Shown: positions 1 to 64,000 of the stretch, piece after piece
How positions within the stretch are numbered: the first letter of the stretch is position 1
Layout: every line of letters begins with the position of its first letter
Assembly: GCF_003664325.1 (NCBI RefSeq)
Contig: NZ_RCDA01000001.1
Span: 930,001 to 994,000 of the forward strand
Length of the DNA stretch: 64,000 nt
Reading direction: 5' to 3'
From: Alkalispirillum mobile
Lineage (GTDB): Bacteria; Pseudomonadota; Gammaproteobacteria; Nitrococcales; Halorhodospiraceae
Made by a program: the position numbers and the translations under genes
The notes under the pieces: generated by a model
Databases searched by the model: none
The model's input: only the letters and a program-made list of their open reading frames with translations
What the model was told of the DNA's origin: nothing

Positions 1-487
1 TGGAGACCCAGGGCAACGTGCCGTTGGCGATGTACCCGCCGTCCACCCGCTGCAGCCGGACCTTGAGTGGTTCGATGGCCGCCAGGTTTTTCATGGCGTT
101 GGACAGTCCCGTACCGCCCAGACGTCGGCCCTCGGCCACTGCGGGCAACATGATGCTGCGCACCGCCGGGTTGTCGGCGTTATCCAGGTACCAGGCCAGG
201 GCGTCCTGGCACCAGACGCAGAAGCCGGTGGACATGCACTCCCGGGAGACCGCTTCCATGGCGCGAATGGCGCCGGGGAAATCGGCCTGGCCTGCGCCAT
301 TCCGCGATGCCAGGTGCTGGCGGTACGCGCCCAGGTCCCCCAACTTGCGCATAAAGGGCTCCGGGTACCAGCCCTCGCGGTCCACGCGGACGGTGTGGGG
401 AGCCAGGTCGGTGCGGACCAGCTCGGCGACACGGCTCGGCAGGTCCGGGGTGGCGACGGGGGAGAGTTTTTCTGCGGCGACGGACAT
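1..487 (-). CDS. Acyl-CoA dehydrogenase-like flavoprotein (partial, C-terminus outside window)
   Basis: About 162 N-terminal residues are present, from ATG at 487 behind a strong AGGAGG ribosome site. The sequence begins MSVAAEKLSPV and has the helical N-terminal domain of the acyl-CoA dehydrogenase superfamily. It then enters the middle domain with GGTGLSNAMKN and a segment resembling the usual NGxxPWVS entry to the beta barrel. Members of this superfamily include true acyl-CoA dehydrogenases and FMN-dependent sulfur-compound monooxygenases (DszC/SfnB type). The neighbouring sulfonate/nitrate-type ABC importer makes a monooxygenase-like role possible, but that is inference. It lies 65 bp downstream of osmC in the same direction, so co-transcription is likely. 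Confidence 0.75.
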   Translation of the reverse strand, partial: MSVAAEKLSPVATPDLPSRVAELVRTDLAPHTVRVDREGWYPEPFMRKLGDLGAYRQHLASRNGAGQADFPGAIRAMEAVSRECMSTGFCVWCQDALAWYLDNADNPAVRSIMLPAVAEGRRLGGTGLSNAMKNLAAIEPLKVRLQRVDGGYIANGTLPWVS

Positions 488-552
488 GGCGGCCTCCTGA
501 GGCGGTCTGCGGCGGGCGGACCGGCACCAGGGCCGGCACCGCCCGCCGAGGA

Positions 553-1095
553 TCAGGCGAGACTGATCTTGGTCTCCACCGGGTTACGTAACGTGTTGCC
601 CACCGGTGACCACTTGTCGGACCACTCGATCAGCTCCTGCAACTCCTCGCGGGAACAGTTGGCATCGATATCGAACTTCACCCGGATCTCGGTAAAGCCG
701 AGCCGCTTCTCGCTGGTATCACCCACGCCCCAGGCGCTGCTGATGTTGATATCCCCCTCCAGGTCGGCCTCCAGCTTGTACAGCGTGATGCCCCGGTAGG
801 TGGCGTTGGCGTGGATACCCACCAGCAGGCAGGAGGCCAATGCCGCCAGGGTGGCCTCGGAGGGGTTCGGGGCGTTGTCCTCACCCAGCAGAGTCGGCGG
901 CTCATCAATCAGGTGGCCGTCCAGGTCCCGGCAGTAGGTCATCATGCGGAACACGCCCTCGCACTCGGTGTGCGCCTTGAGGGTGTTGACCTTGGCGGGG
1001 TCGAGCTTGGCCTTGGCGCCCAGGGCCTTCAGCCCCTCCAGGTCGATGGGGCGCAGGGGCTTGCGTTCCTTGGTGCGGGTTGCGGACTCGCTCAT
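553..1095 (-). CDS. OsmC family protein
   Basis: This is a 180-residue protein of the OsmC/Ohr fold, whose characterised members reduce organic hydroperoxides with a pair of cysteines. The family signature is clear: NPSEATLAALASCLLVG holds the first conserved cysteine. At the place where Ohr/OsmC usually have CPVxxTL, this protein reads SPVGNTL, so the second peroxidatic-site cysteine is serine. A different cysteine lies about 17 residues earlier (DANCSREEL). Classical peroxidase chemistry is therefore uncertain. The start at 1095 has a GGAG seven bases upstream. It is the first gene of a minus-strand pair with the acyl-CoA dehydrogenase-like gene and is divergent from the ABC importer operon. 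Confidence 0.88.
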   Translation of the reverse strand: MSESATRTKERKPLRPIDLEGLKALGAKAKLDPAKVNTLKAHTECEGVFRMMTYCRDLDGHLIDEPPTLLGEDNAPNPSEATLAALASCLLVGIHANATYRGITLYKLEADLEGDINISSAWGVGDTSEKRLGFTEIRVKFDIDANCSREELQELIEWSDKWSPVGNTLRNPVETKISLA

Positions 1096-1380
1096 GGCAC
1101 TGCTCCTGTCGTTTACAGACGGTGATTCACTGACTGACGTTGCGGCCCGGCGGTGCCGGCCCCGGCAACGGCGAATGCCCGCAGTCTAGGCTCAGTCCTT
1201 GGCAACCGAAAAAGACTAAAGAAAAAATTACTTATTCTTTTTTGGCCTTTAAGGCGAAAACGCTAGTGCCCATGCGGCATATGCATCAGGCGCATAAATA
1301 AACGAACAATCGGTATTTATTGTTATTAAGAACTGGGGCTAGTCTCCTGCCCATAGCCCGCATCCGGCACGGAGACAGTA
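1096..1380. promoter_or_regulatory. Divergent intergenic region with AT-rich island and inverted repeats
   Basis: These 285 bp separate osmC (minus) and the ABC operon (plus). The stretch 1200-1340 is far richer in A and T than its surroundings. It contains a perfect inverted repeat ATAAATA (1294-1300) and TATTTAT (1314-1320) with a 13-base spacer, and a GCATATGC palindrome near 1277. At 1179-1192 lies CCGCAGTCTAGGCT, which shares CTAGGCT and its 5' flank with the motifs at 12681 and 13076. A regulator binding between the two transcription units is likely, but no family can be named. Confidence 0.5.
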
Positions 1381-2205
1381 ATGGAGGCCACTATGGGCGC
1401 ACCGATTCAGATCGAACAACTCTCCCACCGCTTCCATACCCGCGACCCGTGGGTGCTGGAAGCCCTCTCGCTGGAGATCGCCTCCGGTGAGAGCGTGGCC
1501 ATCATCGGCGAGAGCGGCTGTGGCAAATCCACGCTGCTGCACATGCTGGCCGGGTTGACCCTGCCCAGTGCCGGGCAGGTGCGCATCGGCGGCCGCACCG
1601 TGCAACGGCCAGACGCCGCCTGGAACATGATGTTCCAGCGGCCGGGCCTCTACCCCTGGCTGAACGTGCGACAGAACGTGGCCCTGGGCCTGCAGTTCAC
1701 CGGGCAGACCGACAGCCTGAAGACCCGGGTAGCGGAGATGCTGGCGCTGGTGGACCTGGCCGACAAGGCGGAGGCCCCCATCGGCGATCTCTCCGGCGGG
1801 CAGCAGCAGCGAGTGGCGCTGGCCCGGTCGCTGGCGGTGGGCCCCGAGATCATCCTGCTGGATGAGCCCTTCTCGGCCCTGGACGCCTTCACCCGTCGCA
1901 ACCTCCAGCTGGAGGTCAGCCAGATCGCCCGCGACCAGGGCATCACCCTGGTCCTGGTCACCCACGATATCGACGAGGCGCTCACCATGGGCGATCGGGT
2001 GGTGGTCATGGGCCGCGCTCCCGGCACCTTCCGAAGCGTCCTGCCGGTGGACCTGCCCTATCCGCGTAACCCGATGCAGCCGGCGTTCGGCCGCCAGCGG
2101 GAGGCGCTCATGGCACGGTTCCGCGACTCGGTGGCCCCTCAGACCACCCGTGACCAACCGGCGCCCACCCCTGACCACGCGCAACTGGAGCTGGCCCATG
2201 GCTAA
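1381..2205 (+). CDS. ABC transporter ATP-binding protein (nitrate/sulfonate/taurine type)
   Basis: This is the 274-residue ATPase of an SsuB/TauB/NrtD-type importer. Visible motifs are Walker A GESGCGKST (near residue 40), the Q-loop, the ABC signature LSGGQQQR, Walker B IILLDEPFSALD and the switch-loop VTHDIDEA. The start at 1381 has GGAG seven bases upstream. An alternative ATG at 1393 is preceded by GGAGG, so either could be used. It is the first gene of a three-gene operon. Its stop overlaps the binding-protein start by 8 bp. The substrate cannot be told from the sequence. OsmC and an acyl-CoA dehydrogenase-like oxidoreductase across the promoter hint at an organosulfur compound. Confidence 0.92.
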   Translation: MEATMGAPIQIEQLSHRFHTRDPWVLEALSLEIASGESVAIIGESGCGKSTLLHMLAGLTLPSAGQVRIGGRTVQRPDAAWNMMFQRPGLYPWLNVRQNVALGLQFTGQTDSLKTRVAEMLALVDLADKAEAPIGDLSGGQQQRVALARSLAVGPEIILLDEPFSALDAFTRRNLQLEVSQIARDQGITLVLVTHDIDEALTMGDRVVVMGRAPGTFRSVLPVDLPYPRNPMQPAFGRQREALMARFRDSVAPQTTRDQPAPTPDHAQLELAHG

Positions 2206-3433
2206 GTGCGAACACGACGGCGACAGCCACATCGATTACGACTTCAGCAACGGCCGCCGGCGCTTCTTGCTCGACTCATTGGCCGCCGGTGGCCTGGCTG
2301 CCGGTCTCGGCATGCCCGGCCTGCTCAGCACCGCCGCGGCTGCCAGCAAGGACGAGGTTGTGCGCATCGGCTACCTGCCCATCACCGACGCCACCCCGCT
2401 CCTCGTCGCCCACGCCCGCGGCTACTTCGAGGACGAAGGCCTGGAGGTGGCCGACCCGGAGCTGATCCGTGGCTGGTCACCGCTGGTGGAGGGCTTTGCC
2501 CGGGGCCGCTACAACCTGGTGCACCTGCTCAAGCCCATCCCCGTCTGGATGCGCTACAACAACCACTTCCCGGTCAAGATCATGGCCTGGGCCCACACCA
2601 ACGGCTCCGCCGTGCTGATGAGCCAGGCCAGCGGCGCCAAGGAGTTCGCCGACCTGGGCGGCACCCAGATCGCCGTGCCCTTCTGGTACTCGGTGCACAA
2701 CGTGCTGCTGCAGATGGCGCTGCGCGAGGCCGGGCTGGAACCGGTCATCCAGGACCAGTCCGCGGAGCTGGCCGACAACCAGGTCAACCTGGCCATCCTG
2801 CCACCGGCAGAGATGCCCTCAGCCCTGGCGGCCGGCCGCATCGACGGTTTCACCGTGGCCGAGCCGTTCAATGCCGCGGGGGAATTGCTCGCCAATGGGT
2901 CGCTGCTGCGCTTCACCGGGGATATCTGGAAGAACCACCCCTGCTGCGTGCTGTGCATGAATGAAAAGCAGGTAGAGGCCAACCCGGAGCGCACCCAGAA
3001 GGTCCTCAATGCGCTGGTGCGCGCCGAGCTCTACGCCCAGCAGAACAAGGTGGAGACTGCAGAGATGCTCTCTCGGGACGGCAAGGGCTACCTGCCCATG
3101 CCCGCCAACGTGGTGGTGCGGGCCATGACCCACTACGACCCGGAGGAGTACGCCGACCCGCGGGCGATCCGCCATTCGGAATGGGGTGTGGGCCGAATTG
3201 ATTTCGCCCCCTACCCCTACCCGTCTGCCACCCGGGAGCTAGTGCGCAACATGACGCAGACCCTCGTGGGCGGGGACAAGACTTTCCTGGACGACCTGGA
3301 CCCGGACCGGGTGGCAGCCGACCTGGTGGACGACCGGTTCGTGCGCCGCGCCCTGGAGCAGTACCCGGAGGCGCACCAGGGCGATGTCACCGCCGACACC
3401 GCCTGGGAACGGGAGGAGATCATCCGGCTATGA
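2198..3433 (+). CDS. ABC transporter substrate-binding protein with Tat-like signal (NrtA/SsuA type)
   Basis: This 411-residue periplasmic solute-binding protein starts at ATG 2198, overlapping the ATPase stop. The same frame is open further upstream inside the ATPase gene, but that is read-through of the other frame. Residues 20-50 look like a twin-arginine signal: GRRRFLLDS, then a hydrophobic Ala/Gly-rich stretch ending near TAAAASKDE. The mature part begins VRIGYLPITDATPLLVA, typical of the NMT1/SsuA/NrtA family. It then has YFEDEGLEV and a lobe-closing segment, DGFTVAEPFNAAG. Tat export would mean folding in the cytoplasm, perhaps with a cofactor or ligand bound, as seen for nitrate-binding relatives. 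The ligand is unknown. Confidence 0.88.
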   Translation: MAKCEHDGDSHIDYDFSNGRRRFLLDSLAAGGLAAGLGMPGLLSTAAAASKDEVVRIGYLPITDATPLLVAHARGYFEDEGLEVADPELIRGWSPLVEGFARGRYNLVHLLKPIPVWMRYNNHFPVKIMAWAHTNGSAVLMSQASGAKEFADLGGTQIAVPFWYSVHNVLLQMALREAGLEPVIQDQSAELADNQVNLAILPPAEMPSALAAGRIDGFTVAEPFNAAGELLANGSLLRFTGDIWKNHPCCVLCMNEKQVEANPERTQKVLNALVRAELYAQQNKVETAEMLSRDGKGYLPMPANVVVRAMTHYDPEEYADPRAIRHSEWGVGRIDFAPYPYPSATRELVRNMTQTLVGGDKTFLDDLDPDRVAADLVDDRFVRRALEQYPEAHQGDVTADTAWEREEIIRL

Positions 3434-4278
3434 GTACGCAAGGACCGGCACCGCTTGCCGGTGCCCCTTCCGCTGTCAACGCGGCGCGCACCCCCTCCGC
3501 TGCCGCGGTGATCTGGCAGCGCACCGCGCCGCTGGCCTACCCCCTGGCCGGGCTGGCCCTGTTGCTGGGCTTCTGGTGGCTCGGTGGCTACGCCATCGCC
3601 AATAACCCCGACACCATGGCCTTCAGCGGCTTCGCCCCGGGCCACGCCCTGCCGGCGGCCTGGCAGCTGGTGACCTCCGGCGATGCCTGGCACCACGCCG
3701 CGCCGAGCCTCAACCGCATTGCCCAGGGCCTGATGTGGGCCACGGTGGTGGCCATCCCCCTGGGCATCCTGGTGGGCGCATTGCCGGTGGTCCGCCGGGT
3801 CACCAGTTTCCCCTTCCAGCTGCTGCGCATGGTCAGCCCGCTGGCCTGGATGCCCATTGCCGTGCTGGCCTTCGCCACCTGGGACGGGGCGATCATCTTC
3901 CTGATCTTCATGGCCTCGCTCTGGCCCATCCTGTTCTCCACGGCCTTCGCGGTGCAGCGGATCGACCCGATGTACTTCAAGGTCGCGCGCAACTTCGGCG
4001 CCTCGCCGGCCGCCAGCCTGCGCCGGCTGGTGCTGCCCGCGGTGGCGCCGGACATCCTGGCCGGCTTCCGCCTGGCGCTGGGGATCGCCTGGGTGGTGCT
4101 GGTTCCGGCGGAGTACCTGGGGGTGACCAGCGGCCTTGGCTACGCCATCAACGATGCCCGCGACATCCTGGCCTACGACCAGCTGGCTGCCCTGGTGTTG
4201 ATCATCGGCGTCATCGGCTACCTGCTCGATTCCGCCGTGGTGGCACTGATCCGCTACCTGGGCTGGCAGAACGGCTAA
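3430..4278 (+). CDS. ABC transporter permease (nitrate/sulfonate/taurine type)
   Basis: This 282-residue inner-membrane permease of the BPD_transp_1 family is coupled to the binding protein by an ATGA overlap. There are about six or seven hydrophobic segments, starting with PLAYPLAGLALLLGFWWLGG. The EAA-type cytoplasmic loop that contacts the ATPase is visible as ARNFGASPAASLRRLVLP. It forms one importer with the two preceding genes. A Pro/Ala-rich N-terminal tail of about 30 residues precedes the first helix. Confidence 0.9.
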   Translation: MSTQGPAPLAGAPSAVNAARTPSAAAVIWQRTAPLAYPLAGLALLLGFWWLGGYAIANNPDTMAFSGFAPGHALPAAWQLVTSGDAWHHAAPSLNRIAQGLMWATVVAIPLGILVGALPVVRRVTSFPFQLLRMVSPLAWMPIAVLAFATWDGAIIFLIFMASLWPILFSTAFAVQRIDPMYFKVARNFGASPAASLRRLVLPAVAPDILAGFRLALGIAWVVLVPAEYLGVTSGLGYAINDARDILAYDQLAALVLIIGVIGYLLDSAVVALIRYLGWQNG

Positions 4279-4320
4279 GCCGCCCGGGCGGCCGGCACCG
4301 GCCGTGTCATACTGGAGAAC

Positions 4321-5019
4321 GTGAACCGCGACTCCGAACAAACCGACCGCCTGGCGCTGATCGTACCGGCGCTGGATGAGGCCGATAACATCCCCGCGCT
4401 GGCCGCTAATCTCCAGGCCGCACTTCGCCCTGGCCATGAGCTGTGGCTGGTGGATGGCGGCAGTCGGGACGGGACCGCGGAGCTGGCCAGCAAGCACGGG
4501 TTCCGGGTGCTGTCCTCCCCGCCGGGGCGGGCCGCCCAGATGAACGCTGGCGCCGCTGCCAGCAGCCGGCCGCTGTTGCTGTTCCTGCACGCCGACACCC
4601 GGTTGCCGGAGGGCGCCGACGCGCTGATTGAACAGGCGCTGCGCAGCGGCGCGCGGCACTGGGGCCGGTTCGACGTCACGATCACCGGCGCCAGCCCCGT
4701 GCTCCGCCTGGTCGGCACCCTGATGAATAGCCGTTCCCGGCTCACCGGCATCGCCACCGGGGACCAGGCGCTGTTCATGACCCGCCGCGCCTTTGATGCC
4801 GTGGGCGGCTTTCCCGACCAGCCGCTGATGGAGGACATCGAGATCAGCCGCCGTCTGAAGCGGCTCTCTCCGCCCCGCTGTCTGCGGGCGCGGGTCACTA
4901 CCTCCGGCCGCCGCTGGGACCAGCGGGGCGTCTGGCGCACCATCACCCTGATGTGGCGCCTGCGCCTGGCGTACTGGCGGGGGGTGCCGGCCAAAACCCT
5001 GGCCCGCCACTACCGATGA
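4321..5019 (+). CDS. Family 2 glycosyltransferase, arsenosugar-cluster type (TIGR04283-like)
   Basis: This 232-residue protein starts with GTG at 4321. It has the GT-A fold of family 2 glycosyltransferases: LIVPALDEADNIPAL, then ELWLVDGGSRDGT with the nucleotide-binding Asp, HADTRLP as the DxD-like motif, and GDQALFMTRRAFDAVGGFP followed by MEDIEISRRLK. No membrane helices are seen, so it is probably cytosolic. This subgroup is repeatedly found next to ArsS-type radical SAM genes and carries the label arsenosugar biosynthesis glycosyltransferase. Its biochemical donor and acceptor are not established. It overlaps the next gene by 4 bp (ATGA), which implies coupled translation. Confidence 0.82.
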   Translation: MNRDSEQTDRLALIVPALDEADNIPALAANLQAALRPGHELWLVDGGSRDGTAELASKHGFRVLSSPPGRAAQMNAGAAASSRPLLLFLHADTRLPEGADALIEQALRSGARHWGRFDVTITGASPVLRLVGTLMNSRSRLTGIATGDQALFMTRRAFDAVGGFPDQPLMEDIEISRRLKRLSPPRCLRARVTTSGRRWDQRGVWRTITLMWRLRLAYWRGVPAKTLARHYR

Positions 5020-5633
5020 CCAGCCCCCCGGTACATATCGTGGTTCTGGCAAAGGCGCCGCGCCCGGGCCTGGCCAAGACCCGGCTGATCCCCGCACTCG
5101 GCGCCCACGGTGCCGCCCGGCTGGCGGACCGGTTACTGGCCCACGCACTGCACCAGGCCTTAACGGCCGACCTCGGGCCGGTGGAACTCTGCCGCACGCC
5201 GGGCGGCGAGGCGGCCTGGGAAGGCATCGCGCTACCCCGCGACCTGCGGATCAGCGACCAGGGCGGGGGCGATCTGGGTGATCGGATGGCCCGGGCGGCC
5301 CGAAGGGTGACAGCCACCGGCCACCCGGTGCTGCTCATGGGCAGCGACTGCCCGGCACTGACCGCCCCCCGGCTCCGCGCCATGGCCCGTGCGCTGAATG
5401 GTGCCGACGCGGTGATCACGCCGGTCAGCGACGGTGGCTATTCGGCACTGGCCCTGCGCCGCTATCACGCGGACCTTTTCCACCAGGTGCCCTGGAGCAC
5501 ATCCACCGTCACGGCCATTACCTTGGCCCGCGCACGCGCCCTGGGCTGGACGCTGCACTGCATGCCCACGCTGCACGACATTGACGAGCCGGGCGACCTC
5601 GCTCACCTGCCCGGCAACTGGCAGAGGCCGTAA
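5016..5633 (+). CDS. CofC-like nucleotidyl/glycosyltransferase, arsenosugar-cluster type (TIGR04282-like)
   Basis: This 205-residue protein starts at ATG 5016 inside the stop of the previous gene. The frame is open further upstream, but the family N-terminus is MTSPPVHIVVLAKAPRPGLAKTRL. The PGLAKTRL loop binds nucleotide, MGSDCPALT carries the metal-binding Asp, and SDGGYSALAL completes the pocket. The fold is that of the MobA/CofC GT-A nucleotidyltransferases. Members of this subgroup sit beside the preceding GT2 protein in arsenic-related clusters. The reaction is unproven; transfer of a sugar nucleotide moiety is inferred. Confidence 0.82.
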   Translation: MTSPPVHIVVLAKAPRPGLAKTRLIPALGAHGAARLADRLLAHALHQALTADLGPVELCRTPGGEAAWEGIALPRDLRISDQGGGDLGDRMARAARRVTATGHPVLLMGSDCPALTAPRLRAMARALNGADAVITPVSDGGYSALALRRYHADLFHQVPWSTSTVTAITLARARALGWTLHCMPTLHDIDEPGDLAHLPGNWQRP

Positions 5634-5742
5634 CACTGGCGCTGTTGCACGACTTCTGGGGACGGATGCTCACACACCGACGGAGCCCGGGCCTGACCCC
5701 CGCCGCTTCCCTTCGGGTATTACTGATTTCACCCGGCGCCCT

Positions 5743-5783
5743 ATTCCCCGATACTGGCTGACAGATGCGCCAGTTCGGGGAAT
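5743..5783 (+). promoter_or_regulatory. Strong hairpin covering the ribosome-binding site of the TVP38 gene
   Basis: The left arm ATTCCCCGATACTGGC (5743-5758) pairs with the right arm GCCAGTTCGGGGAAT (5769-5783): 15 base pairs with one bulged T and a 10-base loop. The right arm contains GGGGA, the only plausible Shine-Dalgarno for the ATG at 5787. In mRNA this would hide the ribosome site. No run of U follows, so an intrinsic terminator is unlikely. As DNA it could equally be an operator dyad. Confidence 0.6.
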
Positions 5784-5786
5784 CCC

Positions 5787-6479
5787 ATGCGAAGTACGAT
5801 AAAACGCAAAGGACCGGTTGTGCTCGGCCTGCTGCTCGTGATTGCAGCGGCGTGGGCACTGCGCGACCACCTGCAACTGGATATGCTGCGGGCCACCCTG
5901 GATGATCTCGGTGCCTGGGCACCTCTGGCCTTCATGGGGGCCTATGCGGTGGCGGCGGTGGGCTTCGTCCCCGGTTCGGTCTTTACCCTGGCCGGAGGCG
6001 TGCTCTTCGGCCCGCTCTGGGGCACGCTGTACAGCCTCGTCGGGGCCACTCTGGGCGCCGGGCTGGCCTTCCTGGTGGCGCGTCATCTGGCCGCCGACTG
6101 GGTCGCGCGCAAGGCCGGTGGCCAGCTCGGCCGGGTCATCGCCGGGGTGGAGCGCGAGGGCTGGCGCTTCGTTGCCTTGACCCGGCTGGTGCCACTGTTT
6201 CCCTTCAATCTGCTCAATTATGCGCTCGGCCTGACCCGCATCCCGATCACGCACTACCTGGCCGCAACCTTCATCTGCATGGCGCCCGGGGCGTTGGCCT
6301 ACACCTGGCTCGGCTATGCCGGTGCCGAGGCCATCGCCGGCGGCGAGCGCGCCATCCAGGCCATACTGATCGCGCTGGCCCTGCTGGCGCTGATGCTGTT
6401 CCTGCCCCGACTGATCCGCCGCATCCGCCGGCAACCCCTGCCCGATGAGCATCCGCCCCCCACCGGGAGAGACCTATGA
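5787..6479 (+). CDS. TVP38/TMEM64 family membrane protein
   Basis: This 230-residue integral membrane protein has about six hydrophobic segments and the SNARE-associated/DedA-like core. The conserved stretch VPGSVFTLAGGVLFGP is followed by a glycine-rich re-entrant helix, and then RLVPLFPFNLLNYALGL, which is diagnostic of the TVP38 group. Bacterial members are membrane proteins of unclear substrate. Genes of this family are often paired with or fused to mercuric-reductase-like flavoproteins, and the 4-bp overlap with the next gene fits that pairing. The ribosome site lies inside a strong hairpin, so expression may be controlled after transcription. Confidence 0.88.
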   Translation: MRSTIKRKGPVVLGLLLVIAAAWALRDHLQLDMLRATLDDLGAWAPLAFMGAYAVAAVGFVPGSVFTLAGGVLFGPLWGTLYSLVGATLGAGLAFLVARHLAADWVARKAGGQLGRVIAGVEREGWRFVALTRLVPLFPFNLLNYALGLTRIPITHYLAATFICMAPGALAYTWLGYAGAEAIAGGERAIQAILIALALLALMLFLPRLIRRIRRQPLPDEHPPPTGRDL

Positions 6480-7897
6480 AGCACGACCTGGTCATCATCG
6501 GCGGCGGCGTGGGGGGGCTGGTGACGGCCAGCGTTGCCGGCCAACTGGGCGTGGACACCGTCCTGGTGGATGCCGGCGAGAACCTGGGCGGCGACTGCCT
6601 GCACCATGGTTGCGTACCCAGCAAGACCCTGATCCGCTCCGCGGAGGTGGCCCGACTGATACACCGGGCCGGGGAATTCGGGCTGGCGGCGAACCCCGGC
6701 CCGGTGGACCTGGGTGCCGTGATGGATCGCGTCCACGCCGTGATCGGTCAGATCCAGCAGCACGACGACCCGGACCGGTTCCGGGCCTACGGGGTGGACG
6801 TCCGCTTCGGTCACGCCCGTTTCACCGACGCGGACACGGTGATCGTCAACGGGGAACGGCTGCAGGCGCGACGCTTTCTGATAGCCACCGGCTCTCGTCC
6901 CGCGATACCGCCGATCCCCGGGCTGACGGATGCCGACTTCCATACCAACGAGACCATCTTCGGGCTCAGGACGCTACCCCGTCGCCTGGCCGTGCTGGGT
7001 GGCGGCCCCATCGGTATCGAGCTGGCCCAGGCCTTCGCCCGTCTCGGCAGCCAGGTCACCGTGGTGGAGATGGCCGGTCAGATCCTGCCGCGCGATGACG
7101 CGGAGCTGACCGCTGAGCTGCGCCAGGTGCTGGAAACAGAAGGGCTCACCCTGCATACCCGCACCACCGTGGAGCGGATCGAGCAGGCCGACGGGGTCTC
7201 GCGGCTGGCCTGCCGCAACGGAACCGCGCACTGGACTGTGGAGGCCGATACCCTGTTGCTGGCCGCCGGCCGCACGCCCAACCTGGACCTTGACCTGAAG
7301 GCTGCCGGGGTGGATTTCGGCCCGCGCGGCATACGGGTGGACCGGAGGCAGCGGAGCAGTGTCCGCCATATCTACGCGGTCGGCGACTGCTGCGGCCCCT
7401 ACCCCTTTACCCACATGGCGGAGTACCAGGCCGGTATCGCCATCGCCAACGCGCTCTTCCGGGTGCCCAAAAAGGCCGACTACCGGGTGGTTCCCTGGGT
7501 GACCTACACCGCGCCCGAACTGGCCACCGTGGGGCTGACCGAGGACGAGGCCCGGGCCCGCAATATCGAGGTGGAGGTGCTTCGCTTCCCCTTCAGCGCC
7601 GTGGATCGCGCCCTGGCGGAGGGGGAAACGGCGGGGCAAGCCAAGCTGGTGGTCCGCCGGGGCCGCCTGGTGGGCGCCAGCGTCCTTGGGCCGCACGCCG
7701 GCGAGCTGATCCACGAGGCGGTGCTCGCCATACAGGCGCGCTTGCGGGTGGCCACCCTGGCCTCGGCCATCCACGCCTACCCCACCCTGGCCCAGGTGTT
7801 CCGGCGGGCGGTGAACACCCGCTACACCGAGACACTCTACAGTGACAGGACGCGCCGACTGGTCGCCCTGCTGCAACGCTGGCTACCGGGGCGCTGA
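6476..7897 (+). CDS. FAD-dependent pyridine nucleotide-disulfide oxidoreductase (mercuric reductase-like)
   Basis: This 473-residue class I flavin disulfide reductase has the FAD-binding GGGVGG at the N-terminus, the redox pair CLHHGC within GGDCLHHGCVPSKT, a central NAD(P) fold (VLGGGPIGIELAQ), the second FAD motif IYAVGDC, and a dimerisation domain ending HAYPTLAQ. It lacks the N-terminal heavy-metal domain and the C-terminal vicinal cysteines needed for Hg(II) reduction by MerA, so it is not a mercury reductase in the strict sense. The physiological electron acceptor is unknown. Translational overlap with the TVP38 gene suggests a membrane-associated redox pair. Confidence 0.88.
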   Translation: MKHDLVIIGGGVGGLVTASVAGQLGVDTVLVDAGENLGGDCLHHGCVPSKTLIRSAEVARLIHRAGEFGLAANPGPVDLGAVMDRVHAVIGQIQQHDDPDRFRAYGVDVRFGHARFTDADTVIVNGERLQARRFLIATGSRPAIPPIPGLTDADFHTNETIFGLRTLPRRLAVLGGGPIGIELAQAFARLGSQVTVVEMAGQILPRDDAELTAELRQVLETEGLTLHTRTTVERIEQADGVSRLACRNGTAHWTVEADTLLLAAGRTPNLDLDLKAAGVDFGPRGIRVDRRQRSSVRHIYAVGDCCGPYPFTHMAEYQAGIAIANALFRVPKKADYRVVPWVTYTAPELATVGLTEDEARARNIEVEVLRFPFSAVDRALAEGETAGQAKLVVRRGRLVGASVLGPHAGELIHEAVLAIQARLRVATLASAIHAYPTLAQVFRRAVNTRYTETLYSDRTRRLVALLQRWLPGR

Positions 7898-7924
7898 CCC
7901 CTTGCACGTTCCCACGGAGGCTCG

Positions 7925-8884
7925 ATGAGCGCTACCTTCCCGCAACTGCAACCGACAACCTTTCCGGCCATCCGCCGCCGCCAGCTGGAAACCCTGCAGG
8001 TAAACGTTGGCTATGTGTGCAACCAAACCTGTTTCCACTGCCACGTGAACGCCGGGCCCAACCGCAAGGAGAAGATGGACCGCGCCACCGCCGACCTGGT
8101 GCTGGACTACCTGCGCGAGTCCGGCGCACGCACCCTGGACCTGACCGGCGGGGCACCGGAGCTGAACCCGCAGTTCCACTATCTGGTGGAACAGGCCTGC
8201 GCCCTGGGGGTGCATGTCATGGACCGCTGCAATCTTACGGTACTGGAGCAGCCCGGACAGGCGGATCTGGCGGACTTTCTGGCCGCCCACCGGGTAGAGG
8301 TGGTGGCCTCGCTGCCCTGTTATTCGGCAGACAACGTCGACAGCCAGCGCGGCGAGGGGGTCTTCGAACAGAGCATCAACGGCCTGCGCAAACTCAACGC
8401 CGTGGGCTATGGTCAACCGGGAAGCGGCCTCACCCTGAACCTGGTATACAACCCCCTGGGCGCCACCCTGCCGCCCCCGCAGGGCCAACTGGAGGCGGAT
8501 TACAAGCGGCACCTGGCGGATGAATTCGGCATGGTGTTCAACGGCCTGTTCACGATCACCAACATGCCCATCCACCGCTTCGCCAAGCAGCTCCAAAAAT
8601 CCGGGCAGTACGAGACCTACATGGCCCTGCTCAAGTCCGCCTACCGGCCGGAGAACCTGGCCAACGTCATGTGCCGCAGTCTGCTCAGCGTGGACTGGCG
8701 CGGCTACGTTTACGACTGCGACTTCAACCAGATGCTCGCCATCCCGTTGGGCGCCGACGCCAAGCCCCGGAGCCACCTGCGCGATCTCATTGGACGCGAC
8801 CTCGACGGTGCCCCCATCGCCGTCGCGGACCACTGCTACGGCTGCACCGCCGGGCAAGGGTCCAGTTGCGGGGGCGCGCTATGA
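7925..8884 (+). CDS. arsS: Radical SAM protein of the ArsS (arsenosugar biosynthesis) type
   Basis: This 319-residue protein starts at ATG 7925 after a clear GGAGG. The radical-SAM 4Fe-4S motif CNQTCFHC (CxxxCxxC) lies at residues 38-45. LDLTGGAPELNP is the SAM-binding GGE-like strand. The C-terminal cysteine-rich tail [16 protein letters not shown] matches the ArsS family, whose members sometimes carry selenocysteine; here all positions are ordinary cysteine codons. ArsS transfers a 5'-deoxyadenosyl group to methylated arsenic in arsenosugar synthesis. Its usual partner, the methyltransferase ArsM, is not in this window. The stop overlaps the convergent sirtuin gene by 6 bp. Confidence 0.85.
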   Translation: MSATFPQLQPTTFPAIRRRQLETLQVNVGYVCNQTCFHCHVNAGPNRKEKMDRATADLVLDYLRESGARTLDLTGGAPELNPQFHYLVEQACALGVHVMDRCNLTVLEQPGQADLADFLAAHRVEVVASLPCYSADNVDSQRGEGVFEQSINGLRKLNAVGYGQPGSGLTLNLVYNPLGATLPPPQGQLEADYKRHLADEFGMVFNGLFTITNMPIHRFAKQLQKSGQYETYMALLKSAYRPENLANVMCRSLLSVDWRGYVYDCDFNQMLAIPLGADAKPRSHLRDLIGRDLDGAPIAVADHCYGCTAGQGSSCGGAL

Positions 8885-9757
8885 CAGGTGGGTAGCCAAG
8901 GCGGGCAACACCTCGTGGCACGGGGCCTCGACCTTGAAGCGAAGCAGCCCGTCGGCTCGGGTGCGGCCCTGGTTGATCGCGACCAACGGCTTGCCGAGGG
9001 CCGCCGCCTCGCGGGCAAAGCGGTAGCCGGACCAGACCACCAGCGATGACCCCACCACCAGCAGGGCGTCGCTGGCCGCCAACGCCGCACGCACGGCGCT
9101 GACCCGGGCCGGCGGCACACTCTCGCCGAAGAACACCACATCCGGTTTCAGCACGCCGCCACAGCCGTGGCAATGGGCGATGCGGAAGCCGTCATAGGCA
9201 TCCTCGTCCAGCTCCGCGTCACCGTCCGGGTTGATACCGTGCACGGTGGCCGCCCAGTCGGGGTTGAGCGCGTCCAACTCCGCCTGCAGCGCTTCTCGGG
9301 GTATCCGCCGCTCACAATCCTGACAGACCACCTCTGAAAGCGTGCCATGCAATTCGGTCACCGCCGGACTCCCGGCCTTGTGGTGCAGTCGATCCACGTT
9401 CTGGGTAACCAGATCACCCAGATAACCAGCGTGCTGAAGGGCGGCCAGTCCATGATGGGCCGGGTTGGGTCGTGCAGCCTGCATCCGCGGCCAGCCCAGG
9501 TAGCTGCGCGCCCAATAGCGCCGCCGCAGCACCTCGCTGCCCATGAAGGCCTGGTACTGCATCGGCTGACGGTGCACCCAGCGGCCCTCGTAATCCCGGT
9601 AGGCGGGAATGCCGGACCCGGTGCTGATGCCGGCACCAGTCAGGACCAGGGTGCGGGGGTGAGCGGCGAGGAAATCCGCCAGCGCATCCCAGCCGGCAGT
9701 GGGCACCTCGACCTCGGGCCAGCGGCGAACATCGGGCATCCGAATCTGCACGGCCAC
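8879..9757 (-). CDS. SIR2 family NAD-dependent protein deacylase
   Basis: This 292-residue sirtuin carries every core motif: [17 protein letters not shown] for NAD binding, TQNVDRLH, the catalytic His in ELHGT, two zinc-binding cysteine pairs (CQDC and CHGC) about 45 residues apart, PDVVFFGE and VGSSLVV. It should remove acyl groups from lysine side chains in the cytoplasm using NAD+. It is third in a minus-strand group after phaC and the DCC-family gene (3 bp gap). It is also near a nadA/nrtR unit on the same strand, though too far away to imply a link. Confidence 0.92.
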
Positions 9758-9760
9758 CGC

Positions 9761-10156
9761 TCAGTCCCTCGCCGAGGTATCACAACCACTGGCACCGCAG
9801 CGCCGGACGTAGCGGCGATCCGCATACCAGGCGTAAACCCGGTCCAGCGGCCCGACCAGACGGGTGCCGCGCACCAGCCGGGCCAGCCAGCGCCAGTAGG
9901 GCAGTCGCGCCCAAATCACCGCGAAGCCGTCCACCCCGTGGCGCAGACGCCCGGTCTCATCCAGGCAGTGGAAGCGCCGCATGGCCGTCTCCCAGGTGAT
10001 GTCGACGTCCGAAAGCACCTCGGGGCGGGCGTGGATATCCCGCCACTCCACCGCCCCCTCACGATCCAGCCGCTGGTAATGGGCAATCTCCCGCCGGCAG
10101 ACCGGACATCCGCCATCGTAAAAGGCCACAGGCCTGTTGTGCTGCATTACTGCCAC
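9761..10156 (-). CDS. DCC family (DUF393) thiol-disulfide oxidoreductase-like protein
   Basis: A GTG start at 10156 is chosen because GGAGGAG lies six bases upstream; a later ATG at 10147 is too far from it. The 131-residue protein opens with VAFYDGGCPVCRRE, the DxxCxxC signature that names the DCC/DUF393 family. The fold is thioredoxin-like, and the function is not established. The C-terminus has three further cysteines, including CGASGC. It begins 17 bp after the phaC stop and ends 3 bp before the sirtuin start, so the three genes form one transcription unit. Confidence 0.85.
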   Translation of the reverse strand: MAVMQHNRPVAFYDGGCPVCRREIAHYQRLDREGAVEWRDIHARPEVLSDVDITWETAMRRFHCLDETGRLRHGVDGFAVIWARLPYWRWLARLVRGTRLVGPLDRVYAWYADRRYVRRCGASGCDTSARD

Positions 10157-10172
10157 GGTTCGCTCCTCCAAC

Positions 10173-11867
10173 TCAGCGCTCCAGCACGTACTGGCCGGGC
10201 GCCTCCATCAAGGGGGGGTGGGCATCACTGCCCTGGGGCGGTGGCGCCACCCGCTCGCCGCAGCGCTGCGCCAGCCAGTCCCGCCAGTCCTCCCACCAAC
10301 TGCCCGGCGTGAGGGACTGCTCCGCCCGCCATTGCTCGGGATCGGTGAGGCCCGTGGCCGGGCCGGCCCAGAAGCTGCGCTTGGGCGGGTCCACCGGCGG
10401 GTTGACGATGCCGAAGATGTGCCCCGAGGTACTGAGCACACCGCGCACTTCGCCGGCCACCAGAGCGGGCAGACGGAAGACCTGCTTCCAGGGCGCAATG
10501 TGGTCATCGACGGTGCCCACGCAGTATAGCGGCTGACGGATCCGCCCCAGGTCGATCCGGCGACCGGCCAGTTCCACCCCGTCCGGCTCGCGCAGGCGGT
10601 TATGCAGGTAGAACTCGCGCAGATACTCGCTGTGCATCGCCTTCGGCAGCCGGGTGTTGTCGGTGTTCCAGAAAAGCACGTCGAAGGGCGTCGGGTCCTC
10701 CCCATGCAGGTAGTTGCGGATGTAGTAATGCCAAATCAGGGTGTTGGGGCGCAGCATCCGGAAGGAAAAGGCCAGCGCCTCTCCGGGCAGGTACCCCGGC
10801 CCCTCCATCATCCGTTCCAGCGCTTCGATGGCCGGTTCACTAATGAAGGCGCCGATCTCGCCCGGGTCCTCGAAATCGACCAGGGTGGTGAAGGTGGTCC
10901 AGTGGGCGATGGGGTTGTTCCGCGCCCCGCCCGGCCCGCGGTTGCGCCAGGCCATGTAGCAGCTCAGCAGCGTGCCGCCGATGCAGTAGCCGATGGCGTG
11001 CACCCGGGGCGCCCCGGTGATCTCGCGGACCACCTCAACCGCCGGATCCAGGCCCTCGCTCAGGTAATCACCGAACCGCAGGTCCCGCATCTCCGGCCCG
11101 GGGTTTCGCCAGCTGATCAGGAACACGGTAAAGCCCTGCTCCACCAGCCAGCGGACCATGCTCTTGCGGCGATTGAGATCGAGCACGTAATACTTGTTGA
11201 TCCAGGGGGGCACGAACAACAGGGGCACCGAATGAACCGTGTCGGTGGTCGGTCGGTACTGGATCACCTCCACGAGCCGGTTGCGGTAAATCACCTGCCC
11301 GGTTGTGGTGGCGACGTTGCCCCCCACGTGGAAAGCCGCCCGATCGGTCATCGGCAGTTCACCGGCCAGCAGATCCCGCCCGAACTGGCGCAGCCCCCGC
11401 AGCGCGCTCTCACCGCCGCTGGCGAGAAACTTCTCCACCGCCTGGGGATTACTCCAGAAGTCATTGCCCGGGGCCAAGGCATCCACCCACTGGCGCCCCC
11501 AGAATGCGGCCCGTTTTAGCAACGCCGGGTCCATGCCCGGCGTTTCATAAACGGCGTTCATCCACCAGCGGGTATTGAACAAGTAGGCCTGCATCAGGCC
11601 ATTGAGGAAGGGGTTCTGCTCCCAGGCCGCGTCCTTGAACCGGATATCGTCCGGGTGCGGGTGCTCCACCGTTTGCGGCGGAAACCCTGAAAGCCGGCGC
11701 CAGGCCTCCTGCCCGAAAGCTGCACCGCCGGCGGCATAGCGCAGCGCCATGTTCCGGGCGTAATCGGGGTGGCGCAGCCATTGCAGCCCCAACTCCGCCC
11801 AGGCTTCACCCACACCCCATGGATCCAGCTGTGCAGGCAGCGGTTCCGGCCTTGGCTTGTCCTCCAC
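10173..11867 (-). CDS. phaC: Poly(3-hydroxyalkanoate) synthase
   Basis: This 564-residue protein is of class I size. The start is GTG at 11867, with GAGGGAG seven bases upstream; the frame is open to 11951 but without a better site. The lipase-like box GYCIGG contains the nucleophile Cys (GxCxGG). The catalytic Asp is in GTVDDHIAPW, and the His is in TSGHIFGIVNPP. PhaC_N homology covers roughly residues 60-230. It polymerises hydroxyacyl-CoA into storage granules. No phaA, phaB or phasin gene lies nearby, so precursor supply must be encoded elsewhere. Confidence 0.93.
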   Translation of the reverse strand: MEDKPRPEPLPAQLDPWGVGEAWAELGLQWLRHPDYARNMALRYAAGGAAFGQEAWRRLSGFPPQTVEHPHPDDIRFKDAAWEQNPFLNGLMQAYLFNTRWWMNAVYETPGMDPALLKRAAFWGRQWVDALAPGNDFWSNPQAVEKFLASGGESALRGLRQFGRDLLAGELPMTDRAAFHVGGNVATTTGQVIYRNRLVEVIQYRPTTDTVHSVPLLFVPPWINKYYVLDLNRRKSMVRWLVEQGFTVFLISWRNPGPEMRDLRFGDYLSEGLDPAVEVVREITGAPRVHAIGYCIGGTLLSCYMAWRNRGPGGARNNPIAHWTTFTTLVDFEDPGEIGAFISEPAIEALERMMEGPGYLPGEALAFSFRMLRPNTLIWHYYIRNYLHGEDPTPFDVLFWNTDNTRLPKAMHSEYLREFYLHNRLREPDGVELAGRRIDLGRIRQPLYCVGTVDDHIAPWKQVFRLPALVAGEVRGVLSTSGHIFGIVNPPVDPPKRSFWAGPATGLTDPEQWRAEQSLTPGSWWEDWRDWLAQRCGERVAPPPQGSDAHPPLMEAPGQYVLER

Positions 11868-12186
11868 GATTCGGCTCCCTCTCAGTGCTAATAAACCCGT
11901 TCGAATACCCAGAGTATTAGGCCCGGCAGGAGAGGTCCAGCCGCGCTTCAAATCCGGCCGACGCCCCGCGCCGGCGCCCCCTCAAAAATCACTCGTGAGC
12001 CGCCCCGTTAAGCATTTTCCGCTAGGTAATCCAACGAATTACGCCAAATGACCCATGCCCCTATTCTGACAGTGCGCCAACCGGAAACAGGGCATCACCC
12101 AGACCCGGGAGGCGCAGACCACAACAGGGATTCGGCCGGAGAGAAAAAGGCCCGATCCGCAAACCGCGAAAGCGCAGGAGAATGCC
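11868..12186. promoter_or_regulatory. Divergent intergenic region between phaC and the exported repeat protein gene
   Basis: These 319 bp hold no convincing gene. Thirty-six bp upstream of the phaC GTG is the palindrome AATACCCAGAGTATT (11904-11918), two perfect 5-base arms around CCAGA, a candidate operator for phaC. The right side (12000-12050) is less GC-rich (TTAAGCATTTTCC, TAATCC) and could carry the promoter of the rightward gene, but no good -35/-10 pair was found. Confidence 0.45.
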
Positions 12187-12576
12187 ATGAAACCGCTTAT
12201 CAAGACCGCCGTAACCCTGACCCTCGGCGCCGGCCTCACCGTCTCCGGACTGGCCTCGGCCCAGAACTGGACCACGTTCGTCGATCAGGTCCGGGCCAAT
12301 CCGCCGACCACCCTGTCCGAAGCCCAGGGCGCCGGTGTCGGGCAGAACTACGAGACCTGGGTCAATCATGTCCGGGATAACGGACCCGAAGAGCGGAGCT
12401 TCGGCGACCCCCTGGTCGGCCAGAACTACCTGCCATTCATCCAGTCCGTGCGCGAGCGGACCCTGCAACGCAAGCAGGCGGAGCGGCCAGGGGCCGCTCA
12501 ACCGACCGAGCGGGAACGCGCCCGGCACGGACGCAACAGCGTCCTTGACGCCAGGACCCGCAACCACGGGATCTGA
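12187..12576 (+). CDS. Small exported protein with three QNY/W repeats, unknown function
   Basis: This 129-residue protein has a clear Sec signal: KPLIKTAVTLTLGAGLTVSG followed by LASAQN, with cleavage likely after ASA. The mature part contains three related units: QNWTTFVDQVRAN, QNYETWVNHVRDN and QNYLPFIQSVRER. Each has the pattern QN-aromatic-x2-aromatic-hydrophobic-x2-VR, and they are spaced about 31-38 residues apart. A basic, disordered tail follows. AGGAGA precedes the ATG. I do not recognise a family. It is probably periplasmic, and repeats of this kind may bind a ligand or another copy of themselves. Confidence 0.75.
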   Translation: MKPLIKTAVTLTLGAGLTVSGLASAQNWTTFVDQVRANPPTTLSEAQGAGVGQNYETWVNHVRDNGPEERSFGDPLVGQNYLPFIQSVRERTLQRKQAERPGAAQPTERERARHGRNSVLDARTRNHGI

Positions 12577-12680
12577 TTATGGCGCCCGATGCCCGGAGAC
12601 GCGGCCGACGGCCCCGTCAGGCCCAGGCCCGCGTCTCCGGCATTTCCGATAGGTAGAGTCACGTAATGATCCGCCGGCTC

Positions 12681-12701
12681 CCGCCATCTAGGCTTGCAAC
12701 G
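12681..12701 (+). promoter_or_regulatory. Promoter-like motif CCGCCA-CTAGGCTT, copy 1
   Basis: A 21-bp element centred on CTAGGCTT lies about 30 bp before the carboxymuconolactone-decarboxylase-like gene. It matches the element at 13076-13096 at 18 of 21 positions, and a shorter relative is at 1179-1192 in the same orientation. TAGGCT could serve as a -10 box. The -35 element is not obvious. Confidence 0.4.
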
Positions 12702-12731
12702 TGATTCTGATATTATGGCTGCGGGTACTGC

Positions 12732-13043
12732 ATGGCGGCCCACAGCACCATAGCGGACAAGATGTCCGGCGTACCCGAACCCGTCACGGACGCGCTAAGG
12801 GAGGGCCATCCATTGCCGGATACCCGCCTCGAGGCGCTGCGTCAGTTCACGGATATCATGGTTGAAACGCGCGGCCATCCGGGGCACGACGACCTGCAGG
12901 CCTTCCTTGACGCCGGTTACCGGGAGGCTGACGTCCTGGCGATCATTCTCGCCATTGCGGTGAAGACGCTCAGCAATTTCTCCAACCACCTGCTCCACCC
13001 GGAGGTGGATGAACTCTTCCGGGAACGTCAGTGGACCCCCTGA
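12732..13043 (+). CDS. C-terminal half of a carboxymuconolactone decarboxylase/AhpD-like protein
   Basis: This 103-residue protein aligns by eye with only the second half of the roughly 180-residue peroxidase-related CMD family. The matching segments are LEALRQFTDIMVETRG, LQAFLDAGYREADVLAIIL and KTLSNFSNHL. The N-terminal half with the CxxC/CxxxC redox motif is missing, and there is no cysteine at all. Either this is a remnant or a helical scaffold lacking redox activity. The start is unsure: ATG 12732 has a weak site and ATG 12762 is an alternative. It lies 103 bp ahead of the ligase fusion gene in the same direction and shares its upstream motif. Confidence 0.6.
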   Translation: MAAHSTIADKMSGVPEPVTDALREGHPLPDTRLEALRQFTDIMVETRGHPGHDDLQAFLDAGYREADVLAIILAIAVKTLSNFSNHLLHPEVDELFRERQWTP

Positions 13044-13075
13044 TTACGTAGTTTCCCCCATACCCGCCAATCGGG

Positions 13076-13096
13076 CCGCCACCTAGGCTTCTAACG
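13076..13096 (+). promoter_or_regulatory. Promoter-like motif CCGCCA-CTAGGCTT, copy 2
   Basis: This is the second copy of the 21-bp element, 50 bp upstream of the ligase fusion gene. CCGCC, CTAGGCTT and AACG are conserved with copy 1. An ACGTA box lies upstream of both copies, but at 27 bp (copy 1) and 37 bp (copy 2), one helical turn apart. A shared regulator or sigma factor is inferred. Confidence 0.4.
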
Positions 13097-13146
13097 CGGG
13101 CGGCGCACCGGGCTGCCCGCCAGAGGGACTGCACGGGGGAAACCAG

Positions 13147-15597
13147 ATGAATGCCACAGACCACCGCCGTCGCTACTGGCTGGGCGGCAAGCGAAAACGC
13201 GAGCAGGACATCTTCTTCGAGGAGGCACTCGACCCGGCGCTGTGGCAGCCCGGGGACGCGGATGACTGGCACGCCTGCTGGTACACCGGCATGCCGCCCC
13301 GGGAGGTCTTCCGCCAGACGGGACCTGACCGAACCGTCAACCATATCCCCGGCAACAATTGCCTCACGGTCAAAAGCCGGCTCTACCAGACAGTCCACAA
13401 CCTGCAGCGACGTTTGGCGGCCAGCCGCCCGGCCGGACACCCGGACCTGACGCGAGCGGATTTCGTGCCCCGGGTCTTCAGCATGCCGGGCGACTACCAT
13501 GCCCTGCAGGCCCACGCCGCCGCCCATCCCGACAAGCGCTGGCTGCTCAAGCCGAAGAACTCGGCGCGCGGCAAGGACATCTCGCTGGTATCGGACGTCG
13601 CAGAGGTACCTACCGACGACCGCTGGATGGTGCAGGAGTACCTGAGCCAGCCGCACCTGATGCAGGGGCGCAAGTACGTCCTGCGCCTCTACGTGCTGAT
13701 CACCTCGGTGGAACCGTTACGCGTCTACCTGTACGAACAGGGGTTCGCCAAGCTCGCCTCCATGCCCTATAGCCTGGAGGATGCCGACAACCCCTACGTC
13801 CACCTCACCAATCCCGACGTCAACGCCCGCAACGAGGCCGCCGACGACCCCGTGGTCTTCGTGGACCTGGAGCGCTACCGCCGCTGGTTGCGGGAGCAGG
13901 GCCACGACGACGCGGCACTGTTCGACCGACTGCGCGATATCGTTGCGCTGACCACCATCGCGGCGCGGGAGAACCTGCGGGCACAGTTGGCGCACCAGGG
14001 CGCCGATGCGGCCGGTTGCTACGAGCTCATCGGCATGGACTGCCTGGTCGACGACCGGATCCGGCCCTGGCTGCTGGAGTGCAATCTCAGTCCCTCGCTG
14101 GGCGTTTGCGCCGCACCCGAGGATGGGGGCCACATCGAAGCCGGCATCAAGCGTCGGTTGGTGGCCGACCTGGTGGCCATGGCCGGCCTCAACGATCCGG
14201 CCCCCGACAGTACAGAGCAGCACGACGACCCCGTCGCGCGCTGGCGCGCCGAAGCGGAACGGGAGGCCCGCCACTCGGGAGGCTTCGAGCGTCTGCTCCC
14301 GACAGCCGATGCGGCCCGCTACCTCGCCTGCTTCCCCCTGCCCCGCTTCGCCGACGTGGCGCTGGCCGACAGCATGAGCGAGGCCCCAGTGAGACGCCCC
14401 GCACTGCATCGCTGGCAGGTGGCCGAGGTGATCACCGAGGAAGAACTGCTGCTTTACGGAGAAGCGCACCAGGCCCTGTACGCCCCCAATCCCACCGCCG
14501 CCCTGATCTGGCTGCACGCTACCAACGGCAAGCACCCCGACGAGATCGTCGATGCATTGCAACAGACCCTTCAGGGCGCGGACCGGGGCACCCTGGAACA
14601 GCAAGTCTGGGAGGCCCTGGCCGACTGGGCGGAGGCCGGGCTCCTGGTCCAGTGCCCGGAGCCGTTGCCGGGCGAACCGGCGGTGAAAGCCACGGCACCC
14701 CCGGGCGAAACAGCCAACAGGGATCGGGCCGACACGCCCCACACCCTCTCGCTCCGGGTGGCGCAACAGCCGCTGCACCTGCGCACCTGGAGCGGTCCGG
14801 CCGCGGAGCGCCTTTTCCCGTTGCTGGCACCGCTGGCGATGGCAGCACCCGCCGAAGAGGCGCTGCAGGTGGAAATCGGCCGCTCCCACCGAGGCTACAC
14901 GGTATTGGTGGGCGGCGAGGTGGAAGCCGAACACCTGCGGCTGGCGGAGCTGGGACCGTGGTTCGTCCGCGCCCTGCTGCGCCGTGCACCAAGCTCCGGC
15001 ACCGTGGCGGTCAGCAGCACCCTGGTGACTGTCGATCCCGCGGCACCCGACGCCGCGGTGCTGGTCTGCCGCGCCGGCGCGACCGACGACGACGGTCTGG
15101 CAGCCGCCCTGACGGGCGACACCGGTCCCGCATGGGGGAGCGGTGCCACCATCGCGCTGGCGGGTGATGGCCACGCCCGTCCGCTCGGCCTCCCGCTCCG
15201 TCGGGCCCGGCACCCTTCGACCCTTTCAGAGGACCCGCTCTGGTGGTTCGGCCAACGCGGCCATCTGGTGCCGGCGACCGGAACGCCCGGACCGGACAAC
15301 CACCTGCGGGTAGCCGCCATTCTGGTGGCGATGCCGGGTGAGCACGACGGGACACTGGACCACCTCCCCCGGCGACTGAGCCTGCGTGAAGCCCTGGGCC
15401 ATCTGCTGCCAGAAACGGCCAGCCACGGTGGTACCGGCCTCGACCGCCAGACCCTGTCACGGTTTGCCGACTGGGTGGCCCAACACCCGGTCTACGCGGT
15501 GCACCCTCGGGAAACCCCCGAGACCATCACGCGGAGGGTGTACCCCATTCTGCATGACGTCACCCAGAAAAAGAGGAAGGAAAAAGCAGTGCAATAG
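13147..15597 (+). CDS. Tubulin-tyrosine-ligase-type ATP-grasp ligase fused to PqqD-like and degenerate HprK-like domains
   Basis: This protein has 816 residues in three parts. Residues about 45-335 form a TTL-type ATP-grasp domain: LLKPKNSARGKDISLVSD, VQEYLSQPHLMQGRKYVLR, LRVYLYEQGFAKLAS, HLTNPDVNARN and the metal-binding LIGMDCLVDDRIRPWLLECN. Such enzymes use ATP to join amino acids to peptide carboxylates. Residues about 421-500 (ITEEELLLYGEAHQALY, then NPTAALIWL) resemble PqqD, the fold that binds leader peptides in peptide-maturation systems. Residues about 533-816 resemble HprK-related kinases found with PqqD-like chaperones, but the P-loop position reads CRAGATDDDG and lacks GK[ST]. It precedes a DoxX gene and a Glu/Gly-tailed peptide gene. 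Domain calls are by eye; substrate and added residue are unknown. Confidence 0.8.
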   Translation: MNATDHRRRYWLGGKRKREQDIFFEEALDPALWQPGDADDWHACWYTGMPPREVFRQTGPDRTVNHIPGNNCLTVKSRLYQTVHNLQRRLAASRPAGHPDLTRADFVPRVFSMPGDYHALQAHAAAHPDKRWLLKPKNSARGKDISLVSDVAEVPTDDRWMVQEYLSQPHLMQGRKYVLRLYVLITSVEPLRVYLYEQGFAKLASMPYSLEDADNPYVHLTNPDVNARNEAADDPVVFVDLERYRRWLREQGHDDAALFDRLRDIVALTTIAARENLRAQLAHQGADAAGCYELIGMDCLVDDRIRPWLLECNLSPSLGVCAAPEDGGHIEAGIKRRLVADLVAMAGLNDPAPDSTEQHDDPVARWRAEAEREARHSGGFERLLPTADAARYLACFPLPRFADVALADSMSEAPVRRPALHRWQVAEVITEEELLLYGEAHQALYAPNPTAALIWLHATNGKHPDEIVDALQQTLQGADRGTLEQQVWEALADWAEAGLLVQCPEPLPGEPAVKATAPPGETANRDRADTPHTLSLRVAQQPLHLRTWSGPAAERLFPLLAPLAMAAPAEEALQVEIGRSHRGYTVLVGGEVEAEHLRLAELGPWFVRALLRRAPSSGTVAVSSTLVTVDPAAPDAAVLVCRAGATDDDGLAAALTGDTGPAWGSGATIALAGDGHARPLGLPLRRARHPSTLSEDPLWWFGQRGHLVPATGTPGPDNHLRVAAILVAMPGEHDGTLDHLPRRLSLREALGHLLPETASHGGTGLDRQTLSRFADWVAQHPVYAVHPRETPETITRRVYPILHDVTQKKRKEKAVQ

Positions 15598-15609
15598 TCG
15601 CCCATTACG

Positions 15610-15640
15610 CCGGGTGTTCCGTGATACTACGGATACCCGG
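15610..15640 (+). terminator. Hairpin after the ligase fusion gene
   Basis: CGGGTGTTCCGT (15611-15622) pairs with ACGGATACCCG (15629-15639), flanked by a further C:G pair, with a 6-base loop. This gives an imperfect stem of about 12 bp starting 13 bp past the stop codon. No U-run follows, so it is a weak or Rho-assisted terminator, or an RNA-stabilising stem that lowers expression of the downstream DoxX gene. Confidence 0.45.
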
Positions 15641-15734
15641 AATCGCCGCACACCTCTATTGTAGACATCAATGATCGGCCATTAACGACCTGTTTCCGGT
15701 CCCATTATCAAGCTGCAAAAGAGGGTGAAAAAAG

Positions 15735-16160
15735 ATGATCATGACAGCCGCATTATCGACAGCCAATGCAGAGTTGCAGAGGGTGGAACGCCACGCCCAC
15801 TGGTTACTCCGGGCAGTAATATTCTCGGTATTCACCTACATGGGTGTCGACAAGTTTCTGGGTGCAGGCATCGGTCCCTGGGCCGAAATGATGGGCCTCC
15901 CCCTGGGTGTTGCCCTACTCGTGGCCCTCGCAGAAATCGCCGCTGGCGTCCTGGTGGTACTCGGCGCCCTGACCAACGGCTGGGTCACCCGGCTCGGTGC
16001 ACTGGCCACAGTGCCGGTATTGCTGGGCGCGATTTTCATGGTGCATTGGGGCCAGTGGCACTTCATGCCTACGGCGACCCATCCCATGGGCGGGATGATG
16101 TTTCAGGTGAGCCTGCTATTCGTGGCGCTTTATCTCCTGGCGAGGGGCAACAAGCAATGA
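15735..16160 (+). CDS. DoxX family membrane protein
   Basis: This 141-residue protein has four hydrophobic segments: about residues 22-40, LGVALLVALAEIAAGVLVVLG-like 50-75, ATVPVLLGAIFMVHWG 85-100, and VSLLFVALYLLA at the end. FTYMGVDKFLGAG and the Trp/His-containing GQWHFMP loop fit the DoxX group of small membrane proteins, associated with quinone- or thiol-linked redox reactions and often found in peptide-maturation clusters. ATG 15735 follows GAGGGTG by seven bases. It lies between the ligase fusion and the acidic-tailed peptide genes, all in the same direction. Confidence 0.78.
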   Translation: MIMTAALSTANAELQRVERHAHWLLRAVIFSVFTYMGVDKFLGAGIGPWAEMMGLPLGVALLVALAEIAAGVLVVLGALTNGWVTRLGALATVPVLLGAIFMVHWGQWHFMPTATHPMGGMMFQVSLLFVALYLLARGNKQ

Positions 16161-16256
16161 CGATGCCGGGGCGTGCCCCGGCCATTTCCGAGCCCCAAAG
16201 GATCTCAACGGTTTTCAAGGTCCGGGTGGGTCCTCAACCGAGTGACAGGAGGCAAC

Positions 16257-16517
16257 ATGAGTGACGACAAAACAGTCCGACAGCAGTTGCTGCGCACTTT
16301 ATCGCGCAGCGTCGCCTACACCGTACCCGTACTGGCGATCGTCGGCGGCAGCGCCGGCATCCACGCCATCATGTCTGATGCGGTCGCCGACAGTGGCTAC
16401 CAGATGATGGCCGCCGCGGAGGCTGCCGGCGAGGCCGAGGCGGAAGGTGAAGGCGAAGGAGAGGCCGAGGGTGAAGGTGAAGGTGAAGGTGAAGCGGAGG
16501 GTGAAGGCGGCTACTGA
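16257..16517 (+). CDS. Small membrane-anchored peptide with tubulin-like Glu/Gly tail
   Basis: This 86-residue peptide starts at ATG 16257 after an ideal AGGAGG. Upstream ATGs in frame lack such a site. Residues 1-18 are basic-amphipathic (MSDDKTVRQQLLRTLSR). Residues 20-39 are hydrophobic (YTVPVLAIVGGSAGIHAIM), giving one membrane helix or an uncleaved signal. From residue 55 the chain is almost only Glu, Gly and Ala in EG/EA/EAEG units, ending EGEGGY. This tail recalls alpha-tubulin, which ends in EGEEY and is the substrate of tyrosine and glutamate ligases. A TTL-type ligase lies 660 bp upstream, so this is the natural candidate substrate. The function is unproven. Confidence 0.78.
   Translation: MSDDKTVRQQLLRTLSRSVAYTVPVLAIVGGSAGIHAIMSDAVADSGYQMMAAAEAAGEAEAEGEGEGEAEGEGEGEGEAEGEGGY
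16432..16514 (+). repeat. Hexanucleotide tandem repeat (GARGGN) encoding Glu-Gly
   Basis: Repeating GAAGGT/GAAGGC/GAGGGT units with occasional GAGGCC or GAAGCG encode the EG/EA tail. Synonymous third-base changes interrupt the DNA repeat while the protein pattern is kept, which suggests selection on the protein. Copy number could still vary by slippage in steps of two residues. Confidence 0.8.
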
Positions 16518-16659
16518 TGCCGCCCTGCCCCACACCGGCGCACCGGAATCCGCCCCTGCACAGGGATGTGCATTCTGTCGCAGTGCAGGTGAAGGCCACC
16601 GGCGCGGAGAGGGCCACCGCGGCCCCGCCGGGGCACCTGCCCAACCTAGGGATCAAGTC
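16518..16659 (+). other. Spacer between peptide and DinB-fold genes with a short stem
   Basis: These 142 bp have no convincing gene. CCTGCAC (near 16555) and GTGCAGG (near 16583) could form a 7-bp stem with a loop of about 20 bases. This may reduce or tune read-through into the DinB-fold gene. No promoter was identified. Confidence 0.35.
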
Positions 16660-17241
16660 ATGGGGTATCAGCACGAATGCATGAACGGTCATCCCGTCAC
16701 CGCCAGCCTGGTGGATGATAACCGGCATTTCCTCCGGCAACTGGCCGGCCTCGTTGGCGAGCTGGACGCTGAACGCTTCCGGGCCTGCAGCGGGCCTTAC
16801 GGCGGTAACGGTATCGGCAGACAGGTCCGACACATCCTTGAGCATGTGCAGTCGCTGCTGGCCGGTGCCCGGGGTGAACTCGATTACGATGACCGCGATC
16901 GGGACCCGGTGCTGGAACGGGACCCGGACCGCGCTCTGGAAACGTTGGCCAGGCTGGATGACCGGCTCGGCCAGGAGCTGGCAGCCCTGGCTCCGGACAC
17001 ACCCCTTCGCGTCGCCTGCGTCTGCAACACGGCATCGGGCCCCCACCGGACCTGGACACCCTCCAGCCTCCAGCGGGAGTTGATGTTCCTCATCAGCCAC
17101 ACGGTGCACCACATGGCATTGATCGCCATGCTCGCGGAGGAGGCCGGCCTGCGGCCCGGTGAAGAGTTCGGGGTTGCGCCATCGACGCTTCGCCACTGGC
17201 GCGCCAAGCCATCGTTCGCCGTGCCGGCGTCTGCGGGCTGA
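16660..17241 (+). CDS. DinB-fold (YfiT-like) putative metal-dependent protein
   Basis: The start is ATG 16660, with AGGGA seven bases upstream; the open frame before it overlaps the peptide gene and is not coding. The 193-residue protein has the four-helix DinB pattern, with candidate metal-binding His in GRQVRHILEHVQSLL (N-terminal helix) and in SHTVHHMALIAMLAEEAGL (HxxxH-like C-terminal helix). Characterised relatives are thiol-dependent transferases and the iron-binding helper domain of EgtB-type enzymes. Four cysteines (CMNG, CSGP, CVCN) are scattered through it. It is last in the rightward group that includes the ligase and peptide genes, so it may belong to that system. Confidence 0.7.
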   Translation: MGYQHECMNGHPVTASLVDDNRHFLRQLAGLVGELDAERFRACSGPYGGNGIGRQVRHILEHVQSLLAGARGELDYDDRDRDPVLERDPDRALETLARLDDRLGQELAALAPDTPLRVACVCNTASGPHRTWTPSSLQRELMFLISHTVHHMALIAMLAEEAGLRPGEEFGVAPSTLRHWRAKPSFAVPASAG

Positions 17242-17315
17242 GCCGACCGCCCGGGCCGGTGGCTCGGCGCCGGTCACGGCGCGGGAGAGCGGCCCGCTCG
17301 TCACGGCCCCGCCAC

Positions 17316-17950
17316 TCACTCCAGCGGGGGCCGGTCACGGTAGGCCCTGCAGGCCAGCGCCAGCCTCGCCAGGTGAGACGCACTTCGCGCCTGCATCTTC
17401 TGCATCAGGTTGCCCCGGTGGATCTCCACCGTCCGGACACTGACATCCAGATCCCGGGCGATCAGCTTGTTGGGCTTTCCGTCCAGCAACCCGTCCAGAA
17501 CCTGTCGCTCCCTTGGGGTCAACTGGGTCAGCCGGGCCTCGATCTCTTCCCGCCGGCCCTGGTCCTCCCGTTGTGCCGCGTCCAGCTCAAGCCCCTGGCC
17601 CACGGCACTGAGCAGGGCCTCGTCATCAAATGGCTTTTCCAGGAAGTCCAGGGCCCCCTCGTTCACCGCTTTGACCGCCATCGGGATATCGCCGTGCCCG
17701 GTAATAAAGACCACCGGCATCCTCACCCCCCGCTCGTGAAGGGTCGTCTGCAGCGTCAGCCCATCCATGTCCGGCAACCGCACACCAGCACCAGACACCC
17801 GCTGTCATCAGGCGTGACGCCCTGCAGCAGCCCGGCGGCATCCTCGTAGGCGCGGACGGTTATGCCCTCGGTGATCAGCAGCAGGCTCACCGCCTCCCGG
17901 ATGTCGTCATCATCATCCACCAGATGAACGGTCGGTCTGCGCGTGACCAT
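17316..17950 (-). pseudogene. LuxR-type response regulator (FixJ/TtrR-like), frameshifted in the receiver domain
   Basis: The N-terminus (MVTRRPTVHLVDDDDDIREA, from ATG 17950) is in one frame. The rest, from VRLPDMDGLTLQ through FITGHGDIPMAVKAV and KPF to the LuxR helix-turn-helix LTPRERQVLDGLLDG, is in another. The break is at 17784-17785: the reading LVL-[D]-VRLPDMDG needs one more base in the codon that would encode the phospho-accepting Asp. Either the gene is dead or one base is missing from the assembly. The intact product would be about 211 residues and would overlap the kinase gene by 38 bp as a normal two-component pair. Confidence 0.85.
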
Positions 17951-19598
17951 GGCTTGCCTCCAATGGCAGTGTGAAACGGAACTCGGCCCCACCGGCATTC
18001 CCGTTGCGCGCCGTGAATGCGCCGCCGTGTGATTCGACGATCGAGCGGCAGAGCGCCAGCCCGATGCCCATCCCGCCCCGCTTGAAACTGGTGAAGGGTT
18101 CAAACAGGCGGGACAGGTGCTCGGGCGGGATACCCGGTCCGTTATCACTGACCTGTAGCACCAGCTCCTGGCGCCGCCGGTACACTGACAAGCGAATCCT
18201 TGCATCCGGACGCCCCGCCAGCACCTCTCCCGCGTTCCGGAGCAGGTTCACCAGAACCTGCTCGACCTGGATGGGGGCCACCGCCACCGGCGGTAGCTCG
18301 GGCGCGACGTTCACCTGCAGTGCCACCCCCCGTTGCCCCAGTTCACGCCGCATCAGCGCTTCCGCGTTCCGGACCCACTCCGCGGGGCTGCACGACTGCC
18401 TGTCCGGCGCCTCCCGACTGGCAAAGGTGCGGATCTGGCGCACCGTCTCCGAGGCCCGCCGGGCGTTGTCTTCCAGCCGCTCCAGGGCATCGGCGGCCGC
18501 CTCCGGCTCACCGCGCTGCAACAACCGGCGCCCGGCCTGTGCGTAGGTGGTCAGGGCACACAGCGGCTGGTTCAGTTCGTGGGCCAGGGTGGCGGACAAC
18601 TGCCCCATCAGGTTGATCCGCCCGGCACGGGCGAGGCTTTCCAGGTGATCCCGGGCGCGCGACTCCGCCGCCTCCCGCTCCGACCGGATCGCTGTCAGCG
18701 ATAACCCGGTGATCACCAGCAGGCCCAGCTGCGCATTCAGGGCAAGCAGGCTGTGCTCCAACCCCAGCGCGGCGAAGGGTCCGTACCCAAGCCCCGTCGC
18801 CGTGAGCGCCAGTGCGCCGGACAGACCGATCAGGCCGGTGGTGATCTGCACCGGGCACTGCAACGCCGCGAACATGATCAGCGGAAAGGCGAGGTAGGAC
18901 AGCGGGAGCGCAACCGCCAGTGAAAGCGGCACCAGGTAGACCACGACCGAGGTGGCGATTATGCCGATAATCAGCGTGCCGCCGACCCGATAATCGTGGC
19001 CCGGCGGCAGCAGGAACCGCCCACCCATCAGGGCGAACAAAAGCGGCGCGATCAGGGCGAGCCCCATCAAGTCCGCCGCCCAGCAGACCCACCAGGTGGT
19101 GGCAAAGGCGGCCTGTTCGGAGCCGGCCGCAATGCCGTAGGCCCCGACCACGGCATTCAGCCCGGAACTGACGCCGCCACCGGCCACCAGGAACACCCCC
19201 AGGTCGCGCAGGTGGGCGAGCCGAGGGTCGAACCGCCAACGCCGCAGCAGGCCGGCCCCCAGTGCGGTGGCCGCCACCGTGGCCGCCACGCTGACCACCC
19301 GCTCCAGCGGTGGCGCCATGTCGCCGGTGAACAGGATGGCGATCAGCCCCGCCCCCACGGCGACGGCCGGCAGCAAGCGGTACCCGTACAGAAACACGAA
19401 GACCAGGCCAACGCCGGTCGCCGGCCAGACCAGCGGGATACCCAGCGCATCGGGCGTGAAGACGAAGCCCCAGGCCCCCACCCCGACATAGAGCACTACC
19501 AGGGCCGTACTGAGCAGCAGCACCCGTGCCATGGATGGCGCGGTGGCGACCGCCCTGCTCTGCGGATCGGGTATGGCGTGCCCTGCTGAGTGACTCAC
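17913..19598 (-). CDS. MASE1-domain sensor histidine kinase
   Basis: This 561-residue protein starts with GTG at 19598. Residues about 20-300 form a MASE1-type membrane sensor with eight or more helices (LGIPLVWPATGVGLVF is typical). A short linker follows, then the dimerisation domain with the phospho-His in LAHELNQPLCALTTYAQA. The ATPase domain has NLLRNAGEVL (N box), DNGPGIPPEHL (G1) and GMGIGLALCRSIVESHGG (G2). The kinase core is of the FixL/TtrS/DctB type. Its partner regulator directly downstream is frameshifted, so signalling may be broken or cross-wired. The signal is unknown. Confidence 0.88.
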   Translation of the reverse strand: MSHSAGHAIPDPQSRAVATAPSMARVLLLSTALVVLYVGVGAWGFVFTPDALGIPLVWPATGVGLVFVFLYGYRLLPAVAVGAGLIAILFTGDMAPPLERVVSVAATVAATALGAGLLRRWRFDPRLAHLRDLGVFLVAGGGVSSGLNAVVGAYGIAAGSEQAAFATTWWVCWAADLMGLALIAPLLFALMGGRFLLPPGHDYRVGGTLIIGIIATSVVVYLVPLSLAVALPLSYLAFPLIMFAALQCPVQITTGLIGLSGALALTATGLGYGPFAALGLEHSLLALNAQLGLLVITGLSLTAIRSEREAAESRARDHLESLARAGRINLMGQLSATLAHELNQPLCALTTYAQAGRRLLQRGEPEAAADALERLEDNARRASETVRQIRTFASREAPDRQSCSPAEWVRNAEALMRRELGQRGVALQVNVAPELPPVAVAPIQVEQVLVNLLRNAGEVLAGRPDARIRLSVYRRRQELVLQVSDNGPGIPPEHLSRLFEPFTSFKRGGMGIGLALCRSIVESHGGAFTARNGNAGGAEFRFTLPLEASHGHAQTDRSSGG

Positions 19599-19618
19599 CG
19601 GTGAAAGGCCCTGTCCGT

Positions 19619-19630
19619 ATCAGTACTGAT
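19619..19630. promoter_or_regulatory. Perfect 12-bp palindrome upstream of the histidine kinase gene
   Basis: ATCAGTACTGAT is a perfect palindrome 21 bp upstream of the kinase GTG. A further GTACTGA half lies at 19636-19642, giving direct-repeated halves about one and a half turns apart. This is a candidate operator for the kinase-regulator unit. Confidence 0.4.
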
Positions 19631-19665
19631 GCGTGGTACTGACAGTATGTACGGCAGCGGCCATC

Positions 19666-19687
19666 CGGGGTAATGCGTGAAACCCCG
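19666..19687 (-). terminator. Possible terminator hairpin after the MFS gene
   Basis: CGGGGT (19666-19671) and ACCCCG (19682-19687) form a 6-bp GC stem with a 10-base loop, 44 bp past the MFS stop. No T-run follows, so this is only a weak terminator candidate. Confidence 0.3.
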
Positions 19688-19730
19688 TAGTTCCGGCGGG
19701 ATGCCACTCAGACCGTTGGAGGCGTCGGCA

Positions 19731-20885
19731 TCAGGCCGGTTGTTCCCGCGTCCGGCGGCTCAGACCGAGCAACCAGAAGGCAGCCAGGCCGAGCACCGCC
19801 GCCAGCGAGATCAGGTAGGGCCCCCAACCGAAGCCGTGGTAGATGAACCCGGGCAGGAACGAGCCCACCGTACCGCCGGCGTAGTAGAAGGCGATATAGA
19901 GGCCGTTGACCACGCCGCGATGCTCCCCGGCGCGCTTGTTGAGATAGCCCGGCGCCAGGGAGTGGATCAGGAACATGCCCCCGCAGAAGACAAACATCCC
20001 GAGGAAGATCAGCCACACCGGATGGGCAAAGAAAAACGCCAGGGAGCCGGCGAAGATCAGCGTCCCCAGCAGCATGGTGTTCACCTGGCCGCCGATCCGG
20101 TCCGCGATCTTCAGCGACAACAGCGAGGTGACCACACCCATCAGGTAACCGGAGTACATCAGCGCAATGCCGGTCTCGTTCATGCCGCTGCCCAGTTCCA
20201 CCAGCCGGAAGGGCAGGAAGTTGAGCAGCGAGGCAAAGACGTAAAAAGCGCAGAAGATGACCCCGTACAGACGCAGGAAGCTGGGCTGGCGCAGCACCTC
20301 CGCCACGGTGCCCAGGCGCAGCTTCTGGAAGCTGACCGGCGGGTCGGCATCCAGCCGGCGCAGCAGCAGCGCACAGACAGTCAGCGCGACCCCGAGGAAA
20401 AGGAACGACCAGCGCCAACCGAACTCCGTGGAGATAACCCCGGAGACCGCCCGACCGAGAAACCCGCCCATCACCGTCGCGGCCACGTAGAAGGCCATCA
20501 CCCGCGAGATCCGGCTTTGCTCCGCGCTGGCCGACAGGTAGGTCATCAGCGAGGTGAGGATCGCCGGGATCATCAGCCCCTGCAACAGGCGCAGGAACAG
20601 GAAGAGTTCGAAGTGCTGGACGAAGAAGATGGCGTATTCGGTGACCGCCAGCAGCGCCGTGGCACCGATGAGCAGTCGCTTGGCGGAAAAGCGCTGAAGC
20701 ACGAACCCGTAGGCCACCGGCGCGATGGCCAGTGGCAGCAGGGTCACGGTGATGAGCAGCGAGGCACGCGGCTCACTGACCGAGAAGGCCTCCTGCAGCA
20801 CCGGCAGCAGCGGCTGCGGTGCGTAGATCGCGGAGAAGGCCAGCAGGGTGCAGTAGACGGCGATCAGCAGCTGGGTGATGCGCAA
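19731..20885 (-). CDS. Major facilitator superfamily transporter (YnfM/arabinose-efflux-like)
   Basis: This 384-residue inner-membrane protein has about 12 hydrophobic segments. The loop after helix 2 (GFVLQRFSAKRLLIG) is the MFS cytoplasmic motif A region. Helix 5 has VAATVMGGFLGRAVSGVI. The start is TTG at 20885, because the frame closes directly upstream and AGGAG lies ten bases before. It should be a proton-coupled exporter; the substrate is unknown. It begins 14 bp after nadA ends, so it may be carried on the nrtR-nadA transcript. Confidence 0.85.
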   Translation of the reverse strand: MRITQLLIAVYCTLLAFSAIYAPQPLLPVLQEAFSVSEPRASLLITVTLLPLAIAPVAYGFVLQRFSAKRLLIGATALLAVTEYAIFFVQHFELFLFLRLLQGLMIPAILTSLMTYLSASAEQSRISRVMAFYVAATVMGGFLGRAVSGVISTEFGWRWSFLFLGVALTVCALLLRRLDADPPVSFQKLRLGTVAEVLRQPSFLRLYGVIFCAFYVFASLLNFLPFRLVELGSGMNETGIALMYSGYLMGVVTSLLSLKIADRIGGQVNTMLLGTLIFAGSLAFFFAHPVWLIFLGMFVFCGGMFLIHSLAPGYLNKRAGEHRGVVNGLYIAFYYAGGTVGSFLPGFIYHGFGWGPYLISLAAVLGLAAFWLLGLSRRTREQPA

Positions 20886-20899
20886 GGGTCATCGGCTCC

Positions 20900-21970
20900 T
20901 TACGCATCACCGGCCACGACCCGCCGGCGGGCCGCGGCAAAGTCCATCATCCGCCCCAGCGAGACCCGCGCCCGCTCGGCGACCGCCTCATCCACGTGGA
21001 TCTCATTGTCACCCTCTTCCAGCACCCGGAGCAGGCTGCGCAGGCCGTTCATGGCCATCCACGGGCAGTGGGCGCAGCTGGAGCAGGTGGCACCGCGCCC
21101 GGCGGTGGGGGCCTTGAGCAGTTCCTTTTCCGGGGCGGCTTCGAGCATCTTGTGGAAGATGCCGGCGTCGGTGGCCACGATGAACTGCTTTTCATCCCGC
21201 GTGGTGACCGCCTCCAACAGCTTGGAGGTGGAGCCCACCACGTCCGCCTGTTCCACCACGGCACGGGGGGACTCCGGGTGCACCAGCACCAGCGCCTCGG
21301 GGTGCTCGGCGCGAAGCTGCTCCAGCTCCAGGCCCTTGAACTCCTCGTGCACGATGCAGCTGCCGTCCCAGAGGATCATGTCCGCACCGGTCTCCCGCTG
21401 CAGGTAATCCCCCAGGTGCTTGTCCGGGCCCCAGAGCAGCTTCTCGCCCTTTGCCTTCAGGTGGTTGATGATGTCCAGCGCGATGCTGGAGGTGACCACC
21501 CAGTCAGCGCGCGCCTTCACGGCGGCGGAGGTGTTGGCATACACCACCACGGTGCGATCCGGGTACTGGTCGCACCAGGCGGCGAACTCGTCCGGGGGAC
21601 AGCCCTCGTCCAGCGAGCAGGTGGCCTCCAGGTCGGGCATGAGCACGCGCTTTTCCGGGGTGAGGATCTTCGCCGTCTCGCCCATGAATCGCACCCCGGC
21701 CACTACCAGCGTGGAGGCCTCGTGCTCGGCACCGAAGCGGGCCATGTCCAGGGAGTCGGAGACGTAGCCACCCGTCCGGTCGGCCAGTATTTGCAGATCC
21801 GGGTCGGTGTAGTAGTGCGCGACCAGCACGGCGTCGCGCTCGCGCAGCAGTTCGGCGATGCGCGCCATCAACCGTTCGCGCTCGTCACCGCCGACCCCGT
21901 CCGCGGCCCGTTGCGGCTGCTCGCGGAAGTGCTGAGGGCGTTCCATACGGATGGCCTGCGCATTGCTCAT
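20900..21970 (-). CDS. nadA: Quinolinate synthase
   Basis: The start is ATG 21970 with GGAGG eight bases upstream; an in-frame GTG at 21979 overlaps that site. The 356-residue protein condenses iminoaspartate with dihydroxyacetone phosphate to quinolinate in NAD synthesis. The three cysteine ligands of its 4Fe-4S cluster are visible in [10 protein letters not shown], the [15 protein letters not shown] region ([10 protein letters not shown]) and an earlier conserved Cys. The motifs [22 protein letters not shown] and HPES complete the active site. It lies 32 bp after nrtR, so the palindrome upstream of nrtR probably controls it. Confidence 0.95.
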
Positions 21971-22002
21971 AAAATCCACCTCCGGCCCCGGGGCCGCCTT
22001 GC

Positions 22003-22662
22003 CTACTTGATGATCCGCACCTCGCCCGGGCTTTTCGCCCGGTAGAGGCGCGCAGGGCGGTGCTTGCCGCCGCTGTAACGCTTTCCGGTGTCCTCCAGGC
22101 AGTTCAGGGCCTGTAGGCGTTTACGGAAATTCCGCTTGTCCAGGCGTTCGCCCAGGATGGTCTCGTAAACACCCTGTAACGACGACAGGGTAAATTCCTC
22201 CGGCATGAACTGCAGGGCGATAGTGGAGTACTCCAGCTTCCCCACCAGTCGCCGTCGGGCCGCACCCACGATCTGCCGGTGATCGAAGGCCAGCGGCGGC
22301 AACTCGTCCTCCGGGAACCAGTCCAACCGCTCCACCCCGCCGCGAACGTGCAGCCGGTCGTAGGGGACCAGCGCATAATAGGCCACGGAGAGCACCCGGC
22401 CGCGGGGGTCACGCCCCGGCTGGCCGAAGGTGTAGAGCTGTTCCAGGTACACGCCCTGGATGCCGGTCTTCTCCAGCAACACGCGCTGGGCGCAGTCGTC
22501 CAGCGCCTCGCCCTCGTCGAGCAACCCGCCCGGCAGGCACCACAACCCCGCGTAGGGGGCGGTGACCCGCCTGACAAGCAGCACGCTGAGGCGACCCTCG
22601 TAGATGGTGAAGATCACCACATCGGCGCTGACGGCGGCGTTGGTTCTCGGGGCAATCTGCAT
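22003..22662 (-). CDS. nrtR: Nudix-derived transcriptional repressor of NAD metabolism (NrtR-like)
   Basis: This 219-residue protein has an N-terminal Nudix fold and a C-terminal winged helix (from about residue 150, ending [18 protein letters not shown]). The Nudix box is degenerate: where catalytic enzymes have REVxEE, this has RVLLEK, so hydrolysis is unlikely and a sensor role (ADP-ribose binding in characterised NrtR) fits. It is followed directly by nadA, and a perfect inverted repeat lies 32 bp upstream of its start. Autoregulation plus control of nadA is the simple model. Confidence 0.85.
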
Positions 22663-22693
22663 GTTCTTGGCTAGTGTGACAAGGAAAGAAACT

Positions 22694-22712
22694 TAGTGTT
22701 CCTTTAACACTA
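22694..22712. promoter_or_regulatory. Putative NrtR operator
   Basis: TAGTGTT (22694-22700) and AACACTA (22706-22712) form a perfect 7-5-7 inverted repeat between nrtR and the end of the antiporter operon. A second TAGTGT half lies at 22672-22677, closer to the start codon. The position and the degenerate Nudix protein next to it support an NrtR site, although NrtR sites differ between lineages. Confidence 0.65.
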
Positions 22713-22736
22713 TGTCAATCCGTGCGTGCCGGTTGC

Positions 22737-24254
22737 TCAGTCCACCACCGGAACCAGCCCATACTCCCGCTCGACGATCAGGGCCACCCAGTCCAGCGGG
22801 CTGAAGGGCATCCCGGCCAGCACGCCGGCCCCCACGGCCATGGCGGCTGTAACCAGGGTCGGCCATAGCAGCCAGCTGTGGGTCTCGCCCCGGCCCAGGT
22901 CGCGCTCTTGCGGCCATTGCGCCGGAGGCTCCCGGAACCAGATCCGGTGGAGCACCGGCAGAAAGTAGGCGGCATTCAGCAGCGTGCTGGCCACCAGCAC
23001 GGCAATGAAGGCAGGCATGCCCGCCTCCACCATGCCGATGCCCAGGTGCCACTTGCTGATAAAGCCGGCCAGCGGGGGCGCGCCGATCATGCCGAAGGCC
23101 CCCAGGGTGAAGGCGGTCATGGTCAGGGGCATGCGTCGCCCGGTGCCGTCCAGGTCCTGGATCTTGTGCACGCCGAGGGTCTCGGCCACGCTGCCCGCGC
23201 AGAAGAACAGGGTGATCTTCATCAGGCCCTGGTGTACCAGGTGCACCAGCCCGCCCACGGTCGCCACCGGCCCGGCCACCGCCACCCCGAGGGTGATATA
23301 GGACACCTGGCTGACGGTGGAGAAGGCGAGCCGGCGCTTGATGTCGTCCTGGGCCAGGGCCCGCCACGACCCGTAAAGGATGGTGACCGAGGCGAGCAGT
23401 GCCAGCGGCACGCCCACCCCCAGGTCGAGCACCACGTCCACGCCATAGAGGTCCTGCACCAGACGCACGATGCCAAACGCCCCCGCTTTTACCACCGCCA
23501 CCGCGTGCAGCAGCGCGGAGACTGGGGCCGGCGCCACCATCGCCGTGGGCAGCCAGCCGTGCAGCGGCACCAGCGCCGCCTTTACGCCAATCCCCAGCGC
23601 CATCATCCAGAAAAAGACGGTCAGCGGCAGCGCCTGGCCGGGTAACACCTCACCCACCACGCCGCCGGGCTGGAACTCCTGGAGCCCGGTGAGCAGGTAG
23701 AACCCGACCATGCCGGGCAACAGGACCAACCCCGCACCGAGGGTGTAGCGCAAGTAGACCGCGCCACCGCGCATCGCCGCGTGGCTGCCCTTGTGAACGA
23801 CCAGCGGCCAGGTGGATAGGGTGAGCAACTCGTAGAAGAGGAAGAAGGTGAACAGGTTGCCGGCGGTGGCGATGCCCATGGTCGCCGCCACGCAGAGGCT
23901 GAAGAAGCCGAAGAAACGCGCGCGGTGCGGCTGACCCTCCAGGTAGCCGATTGCGTAGATGGTGGTCAGCAACCAAAGCACCGCCGACAGCGATATGAAC
24001 AGCATCGCCAGGGCGTCGGCGTGCAGCACGATGGCCGGCCCGTCCGGGATCACCGTCCAGTGGAAGTGGAAGTCGTGGCCGGACCAGACGCCCATCAGCA
24101 TTACGCCGACCAGCGCCAGCTTGGCCAGCGCACCGGCGAGATTCATCGCCGTTCGCGCGCGGTTCCGGCGCTCGCCCAGCAGGAAGATCACCACCGCGGT
24201 GACCAGGGAGGTCATCATCACCCAGACGGGCATGGCGGTGTACAGCGCGCTCAT
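22737..24254 (-). CDS. Mrp/Mnh antiporter subunit, NuoL/M/N-like (second antiporter subunit)
   Basis: This 505-residue membrane protein of the proton-conducting NuoL/NuoM/NuoN/MrpA/MrpD family starts at ATG 24254. The frame is open far upstream inside the neighbouring gene, which is coincidental. There are about 14 helices. The key membrane Glu is in FFLFYELLTLSTWPLVV, and the conserved Lys is in GIGVKAALVPLHGWLPTAM. It overlaps the preceding mnhD-like gene by an ATGA. It probably replaces the NuoL-like half of full-length MrpA, since no full-length mrpA is present. Confidence 0.88.
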   Translation of the reverse strand: MSALYTAMPVWVMMTSLVTAVVIFLLGERRNRARTAMNLAGALAKLALVGVMLMGVWSGHDFHFHWTVIPDGPAIVLHADALAMLFISLSAVLWLLTTIYAIGYLEGQPHRARFFGFFSLCVAATMGIATAGNLFTFFLFYELLTLSTWPLVVHKGSHAAMRGGAVYLRYTLGAGLVLLPGMVGFYLLTGLQEFQPGGVVGEVLPGQALPLTVFFWMMALGIGVKAALVPLHGWLPTAMVAPAPVSALLHAVAVVKAGAFGIVRLVQDLYGVDVVLDLGVGVPLALLASVTILYGSWRALAQDDIKRRLAFSTVSQVSYITLGVAVAGPVATVGGLVHLVHQGLMKITLFFCAGSVAETLGVHKIQDLDGTGRRMPLTMTAFTLGAFGMIGAPPLAGFISKWHLGIGMVEAGMPAFIAVLVASTLLNAAYFLPVLHRIWFREPPAQWPQERDLGRGETHSWLLWPTLVTAAMAVGAGVLAGMPFSPLDWVALIVEREYGLVPVVD

Positions 24255-25684
24255 GGCCCCCCCTCCGCGATGGAGAGCAGATCCAGCAGCGGTTCCGCCC
24301 CGAGCCCCAGCCCCACCGCGGCCAATGCCAGCAGCAGCGGCGGCAGGTTCAGCGCCGGTCCGAGGCGGTGGGCCCCTCTGGCCCCCTCGCCCGGTGCCGC
24401 TGCATGGCGCACGAAGATGCGCATGACCCGGAACAGGTAGGCCGCCGCCAGCAGCCCGCTCGCCATCACCAGCAGGGCCCAGAACCACTGGCCACCCTCC
24501 AGTGCCCCCTGCACCAGCAACCACTTGGCCACAAATCCGCCGGCCGGTGGCAGCCCCATCAGGCTCACGGCGGCCAGCCCGAAGGCGAACAGGCTCGGAG
24601 CCAGCACGCTGCCCAGCTCCCGCATCTCGGCCAGCCGGTCGTGCCCCACCACGATCATGATGTTCCCCGCCGCGAGGAAGAGCGCCGCCTTGGCCACCCC
24701 GTGGGCCAGGCCGTGGTAAACCACACCCTGCCAGGCGGCGAAACTGGCCGCCAGCGGGAAGATCAGCAGCAGATAGCCCAGTTGGGCGACGGTGGAGTAG
24801 GCGATCACCTGTTTCAGCCGCGTCTGCCGGAAGGCCCAGATCGACCCGAGCACCATGGCCGCACCGCCGATCAGCCCCAGCACCTGCCCGACCAGGGGGT
24901 CCAGCAGTTCCGGAAAGGCCCAGAGCCATACCCGCAGCACCAGGTAGACTGCTGCCTTCACCACCAGCGCGGAGAGGATGGCAGAGACGGGTGCCGGCGC
25001 GTTGCCGTGGGCCGGCGGCAGCCAGGCGTGCAGAGGGAACAGCGCGGCCTTGGCAAACAGCCCGGCAGTCATGAGCCCCGCCGCCAGGGCGGCATAGGGC
25101 TCACCGGCCAGTGCCGGCAGGCCATGCAGATGGAGGGTGCCGGCGCCGGCGTAGAGCAGCGCCACCCCGAGCAGCCAGGCCAGCGACCCCAGCAGCGCGA
25201 AGAGCAGGTACAGCAGCGAGGCGCGCAGGGCCTCCGCCTTGCCGGCCAGCGCCACCATGGGCACGGCCGCCAGGGTAACCAGCTCCAGCATCACGTACAG
25301 GTTGAACAGGTCCGCGGACAGGAACAGGCCGTTCAGTGAGGACCAGAGCAACCACCACATGGGCCAGTAATAACGGGCCCGGGCCTGATCACCGAACCAG
25401 GCCAGGGAATAGGGCACCACGGCCAGCATCACCACCGCGGTAAGCCAGAGCATCAGCAGCGCCAGCCCGTCGGCGTACAACTCGATACCCAGCGGCGCCG
25501 CCCAGCCACCCAGCGGGTGCACCAGGACACCGTCGGCCACCACCGCGCCGGTCAGCACCACCAGCGAGACGACGGTCCCCGCAGCACCGATCGCGAGCCA
25601 CGCCCCCCGCCCCCGGCCATGGAACAGGTAGTCGGCCAGCGCTACCAGCAGCGGCCAGAAGATCGCCCAGACCGCCCCCGTCAT
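24251..25684 (-). CDS. mnhD: Mrp/Mnh antiporter subunit D
   Basis: This 477-residue, roughly 14-helix subunit of the NuoN/MrpD type has the essential Glu in LYVMLELVTLAAVPMVAL, the conserved Lys in ALFPLHAWLPPAHGNAP and another in KQVIAYSTVAQLGYLLL. It works with the other Mnh subunits in Na+/H+ exchange at the inner membrane, important at high pH or salt. The start codon overlaps mnhC by 4 bp, and its end overlaps the second antiporter subunit by 4 bp. Confidence 0.9.
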   Translation of the reverse strand: MTGAVWAIFWPLLVALADYLFHGRGRGAWLAIGAAGTVVSLVVLTGAVVADGVLVHPLGGWAAPLGIELYADGLALLMLWLTAVVMLAVVPYSLAWFGDQARARYYWPMWWLLWSSLNGLFLSADLFNLYVMLELVTLAAVPMVALAGKAEALRASLLYLLFALLGSLAWLLGVALLYAGAGTLHLHGLPALAGEPYAALAAGLMTAGLFAKAALFPLHAWLPPAHGNAPAPVSAILSALVVKAAVYLVLRVWLWAFPELLDPLVGQVLGLIGGAAMVLGSIWAFRQTRLKQVIAYSTVAQLGYLLLIFPLAASFAAWQGVVYHGLAHGVAKAALFLAAGNIMIVVGHDRLAEMRELGSVLAPSLFAFGLAAVSLMGLPPAGGFVAKWLLVQGALEGGQWFWALLVMASGLLAAAYLFRVMRIFVRHAAAPGEGARGAHRLGPALNLPPLLLALAAVGLGLGAEPLLDLLSIAEGGP

Positions 25685-25995
25685 CCGCCCTCGTCCTCCC
25701 TGCCCTCAAGGCTGACGCACCCGGTGTCCCGGTGGTAGCGCCGCAACAGCGCCAGGGCAAAGGCGGTGGCGCTGACCGCGATGACGATGCCGGTGAGCAC
25801 CATGGCGTGGGGCACCGGGTCCGGCGGCTGACCGTCCCGCACCGCCCAGGCAATCAACAGCAGGAAGACCGCATTGCCGATCACATTCACGGCGAGAATG
25901 CGGCGCAGCAGGTGGGTCTGCACGAGCAATCCGTAAACGCCGATCCCGAACAGGGCCGCCGCGGTCAGAACGTAGAGCGGTACCTGGTCCATCAC
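25681..25995 (-). CDS. mnhC: Mrp/Mnh antiporter subunit C (NuoK-like)
   Basis: This 104-residue protein has three transmembrane helices, homologous to NuoK. The pattern GIGVYGLLVQTHLLRRILAVNVIGNAVFLLL and then PVPHAMVLTGIVIAVSATAFAL is typical of MnhC/MrpC. It has ATGA overlaps on both sides. A short charged tail (EGREDEGG) ends the protein. Confidence 0.9.
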   Translation of the reverse strand: MMDQVPLYVLTAAALFGIGVYGLLVQTHLLRRILAVNVIGNAVFLLLIAWAVRDGQPPDPVPHAMVLTGIVIAVSATAFALALLRRYHRDTGCVSLEGREDEGG

Positions 25996-26942
25996 TCCCC
26001 TCCCCGGAGGCCGCCAGAGCCGCTGAACAACAGCGCCAGGGTGAGCGCAATCGAGAGCATCAGCGCGCTCTCCACCACCAGGATGATTGGATAGGACCAG
26101 CCGGCCGGATAGCTGAGCATGTAACCCTCGAAACCGAAGCCCAGGGCCCCGGCCACCGTAAACACCGCCAGCCCCAGCACCAGCAAGGCTCGCTCATGGA
26201 AGCTGCTGTTCATGGTGGGCCGGACACGCCCGGTGAGGCGCAGCAGCACCCCCAGCGCGGCTAGCACCGCACCGGCCTGAAAGGCGCCCCCGGGCGCCGA
26301 GGTGCCCGCCCACAGCAAATAGCCTGCCACCAGCACGATCAGCGGCACCAGCAGCGCCAGCAACGGCGCCACCAGCACCGGCTCACGCAACCCCGGGCGC
26401 TGCCAGGGGCCCGGCCCGGAGGCGCGCAGCGGCTCAGCCACCACCCGGGCCCCGAGCAGCGCCAGCAGCAGCACCCCCAGCTCCATGAGGGTGTCGTAGG
26501 CACGAAAGACCAGCAACACGCCGGTAACGGGGTTGTCCACCGCGAGGTCGTCCATGCGCGCCAGGGCCTCCCGCCCAGCGGGCGTCTCCACCCCTGGCAC
26601 GGTCAACAGCACCCAGGCCAGCACGCCGAAGGCCAGGGCGCAGAGCACCGCGATAAGGCCTGCCAGCGGCCGCGACACCCGGGGCTCCGGCAGGCGCTGC
26701 TCGTGGCGCGCCAGCAGCGCCCGGTAGGCCGAGAGCAGCAATGCCCCGGTCAGGCCGGCACCGATGGCCGCCTCGGCCAACGCCAGGTCGGGCGCGGCCA
26801 GGCGCGCCCAGCAGAGGCTCATGAACAAACCGAAGACGATGAACATCACCACCGACCGGAACACGCGGGGGGCACTCACCGCCTGCCAGGCCAGCCAGAG
26901 CAGACCCAGCACCAGCAGGCTGTCCAGCCACCAGTCCATCAT
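25992..26942 (-). CDS. mnhB: Fused DUF4040/MbhE-like and MnhB subunit of the Mrp antiporter
   Basis: This 316-residue protein joins modules that are separate, or part of MrpA, in classical operons. Residues about 1-90 match DUF4040 (ARLAAPDLALAEAAIGAGLTG). Residues about 95-170 resemble the MbhE-like C-terminal part of MrpA (NPVTGVLLVFRAYDTLMELGV). Residues about 185-316 are MnhB (SAPGGAFQAGAVLAALGVLL, then FHERALLVLG). About eight or nine helices are expected. The fusion explains why no full-length mrpA is needed here. Confidence 0.85.
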   Translation of the reverse strand: MMDWWLDSLLVLGLLWLAWQAVSAPRVFRSVVMFIVFGLFMSLCWARLAAPDLALAEAAIGAGLTGALLLSAYRALLARHEQRLPEPRVSRPLAGLIAVLCALAFGVLAWVLLTVPGVETPAGREALARMDDLAVDNPVTGVLLVFRAYDTLMELGVLLLALLGARVVAEPLRASGPGPWQRPGLREPVLVAPLLALLVPLIVLVAGYLLWAGTSAPGGAFQAGAVLAALGVLLRLTGRVRPTMNSSFHERALLVLGLAVFTVAGALGFGFEGYMLSYPAGWSYPIILVVESALMLSIALTLALLFSGSGGLRGGE

Positions 26943-27244
26943 GGCTCGGCCCGCTCCCTGCCCCCCTGCTCGCGGAGGGCGTAGCGGGCAATGAGATGGC
27001 AGGAGACGGTGCCGGCCAACAGCGCCAGGGCCCAGATCACGGCCAGCTTGAGGGCCGTCCAGGGACTGCCGGCGAGGATCGCCAGCCCGAGAACCAGCAG
27101 GCCAAGCCCGACGTTATCGGCCTTGGTCAGGGCGTGCAGCCGGGAGAAAACGCCGGGAAAACGCAGCAGGCCGACGGTGCCGGCCAGGAAGAACCCCGAA
27201 CCGACCGCGATGAGTGACCAGGCCACCACTGCTGCCACGTTCAC
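26939..27244 (-). CDS. mnhG: Mrp/Mnh antiporter subunit G
   Basis: This 101-residue protein starts with GTG at 27244, overlapping the mnhF stop as GTGA. The longer open frame upstream is antisense-free coincidence. It has three helices, with the family core GTVGLLRFPGVFSRLHALTKADNVG. It is co-translated with mnhF before it and the fused mnhB after it (ATGA). Confidence 0.9.
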   Translation of the reverse strand: MNVAAVVAWSLIAVGSGFFLAGTVGLLRFPGVFSRLHALTKADNVGLGLLVLGLAILAGSPWTALKLAVIWALALLAGTVSCHLIARYALREQGGRERAEP

Positions 27245-27510
27245 TCCCGCTCCTCCGCCCGCCGGGGCAGGCGCACGAAGGCCACGCTGACCAGGGTGGC
27301 CAACAGCACGAACAATAGCGCGACGTCCCGCAGCGCGGGGAGGTTCATGGCCTCGGCCAGGATCAACAGGACGGCCACGGTGGTGGTACCGAACAGCTGG
27401 GCCGCCAGCATCCGGTCGGCGGGCGTGGGACCACGCCATACCCGGACCAGCCCTGTCAGCAGGTTAAGCATGAGAAAAACCGCCACCAGCAGCAGGGCCG
27501 TGTCCATCAA
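27241..27510 (-). CDS. mnhF: Mrp/Mnh antiporter subunit F
   Basis: This 89-residue, three-helix protein has the core VRVWRGPTPADRMLAAQLFGTT and then MNLPALRDVALLFVLL, diagnostic for MnhF/MrpF. It starts 12 bp after mnhE and ends in the mnhG start codon. Confidence 0.9.
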   Translation of the reverse strand: MMDTALLLVAVFLMLNLLTGLVRVWRGPTPADRMLAAQLFGTTTVAVLLILAEAMNLPALRDVALLFVLLATLVSVAFVRLPRRAEERE

Positions 27511-27522
27511 CCACTCCCTCGA

Positions 27523-27996
27523 CTAAAGCCGCAATGCGTATAGCCGCGCGATGTGTTGCTCCAGATCGTCGAGTTTGCCGTCCAGGCCCGGCGTCAGGGC
27601 GTGCACCACCAGCTCGTCGTCCACCAACTCGGCGCATAGCGTACCGGGCATCAGGCTGATCACGCTGACCAGTAGGCTGCGCGGTCCGCCGGGCGGCAGT
27701 CGCAACGGCCGCACGACCCACTGCGGCTCCAACGGCAGGGTCGGGCGCAAGGCGCGCCAGGCCACATCCACGCCGCCCCGCAGGGAGCGGTCCACGAAGA
27801 AGAGCACGAAGCCCGGCAGCGCGCGCCAGCTGACCCTGAGGAGGTCGGTCGGGGCCCACCACGCGCCGGCCAGTGCGGCGGCCGCCACCACCAGCAGGCC
27901 CAGCGGATCCCAGCCGGTGCCGGCGGTGAACACGGCCCAGAGTAACACGGCCGCCAGGCCCGCCCAGAACAAGCGGTAGGGCCGGAGCCGAGCCAT
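27523..27996 (-). CDS. mnhE: Mrp/Mnh antiporter subunit E
   Basis: This 157-residue protein starts at ATG 27996 behind GGAGGT. It has two or three N-terminal helices and a cytoplasmic domain with the MnhE signature LLVSVISLMPGTLCAEL and the C-terminal LDDLEQHIARLYAL. It begins only 4 bp after hemH, which ties the antiporter operon to the haem gene. Confidence 0.9.
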   Translation of the reverse strand: MARLRPYRLFWAGLAAVLLWAVFTAGTGWDPLGLLVVAAAALAGAWWAPTDLLRVSWRALPGFVLFFVDRSLRGGVDVAWRALRPTLPLEPQWVVRPLRLPPGGPRSLLVSVISLMPGTLCAELVDDELVVHALTPGLDGKLDDLEQHIARLYALRL

Positions 27997-28000
27997 ACGC

Positions 28001-29122
28001 TCAGACCTCCGAACCCAGTTTCCGGGCCCGCGCCATGGTCGCCTCCGGGTCGCGCAGGGTGCGCGGCGGGCCACCCGCCTCCGGCCAGCCCTGGATGTGC
28101 TCCATGACCACACCTGCCAACATGTCGAGATGGTCCTCGCGGTCGTTCAGCGCCTTGATGTAGCTTAGCTTCTCGCCCCCGTGTTCCTCGAAGATCTCGG
28201 CATTCTCGCCTTCGATCTCCTCCAAGGTCTCCAGGCAGTCGGCCGAGAACCCGGGACAGATCACATCCAACCGCTTCAGGCCGGACTTGGCGAGCTTCTC
28301 CACCGTCTCGTCGGTGTAGGGCTGCAGCCACACCTCCTTGCCGAACAGCGACTGGAAGGTCACCTGCCAGGCGTCGTCCGGCAGCTCCAGCTTTTCCGCC
28401 ACCAGCCGGGCGGTCTTTTGACACTGGCAGTGGTAGGGGTCGCCGTCCAGCAGGTAGCGGCGCGGGGTGCCGTGGAAGGAGAAGAGCATCTTCTCGCCGC
28501 GGCCGTGCTCCGCCCAATGCTCCTGGATACTGGCCGCCAACGCGTCGATGTAGCGCTCATCGTCGTGGTACTGGCCGATGAAGCGGAGCTCGGGCACCCA
28601 GCGCCAGCGCTTTAGCTCGTCCGCCACCGCATCGAAAGTGGAACCTGTGGTGGAGCCGGAGTACTGCGGGTAGAGGGGCAGCACCACGATACGCTCCGCC
28701 CCCTGGTCGCGCAGCTTCTGCAGCCCCGAGGCGATGGAGGGATTGCCATAACGCATGGCCAGCTCGGCCACCACGGGCCCGTCACAGTGCTCGCGCAACC
28801 GCTTGAGGATACCGTCGGTCTGCTTGTTACCGATCAGCAGCAGCGGTGACCCCTCGTCGGTCCAGACTTCCCGGTAGGCCTCGGCCGATTTCGCCGGACG
28901 GGTACGCAGGACAATGCCGTTGAGGATCAACCACCACAGCCATCGTGGCGCCTCCACCACCCGGGGGTCCCAGAGGAACTCGGCCAGATACCGGCGGAGC
29001 GCGGGGGTAGTCGGGGCATCCGGCGTCCCCAGGTTGGTTACCAGCACCCCGAGGCGCGGCTTATCGTCGTGCCGGAACCCTTTCCGGCCCTCGTACAGGG
29101 ACTTGACGGTCAACTGCGACAT
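28001..29122 (-). CDS. hemH: Ferrochelatase
   Basis: This 373-residue enzyme inserts Fe2+ into protoporphyrin IX, the last step of haem synthesis. The start chosen is ATG 29122 (MSQLTVKSLYEG), 9 bases after GGGAG; an extension to 29224 has no better site. Active-site motifs are SFHGTPRRY with the metal-site His, LPLYPQYSGSTTGSTF, and CPGFSADCLETLEEI with the catalytic Glu. It is the first gene of the unit running into mnhE-G and the other antiporter genes. Confidence 0.94.
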   Translation of the reverse strand: MSQLTVKSLYEGRKGFRHDDKPRLGVLVTNLGTPDAPTTPALRRYLAEFLWDPRVVEAPRWLWWLILNGIVLRTRPAKSAEAYREVWTDEGSPLLLIGNKQTDGILKRLREHCDGPVVAELAMRYGNPSIASGLQKLRDQGAERIVVLPLYPQYSGSTTGSTFDAVADELKRWRWVPELRFIGQYHDDERYIDALAASIQEHWAEHGRGEKMLFSFHGTPRRYLLDGDPYHCQCQKTARLVAEKLELPDDAWQVTFQSLFGKEVWLQPYTDETVEKLAKSGLKRLDVICPGFSADCLETLEEIEGENAEIFEEHGGEKLSYIKALNDREDHLDMLAGVVMEHIQGWPEAGGPPRTLRDPEATMARARKLGSEV

Positions 29123-29279
29123 GCAGAGAGGCTCCCATGCTGTGGTTGTCGGGAGAGACCATGATAGCAGCAGGCTATCAGAACCACTGTTGCCATTTAC
29201 GATTGCCCCAATAGACAGTGACACCGGTGGCTACTGCAAGCGCAAGGGTAACAGGCAACTATGCATCAGCGAGAAACCC

Positions 29280-29336
29280 TTGACACAACGGGCTGAACCG
29301 ATATGCAGATCGGGCTAGGGTAGTAGTGCTACCTAG
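29280..29336 (+). promoter_or_regulatory. Sigma-70-like promoter and dyad upstream of the DUF4382 lipoprotein gene
   Basis: TTGACA (29280-29285) is followed after 16 bases by TATGCA (29302-29307). Near the expected transcription start lies CTAGGGTAG (29315-29323) facing CTACCTAG (29329-29336), an inverted repeat with one unpaired base, a candidate operator. The spacing to the ATG at 29357 fits a short leader. Confidence 0.5.
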
Positions 29337-29356
29337 GGAAGAGGCACTTGAAAACA

Positions 29357-30367
29357 ATGAACAGACTGACAATCAAATATTGGCCCGGCCTGGCTGCCAT
29401 AGTCGCCAGCGGCGCGCTGATCGCCGGATGCAACAGCGGCGGGAGCAGCAGCGACTCGGAGGGTGAGGCCACATTCTCGCTCGCCGTAACTGACGCCCCC
29501 GTCGACAAGGTTGACGGGGTATTCGTCAAGTTTTCCGAGGTCACCTTCAACCCACGGGATGGCGAGCCATTCACCGTCCCCGTCGAAAACCCTGACGCCA
29601 TCAACCTGCTCGAACTCCAGGGTCCAGAGAGCGAACCGCTCGTCACGGATGAAACCATACCCGCAGGTACCTACAACTGGATCCGGCTCCACCTAGACGC
29701 TGATGAGGAGTCCGACATTCCATTGGCGGGCTCCGAGTGGTCTTTCATAGAAATCGACGGCGAGCGTGAGAACCTCTTCATCCCCTCCGGGGAACAGCGG
29801 GGGCTACAATTGAACATGCCCGGCGGCGAGACGATATCTGACGGCCAAAACCTCCGGTTGGTGATTGATATCGACCTGAGGAAATCACTGACGCTCACCG
29901 GCGATGATCGGTACATCCTGCGTCCGGTGCATCGGCTGGTCTCCTTGGACAACGTCGGCCACTTGACGGTACTTGCCGATCCAGCGCTCTGCGAAGACGA
30001 GACAGCGGATAATGCCACGCCTGCCACCTACGTCTATGAGGGCGAAACGGAGAACCTCGGTGACATCGGCAGCGACAATGCCCCGTTGACCACGGCCAAT
30101 CGTGACGACGAGGCCGTTGAGGGACGATGGCAGTTCCGCGTAGGCTTCCTGGAACCGGATACCTACACCGTGGCCCTTGTCTGTAACGCCAGCGAAGATG
30201 ACCCGGAAGAAGGCGGAAATGAGCTAATCATTGGCGCCCAGGGGTCGGTAGATGTATCCGGCGGGGATACGACCGACGAACTCGTCTTTGAGACGGAGCC
30301 GGATGACGATGACGACGTCGGCGAAGAAACCAGCGAGGATGAAGGAGAGCCGACAGAGGAGGTCTGA
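29357..30367 (+). CDS. DUF4382 family lipoprotein
   Basis: This protein has 336 residues from ATG 29357; a TTG at 29348 is too close to the AGAGG site. The signal peptide ends in the lipobox LIAGC, so the protein is lipid-anchored. After a Gly/Ser linker, residues about 38-200 match DUF4382, beginning FSLAVTDAPVDKVDGVFVKFS. A carboxypeptidase-regulatory-like beta domain follows, including VGFLEPDTYTVALVC. The last 40 residues are very acidic (EPDDDDDVGEETSEDE), as is common for surface proteins of halophiles. Its function is unknown. Codon use is less GC-biased than in its neighbours. Confidence 0.82.
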   Translation: MNRLTIKYWPGLAAIVASGALIAGCNSGGSSSDSEGEATFSLAVTDAPVDKVDGVFVKFSEVTFNPRDGEPFTVPVENPDAINLLELQGPESEPLVTDETIPAGTYNWIRLHLDADEESDIPLAGSEWSFIEIDGERENLFIPSGEQRGLQLNMPGGETISDGQNLRLVIDIDLRKSLTLTGDDRYILRPVHRLVSLDNVGHLTVLADPALCEDETADNATPATYVYEGETENLGDIGSDNAPLTTANRDDEAVEGRWQFRVGFLEPDTYTVALVCNASEDDPEEGGNELIIGAQGSVDVSGGDTTDELVFETEPDDDDDVGEETSEDEGEPTEEV

Positions 30368-30407
30368 GCCGCAGCGTTAGTAACGGACAACACAGGCCAT
30401 CGCCGCC

Positions 30408-30441
30408 AAGCCCCGTTACCGGCCCAGCCGGTGCGGGGCTT
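30408..30441. terminator. Bidirectional terminator-like hairpin
   Basis: AAGCCCCG (30408-30415) and CGGGGCTT (30434-30441) pair perfectly. Inside them, ACCGGC pairs with GCCGGT, giving a long GC stem between two convergent genes. T-runs are short, but the position fits termination of both. Confidence 0.65.
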
Positions 30442-30450
30442 GCTGCTTAC

Positions 30451-30897
30451 TCACCCCAGCCCCTCCGGCTTTTGCCGATCAGCGCGTTCGCGCATCGTCT
30501 GTACCAGGTGTTTGGCATCCGGCCGGCGCAGCAGGCTGGTGCGCAGGTGGGCCAGGGTTCCGTCGGTGAAGCCGAACATGGTGCCGGAGAGCGAGCGGCG
30601 GACGATGAACAGCTTGTCCAGATCGTAGACCCGCCAACCGCCACCGGGGGTGAAGGCCCTCAGCACCTCGAAGTGCTCACCGTCCTCGCGGGCCAGCGGC
30701 TGCTGGCTGCCATTCCAGACCAGCATCCCCACCAGGTAGACCACCAGCACGCCCAGAAACAGGTTCATGTAAAAGGCGCCCGGCTCGTCCGGGGTCAATC
30801 GCCCCTGGCTGATGCCGGCAGCAAGCAAGGCCGGGATCACCACCAACACCACGATACCCACCCAGCGGGTCACCGGGCTCATCCAGTATTCACGCAC
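30451..30897 (-). CDS. Small two-helix membrane protein, unknown function
   Basis: The start is GTG 30897, with AGGTGG four bases upstream; ATG 30882 is an alternative. The 148-residue protein has two membrane segments (about residues 13-30 and 45-65: WVGIVVLVVIPALLAAGI and FLGVLVVYLVGMLVW), then a cytoplasmic or periplasmic domain of 80 residues with EHFEVLRAFTPGGGWRVYDL and a basic C-terminus. I do not recognise the family. It is upstream of no obvious partner and convergent with the DUF4382 lipoprotein gene. Confidence 0.6.
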   Translation of the reverse strand: MREYWMSPVTRWVGIVVLVVIPALLAAGISQGRLTPDEPGAFYMNLFLGVLVVYLVGMLVWNGSQQPLAREDGEHFEVLRAFTPGGGWRVYDLDKLFIVRRSLSGTMFGFTDGTLAHLRTSLLRRPDAKHLVQTMRERADRQKPEGLG

Positions 30898-31085
30898 GAT
30901 TCCACCTGCCGTTGTCCTGAGAGATGCCGATGATAACCCATGGCCGCACCCGGTTCCGAACGGCGACCCGAGACGCAAAAGGGCCACCGGGCGGGACAGC
31001 CATGCGCCATCCCATCCGGTGGCCCCGTTGTTACAGGGCCGGTCACGCGGGCGCATGCCCCGCCGGCGACCGGCTCAAGCCGCGA

Positions 31086-31931
31086 TCACGGCAGCCACTG
31101 CTCCACGATGTCGCGGTTTTCCTCGACCCACTTCTTGGCGTTCTCGTAGGGGTCGCCGCCCTCCTCGTTCATGACCATCACCTCGGCCATGTGCTCAGGC
31201 TCCCAGTGGAACTTGTCGAGGATAGCGAAGGCGGTGGGGTGATCCTCTTCCAGGCCCTGCCGGACAATGGTGTGGATCTCTTCCTCACCCCCGTAGACGC
31301 CCTTCGGGTCCTCCAGGTATTTCAGGTCCCAGCGCCCCTCCTTCCAGTGGGGAGTCCAGCCGGTGACCACCACCCACTCCTCGCCGCGGATGGCGTCGCG
31401 CAGGGCCGCGGCCATGGTGGCCCCGGAACCGTCCACGAGGCGCAGATCCAGCCCATACTCATCAATCGCGGTCTCGGTGGTGCTCATGATGCCGGCACCC
31501 GGATCGATGCCGACAATGCGGCCATCGAAGCGATCGGCGTGGTCGTTCAGCTCCTCAATGGAGTCAATCTCCACATAAGCCGGCACAACCAGCCCGATTC
31601 GCGTACCAACCAGGTTCGGCCCCAGGTCTACTACCTGGTCGCGGGTCTGCTCCAGGTAGCTTTCATGGGTGGTGGGCAGCCAGGCGGCCACCATGGCGTC
31701 CTGGTCACCGCTGGCCACGGCCTGCCACATGGCCGCCGCACTGACAGAGGTGGTGCGCACGTCGTAGCCCGCCTCCTCGAGTACCACACGGACCACGTTG
31801 GTGCTGGCCACTTCGCTGTCCCACTCCACGTAGGGCATGTTGATGCGGCCCTCGGCCGCCGCGGACAGGGAGGTGACCATCAACGTGCCGGCCGCTGCCA
31901 CGGCAAACAGACTGCTCAGCGATTTTCTCAT
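31086..31931 (-). CDS. Glycine betaine/proline ABC transporter substrate-binding protein (ProX/OpuAC type)
   Basis: This 281-residue protein starts at ATG 31931 with a Sec signal, SLFAVAAAGTLMVTSLSAAA, cleaved before EGRIN. The mature OpuAC domain starts INMPYVEWDSEVAST. Aromatic residues that could cage a quaternary ammonium are present (MWQAVASGDQDAMVAAWLP and VVTGWTPHWKEGRWDLKYL). It should bind glycine betaine or a related compatible solute in the periplasm. It is the third gene of the opu unit, 26 bp after the permease. Confidence 0.9.
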   Translation of the reverse strand: MRKSLSSLFAVAAAGTLMVTSLSAAAEGRINMPYVEWDSEVASTNVVRVVLEEAGYDVRTTSVSAAAMWQAVASGDQDAMVAAWLPTTHESYLEQTRDQVVDLGPNLVGTRIGLVVPAYVEIDSIEELNDHADRFDGRIVGIDPGAGIMSTTETAIDEYGLDLRLVDGSGATMAAALRDAIRGEEWVVVTGWTPHWKEGRWDLKYLEDPKGVYGGEEEIHTIVRQGLEEDHPTAFAILDKFHWEPEHMAEVMVMNEEGGDPYENAKKWVEENRDIVEQWLP

Positions 31932-31957
31932 AGCGCTCCACTCCTTTATGACGTGAA

Positions 31958-32818
31958 CTAGCTCTTCTTGGCTTGCTTGCGACCCCGGCCAATCTTCTGG
32001 GTGACGCGATCGAGGATCATGGCCAGGATGACGATGGCGATGCCGGCTTCGAAGCCCATACCGGACTGCAGGCGCTGAATGGCGCGCCATACCTCGCCCC
32101 CCAGCCCGCCGGCGCCGATCATGGCCGCGATGACCACCATCGACAGGGCCAGCATGATGGTCTGGTTGATACCCGCCATGATGGTGGGCACGGCCAGCGG
32201 CAGCTGCACCTTGAACAGCTTCTGCCGTCGGGTGGCACCAAAGGCGTCCGCCGCCTCCACCAGCTCGGCGGGCACCTGCCGTATCCCCAGTGTAGTCAGC
32301 CGGATCGCCGGTGGCATGGAGAAGATCACCGTGGCAAACATGGCCGCCACCGGCCCCAGGCCGAAGAAGGGCACCGCCGGGATCAGGTAGACGAAGGCCG
32401 GCATGGTCTGCATGAAGTCCAGCACCGGCGTCATGACCCGGTGGGCACGCTCGGACAGGCCACCGAGTATGCCAATGGGCATGGCGATAGCCACCGCCAC
32501 CGCCGTGGCGAACAGCACCAGGGTGAGGGTCTCCATGGTGGCCACCCACAGCTGCAGGTTCCACAGCAGCGCCAGCCCCAGGCCCGTGCCGATGGCCACC
32601 CGCCGACCGGCCAACAGCCAGGCCAGTGCCATGAAACCGAGGATCGCCACCCAGGGTGGCGGATAGGTCAGCGCTCCGACCACCACGTCCACGCCATCGC
32701 CCATGAAGCGGCTGATGGCGCGGGTCACCAGGGCGAACTTGTCGGTCAGCCAGTCCAGGCCGCTGTCAATCCAGTCGGCCAGCGGGATCTTGCCAATGAT
32801 GGGAAATTCCTGGCTCAT
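31958..32818 (-). CDS. Glycine betaine/proline ABC transporter permease (ProW/OpuAB type)
   Basis: This 286-residue permease has an N-terminal extension typical of ProW (DWIDSGLDWLTDKFALVTRAISRFMGDGV, cited only by position about 15-43). Six to seven helices follow. The EAA loop is AADAFGATRRQKLFKVQLP, and a conserved downstream segment is IGAGGLGGEVWRAIQRL. The start overlaps the ATPase stop by ATGA, so translation is coupled. It imports osmoprotectants. Confidence 0.91.
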   Translation of the reverse strand: MSQEFPIIGKIPLADWIDSGLDWLTDKFALVTRAISRFMGDGVDVVVGALTYPPPWVAILGFMALAWLLAGRRVAIGTGLGLALLWNLQLWVATMETLTLVLFATAVAVAIAMPIGILGGLSERAHRVMTPVLDFMQTMPAFVYLIPAVPFFGLGPVAAMFATVIFSMPPAIRLTTLGIRQVPAELVEAADAFGATRRQKLFKVQLPLAVPTIMAGINQTIMLALSMVVIAAMIGAGGLGGEVWRAIQRLQSGMGFEAGIAIVILAMILDRVTQKIGRGRKQAKKS

Positions 32819-34116
32819 GAGGACTGCCCTCCCTTAACCTGCTCGCCCGCGGCGGCTGTCCCGCCCTCCTCTGGTGACGCGCTCTCGGAAGCGGCGGCAT
32901 CATCCTGCCCGGGGTGCTCGGGGAGCACATCGGCGTCCTGGGTCTCGGCCAGGGCGGAAAGCACATTGCTCTTGACCACCGTGCCCAGCAGCTTGTCGTT
33001 CTCATCGACCACTGCCACGGGAATCCGGCTGTCGGCCAGCAGGGTGATCAGTTCGGCGATGGGGGCGTCCTCGCGGACCGTGCTGAACCCGGTGTCGAGG
33101 ATACCGGTCAGGTCCTTGTCCCCGCGTTTGATGGCCGCGGCGCAGTCATCGGCCCAGACCACGCCCTTGACCCGGAAGTCGCGGGAGGTGACGAACACGC
33201 TGTAAAAGCTTTCCTCCTGCATCTTGTGCAGGGCGGTGCGCGGGCCGTCCGACTCGAAAGCCACCACCCGGGCCTTGCCCATGATCGCACCGGCGGTGAG
33301 CACCTGGGTTTTATCCACGTCCTCGACGAAGCGCTGCACGTAGCGGGAGGCCGGGTTGCTGAGGATCTCCTCCGGGGTGCCGATCTGCACTACCCCACCG
33401 GCCTTCATCAGCACGATGCGATCACCCAGCTTCAACGCCTCGTCCAGGTCGTGGGTGATGAACAGGATGGTCTTTTTCATCCGCGCCTGCAGGTCGACCA
33501 GCTCGTTCTGCATGTCACGGCGGATCAACGGGTCGAGGGCACTGAAAGCCTCGTCCATCAGCAGTATGTCCGGGTCCACCGCCAGCGCCCGGGCCAGGCC
33601 CACACGCTGCTGCATGCCGCCGGAGAGTTGGTTGGGGTAGGCGTCCTCCCACCCCTTCAGGCCCACCAGCTCCAGGGCGCGGCGGGCCTCGGCCTCGCGC
33701 TTGTCCTTGTCCATCCCCTGGATTTCGAGCCCGAACGCGGCGTTCTCCACAATACTGCGGTTGGGCAGCAGCGCGAAGTTCTGGAAGACCATGCCGAATT
33801 TGCGGCGACGCAGTTCGAAGAGCTTCTCGTCGCTGAACCCGACGATGTCCTCCCCGTCCACCTCGATGCTGCCTGCAGTGGGCTCGATGAGGCGGTTCAC
33901 GCAGCGGATCAGGGTGGATTTTCCACTGCCCGAGAGGCCCATCACCACCAGGATTTCACCCTCATCCACGTCGAAGGAGACGTCGTTGAGGCCGACCGTC
34001 AATCCCAGTTTTTCGTGGATCTCTTCCGGGCTGACCCCATCGCGGAGCTGCTTCAGGCCCTCGTCGGGCCGGTCGCCGAACACTTTGGTGAGATTACGAA
34101 CACGTATTCTGTGCAA
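32815..34116 (-). CDS. Glycine betaine/proline ABC transporter ATP-binding protein (ProV/OpuAA type) with CBS domains
   Basis: This 433-residue protein starts with TTG at 34116, with GGAG ten bases upstream, giving LHRIRVRNLTKVFGD; the further upstream frame runs through the promoter. It has Walker A GLSGSGKST, signature QLSGGMQQRVGLARAL, Walker B ILLMDEAFSALD and the H-loop ITHDLDEAL. The C-terminal 150 residues hold two CBS motifs, which gate OpuA-type transporters in response to ionic strength. An acidic 40-residue tail follows. It is the first gene of the osmoprotectant importer. Confidence 0.92.
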   Translation of the reverse strand: MHRIRVRNLTKVFGDRPDEGLKQLRDGVSPEEIHEKLGLTVGLNDVSFDVDEGEILVVMGLSGSGKSTLIRCVNRLIEPTAGSIEVDGEDIVGFSDEKLFELRRRKFGMVFQNFALLPNRSIVENAAFGLEIQGMDKDKREAEARRALELVGLKGWEDAYPNQLSGGMQQRVGLARALAVDPDILLMDEAFSALDPLIRRDMQNELVDLQARMKKTILFITHDLDEALKLGDRIVLMKAGGVVQIGTPEEILSNPASRYVQRFVEDVDKTQVLTAGAIMGKARVVAFESDGPRTALHKMQEESFYSVFVTSRDFRVKGVVWADDCAAAIKRGDKDLTGILDTGFSTVREDAPIAELITLLADSRIPVAVVDENDKLLGTVVKSNVLSALAETQDADVLPEHPGQDDAAASESASPEEGGTAAAGEQVKGGQSS

Positions 34117-34156
34117 ACTGATTCGACTCCGAGTTGCCCCAAGTAGAAAAGTCTTT

Positions 34157-34185
34157 CTTATAGCCCATCCAATGGCGGATGGTAA
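34157..34185 (-). promoter_or_regulatory. Promoter with operator-like palindrome upstream of the glycine betaine operon
   Basis: On the minus strand, TTACCA (34185-34180) is followed after 17 bases by TATAAG (34162-34157). The spacer contains a perfect inverted repeat CCATCC-GCCATT-GGATGG (34182-34165), so a bound protein would block RNA polymerase. The -10 lies about 40 bp before the TTG start. Confidence 0.6.
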
Positions 34186-34258
34186 TACATTCAATCCTAG
34201 CAGACTGACGGGTTTTCTCGCGACCGCCCGACACGCCGGGACGGACCACTGGCCGTCC

Positions 34259-37200
34259 TCAGGCCGCCTCCTCATCCGCCGGCGGCGGCTTCACCCGGAA
34301 CAGCCAGGTGTAGAGCGCCGGCACCAGGAACAGCGCCAACAGCGTGGCGAACAGCAGCCCGCCGATCATGCTCACCGCCATCACCCGGAACAGGGTATCG
34401 GTCAGCATCGGGGTCATGCCCAGCGCGGTGGTCAACGCGGTCATCGAGATGGGCGAGAGCCTGCCCACCGAGGCCTCCACCACCGCCTCGTAGTGGTCCA
34501 TGCCCTTGTCGATGTACTGCTCGATCTGGTCCAGCAACACCACGCCGTTCTTGATCAGCATGCCCGATAACGCTATCAGCCCCAGCAGTGCCATGAAGCC
34601 GAAGGGCAAGCCGGTGAGCAGCAGCCCGGCGGTCACCCCGACGATGGCCAGCGGTATGGTGGAAAAGATGATCAGGGGCTGGCGCAGGCCGTTGAACAGC
34701 GCCACGGTGATCAGCACCATCAGCGCCAGGCTCACCGGCACCTTCGACAGCACCTCGGCCTCGCTGCGCTCGGCGGCCTCGTACTCGCCGCCCCACTCGA
34801 AGTGGTACCCCGGAGGCAGGTCGATGGCCTCGATCTCGGCGCGGACCCGGGCGTGCAGTTCGTGGGCCTCGATGTTTACCGGGTCCGCCTGCACGGTGAG
34901 CGTGGGCTGGCGGTGGCGGCGCCAGCGCAGGCTGTCCTCGCTGCCCACCCGCAGGTCTTCCAGCAGGTGGTCCAGCGGCAACGACCAGGGCTGCTCCATG
35001 GGCCAGACCTGCACCTGCCGCAGGTCGGACAGCGGCCCCCGCTCCTCCGGCGGCCGACGCAACCGGATGGGCAGGCGGTCGTCGCCCTCGCGGTACATGC
35101 CCATGGTGAGCCCGTCCTCGGCCCGCTGCAACGCCTGGCCGATGGCCTCGCGGGTCACCCCGGCGCGGCGCGCTGCCGCCTGGTCGATGACCGGCTCGAG
35201 CGTTTTCACCGGCTGACGCCAGTCGTGGCGGACGTACTTGGCCTCCGGGTCGGCCCGCAGGATGGCTTGCGCCTCCTCGGCCAACTCCCGCAGCACGGCC
35301 GGGTCCGGCCCGCGGAAGCGCGCCTCGATCTTGAACTTCTCCACCGAGGCCAGGCTGAAGGGCCTCATCCGCGGCTCTGCCTGCGGGAAGTGCTGTTGCA
35401 GGTACTCGTCGCCCCGGCGGACGATCTCCTCCACCTGGTCGGCACTCTGCAGCCGGATCAGCAACTGGCCGTAGCTCTGGTTGTGCAGCTCCGGCTCCAT
35501 GGCCAGCACGATGCGGGGCGGGCCTTCGCCGATGAAGCTGGTCACCTGCTCCACCTCCGGCATGGCCTTGAAGTGCGCCTCGATACCGCGCAGGTCCTCC
35601 GCCACCTGCTCGACCCGGGCCCCTTCCGGCAGCCAGTAGTCCAGCATCACCTCGTCGCGGTCGGCATTGGGGAAGAAGCTCTGGTCCACGTAGCGGAAGC
35701 CCAGCGCCGCCAGCACCACGGTGGCGATCACCGCCACCACCACCAGCGGCCGGTGGCGCAGCACCGCATGCAGCCACTGCCGGTAACCCTGGTAAAACCG
35801 GCTCTGGTAGGGCTCCGTGGTCTGCCCACCCGGCTTGAACAGCAAAAAGCCCAGCAGCGGCACGATGGTCATGGCCGCCACCCAGCTCACCAGCAGCGAT
35901 ATGCCCACCACCTGGAACAGGCTGGCCACATACTCGCCGGTGTCGTCCTCGGCCAGAAAGATGGCCAGGAAGCCGAAGATACCCACCAGGGTCGCCCCCA
36001 GCAGCGGCAGCCCGCTCTCCCTCACCGCCTCACGGGCCGCCTGCAACCGCTCCACGCCTCGGCGGATCTTCACCTGCATCAGGTCGGCGGTGACGATGGC
36101 GTTATCCACCATCATGCCCAGGGAGATGATCATGGCCCCCACCGAGGCCCGGTGCAGGTCGATGCCGAAGACACGCATGAACACCAGGGTGGTGGCCACG
36201 GTGAGCAGCAGCGCCACCCCCACCATCAGACCGCTGCGCAGCCCGGTGAACAGGCAGAGCACGCCGAGCACGATCACCAGTGCGATCAGCACGTTGCGGA
36301 TGAAGCCGCTGACCGCATCCTCGACGATCTGCGGTTGCCAGGCCACCACGCCAATGTCCATGCCCGCCGGGGTGAAGGGCGCCAGCTCGTCGAGCCGTTG
36401 CTGCACGGCGCGCCCCATCTCCACCACGTTACTGCCTTCCTGGTGGGACAGGGCGATGCCCACGGCCGGCTCGCCGTTGTAGCGCATCAGGGGCCGCGGC
36501 GGGGTTACCGGCGCGCGGTTCACCTCGGCGATGTCACCGAGCCGGACCAGCTCGCCCGCTTCCCCGCCGGGGATCAAAAAGTCGCGCAACTCGTCCAGGG
36601 TGTTGAAGGTGCCGCTGGGGATCAGCCGCAGGCGGCGGTCCTCCACGTTGGCCCAGCCGGCATCGCGCACCTGGGTCTGGTCGTAGAGCAGCGGCACCAC
36701 CTGACCTGCCGCCAGCCCCAGGCTGGCGATGCGTGACTCGGACAGGTCCACGTAGACCGCCTCCGGCTGCTCGCCCCAGAGCATGCCGCGGGCCACGTGG
36801 TCGACGCCAAGCAGGTCGCGCTTCAGCTCATCGGCGTAGTCCTCCAGCCGGGCGCGTTCCACGCCCTCGCCGTGCACCGCCAGCACCACGCTGTAGACGT
36901 CACCGAAATCGTCCACCACGAGCGAGGGGTGGGCCCCTTCGGGCAGGCCGGCCTGGGCGTCGCCCACCTTCTGGCGCAACCGGTCCCAGATCTGCGGCAG
37001 GTCATCGGCACGGTAGCGCTGCTGGATCTCCACGTAGATGACCGACTCGCCGGCGCGGGAGAGGCTGCGTACGTGGTCCAGCTGGTCCAGGTCCTGGATC
37101 GCCCGTTCCAGCGGGTCGGTGACCTGCCGTTCCACCTCCTCGGGGGATGCCCCGGGGTACTGGGTGACCACCAGCGCCAGCTTGATGCTGAACTCCGGGT

Positions 37201-37309
37201 CCTCCAGCCAGCCCACGTTGTGGTAGGCCTGCCAGCCCATCACCACCAGCAACGCGGCCGCCACCAGGGTGGTAATACGGTGGCGTATCGCCAGCGCCGC
37301 CAGGTTCAT
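34259..37309 (-). CDS. RND efflux transporter inner-membrane subunit (AcrB/AcrD family)
   Basis: This 1016-residue protein has the RND plan: one N-terminal helix, a periplasmic domain (PGASPEEVERQVTDPLE), a block of six helices, a second periplasmic domain and a final helix block. In helix 4 the usual Asp-Asp is MVDNAIV, that is Asp-Asn, as in several RND subgroups. It should extrude substrates with proton influx, together with the lipoprotein adaptor encoded just upstream (ATGA overlap). No TolC-type channel gene is nearby. The substrate is unknown. Confidence 0.92.
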   Translation of the reverse strand: MNLAALAIRHRITTLVAAALLVVMGWQAYHNVGWLEDPEFSIKLALVVTQYPGASPEEVERQVTDPLERAIQDLDQLDHVRSLSRAGESVIYVEIQQRYRADDLPQIWDRLRQKVGDAQAGLPEGAHPSLVVDDFGDVYSVVLAVHGEGVERARLEDYADELKRDLLGVDHVARGMLWGEQPEAVYVDLSESRIASLGLAAGQVVPLLYDQTQVRDAGWANVEDRRLRLIPSGTFNTLDELRDFLIPGGEAGELVRLGDIAEVNRAPVTPPRPLMRYNGEPAVGIALSHQEGSNVVEMGRAVQQRLDELAPFTPAGMDIGVVAWQPQIVEDAVSGFIRNVLIALVIVLGVLCLFTGLRSGLMVGVALLLTVATTLVFMRVFGIDLHRASVGAMIISLGMMVDNAIVTADLMQVKIRRGVERLQAAREAVRESGLPLLGATLVGIFGFLAIFLAEDDTGEYVASLFQVVGISLLVSWVAAMTIVPLLGFLLFKPGGQTTEPYQSRFYQGYRQWLHAVLRHRPLVVVAVIATVVLAALGFRYVDQSFFPNADRDEVMLDYWLPEGARVEQVAEDLRGIEAHFKAMPEVEQVTSFIGEGPPRIVLAMEPELHNQSYGQLLIRLQSADQVEEIVRRGDEYLQQHFPQAEPRMRPFSLASVEKFKIEARFRGPDPAVLRELAEEAQAILRADPEAKYVRHDWRQPVKTLEPVIDQAAARRAGVTREAIGQALQRAEDGLTMGMYREGDDRLPIRLRRPPEERGPLSDLRQVQVWPMEQPWSLPLDHLLEDLRVGSEDSLRWRRHRQPTLTVQADPVNIEAHELHARVRAEIEAIDLPPGYHFEWGGEYEAAERSEAEVLSKVPVSLALMVLITVALFNGLRQPLIIFSTIPLAIVGVTAGLLLTGLPFGFMALLGLIALSGMLIKNGVVLLDQIEQYIDKGMDHYEAVVEASVGRLSPISMTALTTALGMTPMLTDTLFRVMAVSMIGGLLFATLLALFLVPALYTWLFRVKPPPADEEAA

Positions 37310-38418
37310 CGGGAGGCCTCCACCTCCAGCGGTGTCACCCGCTGCCCCTCGCGCAGGAAGACCGCGCCAACGCTAACCACGCGGTCACCGACGTTCAGTG
37401 CCTCGGCGGCCAGCTGCAGCCGGTCGGCCTGCAGGCCGAGCACGGTCACCGGCACCGGCTCCAGGGTGTCGTCCTCGCGCAGCCGCCAGACCCGCGGCTC
37501 GTCCTCCCGGTCGTCCAGCGCCCCCATGGGCATCAGCCAGACGGAGTCCTCGTCGATCGCGGGCTGGAGCAGCACCCGGGCCCGCATGCCCGGGCTGGCC
37601 CCGTCCGGCGGCTCATCCAGGCGCAGCCGGATGCGCCAGGTCCCGGTAGCGGGGCTGGGGGTACTGGCGCGGTGGACCAGCCGGGCGCGGTGCAGCGCCT
37701 CGCCCAGCATCGGCAGCCGGACCTGCAGGGGGCCGGTCAGGGCTCCGCCCACGAGCAGCCGCTCGGGGATATCCACGGTGACATCCAGGCTGTCGGTGTT
37801 CTGAAACAGCACCACCGGCTGGCCCGCCTCCACCATCTGCCCCGGCTCTACCATCCGCTGCGCCAGCACGCCGTCCGTCGGGGCCTGCAAGCGGGTGTCC
37901 TGGAGGTTGTCGCGGGCGCTCTCCAGCTCCTGGCGGGTGCGCTCCACCCGGGCACTGGCCTGGGCCAGGGCGGCCCGGGCCTGGTCCAGTTGCAGTTCGG
38001 TCACCCCGGGGCCCTCGGCTGCGCGCCGGAGGCGGCGCTTTTCCGTTTCCGCCAGGCTGCGGGCCGCCTCGGCCTCGGCCAAGGCCTCCTTCAGGCCGTC
38101 CACCCGGCGCTGATAGTCGCGGGGGTCCATGCGGGCGAGCAGGTCACCGGCGCTGACCCGGTCACCTTCCGACAGGGGCAGTTCATCCACCGGGCCGGAG
38201 ACGCGGAAGGCCAGCGGGGACTCGTCGTGGGCACGCAGCTGCCCGGGCAGGGTCACCAGCTCCAGGGCCGGCTGCAGTCGCGCCGGTTCCACGTACACGG
38301 GCCGGGGCAGGTCGCTGTGATCGGCCTCGGGCGCGTCGTCGCAGCCGACCAGCAGCAGCGCCAACCCCAAGGCCAGCAAGACCGGCAGGCGGGTAAGAAG
38401 GAATCGGTTGCGTCTCAA
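37306..38418 (-). CDS. RND efflux periplasmic adaptor lipoprotein
   Basis: This 370-residue membrane-fusion protein has the lipobox LLVGCDD near residue 26, so it is anchored in the inner membrane. The lipoyl-like halves (PLAFRVSGPVDELPLSEGDRV and APTDGVLAQRMVEPGQMVE) flank an alpha-helical hairpin rich in Ala, Glu and Arg (about residues 105-170). Beta-barrel and membrane-proximal domains follow. The start is probably TTG at 38418, with a poor ribosome site. It is the first gene of the pump pair. Confidence 0.88.
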   Translation of the reverse strand: MRRNRFLLTRLPVLLALGLALLLVGCDDAPEADHSDLPRPVYVEPARLQPALELVTLPGQLRAHDESPLAFRVSGPVDELPLSEGDRVSAGDLLARMDPRDYQRRVDGLKEALAEAEAARSLAETEKRRLRRAAEGPGVTELQLDQARAALAQASARVERTRQELESARDNLQDTRLQAPTDGVLAQRMVEPGQMVEAGQPVVLFQNTDSLDVTVDIPERLLVGGALTGPLQVRLPMLGEALHRARLVHRASTPSPATGTWRIRLRLDEPPDGASPGMRARVLLQPAIDEDSVWLMPMGALDDREDEPRVWRLREDDTLEPVPVTVLGLQADRLQLAAEALNVGDRVVSVGAVFLREGQRVTPLEVEASR

Positions 38419-38423
38419 ACTGC

Positions 38424-38473
38424 CCCCCTGGTCCCTGGTTCCTGATCCTTGGTCCCGGGGCCCTGGTACCGCC
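38424..38473. repeat. Degenerate short tandem repeat (CCTGGTCC-like)
   Basis: Variants of CCTGGTCC, CCTGGTTC, CCTTGGTCC and CCTGGTACC recur about every 7-9 bases between the adaptor gene and sufU. It looks like slippage-derived low-complexity DNA. It lies where the adaptor gene promoter would be expected. Confidence 0.5.
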
Positions 38474-38493
38474 GGGATGAGGCTCCGGGTCGG

Positions 38494-38940
38494 TTATTCG
38501 CTACTGGCGGTCTCATCGCCCCGGAGGGCGGCCAGCAGGGTATGCCAGGACAAGGTCGCACACTTGGTCCGGCCTGGGAAGTTGCGCACCCCGGCCAGCA
38601 CCGGCAGCTCGCCGGGCAGCGCGTCGCCCTCGCTTGCACGGTCGGTGAGCACGGTCTGGAGCCGGTGGAACAGCGCCTCCACCCCGGCCTCGTCCAGCCC
38701 GGTCACCGCATCCGTCATCATGGAGCTGGACGCCGTGCAAATGGCGCAGGCCTCGCCGGTGAAGCTCACCGCCTCCAGCCGGCCGTCCTCGCCCGTGCGC
38801 ACGTAGACCCGGATACGATCGCCACACACGGGATTGTGTCCCTCCGCCCGATGGCTGCAGGGCTCCAACGGCGCATGGTTATGCGGATCGCGATTATGGG
38901 CAAGAACGGTCTTGCGGTAGAGGTCACTCAGCTCGGCCAT
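38494..38940 (-). CDS. sufU: SUF-type iron-sulfur assembly protein SufU
   Basis: This 148-residue protein starts at ATG 38940. It belongs to the IscU/NifU N-terminal fold, SufU type. The three cysteines that bind zinc or a nascent cluster are in NPVCGDRI, EACAICTASS and GRTKCATLSW. SufU accepts sulfur from SufS and stands in for SufE in this kind of SUF system. It is the last gene of the operon, 184 bp after sufS, and that spacer contains GC hairpins. Confidence 0.92.
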   Translation of the reverse strand: MAELSDLYRKTVLAHNRDPHNHAPLEPCSHRAEGHNPVCGDRIRVYVRTGEDGRLEAVSFTGEACAICTASSSMMTDAVTGLDEAGVEALFHRLQTVLTDRASEGDALPGELPVLAGVRNFPGRTKCATLSWHTLLAALRGDETASSE

Positions 38941-39008
38941 GATCTCCCCAGCGACAAAAACTGCCATTATACCGAAGTCACCAGGACACCGGCCGCGGAC
39001 AGAAAAAT

Positions 39009-39036
39009 GCCCGGGTTCGGGGGACGAAACCCGGGC
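39009..39036 (-). terminator. GC hairpin between sufS and sufU
   Basis: GCCCGGGTT (39009-39017) pairs with AACCCGGGC (39028-39036), a 9-bp stem with a 10-base loop. A smaller stem, GGCTGAC/GTCAGCC (39112-39118 and 39124-39130), overlaps the sufS stop. With no U-run, they may act as processing or attenuation stems that set the sufU level. Confidence 0.45.
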
Positions 39037-39124
39037 CAAACGGAGGTGGCAGCCAGGCTGCCTTGGCAAAGGAGAACCGGAAGGCCGGCGTGTACGACCG
39101 GCCCGCCGTCAGGCTGACATCCGG

Positions 39125-40390
39125 TCAGCCACCGAACAGGTCGAGCACCTTGTTGACGCCCCGCACCAGCGCGTCCACCTCGGCCTCGGTGTTGTACACC
39201 GCAAACGAGGCCCGGGCAGTGGCCGGCACGTTGAAGCGTTGCATCACTGGTTCGGCGCAGTGATGGCCGGTGCGGATGGCCACACCCTGTTGATCCAGGA
39301 TGGTGCCGATATCGTGCGGATGGGCCTCTTCCATCACGAAGGAGAGCACCGCGGCCTTGTCCGGGGCCGTTCCCAGCAGCCGCACGCCTTTCAGCGCGCC
39401 CATCTGCTCCGTAGCGTAGTCGAGCAAACGGGCTTCGTGAGCAGCAATCGCCTCTAATCCGACGGACTGCACCCAATCCACCGCGGCCCCCAGGGCAATC
39501 ACCCCCGCGATATTGGGCGTGCCCGCCTCAAAGCGGGCCGGCGGATCGGCGTACAGGGTCTTCTCGAAGCTGACGGTGCGGATCATGTCGCCGCCGCCCT
39601 GCCAGGGCCGCATGGCCTTCAGCAGGTCGTAACGGCCGTAGAGCACGCCCACACCGCTCGGGCCGTACAGCTTGTGGCCGGAGAAGGCGTAGAAATCGCA
39701 CCCCAGGTCCTGCACGTCCACCGGGCCGTGGGGCACCGCCTGGGCGCCGTCCAGCATGACCGGTATGTCCCGCGCCTTGGCCTGCTCGATCATCCACCGC
39801 ACCGGGTTGATAGTGCCCAGGGCGTTGGAGACATGGCCGACGGAGAAGAACCGCGTGCGCTCACTGAGCAGGGCCTGGAAGGCCTCCAGGTCCAGTTCGC
39901 CATTGTCCTGCACCGGGATCACCTTGAGCTCCGCCCCCGTGCGCTCGCAGAGCATCTGCCAGGGCACAATGTTGGAATGGTGCTCAATGTGACTGATGAG
40001 GATCTCGTCGCCCGGCCTGAGCATAGGCTCCACGAAGCTGTGGGCCACCAGGTTGATGGCCTCGGTGGTGCCCCGCAGGAAGACGATCTCCGCATCGCGC
40101 TCGGCGTTCAGGAGCCGCTGCACCTTCTCGCGCGCGCCCTCGAAGGCCGTGGTGCAGCGCTGGGACAGCGCGTGCACGCCGCGGTGGATGTTGGCGTAGT
40201 ACCGGCGGTAACACTCCGCCTCCGCCTCGATCACCGCTTCCGGCTTCTGACAACTGGCGGCGTTGTCCAGGTAAACCAGCGGGTAGCCGTTTACCTCCTG
40301 GTGCAGAACCGGGAACTCGGCCCTCAGGGCCGCCACATCCAGCGGCGGCCCGGCCCGGTCCCGGTCGCGAACCGGGTCAACCGTGCTCAT
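39125..40390 (-). CDS. sufS: Cysteine desulfurase SufS
   Basis: This 421-residue PLP enzyme of class V aminotransferase fold removes sulfur from cysteine for cluster assembly. PLP Lys lies in AFSGHKLYGPSGVGVLYG, and the active-site Cys in RTGHHCAEPVM. HIEHHSNIVPW and GHVSNALGTINP are also typical. The start overlaps the sufD stop by ATGA. It passes persulfide to SufU. Confidence 0.95.
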   Translation of the reverse strand: MSTVDPVRDRDRAGPPLDVAALRAEFPVLHQEVNGYPLVYLDNAASCQKPEAVIEAEAECYRRYYANIHRGVHALSQRCTTAFEGAREKVQRLLNAERDAEIVFLRGTTEAINLVAHSFVEPMLRPGDEILISHIEHHSNIVPWQMLCERTGAELKVIPVQDNGELDLEAFQALLSERTRFFSVGHVSNALGTINPVRWMIEQAKARDIPVMLDGAQAVPHGPVDVQDLGCDFYAFSGHKLYGPSGVGVLYGRYDLLKAMRPWQGGGDMIRTVSFEKTLYADPPARFEAGTPNIAGVIALGAAVDWVQSVGLEAIAAHEARLLDYATEQMGALKGVRLLGTAPDKAAVLSFVMEEAHPHDIGTILDQQGVAIRTGHHCAEPVMQRFNVPATARASFAVYNTEAEVDALVRGVNKVLDLFGG

Positions 40391-41712
40391 ACAAGCCCCT
40401 CGAAGTCGGCCTGCCCCGGCAGGAAGCCGCCCAGCAGGCGTTGCTGATAGGTCTTCAGGCTATCCAGCTTAACGTCACTGAGCACTTCGTTGGCAAAGGC
40501 CCAGGTGAGCAGCGCCTGAGCGCTCTCTTGGTCCATACCGCGGCTGCGCAGGTAGAAGATGGCCTCCTTGTCCAGCTCGCCGACGGTGGAGCCGTGGGAG
40601 CACTTCACGTCGTCCGCGTAGATCTCCAACCGGGGGTTGGAGTGGGCCAGCGCCATCGGGCTCAGGAGCAGGTTGCGGTTCTCCTGGAAGCCGTCGGTCT
40701 TCTGGGCGCCCTCTTCCACCTTGAGCAGGCCGTCAAACACCGCCTCGGCCTTGTCCTTGAGGATGCCCTTGAACAGCTGGCTGCTGTGGCCATGCTCGCA
40801 GTCGTGGGTCATCCAGGTGTGCTGGTCGGTGAAGCGCTTGGCATCACCCAGGTACAGCCCGTTGATGATCACCTCGGCGGCTGTGCCCTTGAGCAGACCG
40901 TAATAGTCCACCCGGCTGACGCGACCGCCGTAGTTGAAGTTCTGCACGTGCACGCGGGCGTCTCGCCCTGCCTGGGCGTAGACGGCACCCAGGTGGAAGG
41001 CGTCTTTGCCCTCGCGCTGCAGCCGGTCCACCCGCACGTTGGCGTTGTCCTCGGCGATGATCTCGGTCACCGGGCTGGCCAGGTAGGCGTTGCCGTCCGG
41101 GCCGCCGTGCCACTCAATCAAACGGCACTCGGCGCTCTCCTCGGCGTGCACCAGCACGCGGGGCCAGGAGGCGCGCTCGCCACCGGCCTCGGAGCAGGCG
41201 AAGACGAACAGCACCTCCTGCTCCACCGCCTTGCCCCGGGGCACGTGCACGTAGGCCCCCTGTTGGGCGAACGCCGTGTTCAGGGCGATGAAGGGGTTCT
41301 GCTCGTAGTCCGCGTAGGCGGCCAGGTGCTGCTGCACGTCCGCCTCGTCCAGGGCGTCGGCCAGCGGCTTGACCGTCATGCCCTCCGGCAGCTCATCCAT
41401 GGTGGAGTGCTGCGGGCTGAACACGCCGTCGATGAACACCAGGCGCGGGGCGTCGGGGGCCACCGAGATGGCCTCCTGAAGCACCTGCGGCGCCACGCCC
41501 AGGCTCTCGGCCGGGCGGTAGTGGTGCTGGAGCAGCGCGTCCAGCTTGATGTTCCGCCAGGCCTCCCAGCGCCGGGTGGGGAACCCCATGCGCTCGAAGG
41601 CCTCGATGGCGGCCTGGCGACGGGCCTCCAGCCAGTCCGGCCCCTGCTGCTCGGGCGACCGCTGGCGGAAGTCCTCCAGGTAAACGCTATGCTTTTCTGC
41701 CAAGGCTTCCAT
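40387..41712 (-). CDS. sufD: Fe-S cluster assembly scaffold subunit SufD
   Basis: This 441-residue protein starts at ATG 41712 after AGGAGGA. The beta-helix core has HVQNFNYGGRVSRVDYYGLLKG, given here only as the region at about residues 255-276. The C-terminal conserved block is ADDVKCSHGSTVGELD, then FYLRSRGM. With SufB and SufC it forms the scaffold complex. It lies 10 bp after sufC. Confidence 0.93.
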   Translation of the reverse strand: MEALAEKHSVYLEDFRQRSPEQQGPDWLEARRQAAIEAFERMGFPTRRWEAWRNIKLDALLQHHYRPAESLGVAPQVLQEAISVAPDAPRLVFIDGVFSPQHSTMDELPEGMTVKPLADALDEADVQQHLAAYADYEQNPFIALNTAFAQQGAYVHVPRGKAVEQEVLFVFACSEAGGERASWPRVLVHAEESAECRLIEWHGGPDGNAYLASPVTEIIAEDNANVRVDRLQREGKDAFHLGAVYAQAGRDARVHVQNFNYGGRVSRVDYYGLLKGTAAEVIINGLYLGDAKRFTDQHTWMTHDCEHGHSSQLFKGILKDKAEAVFDGLLKVEEGAQKTDGFQENRNLLLSPMALAHSNPRLEIYADDVKCSHGSTVGELDKEAIFYLRSRGMDQESAQALLTWAFANEVLSDVKLDSLKTYQQRLLGGFLPGQADFEGLV

Positions 41713-41722
41713 TCGGTCCTCC

Positions 41723-42472
<750 letters not shown>

Positions 42473-42529
42473 GTCTTACTCCGTTTCCTATCTCTTGAGT
42501 GTTCGTCTAACCGATCGCCAAAGGCGCGT

Positions 42530-43978
<1,449 letters not shown>

Positions 43979-44056
43979 GGCTGCTGCTCCGTTCAGTTGA
44001 TGAACGACGGGTTTCTGCTCAGTAAATGCTTCCTGAGGATGCGCGCGGGCACACGC

Positions 44057-44518
44057 TCACGAAGCATCCCCCTTGAGGGAGCCGGGCTGCGGCGCCATCA
44101 TGCGCAACGGCACCACCGGCTCGCTCATATCCTTCAGGCTGATACTGCCCAGGGCCTGCTGCACCACCTGGCTGATCCGCCACCAGTTGGCGCTGGTGGT
44201 ACAGGCATCGCCGTACTGGCAGGCATCCACCCCCTCCTCCACGCATTCGGTGAAGGCGATGGGGCCCTCCAGGGCGGTGATGATCTCGGCCACCGAGATC
44301 TCCCGGGCCGGGCGGGCCAGCCCATAGCCGCCCTTGGCACCACGGTAGGACACAAGCACACCGGCGCGGGTCAGATTCTTGAGAATCTTCGCCACCATGG
44401 GCTGGGGCAACCCCTGCTGCTCGGCCAGGCGCACGGTGCTGAAGCGCTGCTCCGGCGACCGGGCCATGGCGGTGAGGATGCCGATGCCGTAGTCGGTTTC
44501 TCTGTTAATCCGTACCAT
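44057..44518 (-). CDS. sufR: Rrf2-family SUF regulator (SufR/IscR-like)
   Basis: This 153-residue Rrf2 protein has an N-terminal winged helix, RETDYGIGILTAMARSP, with LAEQQGLPQPMVAKILKNL as recognition region. The three cysteine ligands are in TECVEEGVDACQYGDACTTS: spacing x7 then x5, against x5-x5 in E. coli IscR. It probably binds an Fe-S cluster and adjusts suf transcription to cluster demand. It heads the operon and is divergent from a small gene; the 87-bp spacer has IscR-like half sites. Confidence 0.9.
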   Translation of the reverse strand: MVRINRETDYGIGILTAMARSPEQRFSTVRLAEQQGLPQPMVAKILKNLTRAGVLVSYRGAKGGYGLARPAREISVAEIITALEGPIAFTECVEEGVDACQYGDACTTSANWWRISQVVQQALGSISLKDMSEPVVPLRMMAPQPGSLKGDAS

Positions 44519-44605
44519 GATGGTCTGGATTCTAAACCATACCGGACCAATTTGGTACTCTTTGAGTTATTCTAATTTCTATCCGACCAATAGAGGAGAG
44601 CTCAG
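44519..44605. promoter_or_regulatory. Divergent sufR control region with IscR-type half sites
   Basis: ATACCGGACCAATTTGGTAC (44540-44559) contains ATACCGGACCA, close to the IscR type 1 half site ATASYYGACTR, and an ACCAATTTGGT dyad. A second similar half, TATCCGACCAAT, lies at about 44580-44591, near the ribosome site of the rightward gene. Binding of SufR here would control both directions. Confidence 0.5.
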
Positions 44606-44833
44606 TTGCAGGCTCGACGCACCCCTTTCCCCTGTCCCGTCATCAAACTGGTGGAGCACGCCCGAAGCTGGGAGATCACCTACTTCAACAGCCACGGGCA
44701 CGTACAGCACATCGCCACCGCCAAGTCGGAACCGGGTGCATTACGGGTGGCCAGGCAGGTGGCGGAGCTCTATGGCTACAAGGGGAAAGTGCTGATCCAG
44801 AACGCTCACGGGCTCTTCGAGGACCGCATTTAG
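44606..44833 (+). CDS. Small conserved-looking protein divergent from sufR
   Basis: This 75-residue protein starts with TTG at 44606, with AGAGGAGAG about five bases upstream; the strong site supports this non-ATG start. The sequence has WEITYFNSHGHVQHIATAKS, then ALRVARQVAELYGYKGKVLIQNAHG, a beta-beta-alpha-beta pattern vaguely like DUF2188 proteins. It is not exported and has one cysteine. It shares its promoter region with sufR, which hints at control by iron-sulfur status. It overlaps the convergent scpB by 4 bp. Confidence 0.65.
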   Translation: MQARRTPFPCPVIKLVEHARSWEITYFNSHGHVQHIATAKSEPGALRVARQVAELYGYKGKVLIQNAHGLFEDRI

Positions 44834-45432
44834 GGCGTATCCACCCCGTCATTGTCCTCGGGGCTGTCCGGGTCGGGCAGCGGCAACTCCAGCTCCGGGT
44901 CATCCGGGTCGTTGAGGCTGGTCAGGTCGGGCAACTCGCTGAGACTGCCCAGGTTGAAGTAGTCGAGAAAGGCGCGGGTGGTGGCGTAGAGGCCGGGCCG
45001 GCCGGGCACGTCCTTGTGCCCGACGATGCGCACCCAGCCCCGGTCGGTCAGGGTGCGCATGATGGAACTGCTCACCGTCACCCCGCGGATCTCCTCGATC
45101 TCGCCGCGAGTCACCGGCTGCCGGTAGGCAATGATGGCCAGGGTCTCCAGCAGGGCCCGAGAATAGCGCCCCGGCTTCTCCTCCCAGAGCCGCGACACCC
45201 AGGGGGCGTATTGTTCACGCACCTGGATGCGCCAGCCGCTGGCCACCCGCTTCACCTCCAGGCCGCGACCGGCGTAGTCGTGCTCCAGCTCCGCCAGGGC
45301 CTGGCGGAGCGTCTGCCGGTCCGGCGCCAGCATCGGGTCGAACAGCCCCTGCATCTGCTCCAGGTCCAGCGGGCCTTCCGACGCCATCAGCGCCGCTTCC
45401 AGGATGTACTTGACGGGCGGATTCGCAGGCAT
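44830..45432 (-). CDS. scpB: Segregation and condensation protein B
   Basis: This 200-residue protein has two winged helices. LIIAYRQPVTRGEIEEIRGV-type text (ETLAIIAYRQPVTRGEIEEI) is the ScpB hallmark. It binds ScpA and SMC or MksB-like proteins for chromosome compaction. The C-terminal 35 residues are acidic and Pro-rich. It lies 10 bp after scpA. Confidence 0.93.
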   Translation of the reverse strand: MPANPPVKYILEAALMASEGPLDLEQMQGLFDPMLAPDRQTLRQALAELEHDYAGRGLEVKRVASGWRIQVREQYAPWVSRLWEEKPGRYSRALLETLAIIAYRQPVTRGEIEEIRGVTVSSSIMRTLTDRGWVRIVGHKDVPGRPGLYATTRAFLDYFNLGSLSELPDLTSLNDPDDPELELPLPDPDSPEDNDGVDTP

Positions 45433-45442
45433 GGCTCAACGG

Positions 45443-46288
45443 TCAGCGGGCGCGCACGTAGATCGGCGCGTAGGGTTCGTTCTGGGTCAACTCGATCAGT
45501 GACTCCTTGACCAGCTCCAGCACGGCCAGGAAGCTCACCACCAGCCCCTGGCGCCCCTCGCGCCGGGGAAAGAGATCGGTGAAGCACCGGTACTGCTCAC
45601 CGTCCAGCCGGCCCAGCAGTTCGGTCATGCGCTCGCGCACGGACAGCGCCTCCTTCTGCACCTGGTGGTGCTCGTAGTGGCTGGAGCGCTGCAACACCTC
45701 GGCGAAGGCCAGCAGTAACTCGCGCATGCTCACCTCGGGCTCGCGCTGGCGTGGCTCGCTGCCCGGCGCGTCCAGCCGCACCCGGAAGACATCGCGGCCC
45801 ACGCGGGGCAGCCCGTCCAGGTCCTCGGCCGCCTGCTTGTAGCGCTCGTACTCCTGCAGACGGCGGATCAGTTCCGCCCGCGGGTCTTCCTCCTCTTCCT
45901 CGGTGGCCGGCGGGCGCGGCAGCAGCATGCGCGATTTGATCTCCGCCAGCATCGCGGCCATTACCAGGTACTCCGCCGCCAGCTCCAGGCGCAGCTCGCG
46001 CATCACCTCCACGTACCTCATGTACTGCCGGGTGATCTCGGCGATGGGGATATCGCGGATGTCCAGGTTCTGGCGCCGGATCAGGTAGAGCAACAAGTCC
46101 AACGGGCCCTCGAAGGTCTCCAGGAAGACCTCCAGGGCGTCCGGCGGGATGTAGAGATCCTCGGGCAGGTCGGTGACCGGCTGGCCGCCGACCCGCGCCA
46201 AGGCCTCACCCGCTGCTTCGACCGCCGCGGCATCCGTGGAGCGGGCCTCGGCCGCAGCGTCACCGCTGTCCGGCGTGGAGGTGCTCAC
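45443..46288 (-). CDS. scpA: Segregation and condensation protein A
   Basis: This 281-residue protein starts with GTG at 46288, overlapping the trpS stop as GTGA. The kleisin core is FEGPLDLLLYLIRRQNLDI, then YLVMAAMLAEIKSRMLLP. A 45-residue Ala-rich N-terminal extension precedes it. It bridges SMC heads together with ScpB. The trpS-scpA-scpB order is conserved in many gammaproteobacteria. Confidence 0.93.
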   Translation of the reverse strand: MSTSTPDSGDAAAEARSTDAAAVEAAGEALARVGGQPVTDLPEDLYIPPDALEVFLETFEGPLDLLLYLIRRQNLDIRDIPIAEITRQYMRYVEVMRELRLELAAEYLVMAAMLAEIKSRMLLPRPPATEEEEEDPRAELIRRLQEYERYKQAAEDLDGLPRVGRDVFRVRLDAPGSEPRQREPEVSMRELLLAFAEVLQRSSHYEHHQVQKEALSVRERMTELLGRLDGEQYRCFTDLFPRREGRQGLVVSFLAVLELVKESLIELTQNEPYAPIYVRAR

Positions 46289-47499
46289 CGATAGATCAGC
46301 CCCATGGCGGTGCGCACCTCGTCCAGGGTCTCCCGGGCCTCGTCGCGGGCGGCCTCGCAACCATCGTTGACGATGCTGCGCACCATGTCCATGTCATCCT
46401 CGAACTCGCGGCCGCGCGCCCGGATGGGGGCCAACTCCTGCTCCATGCCCTCGAGCATGCACATCTTGCAGTCCACGCAGCCAATGCCGGCGGTGGTGCA
46501 GCCCTCCCAGACCCACTGGCGGTCGGCCTCGCTGGAGTAGAGCTTGTGGAAGTCCCAGACCGGGCACTTCTCCGGATTGCCCGGGTCCGTGCGGCGCACG
46601 CGGGCCGGGTCGGTCTGCATGGTGCGGACCTTGTGCTTCACCGCCTCCGGGTCCTCGCGCAGGCCGATAAAGTTGTTGTAGGACTTGGACATCTTGCGGC
46701 CGTCCAGCCCGGGCATCTTGGCGTTGGGCGTGAGCAGCGCCTGGGGCTCGGGCAGCACGTTGCGCCCGGTGCCGTCCAGGTAGCCGAAGAGCCGCTCGCG
46801 GTCGGCCAGCGTCAGGTTCTGCTGGGTCTCCAGCAGGGCCCGGGCCTTGTCCAGCGCCTCGCGGTCGCCCTGCTCCTGGTAGCTGCGCCGGGTCTCGCGG
46901 TAGAGACGGGCGTTCTTCTTGCCCATCTTCTTGATCGCCTCTTCGGCCCGCTCCACGAAGTCCGGCTCCACGCCGTAAAAATGGTTGAACCGGCGAGCCA
47001 CCTCGCGGGTGATCTCCACGTGCGCCACCTGGTCCTCGCCTACCGGCACGGCATCGGCCTTGTAGACCAGGATGTCCGCGCTCTGCAGCAGCGGATACCC
47101 CAAGAAGCCGTAGGTGGCCAGGTCCTTCTCGCGCAGCTGCTCCTGCTGGTCCTTGTAGGTGGGCACGCGCTCCAGCCAGCCCAGCGGCGTGATCATGGAG
47201 AGCAGCAGGTGCAACTCGGCGTGCTCCGGCACCCGCGACTGGACGAACAGGCGCGCCATGTTGGGGTTGACCCCGCAGGCCAGCCAGTCGATGACCATGT
47301 CCCAGCCGGACTGGGCGATACCGCGGGTATCGTCGTACTCGGTGGTCAGCGCGTGCCAGTCGGCCACGAAGAAGAAGCACTCGTGTTCCTGTTGCAGGCG
47401 CACCCAGTTCTTGAGTACCCCGTGGTAGTGCCCCAGGTGCAGGCGGCCCGTGGGGCGCATGCCTGACAGGACGCGGCTTTGGGCGGTGAGCTTGGCCAA
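46285..47499 (-). CDS. trpS: Tryptophanyl-tRNA synthetase (long form with C-terminal cysteine motif)
   Basis: This 404-residue class I synthetase has PTGRLHLGHYHG (HIGH motif) and GRKMSKSYNN (KMSKS). It is about 70 residues longer than E. coli TrpRS. Near the anticodon-recognition domain it carries four cysteines spaced C-x21-C-x6-C-x2-C (NPEKCPVW, WEGCTT, GCVDCKMC). Thermotoga TrpRS binds a 4Fe-4S cluster through C-x22-C-x6-C-x2-C, so a cluster here is likely. It charges tRNA-Trp in the cytoplasm. Confidence 0.95.
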   Translation of the reverse strand: MAKLTAQSRVLSGMRPTGRLHLGHYHGVLKNWVRLQQEHECFFFVADWHALTTEYDDTRGIAQSGWDMVIDWLACGVNPNMARLFVQSRVPEHAELHLLLSMITPLGWLERVPTYKDQQEQLREKDLATYGFLGYPLLQSADILVYKADAVPVGEDQVAHVEITREVARRFNHFYGVEPDFVERAEEAIKKMGKKNARLYRETRRSYQEQGDREALDKARALLETQQNLTLADRERLFGYLDGTGRNVLPEPQALLTPNAKMPGLDGRKMSKSYNNFIGLREDPEAVKHKVRTMQTDPARVRRTDPGNPEKCPVWDFHKLYSSEADRQWVWEGCTTAGIGCVDCKMCMLEGMEQELAPIRARGREFEDDMDMVRSIVNDGCEAARDEARETLDEVRTAMGLIYR

Positions 47500-47619
47500 G
47501 GGTTCTGCCTCCAGTCGGTCGGGCCGTTCGCGGATTCGGTTACAACAACGGGGAGCGATGATAACCGAATCCCGGCTTCGCCTCAGCCGGCAAAACCGGG
47601 ATCGGGTGCACCGTGGCGT

Positions 47620-48243
47620 TCAGGCGCGGAAGATCGAGGGGTCACCGGCACCCTCGCGCAGCACCTCGGGGGCGTCCCCGGACAGGTCGACCACCGTGCT
47701 GGGCTCCAGCCCGCCTGGCCCGCCGTCGATCACCGCGTCCACCTGGTGCTCCAGCGCGGCGCGGATGTCCGAAGGGTCGGTCATGGGCATCTCGTCGTCA
47801 GGCATGATCAGACTCACCGTCATCAGCGGCTCGCCCAGCTCCGCCAGGATCGCCTGGGTGGTCGGGTGATCGGGTACGCGGATGCCGATGGTCTTCTTCT
47901 TCGGGTGCTGGAGCAGGCGCGGCACCTTGGAGGTGGCCTTGAGCACGAAGGTGTAGGGGCCCGGGGTGTGCGATTTCAGCAGGCGGTAGGCGTAGTTCTC
48001 CAAGCGGGCGTAGTTCCCGATATCGGAGAGGTCGCGGCAGGCCAGGGCGAAGTCGTGATCCGCGCGCAGACGGCGGATCTGGCGGATCCGGTCCAGTGCC
48101 TGTTTCTCGCCGATGCCGCAGCCCAGGGCGTAGCTGGAATCGGTGGGGTAGGCGATGACGCCGCCGGCGCGGATGATCTCCACCGTCCGCTTGACCAACC
48201 GGGCCTGGGGGGTGACCGGGTGAATCTCGAAGTATTGGCTCAT
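47620..48243 (-). CDS. YrdC/YciO family threonylcarbamoyl-AMP synthase-like protein
   Basis: This 207-residue protein shows the Sua5/YrdC fold: AGGVIAYPTDSSYALGCGIG, KRTVEIIRA, TPGPYTFVLKAT, GIRVPDHPTTQAILAE and STVVDLSG. YrdC and Sua5 make the t6A precursor of tRNA. Proteins of this size with the KKKTIGIR segment are usually the YciO branch, whose role is less certain. It lies upstream of trpS in the same direction. Confidence 0.88.
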   Translation of the reverse strand: MSQYFEIHPVTPQARLVKRTVEIIRAGGVIAYPTDSSYALGCGIGEKQALDRIRQIRRLRADHDFALACRDLSDIGNYARLENYAYRLLKSHTPGPYTFVLKATSKVPRLLQHPKKKTIGIRVPDHPTTQAILAELGEPLMTVSLIMPDDEMPMTDPSDIRAALEHQVDAVIDGGPGGLEPSTVVDLSGDAPEVLREGAGDPSIFRA

Positions 48244-48407
48244 GAACGCTCCTCCTGAGTGCTGCTCGGGGCGGTGTGTTTTTGTTCAATCATGGCAGCC
48301 CCACCCTATCATGCAGGCCACCGCCCCGGCGGCGCGCCGCATCGCTACAAAAACCGATGATCGGTGTAGGATACGGCGCTGACCCCACCCAACATGGAGA
48401 CACACGC

Positions 48408-48707
48408 ATGTACTACGCCATTATCAGCGAAGATGTCCCCAACAGCCTGGCGCTGCGCAAGCAGGCCCGGCCGGAGCACCTGGCGCGGCTGGAGGCGCTG
48501 AAGGACGAGGGCCGGCTGCTGATCGCCGGACCCCACCCGGCCATCGACGCCGAGGACCCGGGCGAGGCCGGCTTCTCCGGCAGCCTGGTGGTCGCCGAGT
48601 TCCCCAGCGCGGAGGACGCCCAGGCCTGGGCCAACGCCGACCCCTACATGGACGCCGGCGTCTACGCGAAGGTCACCGTAAAGCCGTTCAAGAAGGTGCT
48701 GCCGTGA
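48408..48707 (+). CDS. yciI: YciI family protein
   Basis: This 99-residue protein starts at ATG 48408, seven bases after [30 protein letters not shown] and [20 protein letters not shown] carry the family His and Asp ([18 protein letters not shown]). The fold is ferredoxin-like; a hydrolase-like or dehydrochlorinase-related activity is proposed for some members. It is coupled to bolA by a GTGA overlap. (Motifs are partial quotes from residues 1-40.). Confidence 0.9.
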
Positions 48708-48982
48708 GTGGGAACGAACGCGTCGAGATGATCCGCCAGCGCCTGGAGGCGGCGCTGGACATCCACAGCCTGGAGGTCCAGGACGACAGCCACAAGCACG
48801 CGAACCACGCCGGTGCCCAGGCTGGCGGCGGACACTTCCAGGTGCGGGTGGTCAGCCCCGACTTCCAGGGCCTGAACACCCTGCAGCGCCACCGCAAGGT
48901 CTACGACGCCATGGGCGATGCCATGCGCAACGACGTCATCCACGCCCTGGGCATCAAGGCGCTGACCCCGGACGAGGCCTGA
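48704..48982 (+). CDS. bolA: BolA/IbaG family protein
   Basis: This 92-residue protein starts with GTG at 48704 within the yciI stop. It has the BolA fold: [26 protein letters not shown] with the conserved His, [20 protein letters not shown] and then [14 protein letters not shown]. BolA proteins pair with monothiol glutaredoxins and bind Fe-S clusters. It is convergent with the EamA gene. Confidence 0.92.
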
Positions 48983-49009
48983 ACCGCCCCCACCCTGCCT
49001 GCGCCGGCC

Positions 49010-49942
49010 CTAGCGGTCCCCGTTCACCGCCGGCCGGCCGGGCAGCCCGCGGGTGGCGATATAAAGCCCGGCCAGGATCGCCGCGGCTCCCACTCCGTGG
49101 TACTGCTCCAGCCGCTCGCCCAGGAAGAGAATCGCCATGGCGGAGCCAAATACCGGAACCAGATAAATGAACATGGCGGTCCGCGCCGGCCCCAGCACCC
49201 GCACCCCGTTGTTCCAGAACAGGTAGGCCAACAGCGACGGGAAGATGCCCACGTAGATCAGCGGCGGCACCATCTCCAGCACCGAACCCTGCACCGGCCC
49301 CACCATGACCAGCTCCCAGACCAGGAAGGGCACGATCACCGGAATGCCCAGCGCGATCATCACCGCGAGCAGCGGCACCGCCGGGATGTCCGGCCCGTAG
49401 CGCTTGAGCAGCAGCGAGTAGAGCCCCCAGCAGAGCACCGCCAGGACCATCACCAGGTCCCCGGGGTTGAACTCCAGGTTGAAGAGTATCTGTCGATCGC
49501 CCTGGCTGACGATGGCCAGCACCCCGAGAAAGGCGAGGATGATCCCGACGATCTCGTGCTTTTTCAGTCGCTGGCCGAAGAACACCAGCCCCATCAGCCC
49601 GATGGCCACCGGCATGGTGGAGTTGACCAGGGTGATATTCGTCGCCGTAGTGAACTGCGCCGCCAGGTAGAGCAGCGTATTGAACAGCCCCACGCTGAGC
49701 GCCGCCAGCACCCAGAGGATGGGCCAGTGGCGGCGGATGGTGGCCCAGTGGGCGCGGATCGGGCCCCAGGCGAAGGGCAGGATGATCAGCAGCGCCAACA
49801 CCCAGCGCAGGAAGGAGAGCGTGAAAGGGGGGAACCACTCCGAGGTGGCCCGTGCCACCACCGCGTTACCGCCCCAGAACAACGTGGTAGCCACCAGGCC
49901 AAGCACGGCTAGCACCACCGGGTTGCGCAGGCTGACGTACAT
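49010..49942 (-). CDS. EamA/DMT-family transporter
   Basis: This 310-residue inner-membrane protein starts at ATG 49942. It has ten predicted helices in two EamA repeats (LFWGGNAVVARATSEWFPP in the first, LVMVLAVLCWGLYSLLLKR in the second). It belongs to the drug/metabolite transporter superfamily, and the substrate cannot be predicted. The promoter must lie in or near the REP-like palindrome upstream. Confidence 0.88.
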   Translation of the reverse strand: MYVSLRNPVVLAVLGLVATTLFWGGNAVVARATSEWFPPFTLSFLRWVLALLIILPFAWGPIRAHWATIRRHWPILWVLAALSVGLFNTLLYLAAQFTTATNITLVNSTMPVAIGLMGLVFFGQRLKKHEIVGIILAFLGVLAIVSQGDRQILFNLEFNPGDLVMVLAVLCWGLYSLLLKRYGPDIPAVPLLAVMIALGIPVIVPFLVWELVMVGPVQGSVLEMVPPLIYVGIFPSLLAYLFWNNGVRVLGPARTAMFIYLVPVFGSAMAILFLGERLEQYHGVGAAAILAGLYIATRGLPGRPAVNGDR

Positions 49943-49957
49943 GCTTCCCCCAAAACA

Positions 49958-50037
49958 TGCAGAAGCGCAGCCCCGAGGCGCCGGCACCTGCCCCTATCAG
50001 GGCACTGGCGCCAGCCCAACGGAACTGCGCTCCTACA
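49958..50037. repeat. REP-like palindromic element
   Basis: The ends TGCAGAAGCGCAG (49958-49970) and CTGCGCTCCTACA (50025-50037) are inverted repeats matching at 11 of 13 positions. A second nested pair lies inside: GGCGCC with GCCC facing GGGC with GGCGCC. The TGTAGGAGCGCAG end resembles repetitive extragenic palindromes of pseudomonads and relatives. It sits between two minus-strand genes. Confidence 0.6.
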
Positions 50038-50072
50038 GTAACCGTGTAACTTGCTTGTAGGTGGCCTACAGC

Positions 50073-50975
50073 TTACCGCAGATGGCGCCCCTCCTTCAGG
50101 GCGGCGATGCGGTCATCCAGCGGCGGGTGGCTCATGAACCACTGCTTGACGCTGCTACCCCGGTTGCCGTTGATGCCGAAGGCCTGCAACTGGTCGGGCA
50201 GGTGTTCCTGGTCCACCGACCGCTTCAGCCGCTCCAGGGCGGCCACCATGTTCTCACGCCCGGCCAGCTTGGCGCCGCCGGCGTCAGCACGGTACTCCCG
50301 CTGGCGCGAGAACCACATGACGATCACCGAAGCCAGGATGCCGAGCACGATCTGGGCAAAGATAGAGGTGATGAAATAGGCCGGCCCGTGGCCCTCCTCG
50401 GTCTTGAACACCGCCCGGTCCACGAAGTGGCCGATGATGCGCGAGAAGAAGACCACGAAGGTGTTCACCACGCCCTGGATCAGGGTCAGGGTCACCATGT
50501 CGCCGTTGCTGATGTGGGCCACCTCGTGCCCGATCACCGCCTCGGCTTCCTCCCGGGTCATGTTCTGCAACAGCCCGGTGCTCACCGCCACCATGGAGTT
50601 GTCACGCCGCGCACCGGTGGCGAAGGCGTTGATATCCGGCGCGTCGTAGACGGCCACCTCCGGCATGCCGATGCCCTCCTGGCGGGCAAAACGGCGCACC
50701 GTGTCCACCAGCCACTGCTCGGACTGGCTGCGCGGCTGCTCGATCACCCGGGCGCCGGTCATCTTCTTGGCCACGAACTTGGACATGGCCAGCGAGATGA
50801 ACGAACCCCCGAAGCCGATCACCGCGGCGATAATCAGCAGCCCGCCGTAATCGAGCCCACGGCCGGTCTCGTCCAGGGTGCCGATCCCGAACACCGCCTG
50901 CAGAATGAACAGCACCACACCCAGGACCACCAGGATCGCCAGGTTGGTGAGCAGGAAAAGCCCTATGCGCTTCAT
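50073..50975 (-). CDS. htpX: Membrane metalloprotease HtpX
   Basis: This 300-residue protein starts at ATG 50975 ([17 protein letters not shown]). It has two N-terminal helices, the zinc motif [12 protein letters not shown] and a downstream zinc-ligand Glu in [10 protein letters not shown]. Two more helices lie between them. It degrades misfolded membrane proteins, acting with FtsH. It is separated by 121 bp from the flagellar cluster. Confidence 0.94.
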
Positions 50976-51096
50976 CGTCGCTTCGTCTCCCGTTGATTGC
51001 TCTGCCCATGGCCGGCCCCGATAGTGCCTCACCGGAGCGGCCGTTCAAATTATCCTTCGGATTAGATGAGGGCAAGACTCAGGAGTTCAAGGCGAG

Positions 51097-52251
51097 TCAC
51101 GCGTAGTGGTCGATCAGCCCCTGCGGCTGCAGGCGTTGCACCGGCCCCTCGGCCAAGGCCTCGTCGCCGGCGTCATCCTCGCCCGCCGCGCCGGCCCCGA
51201 ACAGGCCGCTGGCCTGCCCCTGGGCCCAGAAGCGCTCGTCCTGGCGCTCGGAGACATCCACGTCCACGCTGCCCTGGCCCTGCTCGGCGAGCATCTCGCG
51301 CAGCCGCGGCAGTTCGGACTCCACCGCCTCGCGGGCACTGGCCTGCTGGGCGGTAATCTGGATGGTGGTGCGCTCATCCTGGGTGGCGATCTTGATATCC
51401 AGCGGCCCCAGCCCCGGCGGGTCCAGACGGATCCGCGCCTGCTGGACCTGCTGCTGGATCATCATCACCATCCGCTCGCCCAGGGCGCGGCCGAAGCCGG
51501 GCTGGTTGGCCGGGGTGGAGAGCTGAAAACTGGGCAGGGCCTGCTGCACCGGCTGGGCACCGGGCCGGGAGGTGCCGTTGGACTCCCCGGCCGCCAGCAG
51601 CCCCGAGAACCCGATACCGGCGTCAGCCCGGGGCTGAGCCTGCGACGAACCGGGGTTCCGCCCCTCACCCTCGCGCTCGCCCCGTTCCTGGGTCAGGGTC
51701 TGTTGCAGCAGGGTCTCGGCCCGTTCGGTACTGGTGCCGGCACGCCCCTTCATGGCGTCCGCCACCGCGTCGCGCAGCCCCTCACCGGTGCCGGTGGGTT
51801 CCAGCATCCGGCCGGTGGTCTGCAACAGGTTGAGCAGCTCGGCCGGGTCCTCGTCCTCGGGGATCAGGTCGTGCAGGGCCCACAGCGGCAGGGCCGGCAC
51901 CTCGCCGGTCAGGCGCGCCTCGGCGCCCCGGGCGCTGCGCGCCTCCAGGGCCTCGGCGTCGGCCTGCTTGTCCGCCATCGCCGCCAGCACCAACGGCAGC
52001 AGCTTGCCGCCCTCCGGCAATTCGCCGTCCAGCGCGGCCAGTTTTTCCTGCAGTCGGGCCAGCTGCTCGGGGTCCTCAAGCAGGGCCTTCAGCTCCGCCT
52101 TGTCCAGGTCACCAAAGGCGTCGGTGTCCAGCAGGGCGTCCATGAACTCGCCCTCGCCTTCGTCCTCCGCCGCCTTGCCCAGCAGCATCTGCAGCAGTTC
52201 GGGGGCGCCCGCTGCCGGCTCTGCCCGCGGCATATCGACAGGTGTGGTCAC
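51097..52251 (-). CDS. fliK: Flagellar hook-length control protein FliK
   Basis: This 384-residue protein starts with GTG at 52251, eight bases after GGAGAG. The N-terminal 240 residues are low-complexity, rich in Ala, Glu and Gln, as in molecular rulers. The C-terminal Flg_hook domain holds RLDPPGLGPLDIKIATQDE and the segment AREAVESELPRLREMLAEQG. It switches the export apparatus from hook to filament substrates. It is last of the fliE-K run. Confidence 0.88.
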   Translation of the reverse strand: MTTPVDMPRAEPAAGAPELLQMLLGKAAEDEGEGEFMDALLDTDAFGDLDKAELKALLEDPEQLARLQEKLAALDGELPEGGKLLPLVLAAMADKQADAEALEARSARGAEARLTGEVPALPLWALHDLIPEDEDPAELLNLLQTTGRMLEPTGTGEGLRDAVADAMKGRAGTSTERAETLLQQTLTQERGEREGEGRNPGSSQAQPRADAGIGFSGLLAAGESNGTSRPGAQPVQQALPSFQLSTPANQPGFGRALGERMVMMIQQQVQQARIRLDPPGLGPLDIKIATQDERTTIQITAQQASAREAVESELPRLREMLAEQGQGSVDVDVSERQDERFWAQGQASGLFGAGAAGEDDAGDEALAEGPVQRLQPQGLIDHYA

Positions 52252-52342
52252 AGTTGATGCTCTCCAGTCTGAGTACCCTGGCAGACCGGCCCACCGGCCG
52301 GCGTACTGCCCTCACGGGAATCAAAGCAATTTCGGGGCCAGC

Positions 52343-52789
52343 TCAGGAGCCAAGCAACGGATTGGTGTAGGTGCGGCGCGCCAGTTCGTCCAGCTGCAGT
52401 TGCTCGCGGCGGTCGGCCGCACGCTGCTCCTCATCGCGGAAGCGGTCGACGACGCGGTCGACGGCGCGGGAGTGGCTGTAGGCGTCCAGCCAGTCCTGGC
52501 GCTGGGCCTCCACTGCGCGGCGGGCCTCGGCCACGGCCTTGTGCTGCTGCTGGATGGCCTGGTCGATGCGGGAGATGAAGGCGTTGAAATCGCGCAGCCG
52601 GGCGGCGTTGATACCGCCGTTCTGGTCCTGGAGCTGCTGGGCATACTCCTGGCGGAAGGTCATCAGCTGCTGCAGCTGCTGGCGCTGGGCGTCCAGCTTT
52701 TGGCGGGCCTCGGCCAGCTCGCGCCCGGCCTCGTCGGCCTTGTCACCGGCCAGGCGCTGCACGGGTTGTAGGCGTGCGGAACGGTTCAT
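52343..52789 (-). CDS. fliJ: Flagellar export chaperone FliJ
   Basis: This 148-residue, almost fully alpha-helical protein is rich in Gln, Arg and Ala, and a long coiled coil spans about residues 10-130. FliJ links the FliI ATPase to the export gate. It lies in the standard place between fliI and fliK. Confidence 0.88.
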   Translation of the reverse strand: MNRSARLQPVQRLAGDKADEAGRELAEARQKLDAQRQQLQQLMTFRQEYAQQLQDQNGGINAARLRDFNAFISRIDQAIQQQHKAVAEARRAVEAQRQDWLDAYSHSRAVDRVVDRFRDEEQRAADRREQLQLDELARRTYTNPLLGS

Positions 52790-52852
52790 GTCGCCTCCTC
52801 GTCGGACGGTGCCGACGCTTAATCCCTATTATGACCCGGCTTATTCCGGCTG

Positions 52853-54229
52853 TCAGCCATTTCCTTTACCGGTCTGCGCCTGATCACTGAGCAGCCCGAA
52901 AAGCTGCTCCAGGCTCTCCTGGAAATTCACTGCCGTGGAGACATCCTGCTGCAGAAAAGCGCGCAGCCGCGGCATGATGGCGATGGCCTCATCCACCCGC
53001 GCATCGCTACCCTTCTGGTAGGCCCCCACGCTGATCAGGTCCTGGTTCTCCCGGTAGGTGGACCAGAGCTGGCGGAACCGCCGGGTCAGCTTCTGGTGCG
53101 CCGGCTGGGTGATGTTGATCATGGCCCGGCTCACCGACGCCTCGATGTCGATGGCCGGGTAGTGGCCGGCGTCGGCCAGCTGCCGCGACAGCACCAGGTG
53201 GCCGTCCAGGATGGCCCGGGCGGCATCGGCGATCGGGTCCTGCTGGTCGTCACCCTCGGTCAGGACGGTGTAGAAGGCGGTAATGGAGCCGCCGTCGTCC
53301 GGCCCGTTGCCGGCCCGCTCCACCAGCCGCGGCAGCAGGGCGAACACCGAGGGCGGGTAGCCCTTGGTGGTGGGCGGTTCGCCGATGGCCAGGCCGATCT
53401 CGCGCTGCGCCTGGGCGTAGCGGGTCAGCGAGTCCATCAGCAGCAGCACGTTCAGGCCCTGGTCGCGGAAGTATTCGGCGATGCTGGTGGCGAGCATCGC
53501 CCCGTGCAGGCGCATCAGCGGCGACTTGTCCGCCGGCGAGGCCACCACCACCGCCCGCGCCAGGCCTTCATCGCCCAGGATGTCAGTGATGAACTCCTTG
53601 ACCTCACGGCCCCGCTCGCCGATCAGCCCCACCACCACCACATCGGCGTTGGTGTAGCGGGTCATCATGCCCAGCAGCACGCTCTTGCCCACGCCGGAGC
53701 CGGCGAACAGGCCCATGCGCTGGCCGCGGCCCACGGTGAACAGGCTGTTGATGGCGCGCACGCCCACGTCCAGTGGCTGCTTGATGGGCGCCCGGGCCAG
53801 CGGGTTGATGCCCTCGCCCACCAGGCTGCGCTTTTCGCTGTGGTCCAGCGGCCCCTTGCCATCCAGCGGGTAGCCGCCGCCGTCCAGCACCCGACCCAGC
53901 AGCCCCGGGCCCATCCCCGCCTCGGCGGTGCCGCCACGGGGCACCACCCGGGCGTTGGGCATGACCCCGTGCAGTTCGCCGGTGGGCATCAGGTAGAGCT
54001 TGTCGCCGGCGAAGCCCACCACCTCGGCCTCCACGTCGCGGTCCTGCTGGGTGTGCAGGGTGCAGCGGCTGCCCAGCGGCGCCTGGCAGCCCTCCGCCTC
54101 CAGGGTCAGGCCCACCATGCGGCGCAGCACACCCTCCACCACCAGGCGGGGGGGTGCCACCCGTTCACTGCGCTGGCGCAGCCGCTCGGCCCAGCGGCCG
54201 GTGCGGCGCGGCACCTCGGCCTCAGCCAT
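52853..54229 (-). CDS. fliI: Flagellar export ATPase FliI
   Basis: This 458-residue ATPase is related to the F1 beta subunit. The P-loop is [40 protein letters not shown], at about residues 265-290, is diagnostic (quoted in part). The C-terminus binds FliH and FliJ. The start overlaps fliH by 8 bp. Confidence 0.95.
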
Positions 54230-55145
54230 CCTGCTCGCCCTCCCGCGCCGTGTCGTCGTCGCCGGCTGCCTGCCCGCGGCCGTTGCCCAGCACCTGCTGC
54301 GCCAGCTGCGCCAGACGGTGCTCCAGGGTGGCGTCGATGTGCGAGGTCTGGGTGCTGACCCGGCAGCCGCCCCGGCTGATGGCCGGGTCCTCCACCAGTT
54401 GCCAGGCCTGCTCGGTGTCGCCGTCGGCGCTCAGGGTTTCCCGCAAAAAGCGGGCGTCGTCCGGGTGCAGGTGCACCTCCACGTTGCGGGCCCCCACCGG
54501 CAGCAGCCCCACCGCCTCGCGGATCACCCGGACGATCTCGCCCGGCTGGAGGCGCAACTCGCGGTAGATGATCTGGCGGGCCAGGTGGACGGCCAGCTCG
54601 GTGAGCGCCTGCTCCACCTCCTCGTCCATCTGCTCCAGGGGCCGGTCCAGCTGACGCACCAGCTGGTCCATCCGCCGCGCCAGTTTTTTGACCTCCTTTT
54701 CTCCGGCGCGATAGCCGGCCTGGTAGCCCGCTTCCCGGCCGGCGGCCTCGCCCCGCTTCAGCCCTTCGGCGTGGCCGGCCTCCTGGCCGGCCTGCTCCCC
54801 GGCCCGGTAGCCCTCCTCCCAGGCCTGCTGCTGGAGCGCTTCGATGTCCGCGGCGGTGGGCATGCGCGGCGCTTCCACCCGCTTGGGTTTGCGGAAGCCG
54901 GCGTACTCACGCTCGGCCGCCCGGTCCCCGGAGGCCTGCTCGTCGGCCGGCGCCTTGCCGGCCGCGGAGCGCGGCGGTGCCGGCTTTTCCTCCGGCGGGC
55001 GCGACTGGCGGCCACCGGCCGCCTCCTTGCCCCAGCGGGCGAAGGTCTCGCCCGCGGCCTCCGCCGGGATGATGCGCACGTGGGGCCGCGCGCTGTCGCC
55101 GGACGGCCCACCGCCCGCCGCGCCGTTCCGCGCCTTGCCACTCAT
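54222..55145 (-). CDS. fliH: Flagellar export regulator FliH
   Basis: This 307-residue protein has a charged, low-complexity N-terminus of about 110 residues. It then has a run of GxxxG/AxxxG helix-packing repeats ([18 protein letters not shown] region, about residues 125-165), as typical for FliH. The C-terminal V-ATPase-E-like domain has [18 protein letters not shown]. It inhibits and positions FliI. Confidence 0.9.
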
Positions 55146-55170
55146 GCCGTCAGCCCCCGTGGTTCAATCA

Positions 55171-56175
55171 TCAGAGCATCTCCTCGCCGCCACCGCCGAG
55201 CACGATCTGGCCCTCGTCGGCCAGCCGCTTGGCCACGGCCAGGATCTCCTTCTGCGCGCCCTCCACGTCGCTGATCCGGGCCGGCCCCATGGTCTCCAGA
55301 TCGTCGGCCAGCATCTCGGCGGCACGGCGCGAGAGGTTGTTCATGATCTTGTCCTTCAGCTTGTCGTCGGCGCCCTTCAGCGCCAGCACCAGCTGCTCGG
55401 TGCTGATCTCGCGCAGGATGGTCTGGATGGAGCGGTCGTCCACTTCCATCAGGTCCTCGAAGACGAACATCAGCTCCTGGATCTTCTCCGCCAGCTCGGC
55501 ATCGAACTCGCGGATGTTGTCCAGGATGGTGTTCTCGGTGCTGGTGTCCAGGTTGTTGAGGATGCCCGCCGCCGAGTGCAGCCCGCCGATGCTGGAGGAC
55601 TTGACCCGCTGCTGGCCGGAGAACTGGCGCTCCATGATCTCGTCCAGCTCCTTCAGCGCGGCCGGCTGGATGCCGTCCAGCGTGGCCACCCGCATCAGCA
55701 CGTCGTGACGCACCCGCTCGGAGAGTGAATCCAGCACCTCGGCGGCCTGGTCCGACTCCAGGTAGGCCAGCACGATGGCTATGATCTGCGGGTGCTCCAG
55801 GCGGATCATCTCGGCGATGGTGCGCGGGTCCAGCCACTTGAGCTGGTCCAGCCCCTGGGTGGAGCCGCCCATCAGGATGCGGTCGATGATGCCGCCCGCC
55901 TTGTCCTCGCCCAGCGCCTTGGTCAACACCGAGCGCACGTAGTCGTTGGTGCCGATACCCAGCGCCGTCTGCTCCTGCACGGTCTGCACGAAGGAGCTGA
56001 GCACGTCGTCCACGTCGTCGCGGGAGACCTGCTCCATCGCGCTCATGCTCTGCCCCAGGCGCTGGACCTCGCGCGGGCCCAGGTGCTTCATGATGTTCGC
56101 CGCCTCGTCTTCTCCGAGGCTCATCATGAAGACCGCCGCCCGGTCGGTGCCCTTGAGTCTGTTATCGTCTGCCAT
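55171..56175 (-). CDS. fliG: Flagellar motor switch protein FliG
   Basis: This 334-residue protein has three ARM-like domains: N-terminal GEDEAANIMKHLGPREVQRLG, the middle EHPQ motif in RLEHPQIIAIVLAYL, and the C-terminal torque domain FVFEDLMEVDDRSIQTILRE with charged residues that meet MotA. It overlaps fliF by 14 bp. Confidence 0.96.
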   Translation of the reverse strand: MADDNRLKGTDRAAVFMMSLGEDEAANIMKHLGPREVQRLGQSMSAMEQVSRDDVDDVLSSFVQTVQEQTALGIGTNDYVRSVLTKALGEDKAGGIIDRILMGGSTQGLDQLKWLDPRTIAEMIRLEHPQIIAIVLAYLESDQAAEVLDSLSERVRHDVLMRVATLDGIQPAALKELDEIMERQFSGQQRVKSSSIGGLHSAAGILNNLDTSTENTILDNIREFDAELAEKIQELMFVFEDLMEVDDRSIQTILREISTEQLVLALKGADDKLKDKIMNNLSRRAAEMLADDLETMGPARISDVEGAQKEILAVAKRLADEGQIVLGGGGEEML

Positions 56176-57937
56176 CGTCTTCCGCCAGCCAGGACTTGAT
56201 CACGTTGGCCGCCAGCTCGGGCTCATCGGTCACGAGCTTCTTGGCCGCATCCAGTTTGGCCTCGTAGGGCTTGTGTTGCACGCCCGCCAGCAGGGCCTGC
56301 TCGTTGGCGTCCGGTCCGGTGAGCTGGGCCGCGGCGCCGCCGCCCCCCTGCTGCGCGATACGCGCCTGCTCGTCCGCCGCCCGTTCACGGTCGCGCTGCT
56401 CCTGCTGGCGCTGGCGCTGCATGCCCTTGATCAGCGGCCGCACCACGAAGAGCAGCAGGGCGATGAAGGCGAGTGCCGCAATCCCCAGCCGGATCAGCTC
56501 GCGCACCCACTCGCGCTCCATCAGCGGCACCGCCGGCATGGCCTCCTCCACCAGGTCCTCTTCCAGGAAGGCGGCGTTGACCACGTTGACACTGTCGCCG
56601 CGCTCGGCGTCGAAGCCCACGGCCTCCTGCACCAGGGCGTTGATCCGGTCCAGTTCCTCTTCGGACAACGCCTCGCGCACGGTGTTGCCCTCCTCGTCGG
56701 TGGTGGTGCGCTCGTCCACCACCACCGCGACGGAGACCCGCTGGATGCTGCCCACCGGATCGCGCACGTGGCGCAGGGTGCGGCTGATCTCGTAGTTGCG
56801 GGTCTCGGAGGAGCTGATATCGACGGGCGGCATGGCCTGGAACTCGCCGTTCTCGTCCTCCTCCATGCCCAGCTCGCCCGCACCCGGGGGCTGGTTGGAG
56901 AGCGCGCCGGGCACGCCCATCGGGCCCTGGTCCTGCTGGGTGCGGCGGCCCTGCAGGGCCTCGCTGCGGATCACCCGGCTGTCCGGGTCGAACAGCTCCT
57001 CGGTGCGCTCCTGTTCGGAGAAGTCCAGGCTGGCATTGACCTGCGCGCGGACCCGGTTCTGCCCGACGATGGGCGCCAGCAGGTCCTCGATGCGGCGCAC
57101 GTAGGTCTCTTCCACCTGGCTCTTGTACTCGAACTGGGTCGCGGTGCTGCCCAGGCCGCGCTCCTCGTCGCGGGTGAGCAGCCGGCCGCGCTCGTCCACC
57201 ACGCTCACCTGCTCGTGCTCCAGCTCCGGCACGCTGCTGGCCACCATGTGCACGATGGCCTCCACGTGCTCGTCGCTCAGGCGCCGGCCCTGGGCCACGC
57301 TGACCACCACCGAGGCGCGGGGCTGGCGGCGATCGCGGACAAAGACCGACTCCCGGGGCAGCGCCAGGTGCACCCGGGCGGACTCCACCTGACGGATGGT
57401 GGCGATGGAGCGGGACAGCTCGGTCTCCAGCGCCCGGTCAAAGCGGGCGCCCTCCATGAACTCGCTGGTGCCGAAGGAGGAGTCTTCCTGCAGGGTCTCG
57501 AAGCCAAAGCCGCTGCCCCGGGGCAGCCCCTCGGCGGCCAGCTGCAGGCGGGCCGGGTGGACCTGGTCGGAGGGCACGCGGATGGCACCGGTGCGCTCCT
57601 CCATGCGGTAGGGGATGCCCTGCTCGTCCAGTTGCTCGATTACGGCGGCGGCGTCCTGGTCGTCCAGTTCGCTGAACAGGGTGCGGTAGCTGGGCTCCTG
57701 CGCCCAGAGGTAGAGCACCACCCCGGCACCAATGGTGAACAGCAGCACCACCGCGAGGCCCAGGCGCATCAGGTTCTGCCGCCCGCCCAGCATGGCCTCC
57801 AGCTGGTCCACCCCCGGAATGCGGCCGGCTGTGCCGCCCATGCCGCCGCGGCCTGCACCACCGGCACCGCCGCGCTCGGCCATCTGCTGGCCCGCGCCGC
57901 CTTCCGTCTCCGTCAGTGCCTGGCTTGCCTCAGCCAT
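56162..57937 (-). CDS. fliF: Flagellar MS-ring protein FliF
   Basis: This 591-residue protein has two membrane helices (about residues 55-75 and 440-460) enclosing a periplasmic region with ring-building motifs; MEERTGAIRVPSDQ and VESARVHLALPRESVF are typical. The C-terminal tail NVIKSWLAEDD binds FliG. The N-terminal 40 residues are Gly/Ala-rich. Confidence 0.95.
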   Translation of the reverse strand: MAEASQALTETEGGAGQQMAERGGAGGAGRGGMGGTAGRIPGVDQLEAMLGGRQNLMRLGLAVVLLFTIGAGVVLYLWAQEPSYRTLFSELDDQDAAAVIEQLDEQGIPYRMEERTGAIRVPSDQVHPARLQLAAEGLPRGSGFGFETLQEDSSFGTSEFMEGARFDRALETELSRSIATIRQVESARVHLALPRESVFVRDRRQPRASVVVSVAQGRRLSDEHVEAIVHMVASSVPELEHEQVSVVDERGRLLTRDEERGLGSTATQFEYKSQVEETYVRRIEDLLAPIVGQNRVRAQVNASLDFSEQERTEELFDPDSRVIRSEALQGRRTQQDQGPMGVPGALSNQPPGAGELGMEEDENGEFQAMPPVDISSSETRNYEISRTLRHVRDPVGSIQRVSVAVVVDERTTTDEEGNTVREALSEEELDRINALVQEAVGFDAERGDSVNVVNAAFLEEDLVEEAMPAVPLMEREWVRELIRLGIAALAFIALLLFVVRPLIKGMQRQRQQEQRDRERAADEQARIAQQGGGGAAAQLTGPDANEQALLAGVQHKPYEAKLDAAKKLVTDEPELAANVIKSWLAEDDGRR

Positions 57938-57987
57938 TGCCTTCCCCGTTCAGTCAGATTTTCGTCGGATGGTCGTTATTGCGCCCG

Positions 57988-58314
57988 TCAGACCTGCATG
58001 TTGGAGATTTCCTGGTAGGCCTCCAGCAGCCGGTTCCGGGTCTCCTTCAGCGCCTCGAAGGAGACGCGCGACTTCTGCTGGGCCACCATCACCTCGGTGA
58101 GGTTCATGTCCTCGCCCCGGGCCACGGCGTCAGCCATGCCTTTCGAGGTCTGCTGCATGCCGTTCACGTTCTCGATGGCCTCGCGCATCATCGTCGTGAA
58201 ATCGGCGCCGGGGGCCTCCCCCTGGCCCTGCACGGGCTCGTTGCGCGCCTGCGAGGCGACCTCCTGCAGTTGCTGCAGCGCCTGATTGACCTGAAAACTG
58301 TTATTGACGTTCAT
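57988..58314 (-). CDS. fliE: Flagellar hook-basal body protein FliE
   Basis: This 108-residue protein starts at ATG 58314 (MNVNNSFQVNQALQQLQEV). The conserved C-terminal part is DMNLTEVMVAQQKSRVSFEA, then RNRLLEAYQEISNMQV, which ends the protein as in the family. It links the MS ring to the rod. It follows flrC by only 37 bp, so its promoter may lie inside flrC. Confidence 0.94.
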   Translation of the reverse strand: MNVNNSFQVNQALQQLQEVASQARNEPVQGQGEAPGADFTTMMREAIENVNGMQQTSKGMADAVARGEDMNLTEVMVAQQKSRVSFEALKETRNRLLEAYQEISNMQV

Positions 58315-58351
58315 GGTGCCGGCCTCCACCGGTGCCTGCCGTTATTCCGAC

Positions 58352-59770
<1,419 letters not shown>

Positions 59771-59830
59771 GGTGAAAACCTCGTGTTCCTTGTCCGGGCC
59801 AGGCCCGCGGTGACTTTGACCGGCAAGGAA

Positions 59831-59845
59831 GCACGGGGTGTGCCA
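59831..59845 (-). promoter_or_regulatory. Sigma-54 promoter of flrC
   Basis: On the minus strand, TGGCACACCCCGTGC matches TGGCAC-N5-[T]TGC, with correct spacing of the -24 GG and -12 GC. It lies about 60 bp before the flrC start. FleQ, encoded directly upstream, is the expected activator. Confidence 0.7.
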
Positions 59846-59946
59846 TATGCTGCAAGCTATTGTCTTTGAATGGTTTTCAAGAGGATCGGCAAGAACGTGT
59901 CTGGCGGCAGAAAGCTGCCCCGACGGATTCCCGACACCCGGCAAGC

Positions 59947-61635
<1,689 letters not shown>

Positions 61636-61674
61636 TGCTCCCCCCAAAGGCCAAATAGCCGCGCTAATGACCGG

Positions 61675-61704
61675 AGTTTAGCCACAGCGTGCGACTGCCG
61701 TCAA
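61675..61704 (-). promoter_or_regulatory. Sigma-70-like promoter of fleQ
   Basis: On the minus strand, TTGACG (61704-61699) and TAAACT (61680-61675) are 18 bases apart and about 40 bp before the fleQ GTG. This fits the known housekeeping-sigma expression of the class I flagellar regulator. Confidence 0.6.
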
Positions 61705-61776
61705 AATTACGACAAAGGCCCCTTGCCGGCCGTGAGGCAAGACAGGGTGGCCACCGTCTGTGCTACATTCCGACCA

Positions 61777-62019
61777 ATGAGCAGCATCACCGAACTGGAA
61801 AAAGAGATCCTTAGCCTGCCCTACGAGTCCCGAAAGCGGCTGGCCATGGCAGCTTGGTCCAGTCTTGAGCGGGACCAGCAGGGGAAAGTGCTCAGTGATG
61901 CCCAAGGACTGGCCACGGCTCTGGAACGGGATAAGGACATCGAAAGCGGCAAAGCCCAACCGATCAGTTACTCTCAGTTCCGGCGCCTGACTGACGGTCG
62001 CCGGACGCATGAAGATTGA
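61777..62019 (+). CDS. Addiction-module antitoxin component (TIGR02574-like)
   Basis: This 80-residue protein starts at ATG 61777. SITELEKEILSLPYESRKRLA and AWSSLERD follow the short-antitoxin pattern in which a Leu/Pro-rich helix wraps a ParE/RelE toxin. It overlaps the toxin reading frame by 11 bp. It is a plus-strand island inside the minus-strand flagellar block, which suggests insertion of a mobile toxin-antitoxin unit. Confidence 0.75.
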   Translation: MSSITELEKEILSLPYESRKRLAMAAWSSLERDQQGKVLSDAQGLATALERDKDIESGKAQPISYSQFRRLTDGRRTHED

Positions 62020-62305
62020 GTTTCACCCCGCCACAATCGACGAAGTCAACAAGGCCACAGCTTTTTACAACAAGCGAGAGCCTGGCTTGGGTGACGCATT
62101 CCGCGAAGAGGTCTATGCGGCCATAGACAAACTGACGATCCAACCCCGTCAGTGGCCGGTGCTCAGTGGGGATATCAGGTAATGCCTGGTGGGTCGATTT
62201 CCCTGGGCCATCCTGTACCGTATCCGCGGTGGCGGGCGGGTGATCCGAATTCTCACGATCCGTCACCAACGCAGGCATCCGCGCTATGGGACGCGGCGCA
62301 GGTAG
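62009..62305 (+). pseudogene. ParE/RelE-type toxin with premature in-frame stop
   Basis: From ATG 62009 the frame encodes MKIEFHPATIDEVNKATAFY through LSGDIR, then meets TAA at 62180-62182 (codon 58). The same frame continues with CLVGRFPWAILYRIRGG and ILTIRHQRRHPRYG up to TAG at 62303, exactly what a full 98-codon ParE toxin needs. One codon has become a stop, so the toxin should be truncated before its catalytic or binding C-terminal strands. No frameshift is required. Confidence 0.82.
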
Positions 62306-62362
62306 ATCGCCGCGGCGCTCGCGATGACGGTTTTCGCCCAAGGGGGATGCCGAAGTGGGAAG

Positions 62363-62698
62363 TCAGTCGTTGCGGAAGCGCTGGTAGGCGCGGTGGCCGG
62401 CGGCGCCTTTGCGGGCGTTGATGAGGGTATGGCCGAGCGCTTCCAGCCGGGCCTCCAGCAGGGGCCGGAGGCGGTTGTCCAATTCGAGGATGCGCTCCAG
62501 GCGGGTGACCAGGGCCTGGTAGCGGTCCGGGTCTTCAACGGCGCTGCTGTCGATGGCGCGGGCCAGCTCGCCGCGACGGGTCTCGCTGGCCACTACCTCG
62601 TCCCACTCCCCGGCCTCGGCGAGCGCAAGGCGGCGGCGAGCCAGGTGTTCCAGCTCCACCGCCGCCTCCAGCATGGCCTCATCGCGGGACAGGGGCAT
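62363..62698 (-). CDS. fliT: FliT-like flagellar chaperone
   Basis: This 111-residue helical protein is rich in Leu, Ala, Arg and Glu (MLEAAVELEHLARRRLALAE, then ALVTRLERILELDNRLRPLL). Sequence identity to known FliT is too low to see by eye. The call rests on size, helical content and position 8 bp after fliS. FliT binds FliD and prevents its premature assembly. Confidence 0.7.
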   Translation of the reverse strand: MPLSRDEAMLEAAVELEHLARRRLALAEAGEWDEVVASETRRGELARAIDSSAVEDPDRYQALVTRLERILELDNRLRPLLEARLEALGHTLINARKGAAGHRAYQRFRND

Positions 62699-62706
62699 GG
62701 GTGCGT

Positions 62707-63144
62707 TCAGCCCTCGTTGGCCGCGGCGCGTTTCGCCGCTTCCTTGTCGCGCAGTTCCTTGGGGATGGCCTGCCAGGCCTCACGGATCTGCTTCAGCAGG
62801 TCCGACACCTCGTCCAGCATGGCCTCGTCGTTCCGCGCATTGGCACTGACCAGGCGGCGCTGCATGTAGTCGTAAAGGTTGTCCAGATTGGCGGCCAGAT
62901 CGCCGCCGGTGTCCTGGTCCAGCCCGCCGCGCAGCCCGTCGATAATGGCGATGGCCTTGCCGATGAGCTGGCTCTTGGTGCCGCGGTCGCCCTGCAGGAG
63001 GGCGCCCTTGGCCTGGGCGATCCGGTCAATGCCACCGTCGAGCAGCATCTCGATGAGCCGGTGCGGGTCGGCGTAGGCCGCACCGCTGTAGGCACCCACC
63101 TGCTGGTACTGGTCGATTCCGCTGTTCATGGCTGCGTAACTCAT
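62707..63144 (-). CDS. fliS: Flagellin export chaperone FliS
   Basis: This 145-residue protein has the family pattern INQYQQV-type opening (GIDQYQQVGAYSGAAYADPH), LIEMLLDGGIDRIAQAKGAL and ANLDNLYDYMQRRLVSAN. It caps flagellin subunits before export. A sigma-28 promoter lies 41 bp upstream, and fliT follows. Confidence 0.93.
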   Translation of the reverse strand: MSYAAMNSGIDQYQQVGAYSGAAYADPHRLIEMLLDGGIDRIAQAKGALLQGDRGTKSQLIGKAIAIIDGLRGGLDQDTGGDLAANLDNLYDYMQRRLVSANARNDEAMLDEVSDLLKQIREAWQAIPKELRDKEAAKRAAANEG

Positions 63145-63184
63145 TCCCGCTGCCCTCTCCCTAGTGGATGATTGTCACCCATAA

Positions 63185-63211
63185 TTAACGGCAATTCATC
63201 CCCGAACTTGA
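63185..63211 (-). promoter_or_regulatory. Sigma-28 (FliA) promoter of fliS
   Basis: On the minus strand, TCAAGTTC-N11-GCCGTTAA matches the FliA consensus TAAAGTTT-N11-GCCGATAA at 13 of 16 positions, with exact spacing. It lies in the 82-bp gap between fliD and fliS. Confidence 0.75.
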
Positions 63212-63226
63212 GAGCATTTAGGCCGG

Positions 63227-64000
63227 TTACTGCTGGTTCAGCAGGCCCAGCTGATTGTCCAGGAACTCACTCGTCTGGTTCATCTGGGCGATCATCGAAT
63301 CCATGGCCGAGAACTGCCGGATCAGCCGCGCCTCCAGCCGGTCCATGCGCATGTCCAGCCGCTCCTGCTGGGGCGCCAGCGCCGCCAGCCGGTCCTGCAG
63401 GGACTCGGTGCGGTTGTTGATCACGCTGTCCCGACCGGTGAACTCGTCCACGGCATCCTGTAGCCGGGCAGTTATCCCGTTCTCGCTGTCCGTGAACAGT
63501 CGGACCACGTCCAGTCGGTTCTCGTTCAACGCATCTTCCAGCCGGCTGTCGTTGATCTCCAGGGTGCCGTCGCGCTGGGTGGTGATGCCCAGGTCGGCCA
63601 GGGTGCGCACCGCGCCCTCGGCGCCGGGAACCGGCTCGCTGATGAGCTGGCGCATGCGGGACTGCACCGAGCGCAGGGTGGAATCACCCTTCAGCTCCCC
63701 GGCCTCGCCGGACTCCGGGTCGAAGGCGTTCAGATCACCGAGGGTGCGCTGCAGGCTGTTGTAGGCCTCGACGAAATCGCGCACTGCCGACTCCGCCGCC
63801 CCCGGCTCCTGGGTGACGTTGACGCGCGCCTGGTCCACCGCGTTGAGGGTCAGGGTCACCCCGTCGATCACGCCGCTGATCTCGTTGGTGGGGCGGGTGA
63901 TGCGCAGACCGTCCACGAACAGCTCGGCGTTCTGTGCCTCGCGCAGTTGGGAGAAGTTATCGCCGGCGCGCACACCATCCTCGTCCGGGTCGTCAAGGCT
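63227..64000 (-). CDS. fliD: Flagellar filament cap protein FliD (partial, N-terminus outside window)
   Basis: 257 C-terminal residues are present and the frame runs to the window edge. FVDGLRITRPTNEISGVIDG and VTLTLNAVD are the FliD D2/D3 signature. DLGITTQRDGTLEINDSRLE and the coiled C-terminal QERLDMRMDRLEARLIRQF, then the end FLDNQLGLLNQQ, match the family. It caps the filament and folds incoming flagellin. fliS and fliT follow it. Confidence 0.94.
   Translation of the reverse strand, partial: SLDDPDEDGVRAGDNFSQLREAQNAELFVDGLRITRPTNEISGVIDGVTLTLNAVDQARVNVTQEPGAAESAVRDFVEAYNSLQRTLGDLNAFDPESGEAGELKGDSTLRSVQSRMRQLISEPVPGAEGAVRTLADLGITTQRDGTLEINDSRLEDALNENRLDVVRLFTDSENGITARLQDAVDEFTGRDSVINNRTESLQDRLAALAPQQERLDMRMDRLEARLIRQFSAMDSMIAQMNQTSEFLDNQLGLLNQQ

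Follow-up and report, generated by a model that had tools for sequence, protein, structure and literature searches.

A bacterial TTLL-type ligase fused to a PqqD-like domain, and its proposed Glu-repeat clients

The genome of Alkalispirillum mobile encodes a protein in which a tubulin tyrosine ligase (TTL)-type ATP-grasp domain is joined to a PqqD-like domain, together with a small peptide that carries a conserved leader and a Glu-repeat tail. A gene for a protein with this leader and a Glu repeat is present in all of the fusion-positive genomes found (40/40), which belong to several gammaproteobacterial groups. The fusion and its partners probably form an RRE-guided, TTLL-type protein-modification system. 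A fuller proposal, for which the chances are about even, is that of a bacterial polyglutamylation code. Here an RRE-guided TTLL glutamylase would decorate the Glu-repeat arms of exported peptides and c-type cytochromes before secretion. The system would then be a new RiPP-like class, and the modification would be new for periplasmic proteins of bacteria. TTLL polyglutamylation is known from eukaryotes, where it modifies tubulin and ciliary proteins.

The locus and the fusion protein

The locus lies in the window, the whole stretch of 64,000 nucleotides that was analysed, in a genome of 2.95 Mb. The genes of the locus are all on the + strand and the fusion gene is single copy in the genome. The features, by position in the window, are:

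12732..13043, +: CMD/AhpD-like small protein without cysteines (ORF), an occasional neighbour of the fusion
13147..15597, +: TTL-PqqD-(PEPCK/HprK-like) fusion of 816 amino acids, the proposed ligase (Pfam, AlphaFold, Foldseek)
13327..14112, +: TTL/TTLL ATP-grasp catalytic domain, residues 61-322 of the fusion (PF03133, E 1.4e-56)
14404..14652, +: PqqD/RRE-like winged-helix domain, residues 420-502 (PF05402, E 5e-8; AlphaFold)
14734..15594, +: divergent PEPCK/HprK-superfamily-like C-terminal domain without Walker A (model; absent from short homologues)
15735..16160, +: DoxX-family membrane protein (PF07681, E 6e-9)
16247..16252, +: Shine-Dalgarno sequence AGGAGG of the peptide gene (sequence)
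16257..16517, +: 86-residue precursor-like peptide with an export leader and a Glu-repeat tail (sequence, leader alignment)
16257..16388, +: leader segment of the peptide, residues 1-44, common to peptides and cytochromes c elsewhere (alignment)
16419..16514, +: peptide tail EAAGEAEAEGEGEGEAEGEGEGEGEAEGEGGY, with 14 Glu, no Asp or Lys, and mixed synonymous codons
16660..17241, +: DinB-superfamily protein, probable start ATG 16660 (PF12867, E 1.3e-7)

An earlier note on this DNA had named the TTL-PqqD fusion, the DoxX gene and the 86-residue peptide ending in EGEGGY on this strand, and the reading frames and Pfam matches bear this out. The DinB gene probably starts at ATG 16660, since the longer ORF shares DNA with the peptide gene in a different frame. 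A direct Pfam search gave no family match for the CMD-like protein; its homologue in a related locus (L040:10555-11079) matches PF02627 (CMD) at E 1.2e-11. The DoxX protein has a weak match to HvfX (NF050144, E 0.0018). Just upstream, at 12187-12576, there is a secreted-looking protein of 129 amino acids with the internal repeats xFVDQVRANPP, WVNHVRDNGP and FIQSVRERT, for which a Pfam search found no significant family. Further away, at 7925-8884, lies a protein that resembles a radical SAM enzyme in its sequence appearance and contains the motif CNQTCFHC.

The TTL domain of the fusion scores 192 bits against PF03133, whose curated cut-off is 20.1. The best sequence matches in the PDB are TTLL6 (2.6e-38) and TTLL7 (2.2e-37), with TTL itself only at about 1e-8. 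Foldseek with the AlphaFold model returned TTLL6 at 9.4e-29, TTLL7 at 4.9e-22, TTLL11 at 1.5e-20 and TTL at 3e-17. TTLL6 and TTLL7 are polyglutamylases, and it is to these that the ligase is nearest, not to the tyrosine ligase. The ATP-grasp catalytic residues K135, K176, R180, D298, E311 and N313 are unchanged in all 19 aligned fusions. The last three correspond to D318, E331 and N333 of TTL.

Structure prediction had been proposed as a check on the three domains. The AlphaFold model of the full fusion (19 homologues, mean pLDDT 84, pTM 0.77) comprises a TTL fold, then a winged helix of PqqD/RRE order at 420-502, and lastly a C-terminal domain that is preceded by a disordered linker (about 506-529). 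The PqqD match covers residues 441-500 and scores 33.6 bits against a cut-off of 23.4. In the model, residues 420-502 form three to four strands followed by three helices, a beta3-alpha3 arrangement with a pLDDT of about 90. The lasso PqqD model NF033530 is matched by 12 of the 19 fusion homologues, and the region also has a weak match to the lasso RRE TbiB1 (5v1u, E 0.36). RREs bind leader peptides in RiPP pathways, and by analogy the PqqD-like domain may contact the leader of its client.

The third domain had been described as HprK-like. It has no sequence-family match, and when modelled alone (pLDDT 84) it returns weak PEP carboxykinase matches only, at E about 2e-3. The PEPCK superfamily includes HprK, so the description likely fits the ancestry of the domain, not a kinase function: a Walker A P-loop is found in none of 13 homologues, and HprK kinase function was rejected on this ground. 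Six Spiribacter-like fusions are wholly without it. The domain is degenerate and, because the Spiribacter-like ligases do without it, dispensable. The label “Spiribacter-like” is used here as a working name, given by kinship, for one genus of the order (g15).

Leaders, tails and cytochrome clients

Relatives of the fusion in an uncultured Ectothiorhodospiraceae, in Aquisalimonas lutea and in a near-identical MAG are each accompanied by a peptide that has this leader, followed by an acidic tail of repeats. An alignment of 22 sequences gives the leader consensus RxxLLxxLSRGLxYSAPLL. Within the leader set, R8, L11, L15, S16 and P24 vary little or not at all. The leader is signal-like, with possible AxA sites, and there is one strong match to it in the whole window genome. 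The tails are of the types (EG)n, (EAEG)n and (EAAG)n. In the Spiribacter-like loci (L048, L049, L116-L118 and L120-L122) the (EG)n repeat is replaced by (PEAT/PEAM)n, with a Glu spacing of four residues. The constant feature of all these tails is a Glu at every second to fourth residue with small residues between. A chance low-complexity ORF was ruled out by the good Shine-Dalgarno sequence, the mixed synonymous codons and the conserved leader. Homology of the peptide to HvfA/oxazolin precursors had been suggested by its GY motif, its Glu-Gly repeats and the DoxX neighbour; it was set aside, as no NCBIfam match to such precursors was found. A second type of peptide with nearly pure (EG)n tails occurs in three loci (L034:7162-7401, L035:4842-5138 and L039:7292-7774, all on the - strand), where its gene, on the other strand, separates the DoxX-peptide pair from the fusion gene.

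The clients are not confined to small peptides. In eight loci (L004, L035, L036, L111, L112, L114, L115 and L119), and also in a genus held out from the leader model, a SoxA/TsdA-type cytochrome c domain with CxxCH follows this leader and an (EAEG)n repeat. In these proteins the repeat is internal and not at the C-terminus. The attachment of heme c is periplasmic. Since the leader fronts cytochromes c, it must serve for export. Several cytochromes of the held-out genus have an SAEA/A site just before the repeat, which would therefore form an N-terminal arm of the mature protein. In the near-identical MAG, the DinB gene is followed (L004:2229-4572) by a glutamate-synthase-like FMN protein, identified by reading, and by the leader-EAEG-cytochrome c gene; these two genes are lacking at the corresponding place in the window (17241-17316).

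Co-occurrence and linkage

In searches of whole genomes, the fusion and leader genes show near-perfect co-occurrence. Of the order's 54 genomes, 17 have the fusion, and the leader was found in 17/17 of these against 2/37 of the fusion-negative genomes (Fisher 3.6e-12; this and the other Fisher value given here are indicative only, as related genomes are not independent within a genus). The two leader-only genomes, G040 and G049, are 84% and 86% complete. Both of these incomplete genomes contain a DoxX-peptide pair (L118 and L117, respectively) with no fusion detected. Across the class, 369 genomes were sampled; four of them have the full fusion, and exactly these four have the leader (4/4 vs 0/365). 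The phylum sample added two further fusion genomes from other families, both with leader genes. One of these two belongs to the held-out genus, which contributed no sequence to the leader model and so provides the strongest test. Among 146 relatives of that genome, 19 have the fusion and the leader occurs in exactly these 19 (19/19 vs 0/127; Fisher 3e-24, likewise indicative), while fusion presence is patchy within the genus. As a specificity control, eight genomes with only other TTL-like or PqqD-like genes were searched, and the leader was in none of them. Genome G246, which has separate TTL and PqqD-like genes (L065, L066), has no leader and was set aside.

The earlier note had proposed that the ligase is led by its PqqD-like domain to the Glu-rich peptide, and had held that fusions without any acidic-tailed peptide gene would speak against this; none were seen among the 40 fusion genomes. 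The comparative support for a substrate link between the fusion and the leader/Glu-repeat proteins is strong, and the proposal stands with an acidic-tailed partner in every fusion genome. Three of its details need correction, namely the tyrosine ending, the nature of the third domain and the expected distance between the genes. On the last point, a Glu/Gly-rich gene had been expected always within about 2 kb. The leader gene is at most 2 kb from the fusion in 18/23 loci. Four Spiribacter-like genomes have the two far apart or on separate contigs, and G029 also has them on separate contigs. As fusion and leader co-occur even where they are unlinked, the association is more than local, and simple operon hitch-hiking is ruled out.

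In the unlinked cases DoxX is still directly beside the peptide gene, a conserved adjacency. It had also been supposed that the DinB and CMD-like neighbours may belong to the system. DinB is indeed a conserved neighbour, and adjoins the cytochrome version in L111, L114 and L115; the CMD-like gene is an occasional one, near the fusion in the window, L036, L040 and L042. In two operons from other families the order is ligase-peptide-DinB-cytochrome (L111) and ligase-peptide-DinB-DUF302-like-DoxX (L112). The DUF302-like protein of the latter, between DinB and DoxX, is encoded at L112:6228-6773 on the - strand (E 4e-4). No MNIO (DUF692) gene was found among the recurrent neighbour clusters annotated.

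The proposed modification and its relation to known systems

It is proposed that the ligase, presumably a cytoplasmic user of ATP, acts before export of the client. In the cytoplasm, the PqqD-like domain would hold the conserved N-terminal leader in the manner of an RRE in a RiPP pathway. Using ATP, the TTLL domain would then join amino acids, most likely glutamate, by isopeptide bonds to the Glu side chains that recur at regular intervals along the disordered tail, at their carboxylates. Being a Sec-type signal as well, the leader would send the decorated client out of the cytoplasm. The clients would be the small Glu-repeat peptides, which go with DoxX, and the c-type cytochromes with a Glu-repeat arm, which go with DinB. 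Their role is perhaps that of a polyanionic arm in the periplasm for metal binding or protein docking. Precedents exist for two of these steps. In vertebrates TTLL5 glutamylates the Glu-Gly repeats of RPGR, to which it is recruited via a domain outside the catalytic core (PMC13052805), and in bufferins the signal peptide doubles as the recognition sequence (PMC12452194).

Glutamate is favoured as the added residue because the enzyme is nearest to glutamylases and because of the TTLL5 precedent. The same side chains might instead receive glycine or another amino acid, as with the glycylases TTLL3/8/10. The glutamylase and glycylase families share a fold, the donor is not fixed by sequence, and the tails alternate Glu with Gly or Ala. 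This alternative is nonetheless unlikely, as among the solved structures that matched the ligase, the glutamylases TTLL6, TTLL7 and TTLL11 come closest.

Extension of the C-terminal alpha-carboxyl, with Tyr as by TTL or with Glu as by RimK on ribosomal protein S6, is quite unlikely. The window peptide does end in GGY, and RimK is a bacterial glutamate ligase that acts on a ribosomal protein (PMC11957791, PMC8939145). The tubulin-like EGEGGY ending had been taken as a key feature. It does not hold as a shared one, and was ruled out as such, since only 7/29 small peptides end in Tyr and the C-terminal residue varies between G, Y, A, Q, S, N, H, R and D. The repeats of the cytochromes are internal, and TTL is a far weaker match to the ligase than TTLL6.

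It is very unlikely that the Glu-repeat proteins are left unmodified as acidic binders of ions or metals in the periplasm, with the ligase acting elsewhere in the same pathway. Acidic repeats alone can bind cations, and co-occurrence is evidence of a functional tie, not of catalysis. A conserved leader and an RRE fusion are, however, the signature of an enzyme-substrate pairing. In the tails of the 29 small peptides there are 469 Glu against 7 Asp, a contrast overstated to the extent that repeat slippage can expand tails; the combined count for three proteins encoded nearby in the window is 99 Glu and 107 Asp. Asp is an equally good acid, and simple cation binding would need neither a preference for Glu nor an RRE on the ligase.

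Least probable is a graspetide-like cross-link within one peptide, from Glu side chains to Lys, Ser or Thr. Such links are made by ATP-grasp ligases of known RiPPs (PMC8939145), and some tails contain Lys or Thr. The pure (EG)n tails, such as those of L038 and L039, have no Lys, Ser or Thr and hence no internal side-chain nucleophile, which rules out cyclisation there; tails of Glu, Gly and Ala alone are likewise at odds with it. The domain, moreover, is a TTL and not a microviridin-type ligase.

The predicted glutamylation of side chains may be compared with several known systems. With the eukaryotic TTLL6, TTLL7 and TTLL5, which act on tubulin tails and RPGR-ORF15, the ligase shares a homologous catalytic domain (E 1e-38 by sequence, 1e-28 by fold). 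The substrates, here proposed ones, are in both cases disordered and rich in Glu or Glu-Gly repeats, and TTLL5 is recruited to RPGR by a domain outside the catalytic core (PMC13052805), a part that the PqqD-like domain may play here. The present system differs in being bacterial, in having a PqqD/RRE domain instead of a microtubule-binding domain or CID, and in its exported clients; its activity is predicted. Bufferins and EGKCG/oxazolin RiPPs resemble it in their Sec-signal precursors, Glu-Gly-rich repeats, RRE-type recognition partners, DoxX and cytochrome c fusions (PMC12452194). Unlike the bufferins and other MNIO RiPPs, it has no MNIO among its annotated recurrent neighbours, its peptide tails contain no Cys, its enzyme is a TTL-type ligase and the likeness of its DoxX to HvfX is weak.

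Graspetides likewise combine an ATP-grasp enzyme, a leader peptide and a Glu-rich core; the ligase described here differs in its TTL family and RRE fusion, and the cores often have no nucleophilic residues. RimK, too, attaches glutamate to a protein in bacteria, as is proposed here, but it acts on the C-terminus, belongs to a different ATP-grasp family and has no leader or RRE. The HPr-rel-A system, a PqqD-related chaperone with an HprK-related kinase, has the same order of a PqqD-like and then an HprK/PEPCK-like domain, and its model TIGR04353 matches 2/19 fusion homologues (E 0.058). In the fusion, by contrast, both domains are joined to TTL, and the kinase-like domain has no Walker A and is missing in the short homologues.

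The components are each of a known kind. It is the combination of a TTLL enzyme, RRE guidance and exported Glu-repeat peptides and cytochromes that appears to be new. Literature searches on TTL with PqqD, TTLL with ATP-grasp operons and RRE with TTL, whose coverage excluded most subscription papers, found no description of it, and the string EAEGEAEG was not found in the literature searched. Two or three genes expressed in E. coli would be enough to test the core claim. If it is true, the locus would represent a new type of enzyme for leader-guided peptide modification. It would also offer a simple system, with short and genetically defined clients, for the study of how TTLL enzymes choose Glu residues and set chain length. 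For the bacteria themselves, it would mean that periplasmic cytochromes carry side-chain branching of a kind missed by standard proteomics.

Follow-up and report, generated by a model that had tools for sequence, protein, structure and literature searches.

A degenerate HprK-type domain without a P-loop in an RRE-bearing tubulin-tyrosine-ligase-like enzyme of Alkalispirillum mobile

The C-terminal part (approximately 285 residues) of a TTL (tubulin-tyrosine-ligase-like) enzyme of Alkalispirillum mobile was confirmed, by profile comparison and structure prediction, to be a true but degenerate HprK-type domain. The enzyme is encoded in the window, i.e., the whole stretch of 64,000 nucleotides analyzed here, and by its domain matches it is a TTL ligase followed by a lasso-type RRE and this pseudo-HprK domain (Table 1). 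The TTL and PqqD/RRE domains scored 192 bits (cut-off 20.1) and 33.6 bits (cut-off 23.4) in Pfam, respectively, and besides these PF03133 and PF05402 matches only two weak ATP-grasp matches, both within the TTL region, were returned for the ORF. The AlphaFold model of the full-length enzyme had a pLDDT of 86.9 and a pTM of 0.85. The span singled out in the earlier sequence-only reading (positions 14743-15597) corresponds to residues 533-816, and in the AlphaFold model the first strand of the C-terminal domain begins at about residue 532. It is probable that the pseudo-HprK domain derives from an HprK-related peptide kinase and came, together with the RRE, from a PqqD-HprK fusion, and that the RRE-guided ligase modifies exported Glu repeats.

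Table 1. Features of the enzyme gene and its neighborhood (positions in the window)
Feature	Position	Strand	Details
TTL-PqqD-pseudoHprK enzyme	13147..15597	+	open ORF, 816 aa
TTL (tubulin-tyrosine-ligase-like) ATP-grasp domain	13327..14112	+	residues 61-322; PF03133, E 1.4e-56
PqqD/RRE domain	14467..14646	+	residues 441-500; PF05402, E 5e-8
Pseudo-HprK domain	14740..15594	+	residues about 532-816; HMM-HMM comparison, domain-HMM searches and predicted fold
Degenerate P-loop CRAGATDDDG	15067..15096	+	residues 641-650; profile alignment and column counts
DoxX-family membrane protein	15735..16160	+	PF07681, E 6e-9; homologue in 12/74 loci
86-aa candidate substrate	16257..16517	+	leader LLRTLSRSVAYTVPVL (YxxPxL); AEGE/GEGE repeats ending GEGGY
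DinB-family protein	16660..17241	+	PF12867, E 7.5e-8; homologue in 29/74 loci

No Pfam or NCBIfam model matched the C-terminal part of the window enzyme at E <= 10, and none of 63 homologous C-termini scanned singly matched any HprK model of either collection; for the NCBIfam models HprK_rel_A and B, no match at E <= 10 was obtained in any of the 63 members. Likewise, a PDB-sequence profile search with the C-terminal domain returned no HprK or PEPCK match. Family look-up is therefore blind to the HprK likeness of the domain. When a profile of 53 C-terminal domains was compared (HMM-HMM) with one of 30 P-loop HprK-type kinases, the match had a probability of 99.4 and a score of 154.75 over 276 columns, as against 16.84 for the reversed profile and a maximum of 18.94 among 59 column shuffles, which rules out chance resemblance to HprK. 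In the profile-profile alignment, the kinase stretch LPALSGNGKSTLTAAL was aligned with VCRAGATDDDGLAAAL, the loop named in the sequence-only reading. Moreover, a search with the domain HMM of 37 loci with HprK-type kinases matched (E <= 1e-3) nine of the 11 PqqD-HprK loci, with a best E of 9e-21, and 16 of the 26 HprK_rel_A-type loci, and all 25 kinase ORFs matched in this way carried a P-loop. When 398 genomes of the phylum were searched with the full-enzyme profile, P-loop kinases were matched as well (L144-L148, E 1.2e-14 to 2.8e-6), including the L144 kinase over profile positions 413-790 (E 1.2e-14) and the L147 kinase over positions 528-794 (E 5.8e-8); in L148, a PqqD-like stretch lies, by eye, after the kinase and not before it. 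In addition, the class search recovered two PqqD-HprK fusions, L028 (ALSGSGKS) and L030 (ALSGNGKS), with a P-loop and a matching PqqD part, scoring 98.6 and 93.4 bits, respectively, against TIGR04352 (HprK_rel_A), both below its cut-off of 200. The proposal that these residues follow the layout of HprK-related kinases associated with PqqD-like proteins is thus borne out by the P-loop HprK-related kinases that the profiles match, some of which are PqqD-HprK fusions with the same domain order.

The C-terminal domain is also predicted to adopt the PEPCK/HprK fold. Its AlphaFold model, built with 63 sequences, had a mean pLDDT of 87.9 and a pTM of 0.85, and showed a strand up to residue 641 and a helix from residue 650, i.e., the strand-loop-helix of a P-loop minus the binding residues. 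In Foldseek, no PDB chain reached E <= 0.001; PEPCK 2pxz ranked first (E 8.6e-3, probability 0.96) and Coxiella HprK 3tqf_B third (E 0.31, probability 0.51, TM by target 0.55), the latter being a weak match. VIA-align superposed the model on PEPCK with a Z of 14.5 (3.8 Å over 255 residues), and all 50 matches listed were PEPCK, with no HprK among them. This ranking of PEPCK above HprK in both structure searches is what would be expected if the C-terminal part were a distinct PEPCK-like or unrelated domain and not HprK, an explanation that is hardly credible given the sequence-profile matches to HprK-related kinases, the grouping of HPr kinase and PEPCK as one kinase group or family in PMC1079889, and the length of the solved HprK chain listed by Foldseek (just 150 residues). 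For the HprK-type assignment, the structural comparison called for by the sequence-only reading yielded the PEPCK/HprK fold and no refutation, although HprK itself was a weak Foldseek match.

The phosphate-binding loop was described in the sequence-only reading as CRAGATDDDG without GK[ST], which proved correct at residues 641-650, and the Walker A motif GxxGxGK[ST] is absent from the pseudo-HprK domain. In the profile-profile alignment, the kinase Lys and Ser are aligned with Asp648 and Asp649 of the window enzyme, respectively. Column counts were made on 73 rows, comprising the 62 of 68 scan loci with an enzyme of at least 750 aa, the window, and L002-L011; two genes cut by contig ends (L071 and L090) and four shorter frames (L053, L067, L078, and L093) were left out, and at least seven rows duplicate genes from two collections and were removed in a 53-row set (< 85% identity). 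The P-loop Lys column (residue 648) held Lys in 0/73 rows (Trp 26, Arg 10, others, and two gaps), so that orthologues share the degenerate loop and keep no canonical P-loop, and the P-loop Ser column (residue 649) held Ser or Thr in three rows and Asp in 57 (41/53 after redundancy removal). The acidic TDEL motif, which follows the P-loop helix and is present in L030, is also lost, with Asp or Glu in 0/73 rows at residue 665 (aligned with its Asp) and Gly in 63, Ala in nine, and Asp in one at residue 666 (aligned with its Glu). No orthologue with an intact P-loop was found among the 68 translated genes, in four of which (L041, L045, L088, and L096) GK[ST] occurs beyond residue 480, never at the loop position. 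The loss is common to Alpha- and Gammaproteobacterial fusions, and because the P-loop Lys, nearly all Ser/Thr, and the TDEL acids are gone, ATP binding was most likely lost no later than in the last ancestor shared by the sampled TTL fusions. The prevalence of Asp649 and Gly666, together with the purifying selection described below, could also be accounted for by a domain that binds nucleotide or metal non-canonically as an active or regulatory kinase or phosphatase, the Asp at the old Ser position representing new chemistry. Such activity is very unlikely, as the P-loop Lys is missing, the rest of the loop is unconserved, the next motif has no acid, and an Asp at the start of a helix may be a plain N-cap.

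A pseudo-HprK domain that has lost catalysis could nevertheless be retained for another role, such as the scaffold or sensor suggested in the sequence-only reading, and its distribution and constraint bear on this. Within the order, 17 of 54 genomes, counting that of A. mobile itself, carried an orthologue of the enzyme, and a GTDB genome scan recovered 68 enzyme loci, in genera and groups including Marinobacter, Onishia, Modicisalibacter, Chromohalobacter, Aquisalimonas, other Ectothiorhodospiraceae, Robiginitomaculum, Marinicaulis, Parvularculaceae, Pararhodobacter, and Arenicella, among others. The enzyme was full length in 62 of the 68 loci. Among close pairs, the median dN/dS was 0.22 for the pseudo-HprK domain and 0.068 for the TTL domain in 83 of 90 pairs (seven were dropped as saturated or with a domain dS outside 0.1-1.6), the pairs being non-independent, as they derive from 35 genes and 63 of the 90 are between two Marinobacter. 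Judged by these ratios, purifying selection still acts on the domain, which is less constrained than the ligase. In six genomes of one genus (L012-L017), the TTL-PqqD enzyme stops after PqqD without a pseudo-HprK domain, and the domain HMM detected no separate pseudo-HprK domain near the short enzymes (0/6 genomes; positive controls 4/4); the domain is therefore not indispensable. This absence, together with rapid sequence change (identity to the window enzyme 16-27%), would suit an inert relic of the ancestral fusion that does no harm as a linker or solubility tag, which is unlikely, though less so than renewed kinase chemistry, in view of its full-length retention, its dN/dS, and a well-folded prediction. 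A retained, non-catalytic pseudo-HprK domain with a role in the ligase remains the preferred reading.

With respect to the ligase itself, a PDB profile search with the enzyme matched TTLL6 (9.6e-66), TTLL7 (5e-57), TTLL11 (2e-31), and TTL (2.4e-17), placing its TTL domain, by profile similarity, closest to the TTLL6/7/11 polyglutamylases among solved structures. The motifs KPKN, KYxLR, HLTN, ELxGxD, and LECNxSPS of the enzyme align with those of TTLL6, and Arg180, Asp298, Glu311, and Asn313 (enzyme numbering) are invariant in 73/73 rows. According to PMC7970040, Q180 and H362 of TTLL6 favor elongation over initiation, and TTLL6 with Arg for Q180 and Ile for H362 favors gamma-linked addition; Q180 is also treated in PMC12366701. 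The two TTLL6 sequences in the PDB differ in just these places, reading GCQGRG with EVNHSPS and GARGRG with EVNISPS, respectively; from the spacing we infer that the letters concerned are C179, Q180, and H362. The enzyme profile scored the initiation-type TTLL6 (GARGRG/EVNISPS) at 226 bits versus 219.5 for the other variant. At the Q180 position (Arg141 in the window enzyme), the 73 fusions have Arg in 67 and Lys in six, and at the H362 position (Leu314) they all have Leu. By these residues, the fusions carry the initiation-type setting, like engineered initiation-type TTLL6, a setting that would be needed for branching from repeat side chains. TTLL7 carries Met in place of Arg at the position equivalent to Q180, so this position alone does not define specificity. 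Instead of attaching amino acids, the TTL enzyme could cross-link its substrate intramolecularly through lactams or lactones of the graspetide kind; the ATP-grasp ligases of graspetides form such cross-links (PMC8939145), and many of the repeats contain Lys. This is clearly unlikely, however, as K, S, T, Y, and C are all missing from the repeat in 16 of 50 small-peptide tails and the nearest solved structures to the TTL domain are the amino-acid-adding TTLLs. Amino acid addition is accordingly the chemistry favored here.

Candidate acceptors were found next to the enzyme genes. The RRE part of the enzyme profile matched the lasso RREs TbiB1 (1.8e-4) and TfuB1 (4.9e-3), and lasso leaders are reported to be recognized through a YxxP(xL) motif (PMC12710340, PMC10368454). 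The 86-aa ORF downstream of the window enzyme has the leader RQQLLRTLSRSVAYTVPVL and the tail AEAAGEAEAEGEGEGEAEGEGEGEGEAEGEGGY, with AGGAGG just 5' of it. A precursor filter requiring an acidic repeat preceded by a YxxP-like leader, designed after some of the same loci had been viewed, returned at least one candidate ORF in 60 of the 68 enzyme loci, compared with 40/68 for an earlier, stricter tail filter. The 82 candidates, none of them more than 2.5 kb from the enzyme gene (flanks of up to about 5 kb were examined), have repeats of the AEGE/GEGE type and comprised 51 small acidic peptides from 45 loci and 31 longer CxxCH proteins from 31 loci. The SoxA/TsdA cytochrome c model was above its cut-off in all three of the 31 longer candidates that were scanned, and in these three the repeat lies between the leader and the haem domain. 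The Tyr position of YxxP was Tyr in 40, Val in 10, and Phe in one of the 51 small candidates, and Tyr in 13 and Val in 18 of the 31 cytochrome-type candidates. The final filter returned none in eight of the 68 loci, and looser inspection of these recovered three (L071, L092, and L097), with L069 ambiguous. On a control of 219,000 bp that includes the window and overlaps itself in part (L099-L128 with L129-L133), the filter gave a single match, the window's own ORF. Among the six short-enzyme genomes, two (L138 and L139) had a precursor with the same leader, PEAT repeats, and an adjoining DoxX gene, and no such precursor was seen in the other four. Upstream of the enzyme, the signal-peptide-like ORF 12187-12573 and ORF 12732-13043 were rejected as partners, with homologues in 0/74 and 3/74 loci, respectively. 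Since the RRE resembles lasso RREs (readers of YxxP) and leaders of the YxxP-like kind are found on the neighboring Glu-repeat proteins, the genomic context supports the enzyme as part of an RRE-guided peptide-maturation cassette.

In the simplest history, a leader-reading PqqD-HprK peptide kinase would have been joined to a TTL ligase, after which the kinase half lost catalysis. The RRE may bind the YxxP-like leader of a Glu-repeat protein, and the TTL domain may then use ATP to ligate amino acids onto the Glu repeats before export, the amino acid added most likely being Glu and the acceptors most likely side-chain carboxylates. The pseudo-HprK domain, derived from a peptide-holding domain, would position the peptide or stabilize the enzyme instead of phosphorylating. 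The enzyme offers a clear example of a P-loop peptide kinase that became a pseudo-enzyme inside a ligase, in which active relatives, the loss, and ongoing constraint are all visible; therefore, catalysis and substrate binding of HprK-type peptide kinases should be separable experimentally. Furthermore, the context suggests that TTL modification of Glu tails, known from eukaryotic microtubules, is also bacterial, where it would follow RiPP leader logic and target exported peptides and cytochromes, with the candidate substrate named by the genome itself. The broader proposal is evenly balanced in our estimation, namely that the system is a bacterial counterpart of tubulin-tail polyglutamylation and a new RiPP-like modification class, in which an RRE-guided TTLL-type ligase with initiation-type residues, a lasso-type RRE, and a pseudo-HprK substrate clamp adds amino acids to the Glu repeats of exported peptides and c-type cytochromes in Proteobacteria. 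Among the matches listed in a search of the open-access literature, none concerned a bacterial TTL-PqqD enzyme or the Glu-repeat proteins.

Several known systems share parts of this arrangement. Bufferin/HvfA-type RiPPs have exported precursors with a Cys core; the window locus resembles them in its exported-type precursor and in the DoxX neighbor (12/74 loci), but it has a TTL ligase and Glu repeats, not a Cys core, and the HvfX match was weak (18.5 bits, NCBIfam cut-off 80). The PqqD-HprK kinases and HprK_rel_A (TIGR04352), like the window enzyme, have PqqD followed by HprK at similar length, and several of the PqqD-HprK kinases adjoin short exported-looking peptides whose leaders (GKFAVYTPPAM or CGRFAAVTPPAM) resemble those described here, with an NTP_transf_5 gene (PF14907) in 4/4 P-loop PqqD-HprK cassettes scanned. 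They differ in keeping GxxGxGK[ST] and in being without TTL, whereas the P-loop is gone from the window domain, which gives no TIGR04352 match. In lasso-peptide biosynthesis, HPr-kinase homologues phosphorylate the precursors at the C-terminal Ser (PMC8498205); like the window enzyme, they place an HprK-type domain within an RRE-guided peptide pathway (PMC8498205), but they are active, whereas the window domain has no such loop left and forms one part of a fusion with a TTL ligase. Finally, the eukaryotic TTLL6, TTLL7, and TTLL11 share the TTL catalytic domain and have Glu-rich tails as acceptors, whereas the window enzyme is bacterial, carries an RRE and a pseudo-HprK domain after the catalytic domain, and has exported repeats as its candidate acceptors.

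CxxCH proteins with the leader of the ligase's candidate substrates (precursors with a YxxP-like leader and acidic Glu/Gly repeats) were identified at 31 loci (L034, L057, L065 and 28 more), where AEGE/AEGK/HAKGE-type repeats are placed after the leader and before the haem domain. All three scanned against Pfam were SoxA/TsdA-like cytochromes. Larger than the small peptides, the CxxCH repeat proteins form a second group of candidate substrates for the TTL ligase. In the genus whose TTL-PqqD enzyme has no C-terminal domain, precursors with PEAT repeats were detected at two loci, and the other genomes (L134-L137) yielded precursor candidates in 0 of 4.

Features in the collected loci
Feature	Locus	Coordinates
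Precursor, PEAT repeats (short-enzyme genus)	L138	9149-9514
Same	L139	8302-8583
CxxCH protein, YxxP-like leader and repeats	L034	9183-9857
Same	L057	3974-4771
Same	L065	3996-4754
Short peptide, GKFA/GRFA..TPPA leader	L129	2850-3065
Same	L144	3528-4004
Same	L145	2655-2927
Same	L152	1939-2184
Stand-alone TTL, 367 aa	L130	7759-8862

In Alphaproteobacterial precursors (L077, L080, L085, L086, L093, L096), V-x-x-P replaces YxxP, and a lipobox-like LLAAC or LVAGC lies downstream of the leader, as if for lipoprotein export.

The GKFA/GRFA..TPPA peptides lie near P-loop PqqD-HprK kinases, with NTP_transf_5 genes too where scanned, and possibly represent a separate kinase-modified peptide family. The genome with the stand-alone TTL also holds such a kinase (L129), on a different contig. 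In Alkalispirillum mobile itself, a kinase resembling HprK_rel_A and bearing APPGAGKS is encoded on the same contig (L140; C1, near position 1684851), about 0.74 Mb from the window locus.

Homologues of the downstream DinB-family gene (window 16660-17241) occur at 29/74 TTL loci; the ArsS-type radical SAM protein (window 7925-8884; TIGR04167, 461 bits) is unrelated to the ligase finding.

The window's candidate substrate ends in EGEGGY (nt 16497-16514), and those of L019, L020, L084, L089 and L053 in SGY, DGY, GSY or GGY. The acidic Gly/Glu tail with a terminal Tyr in the window's candidate is reminiscent of alpha-tubulin tails.
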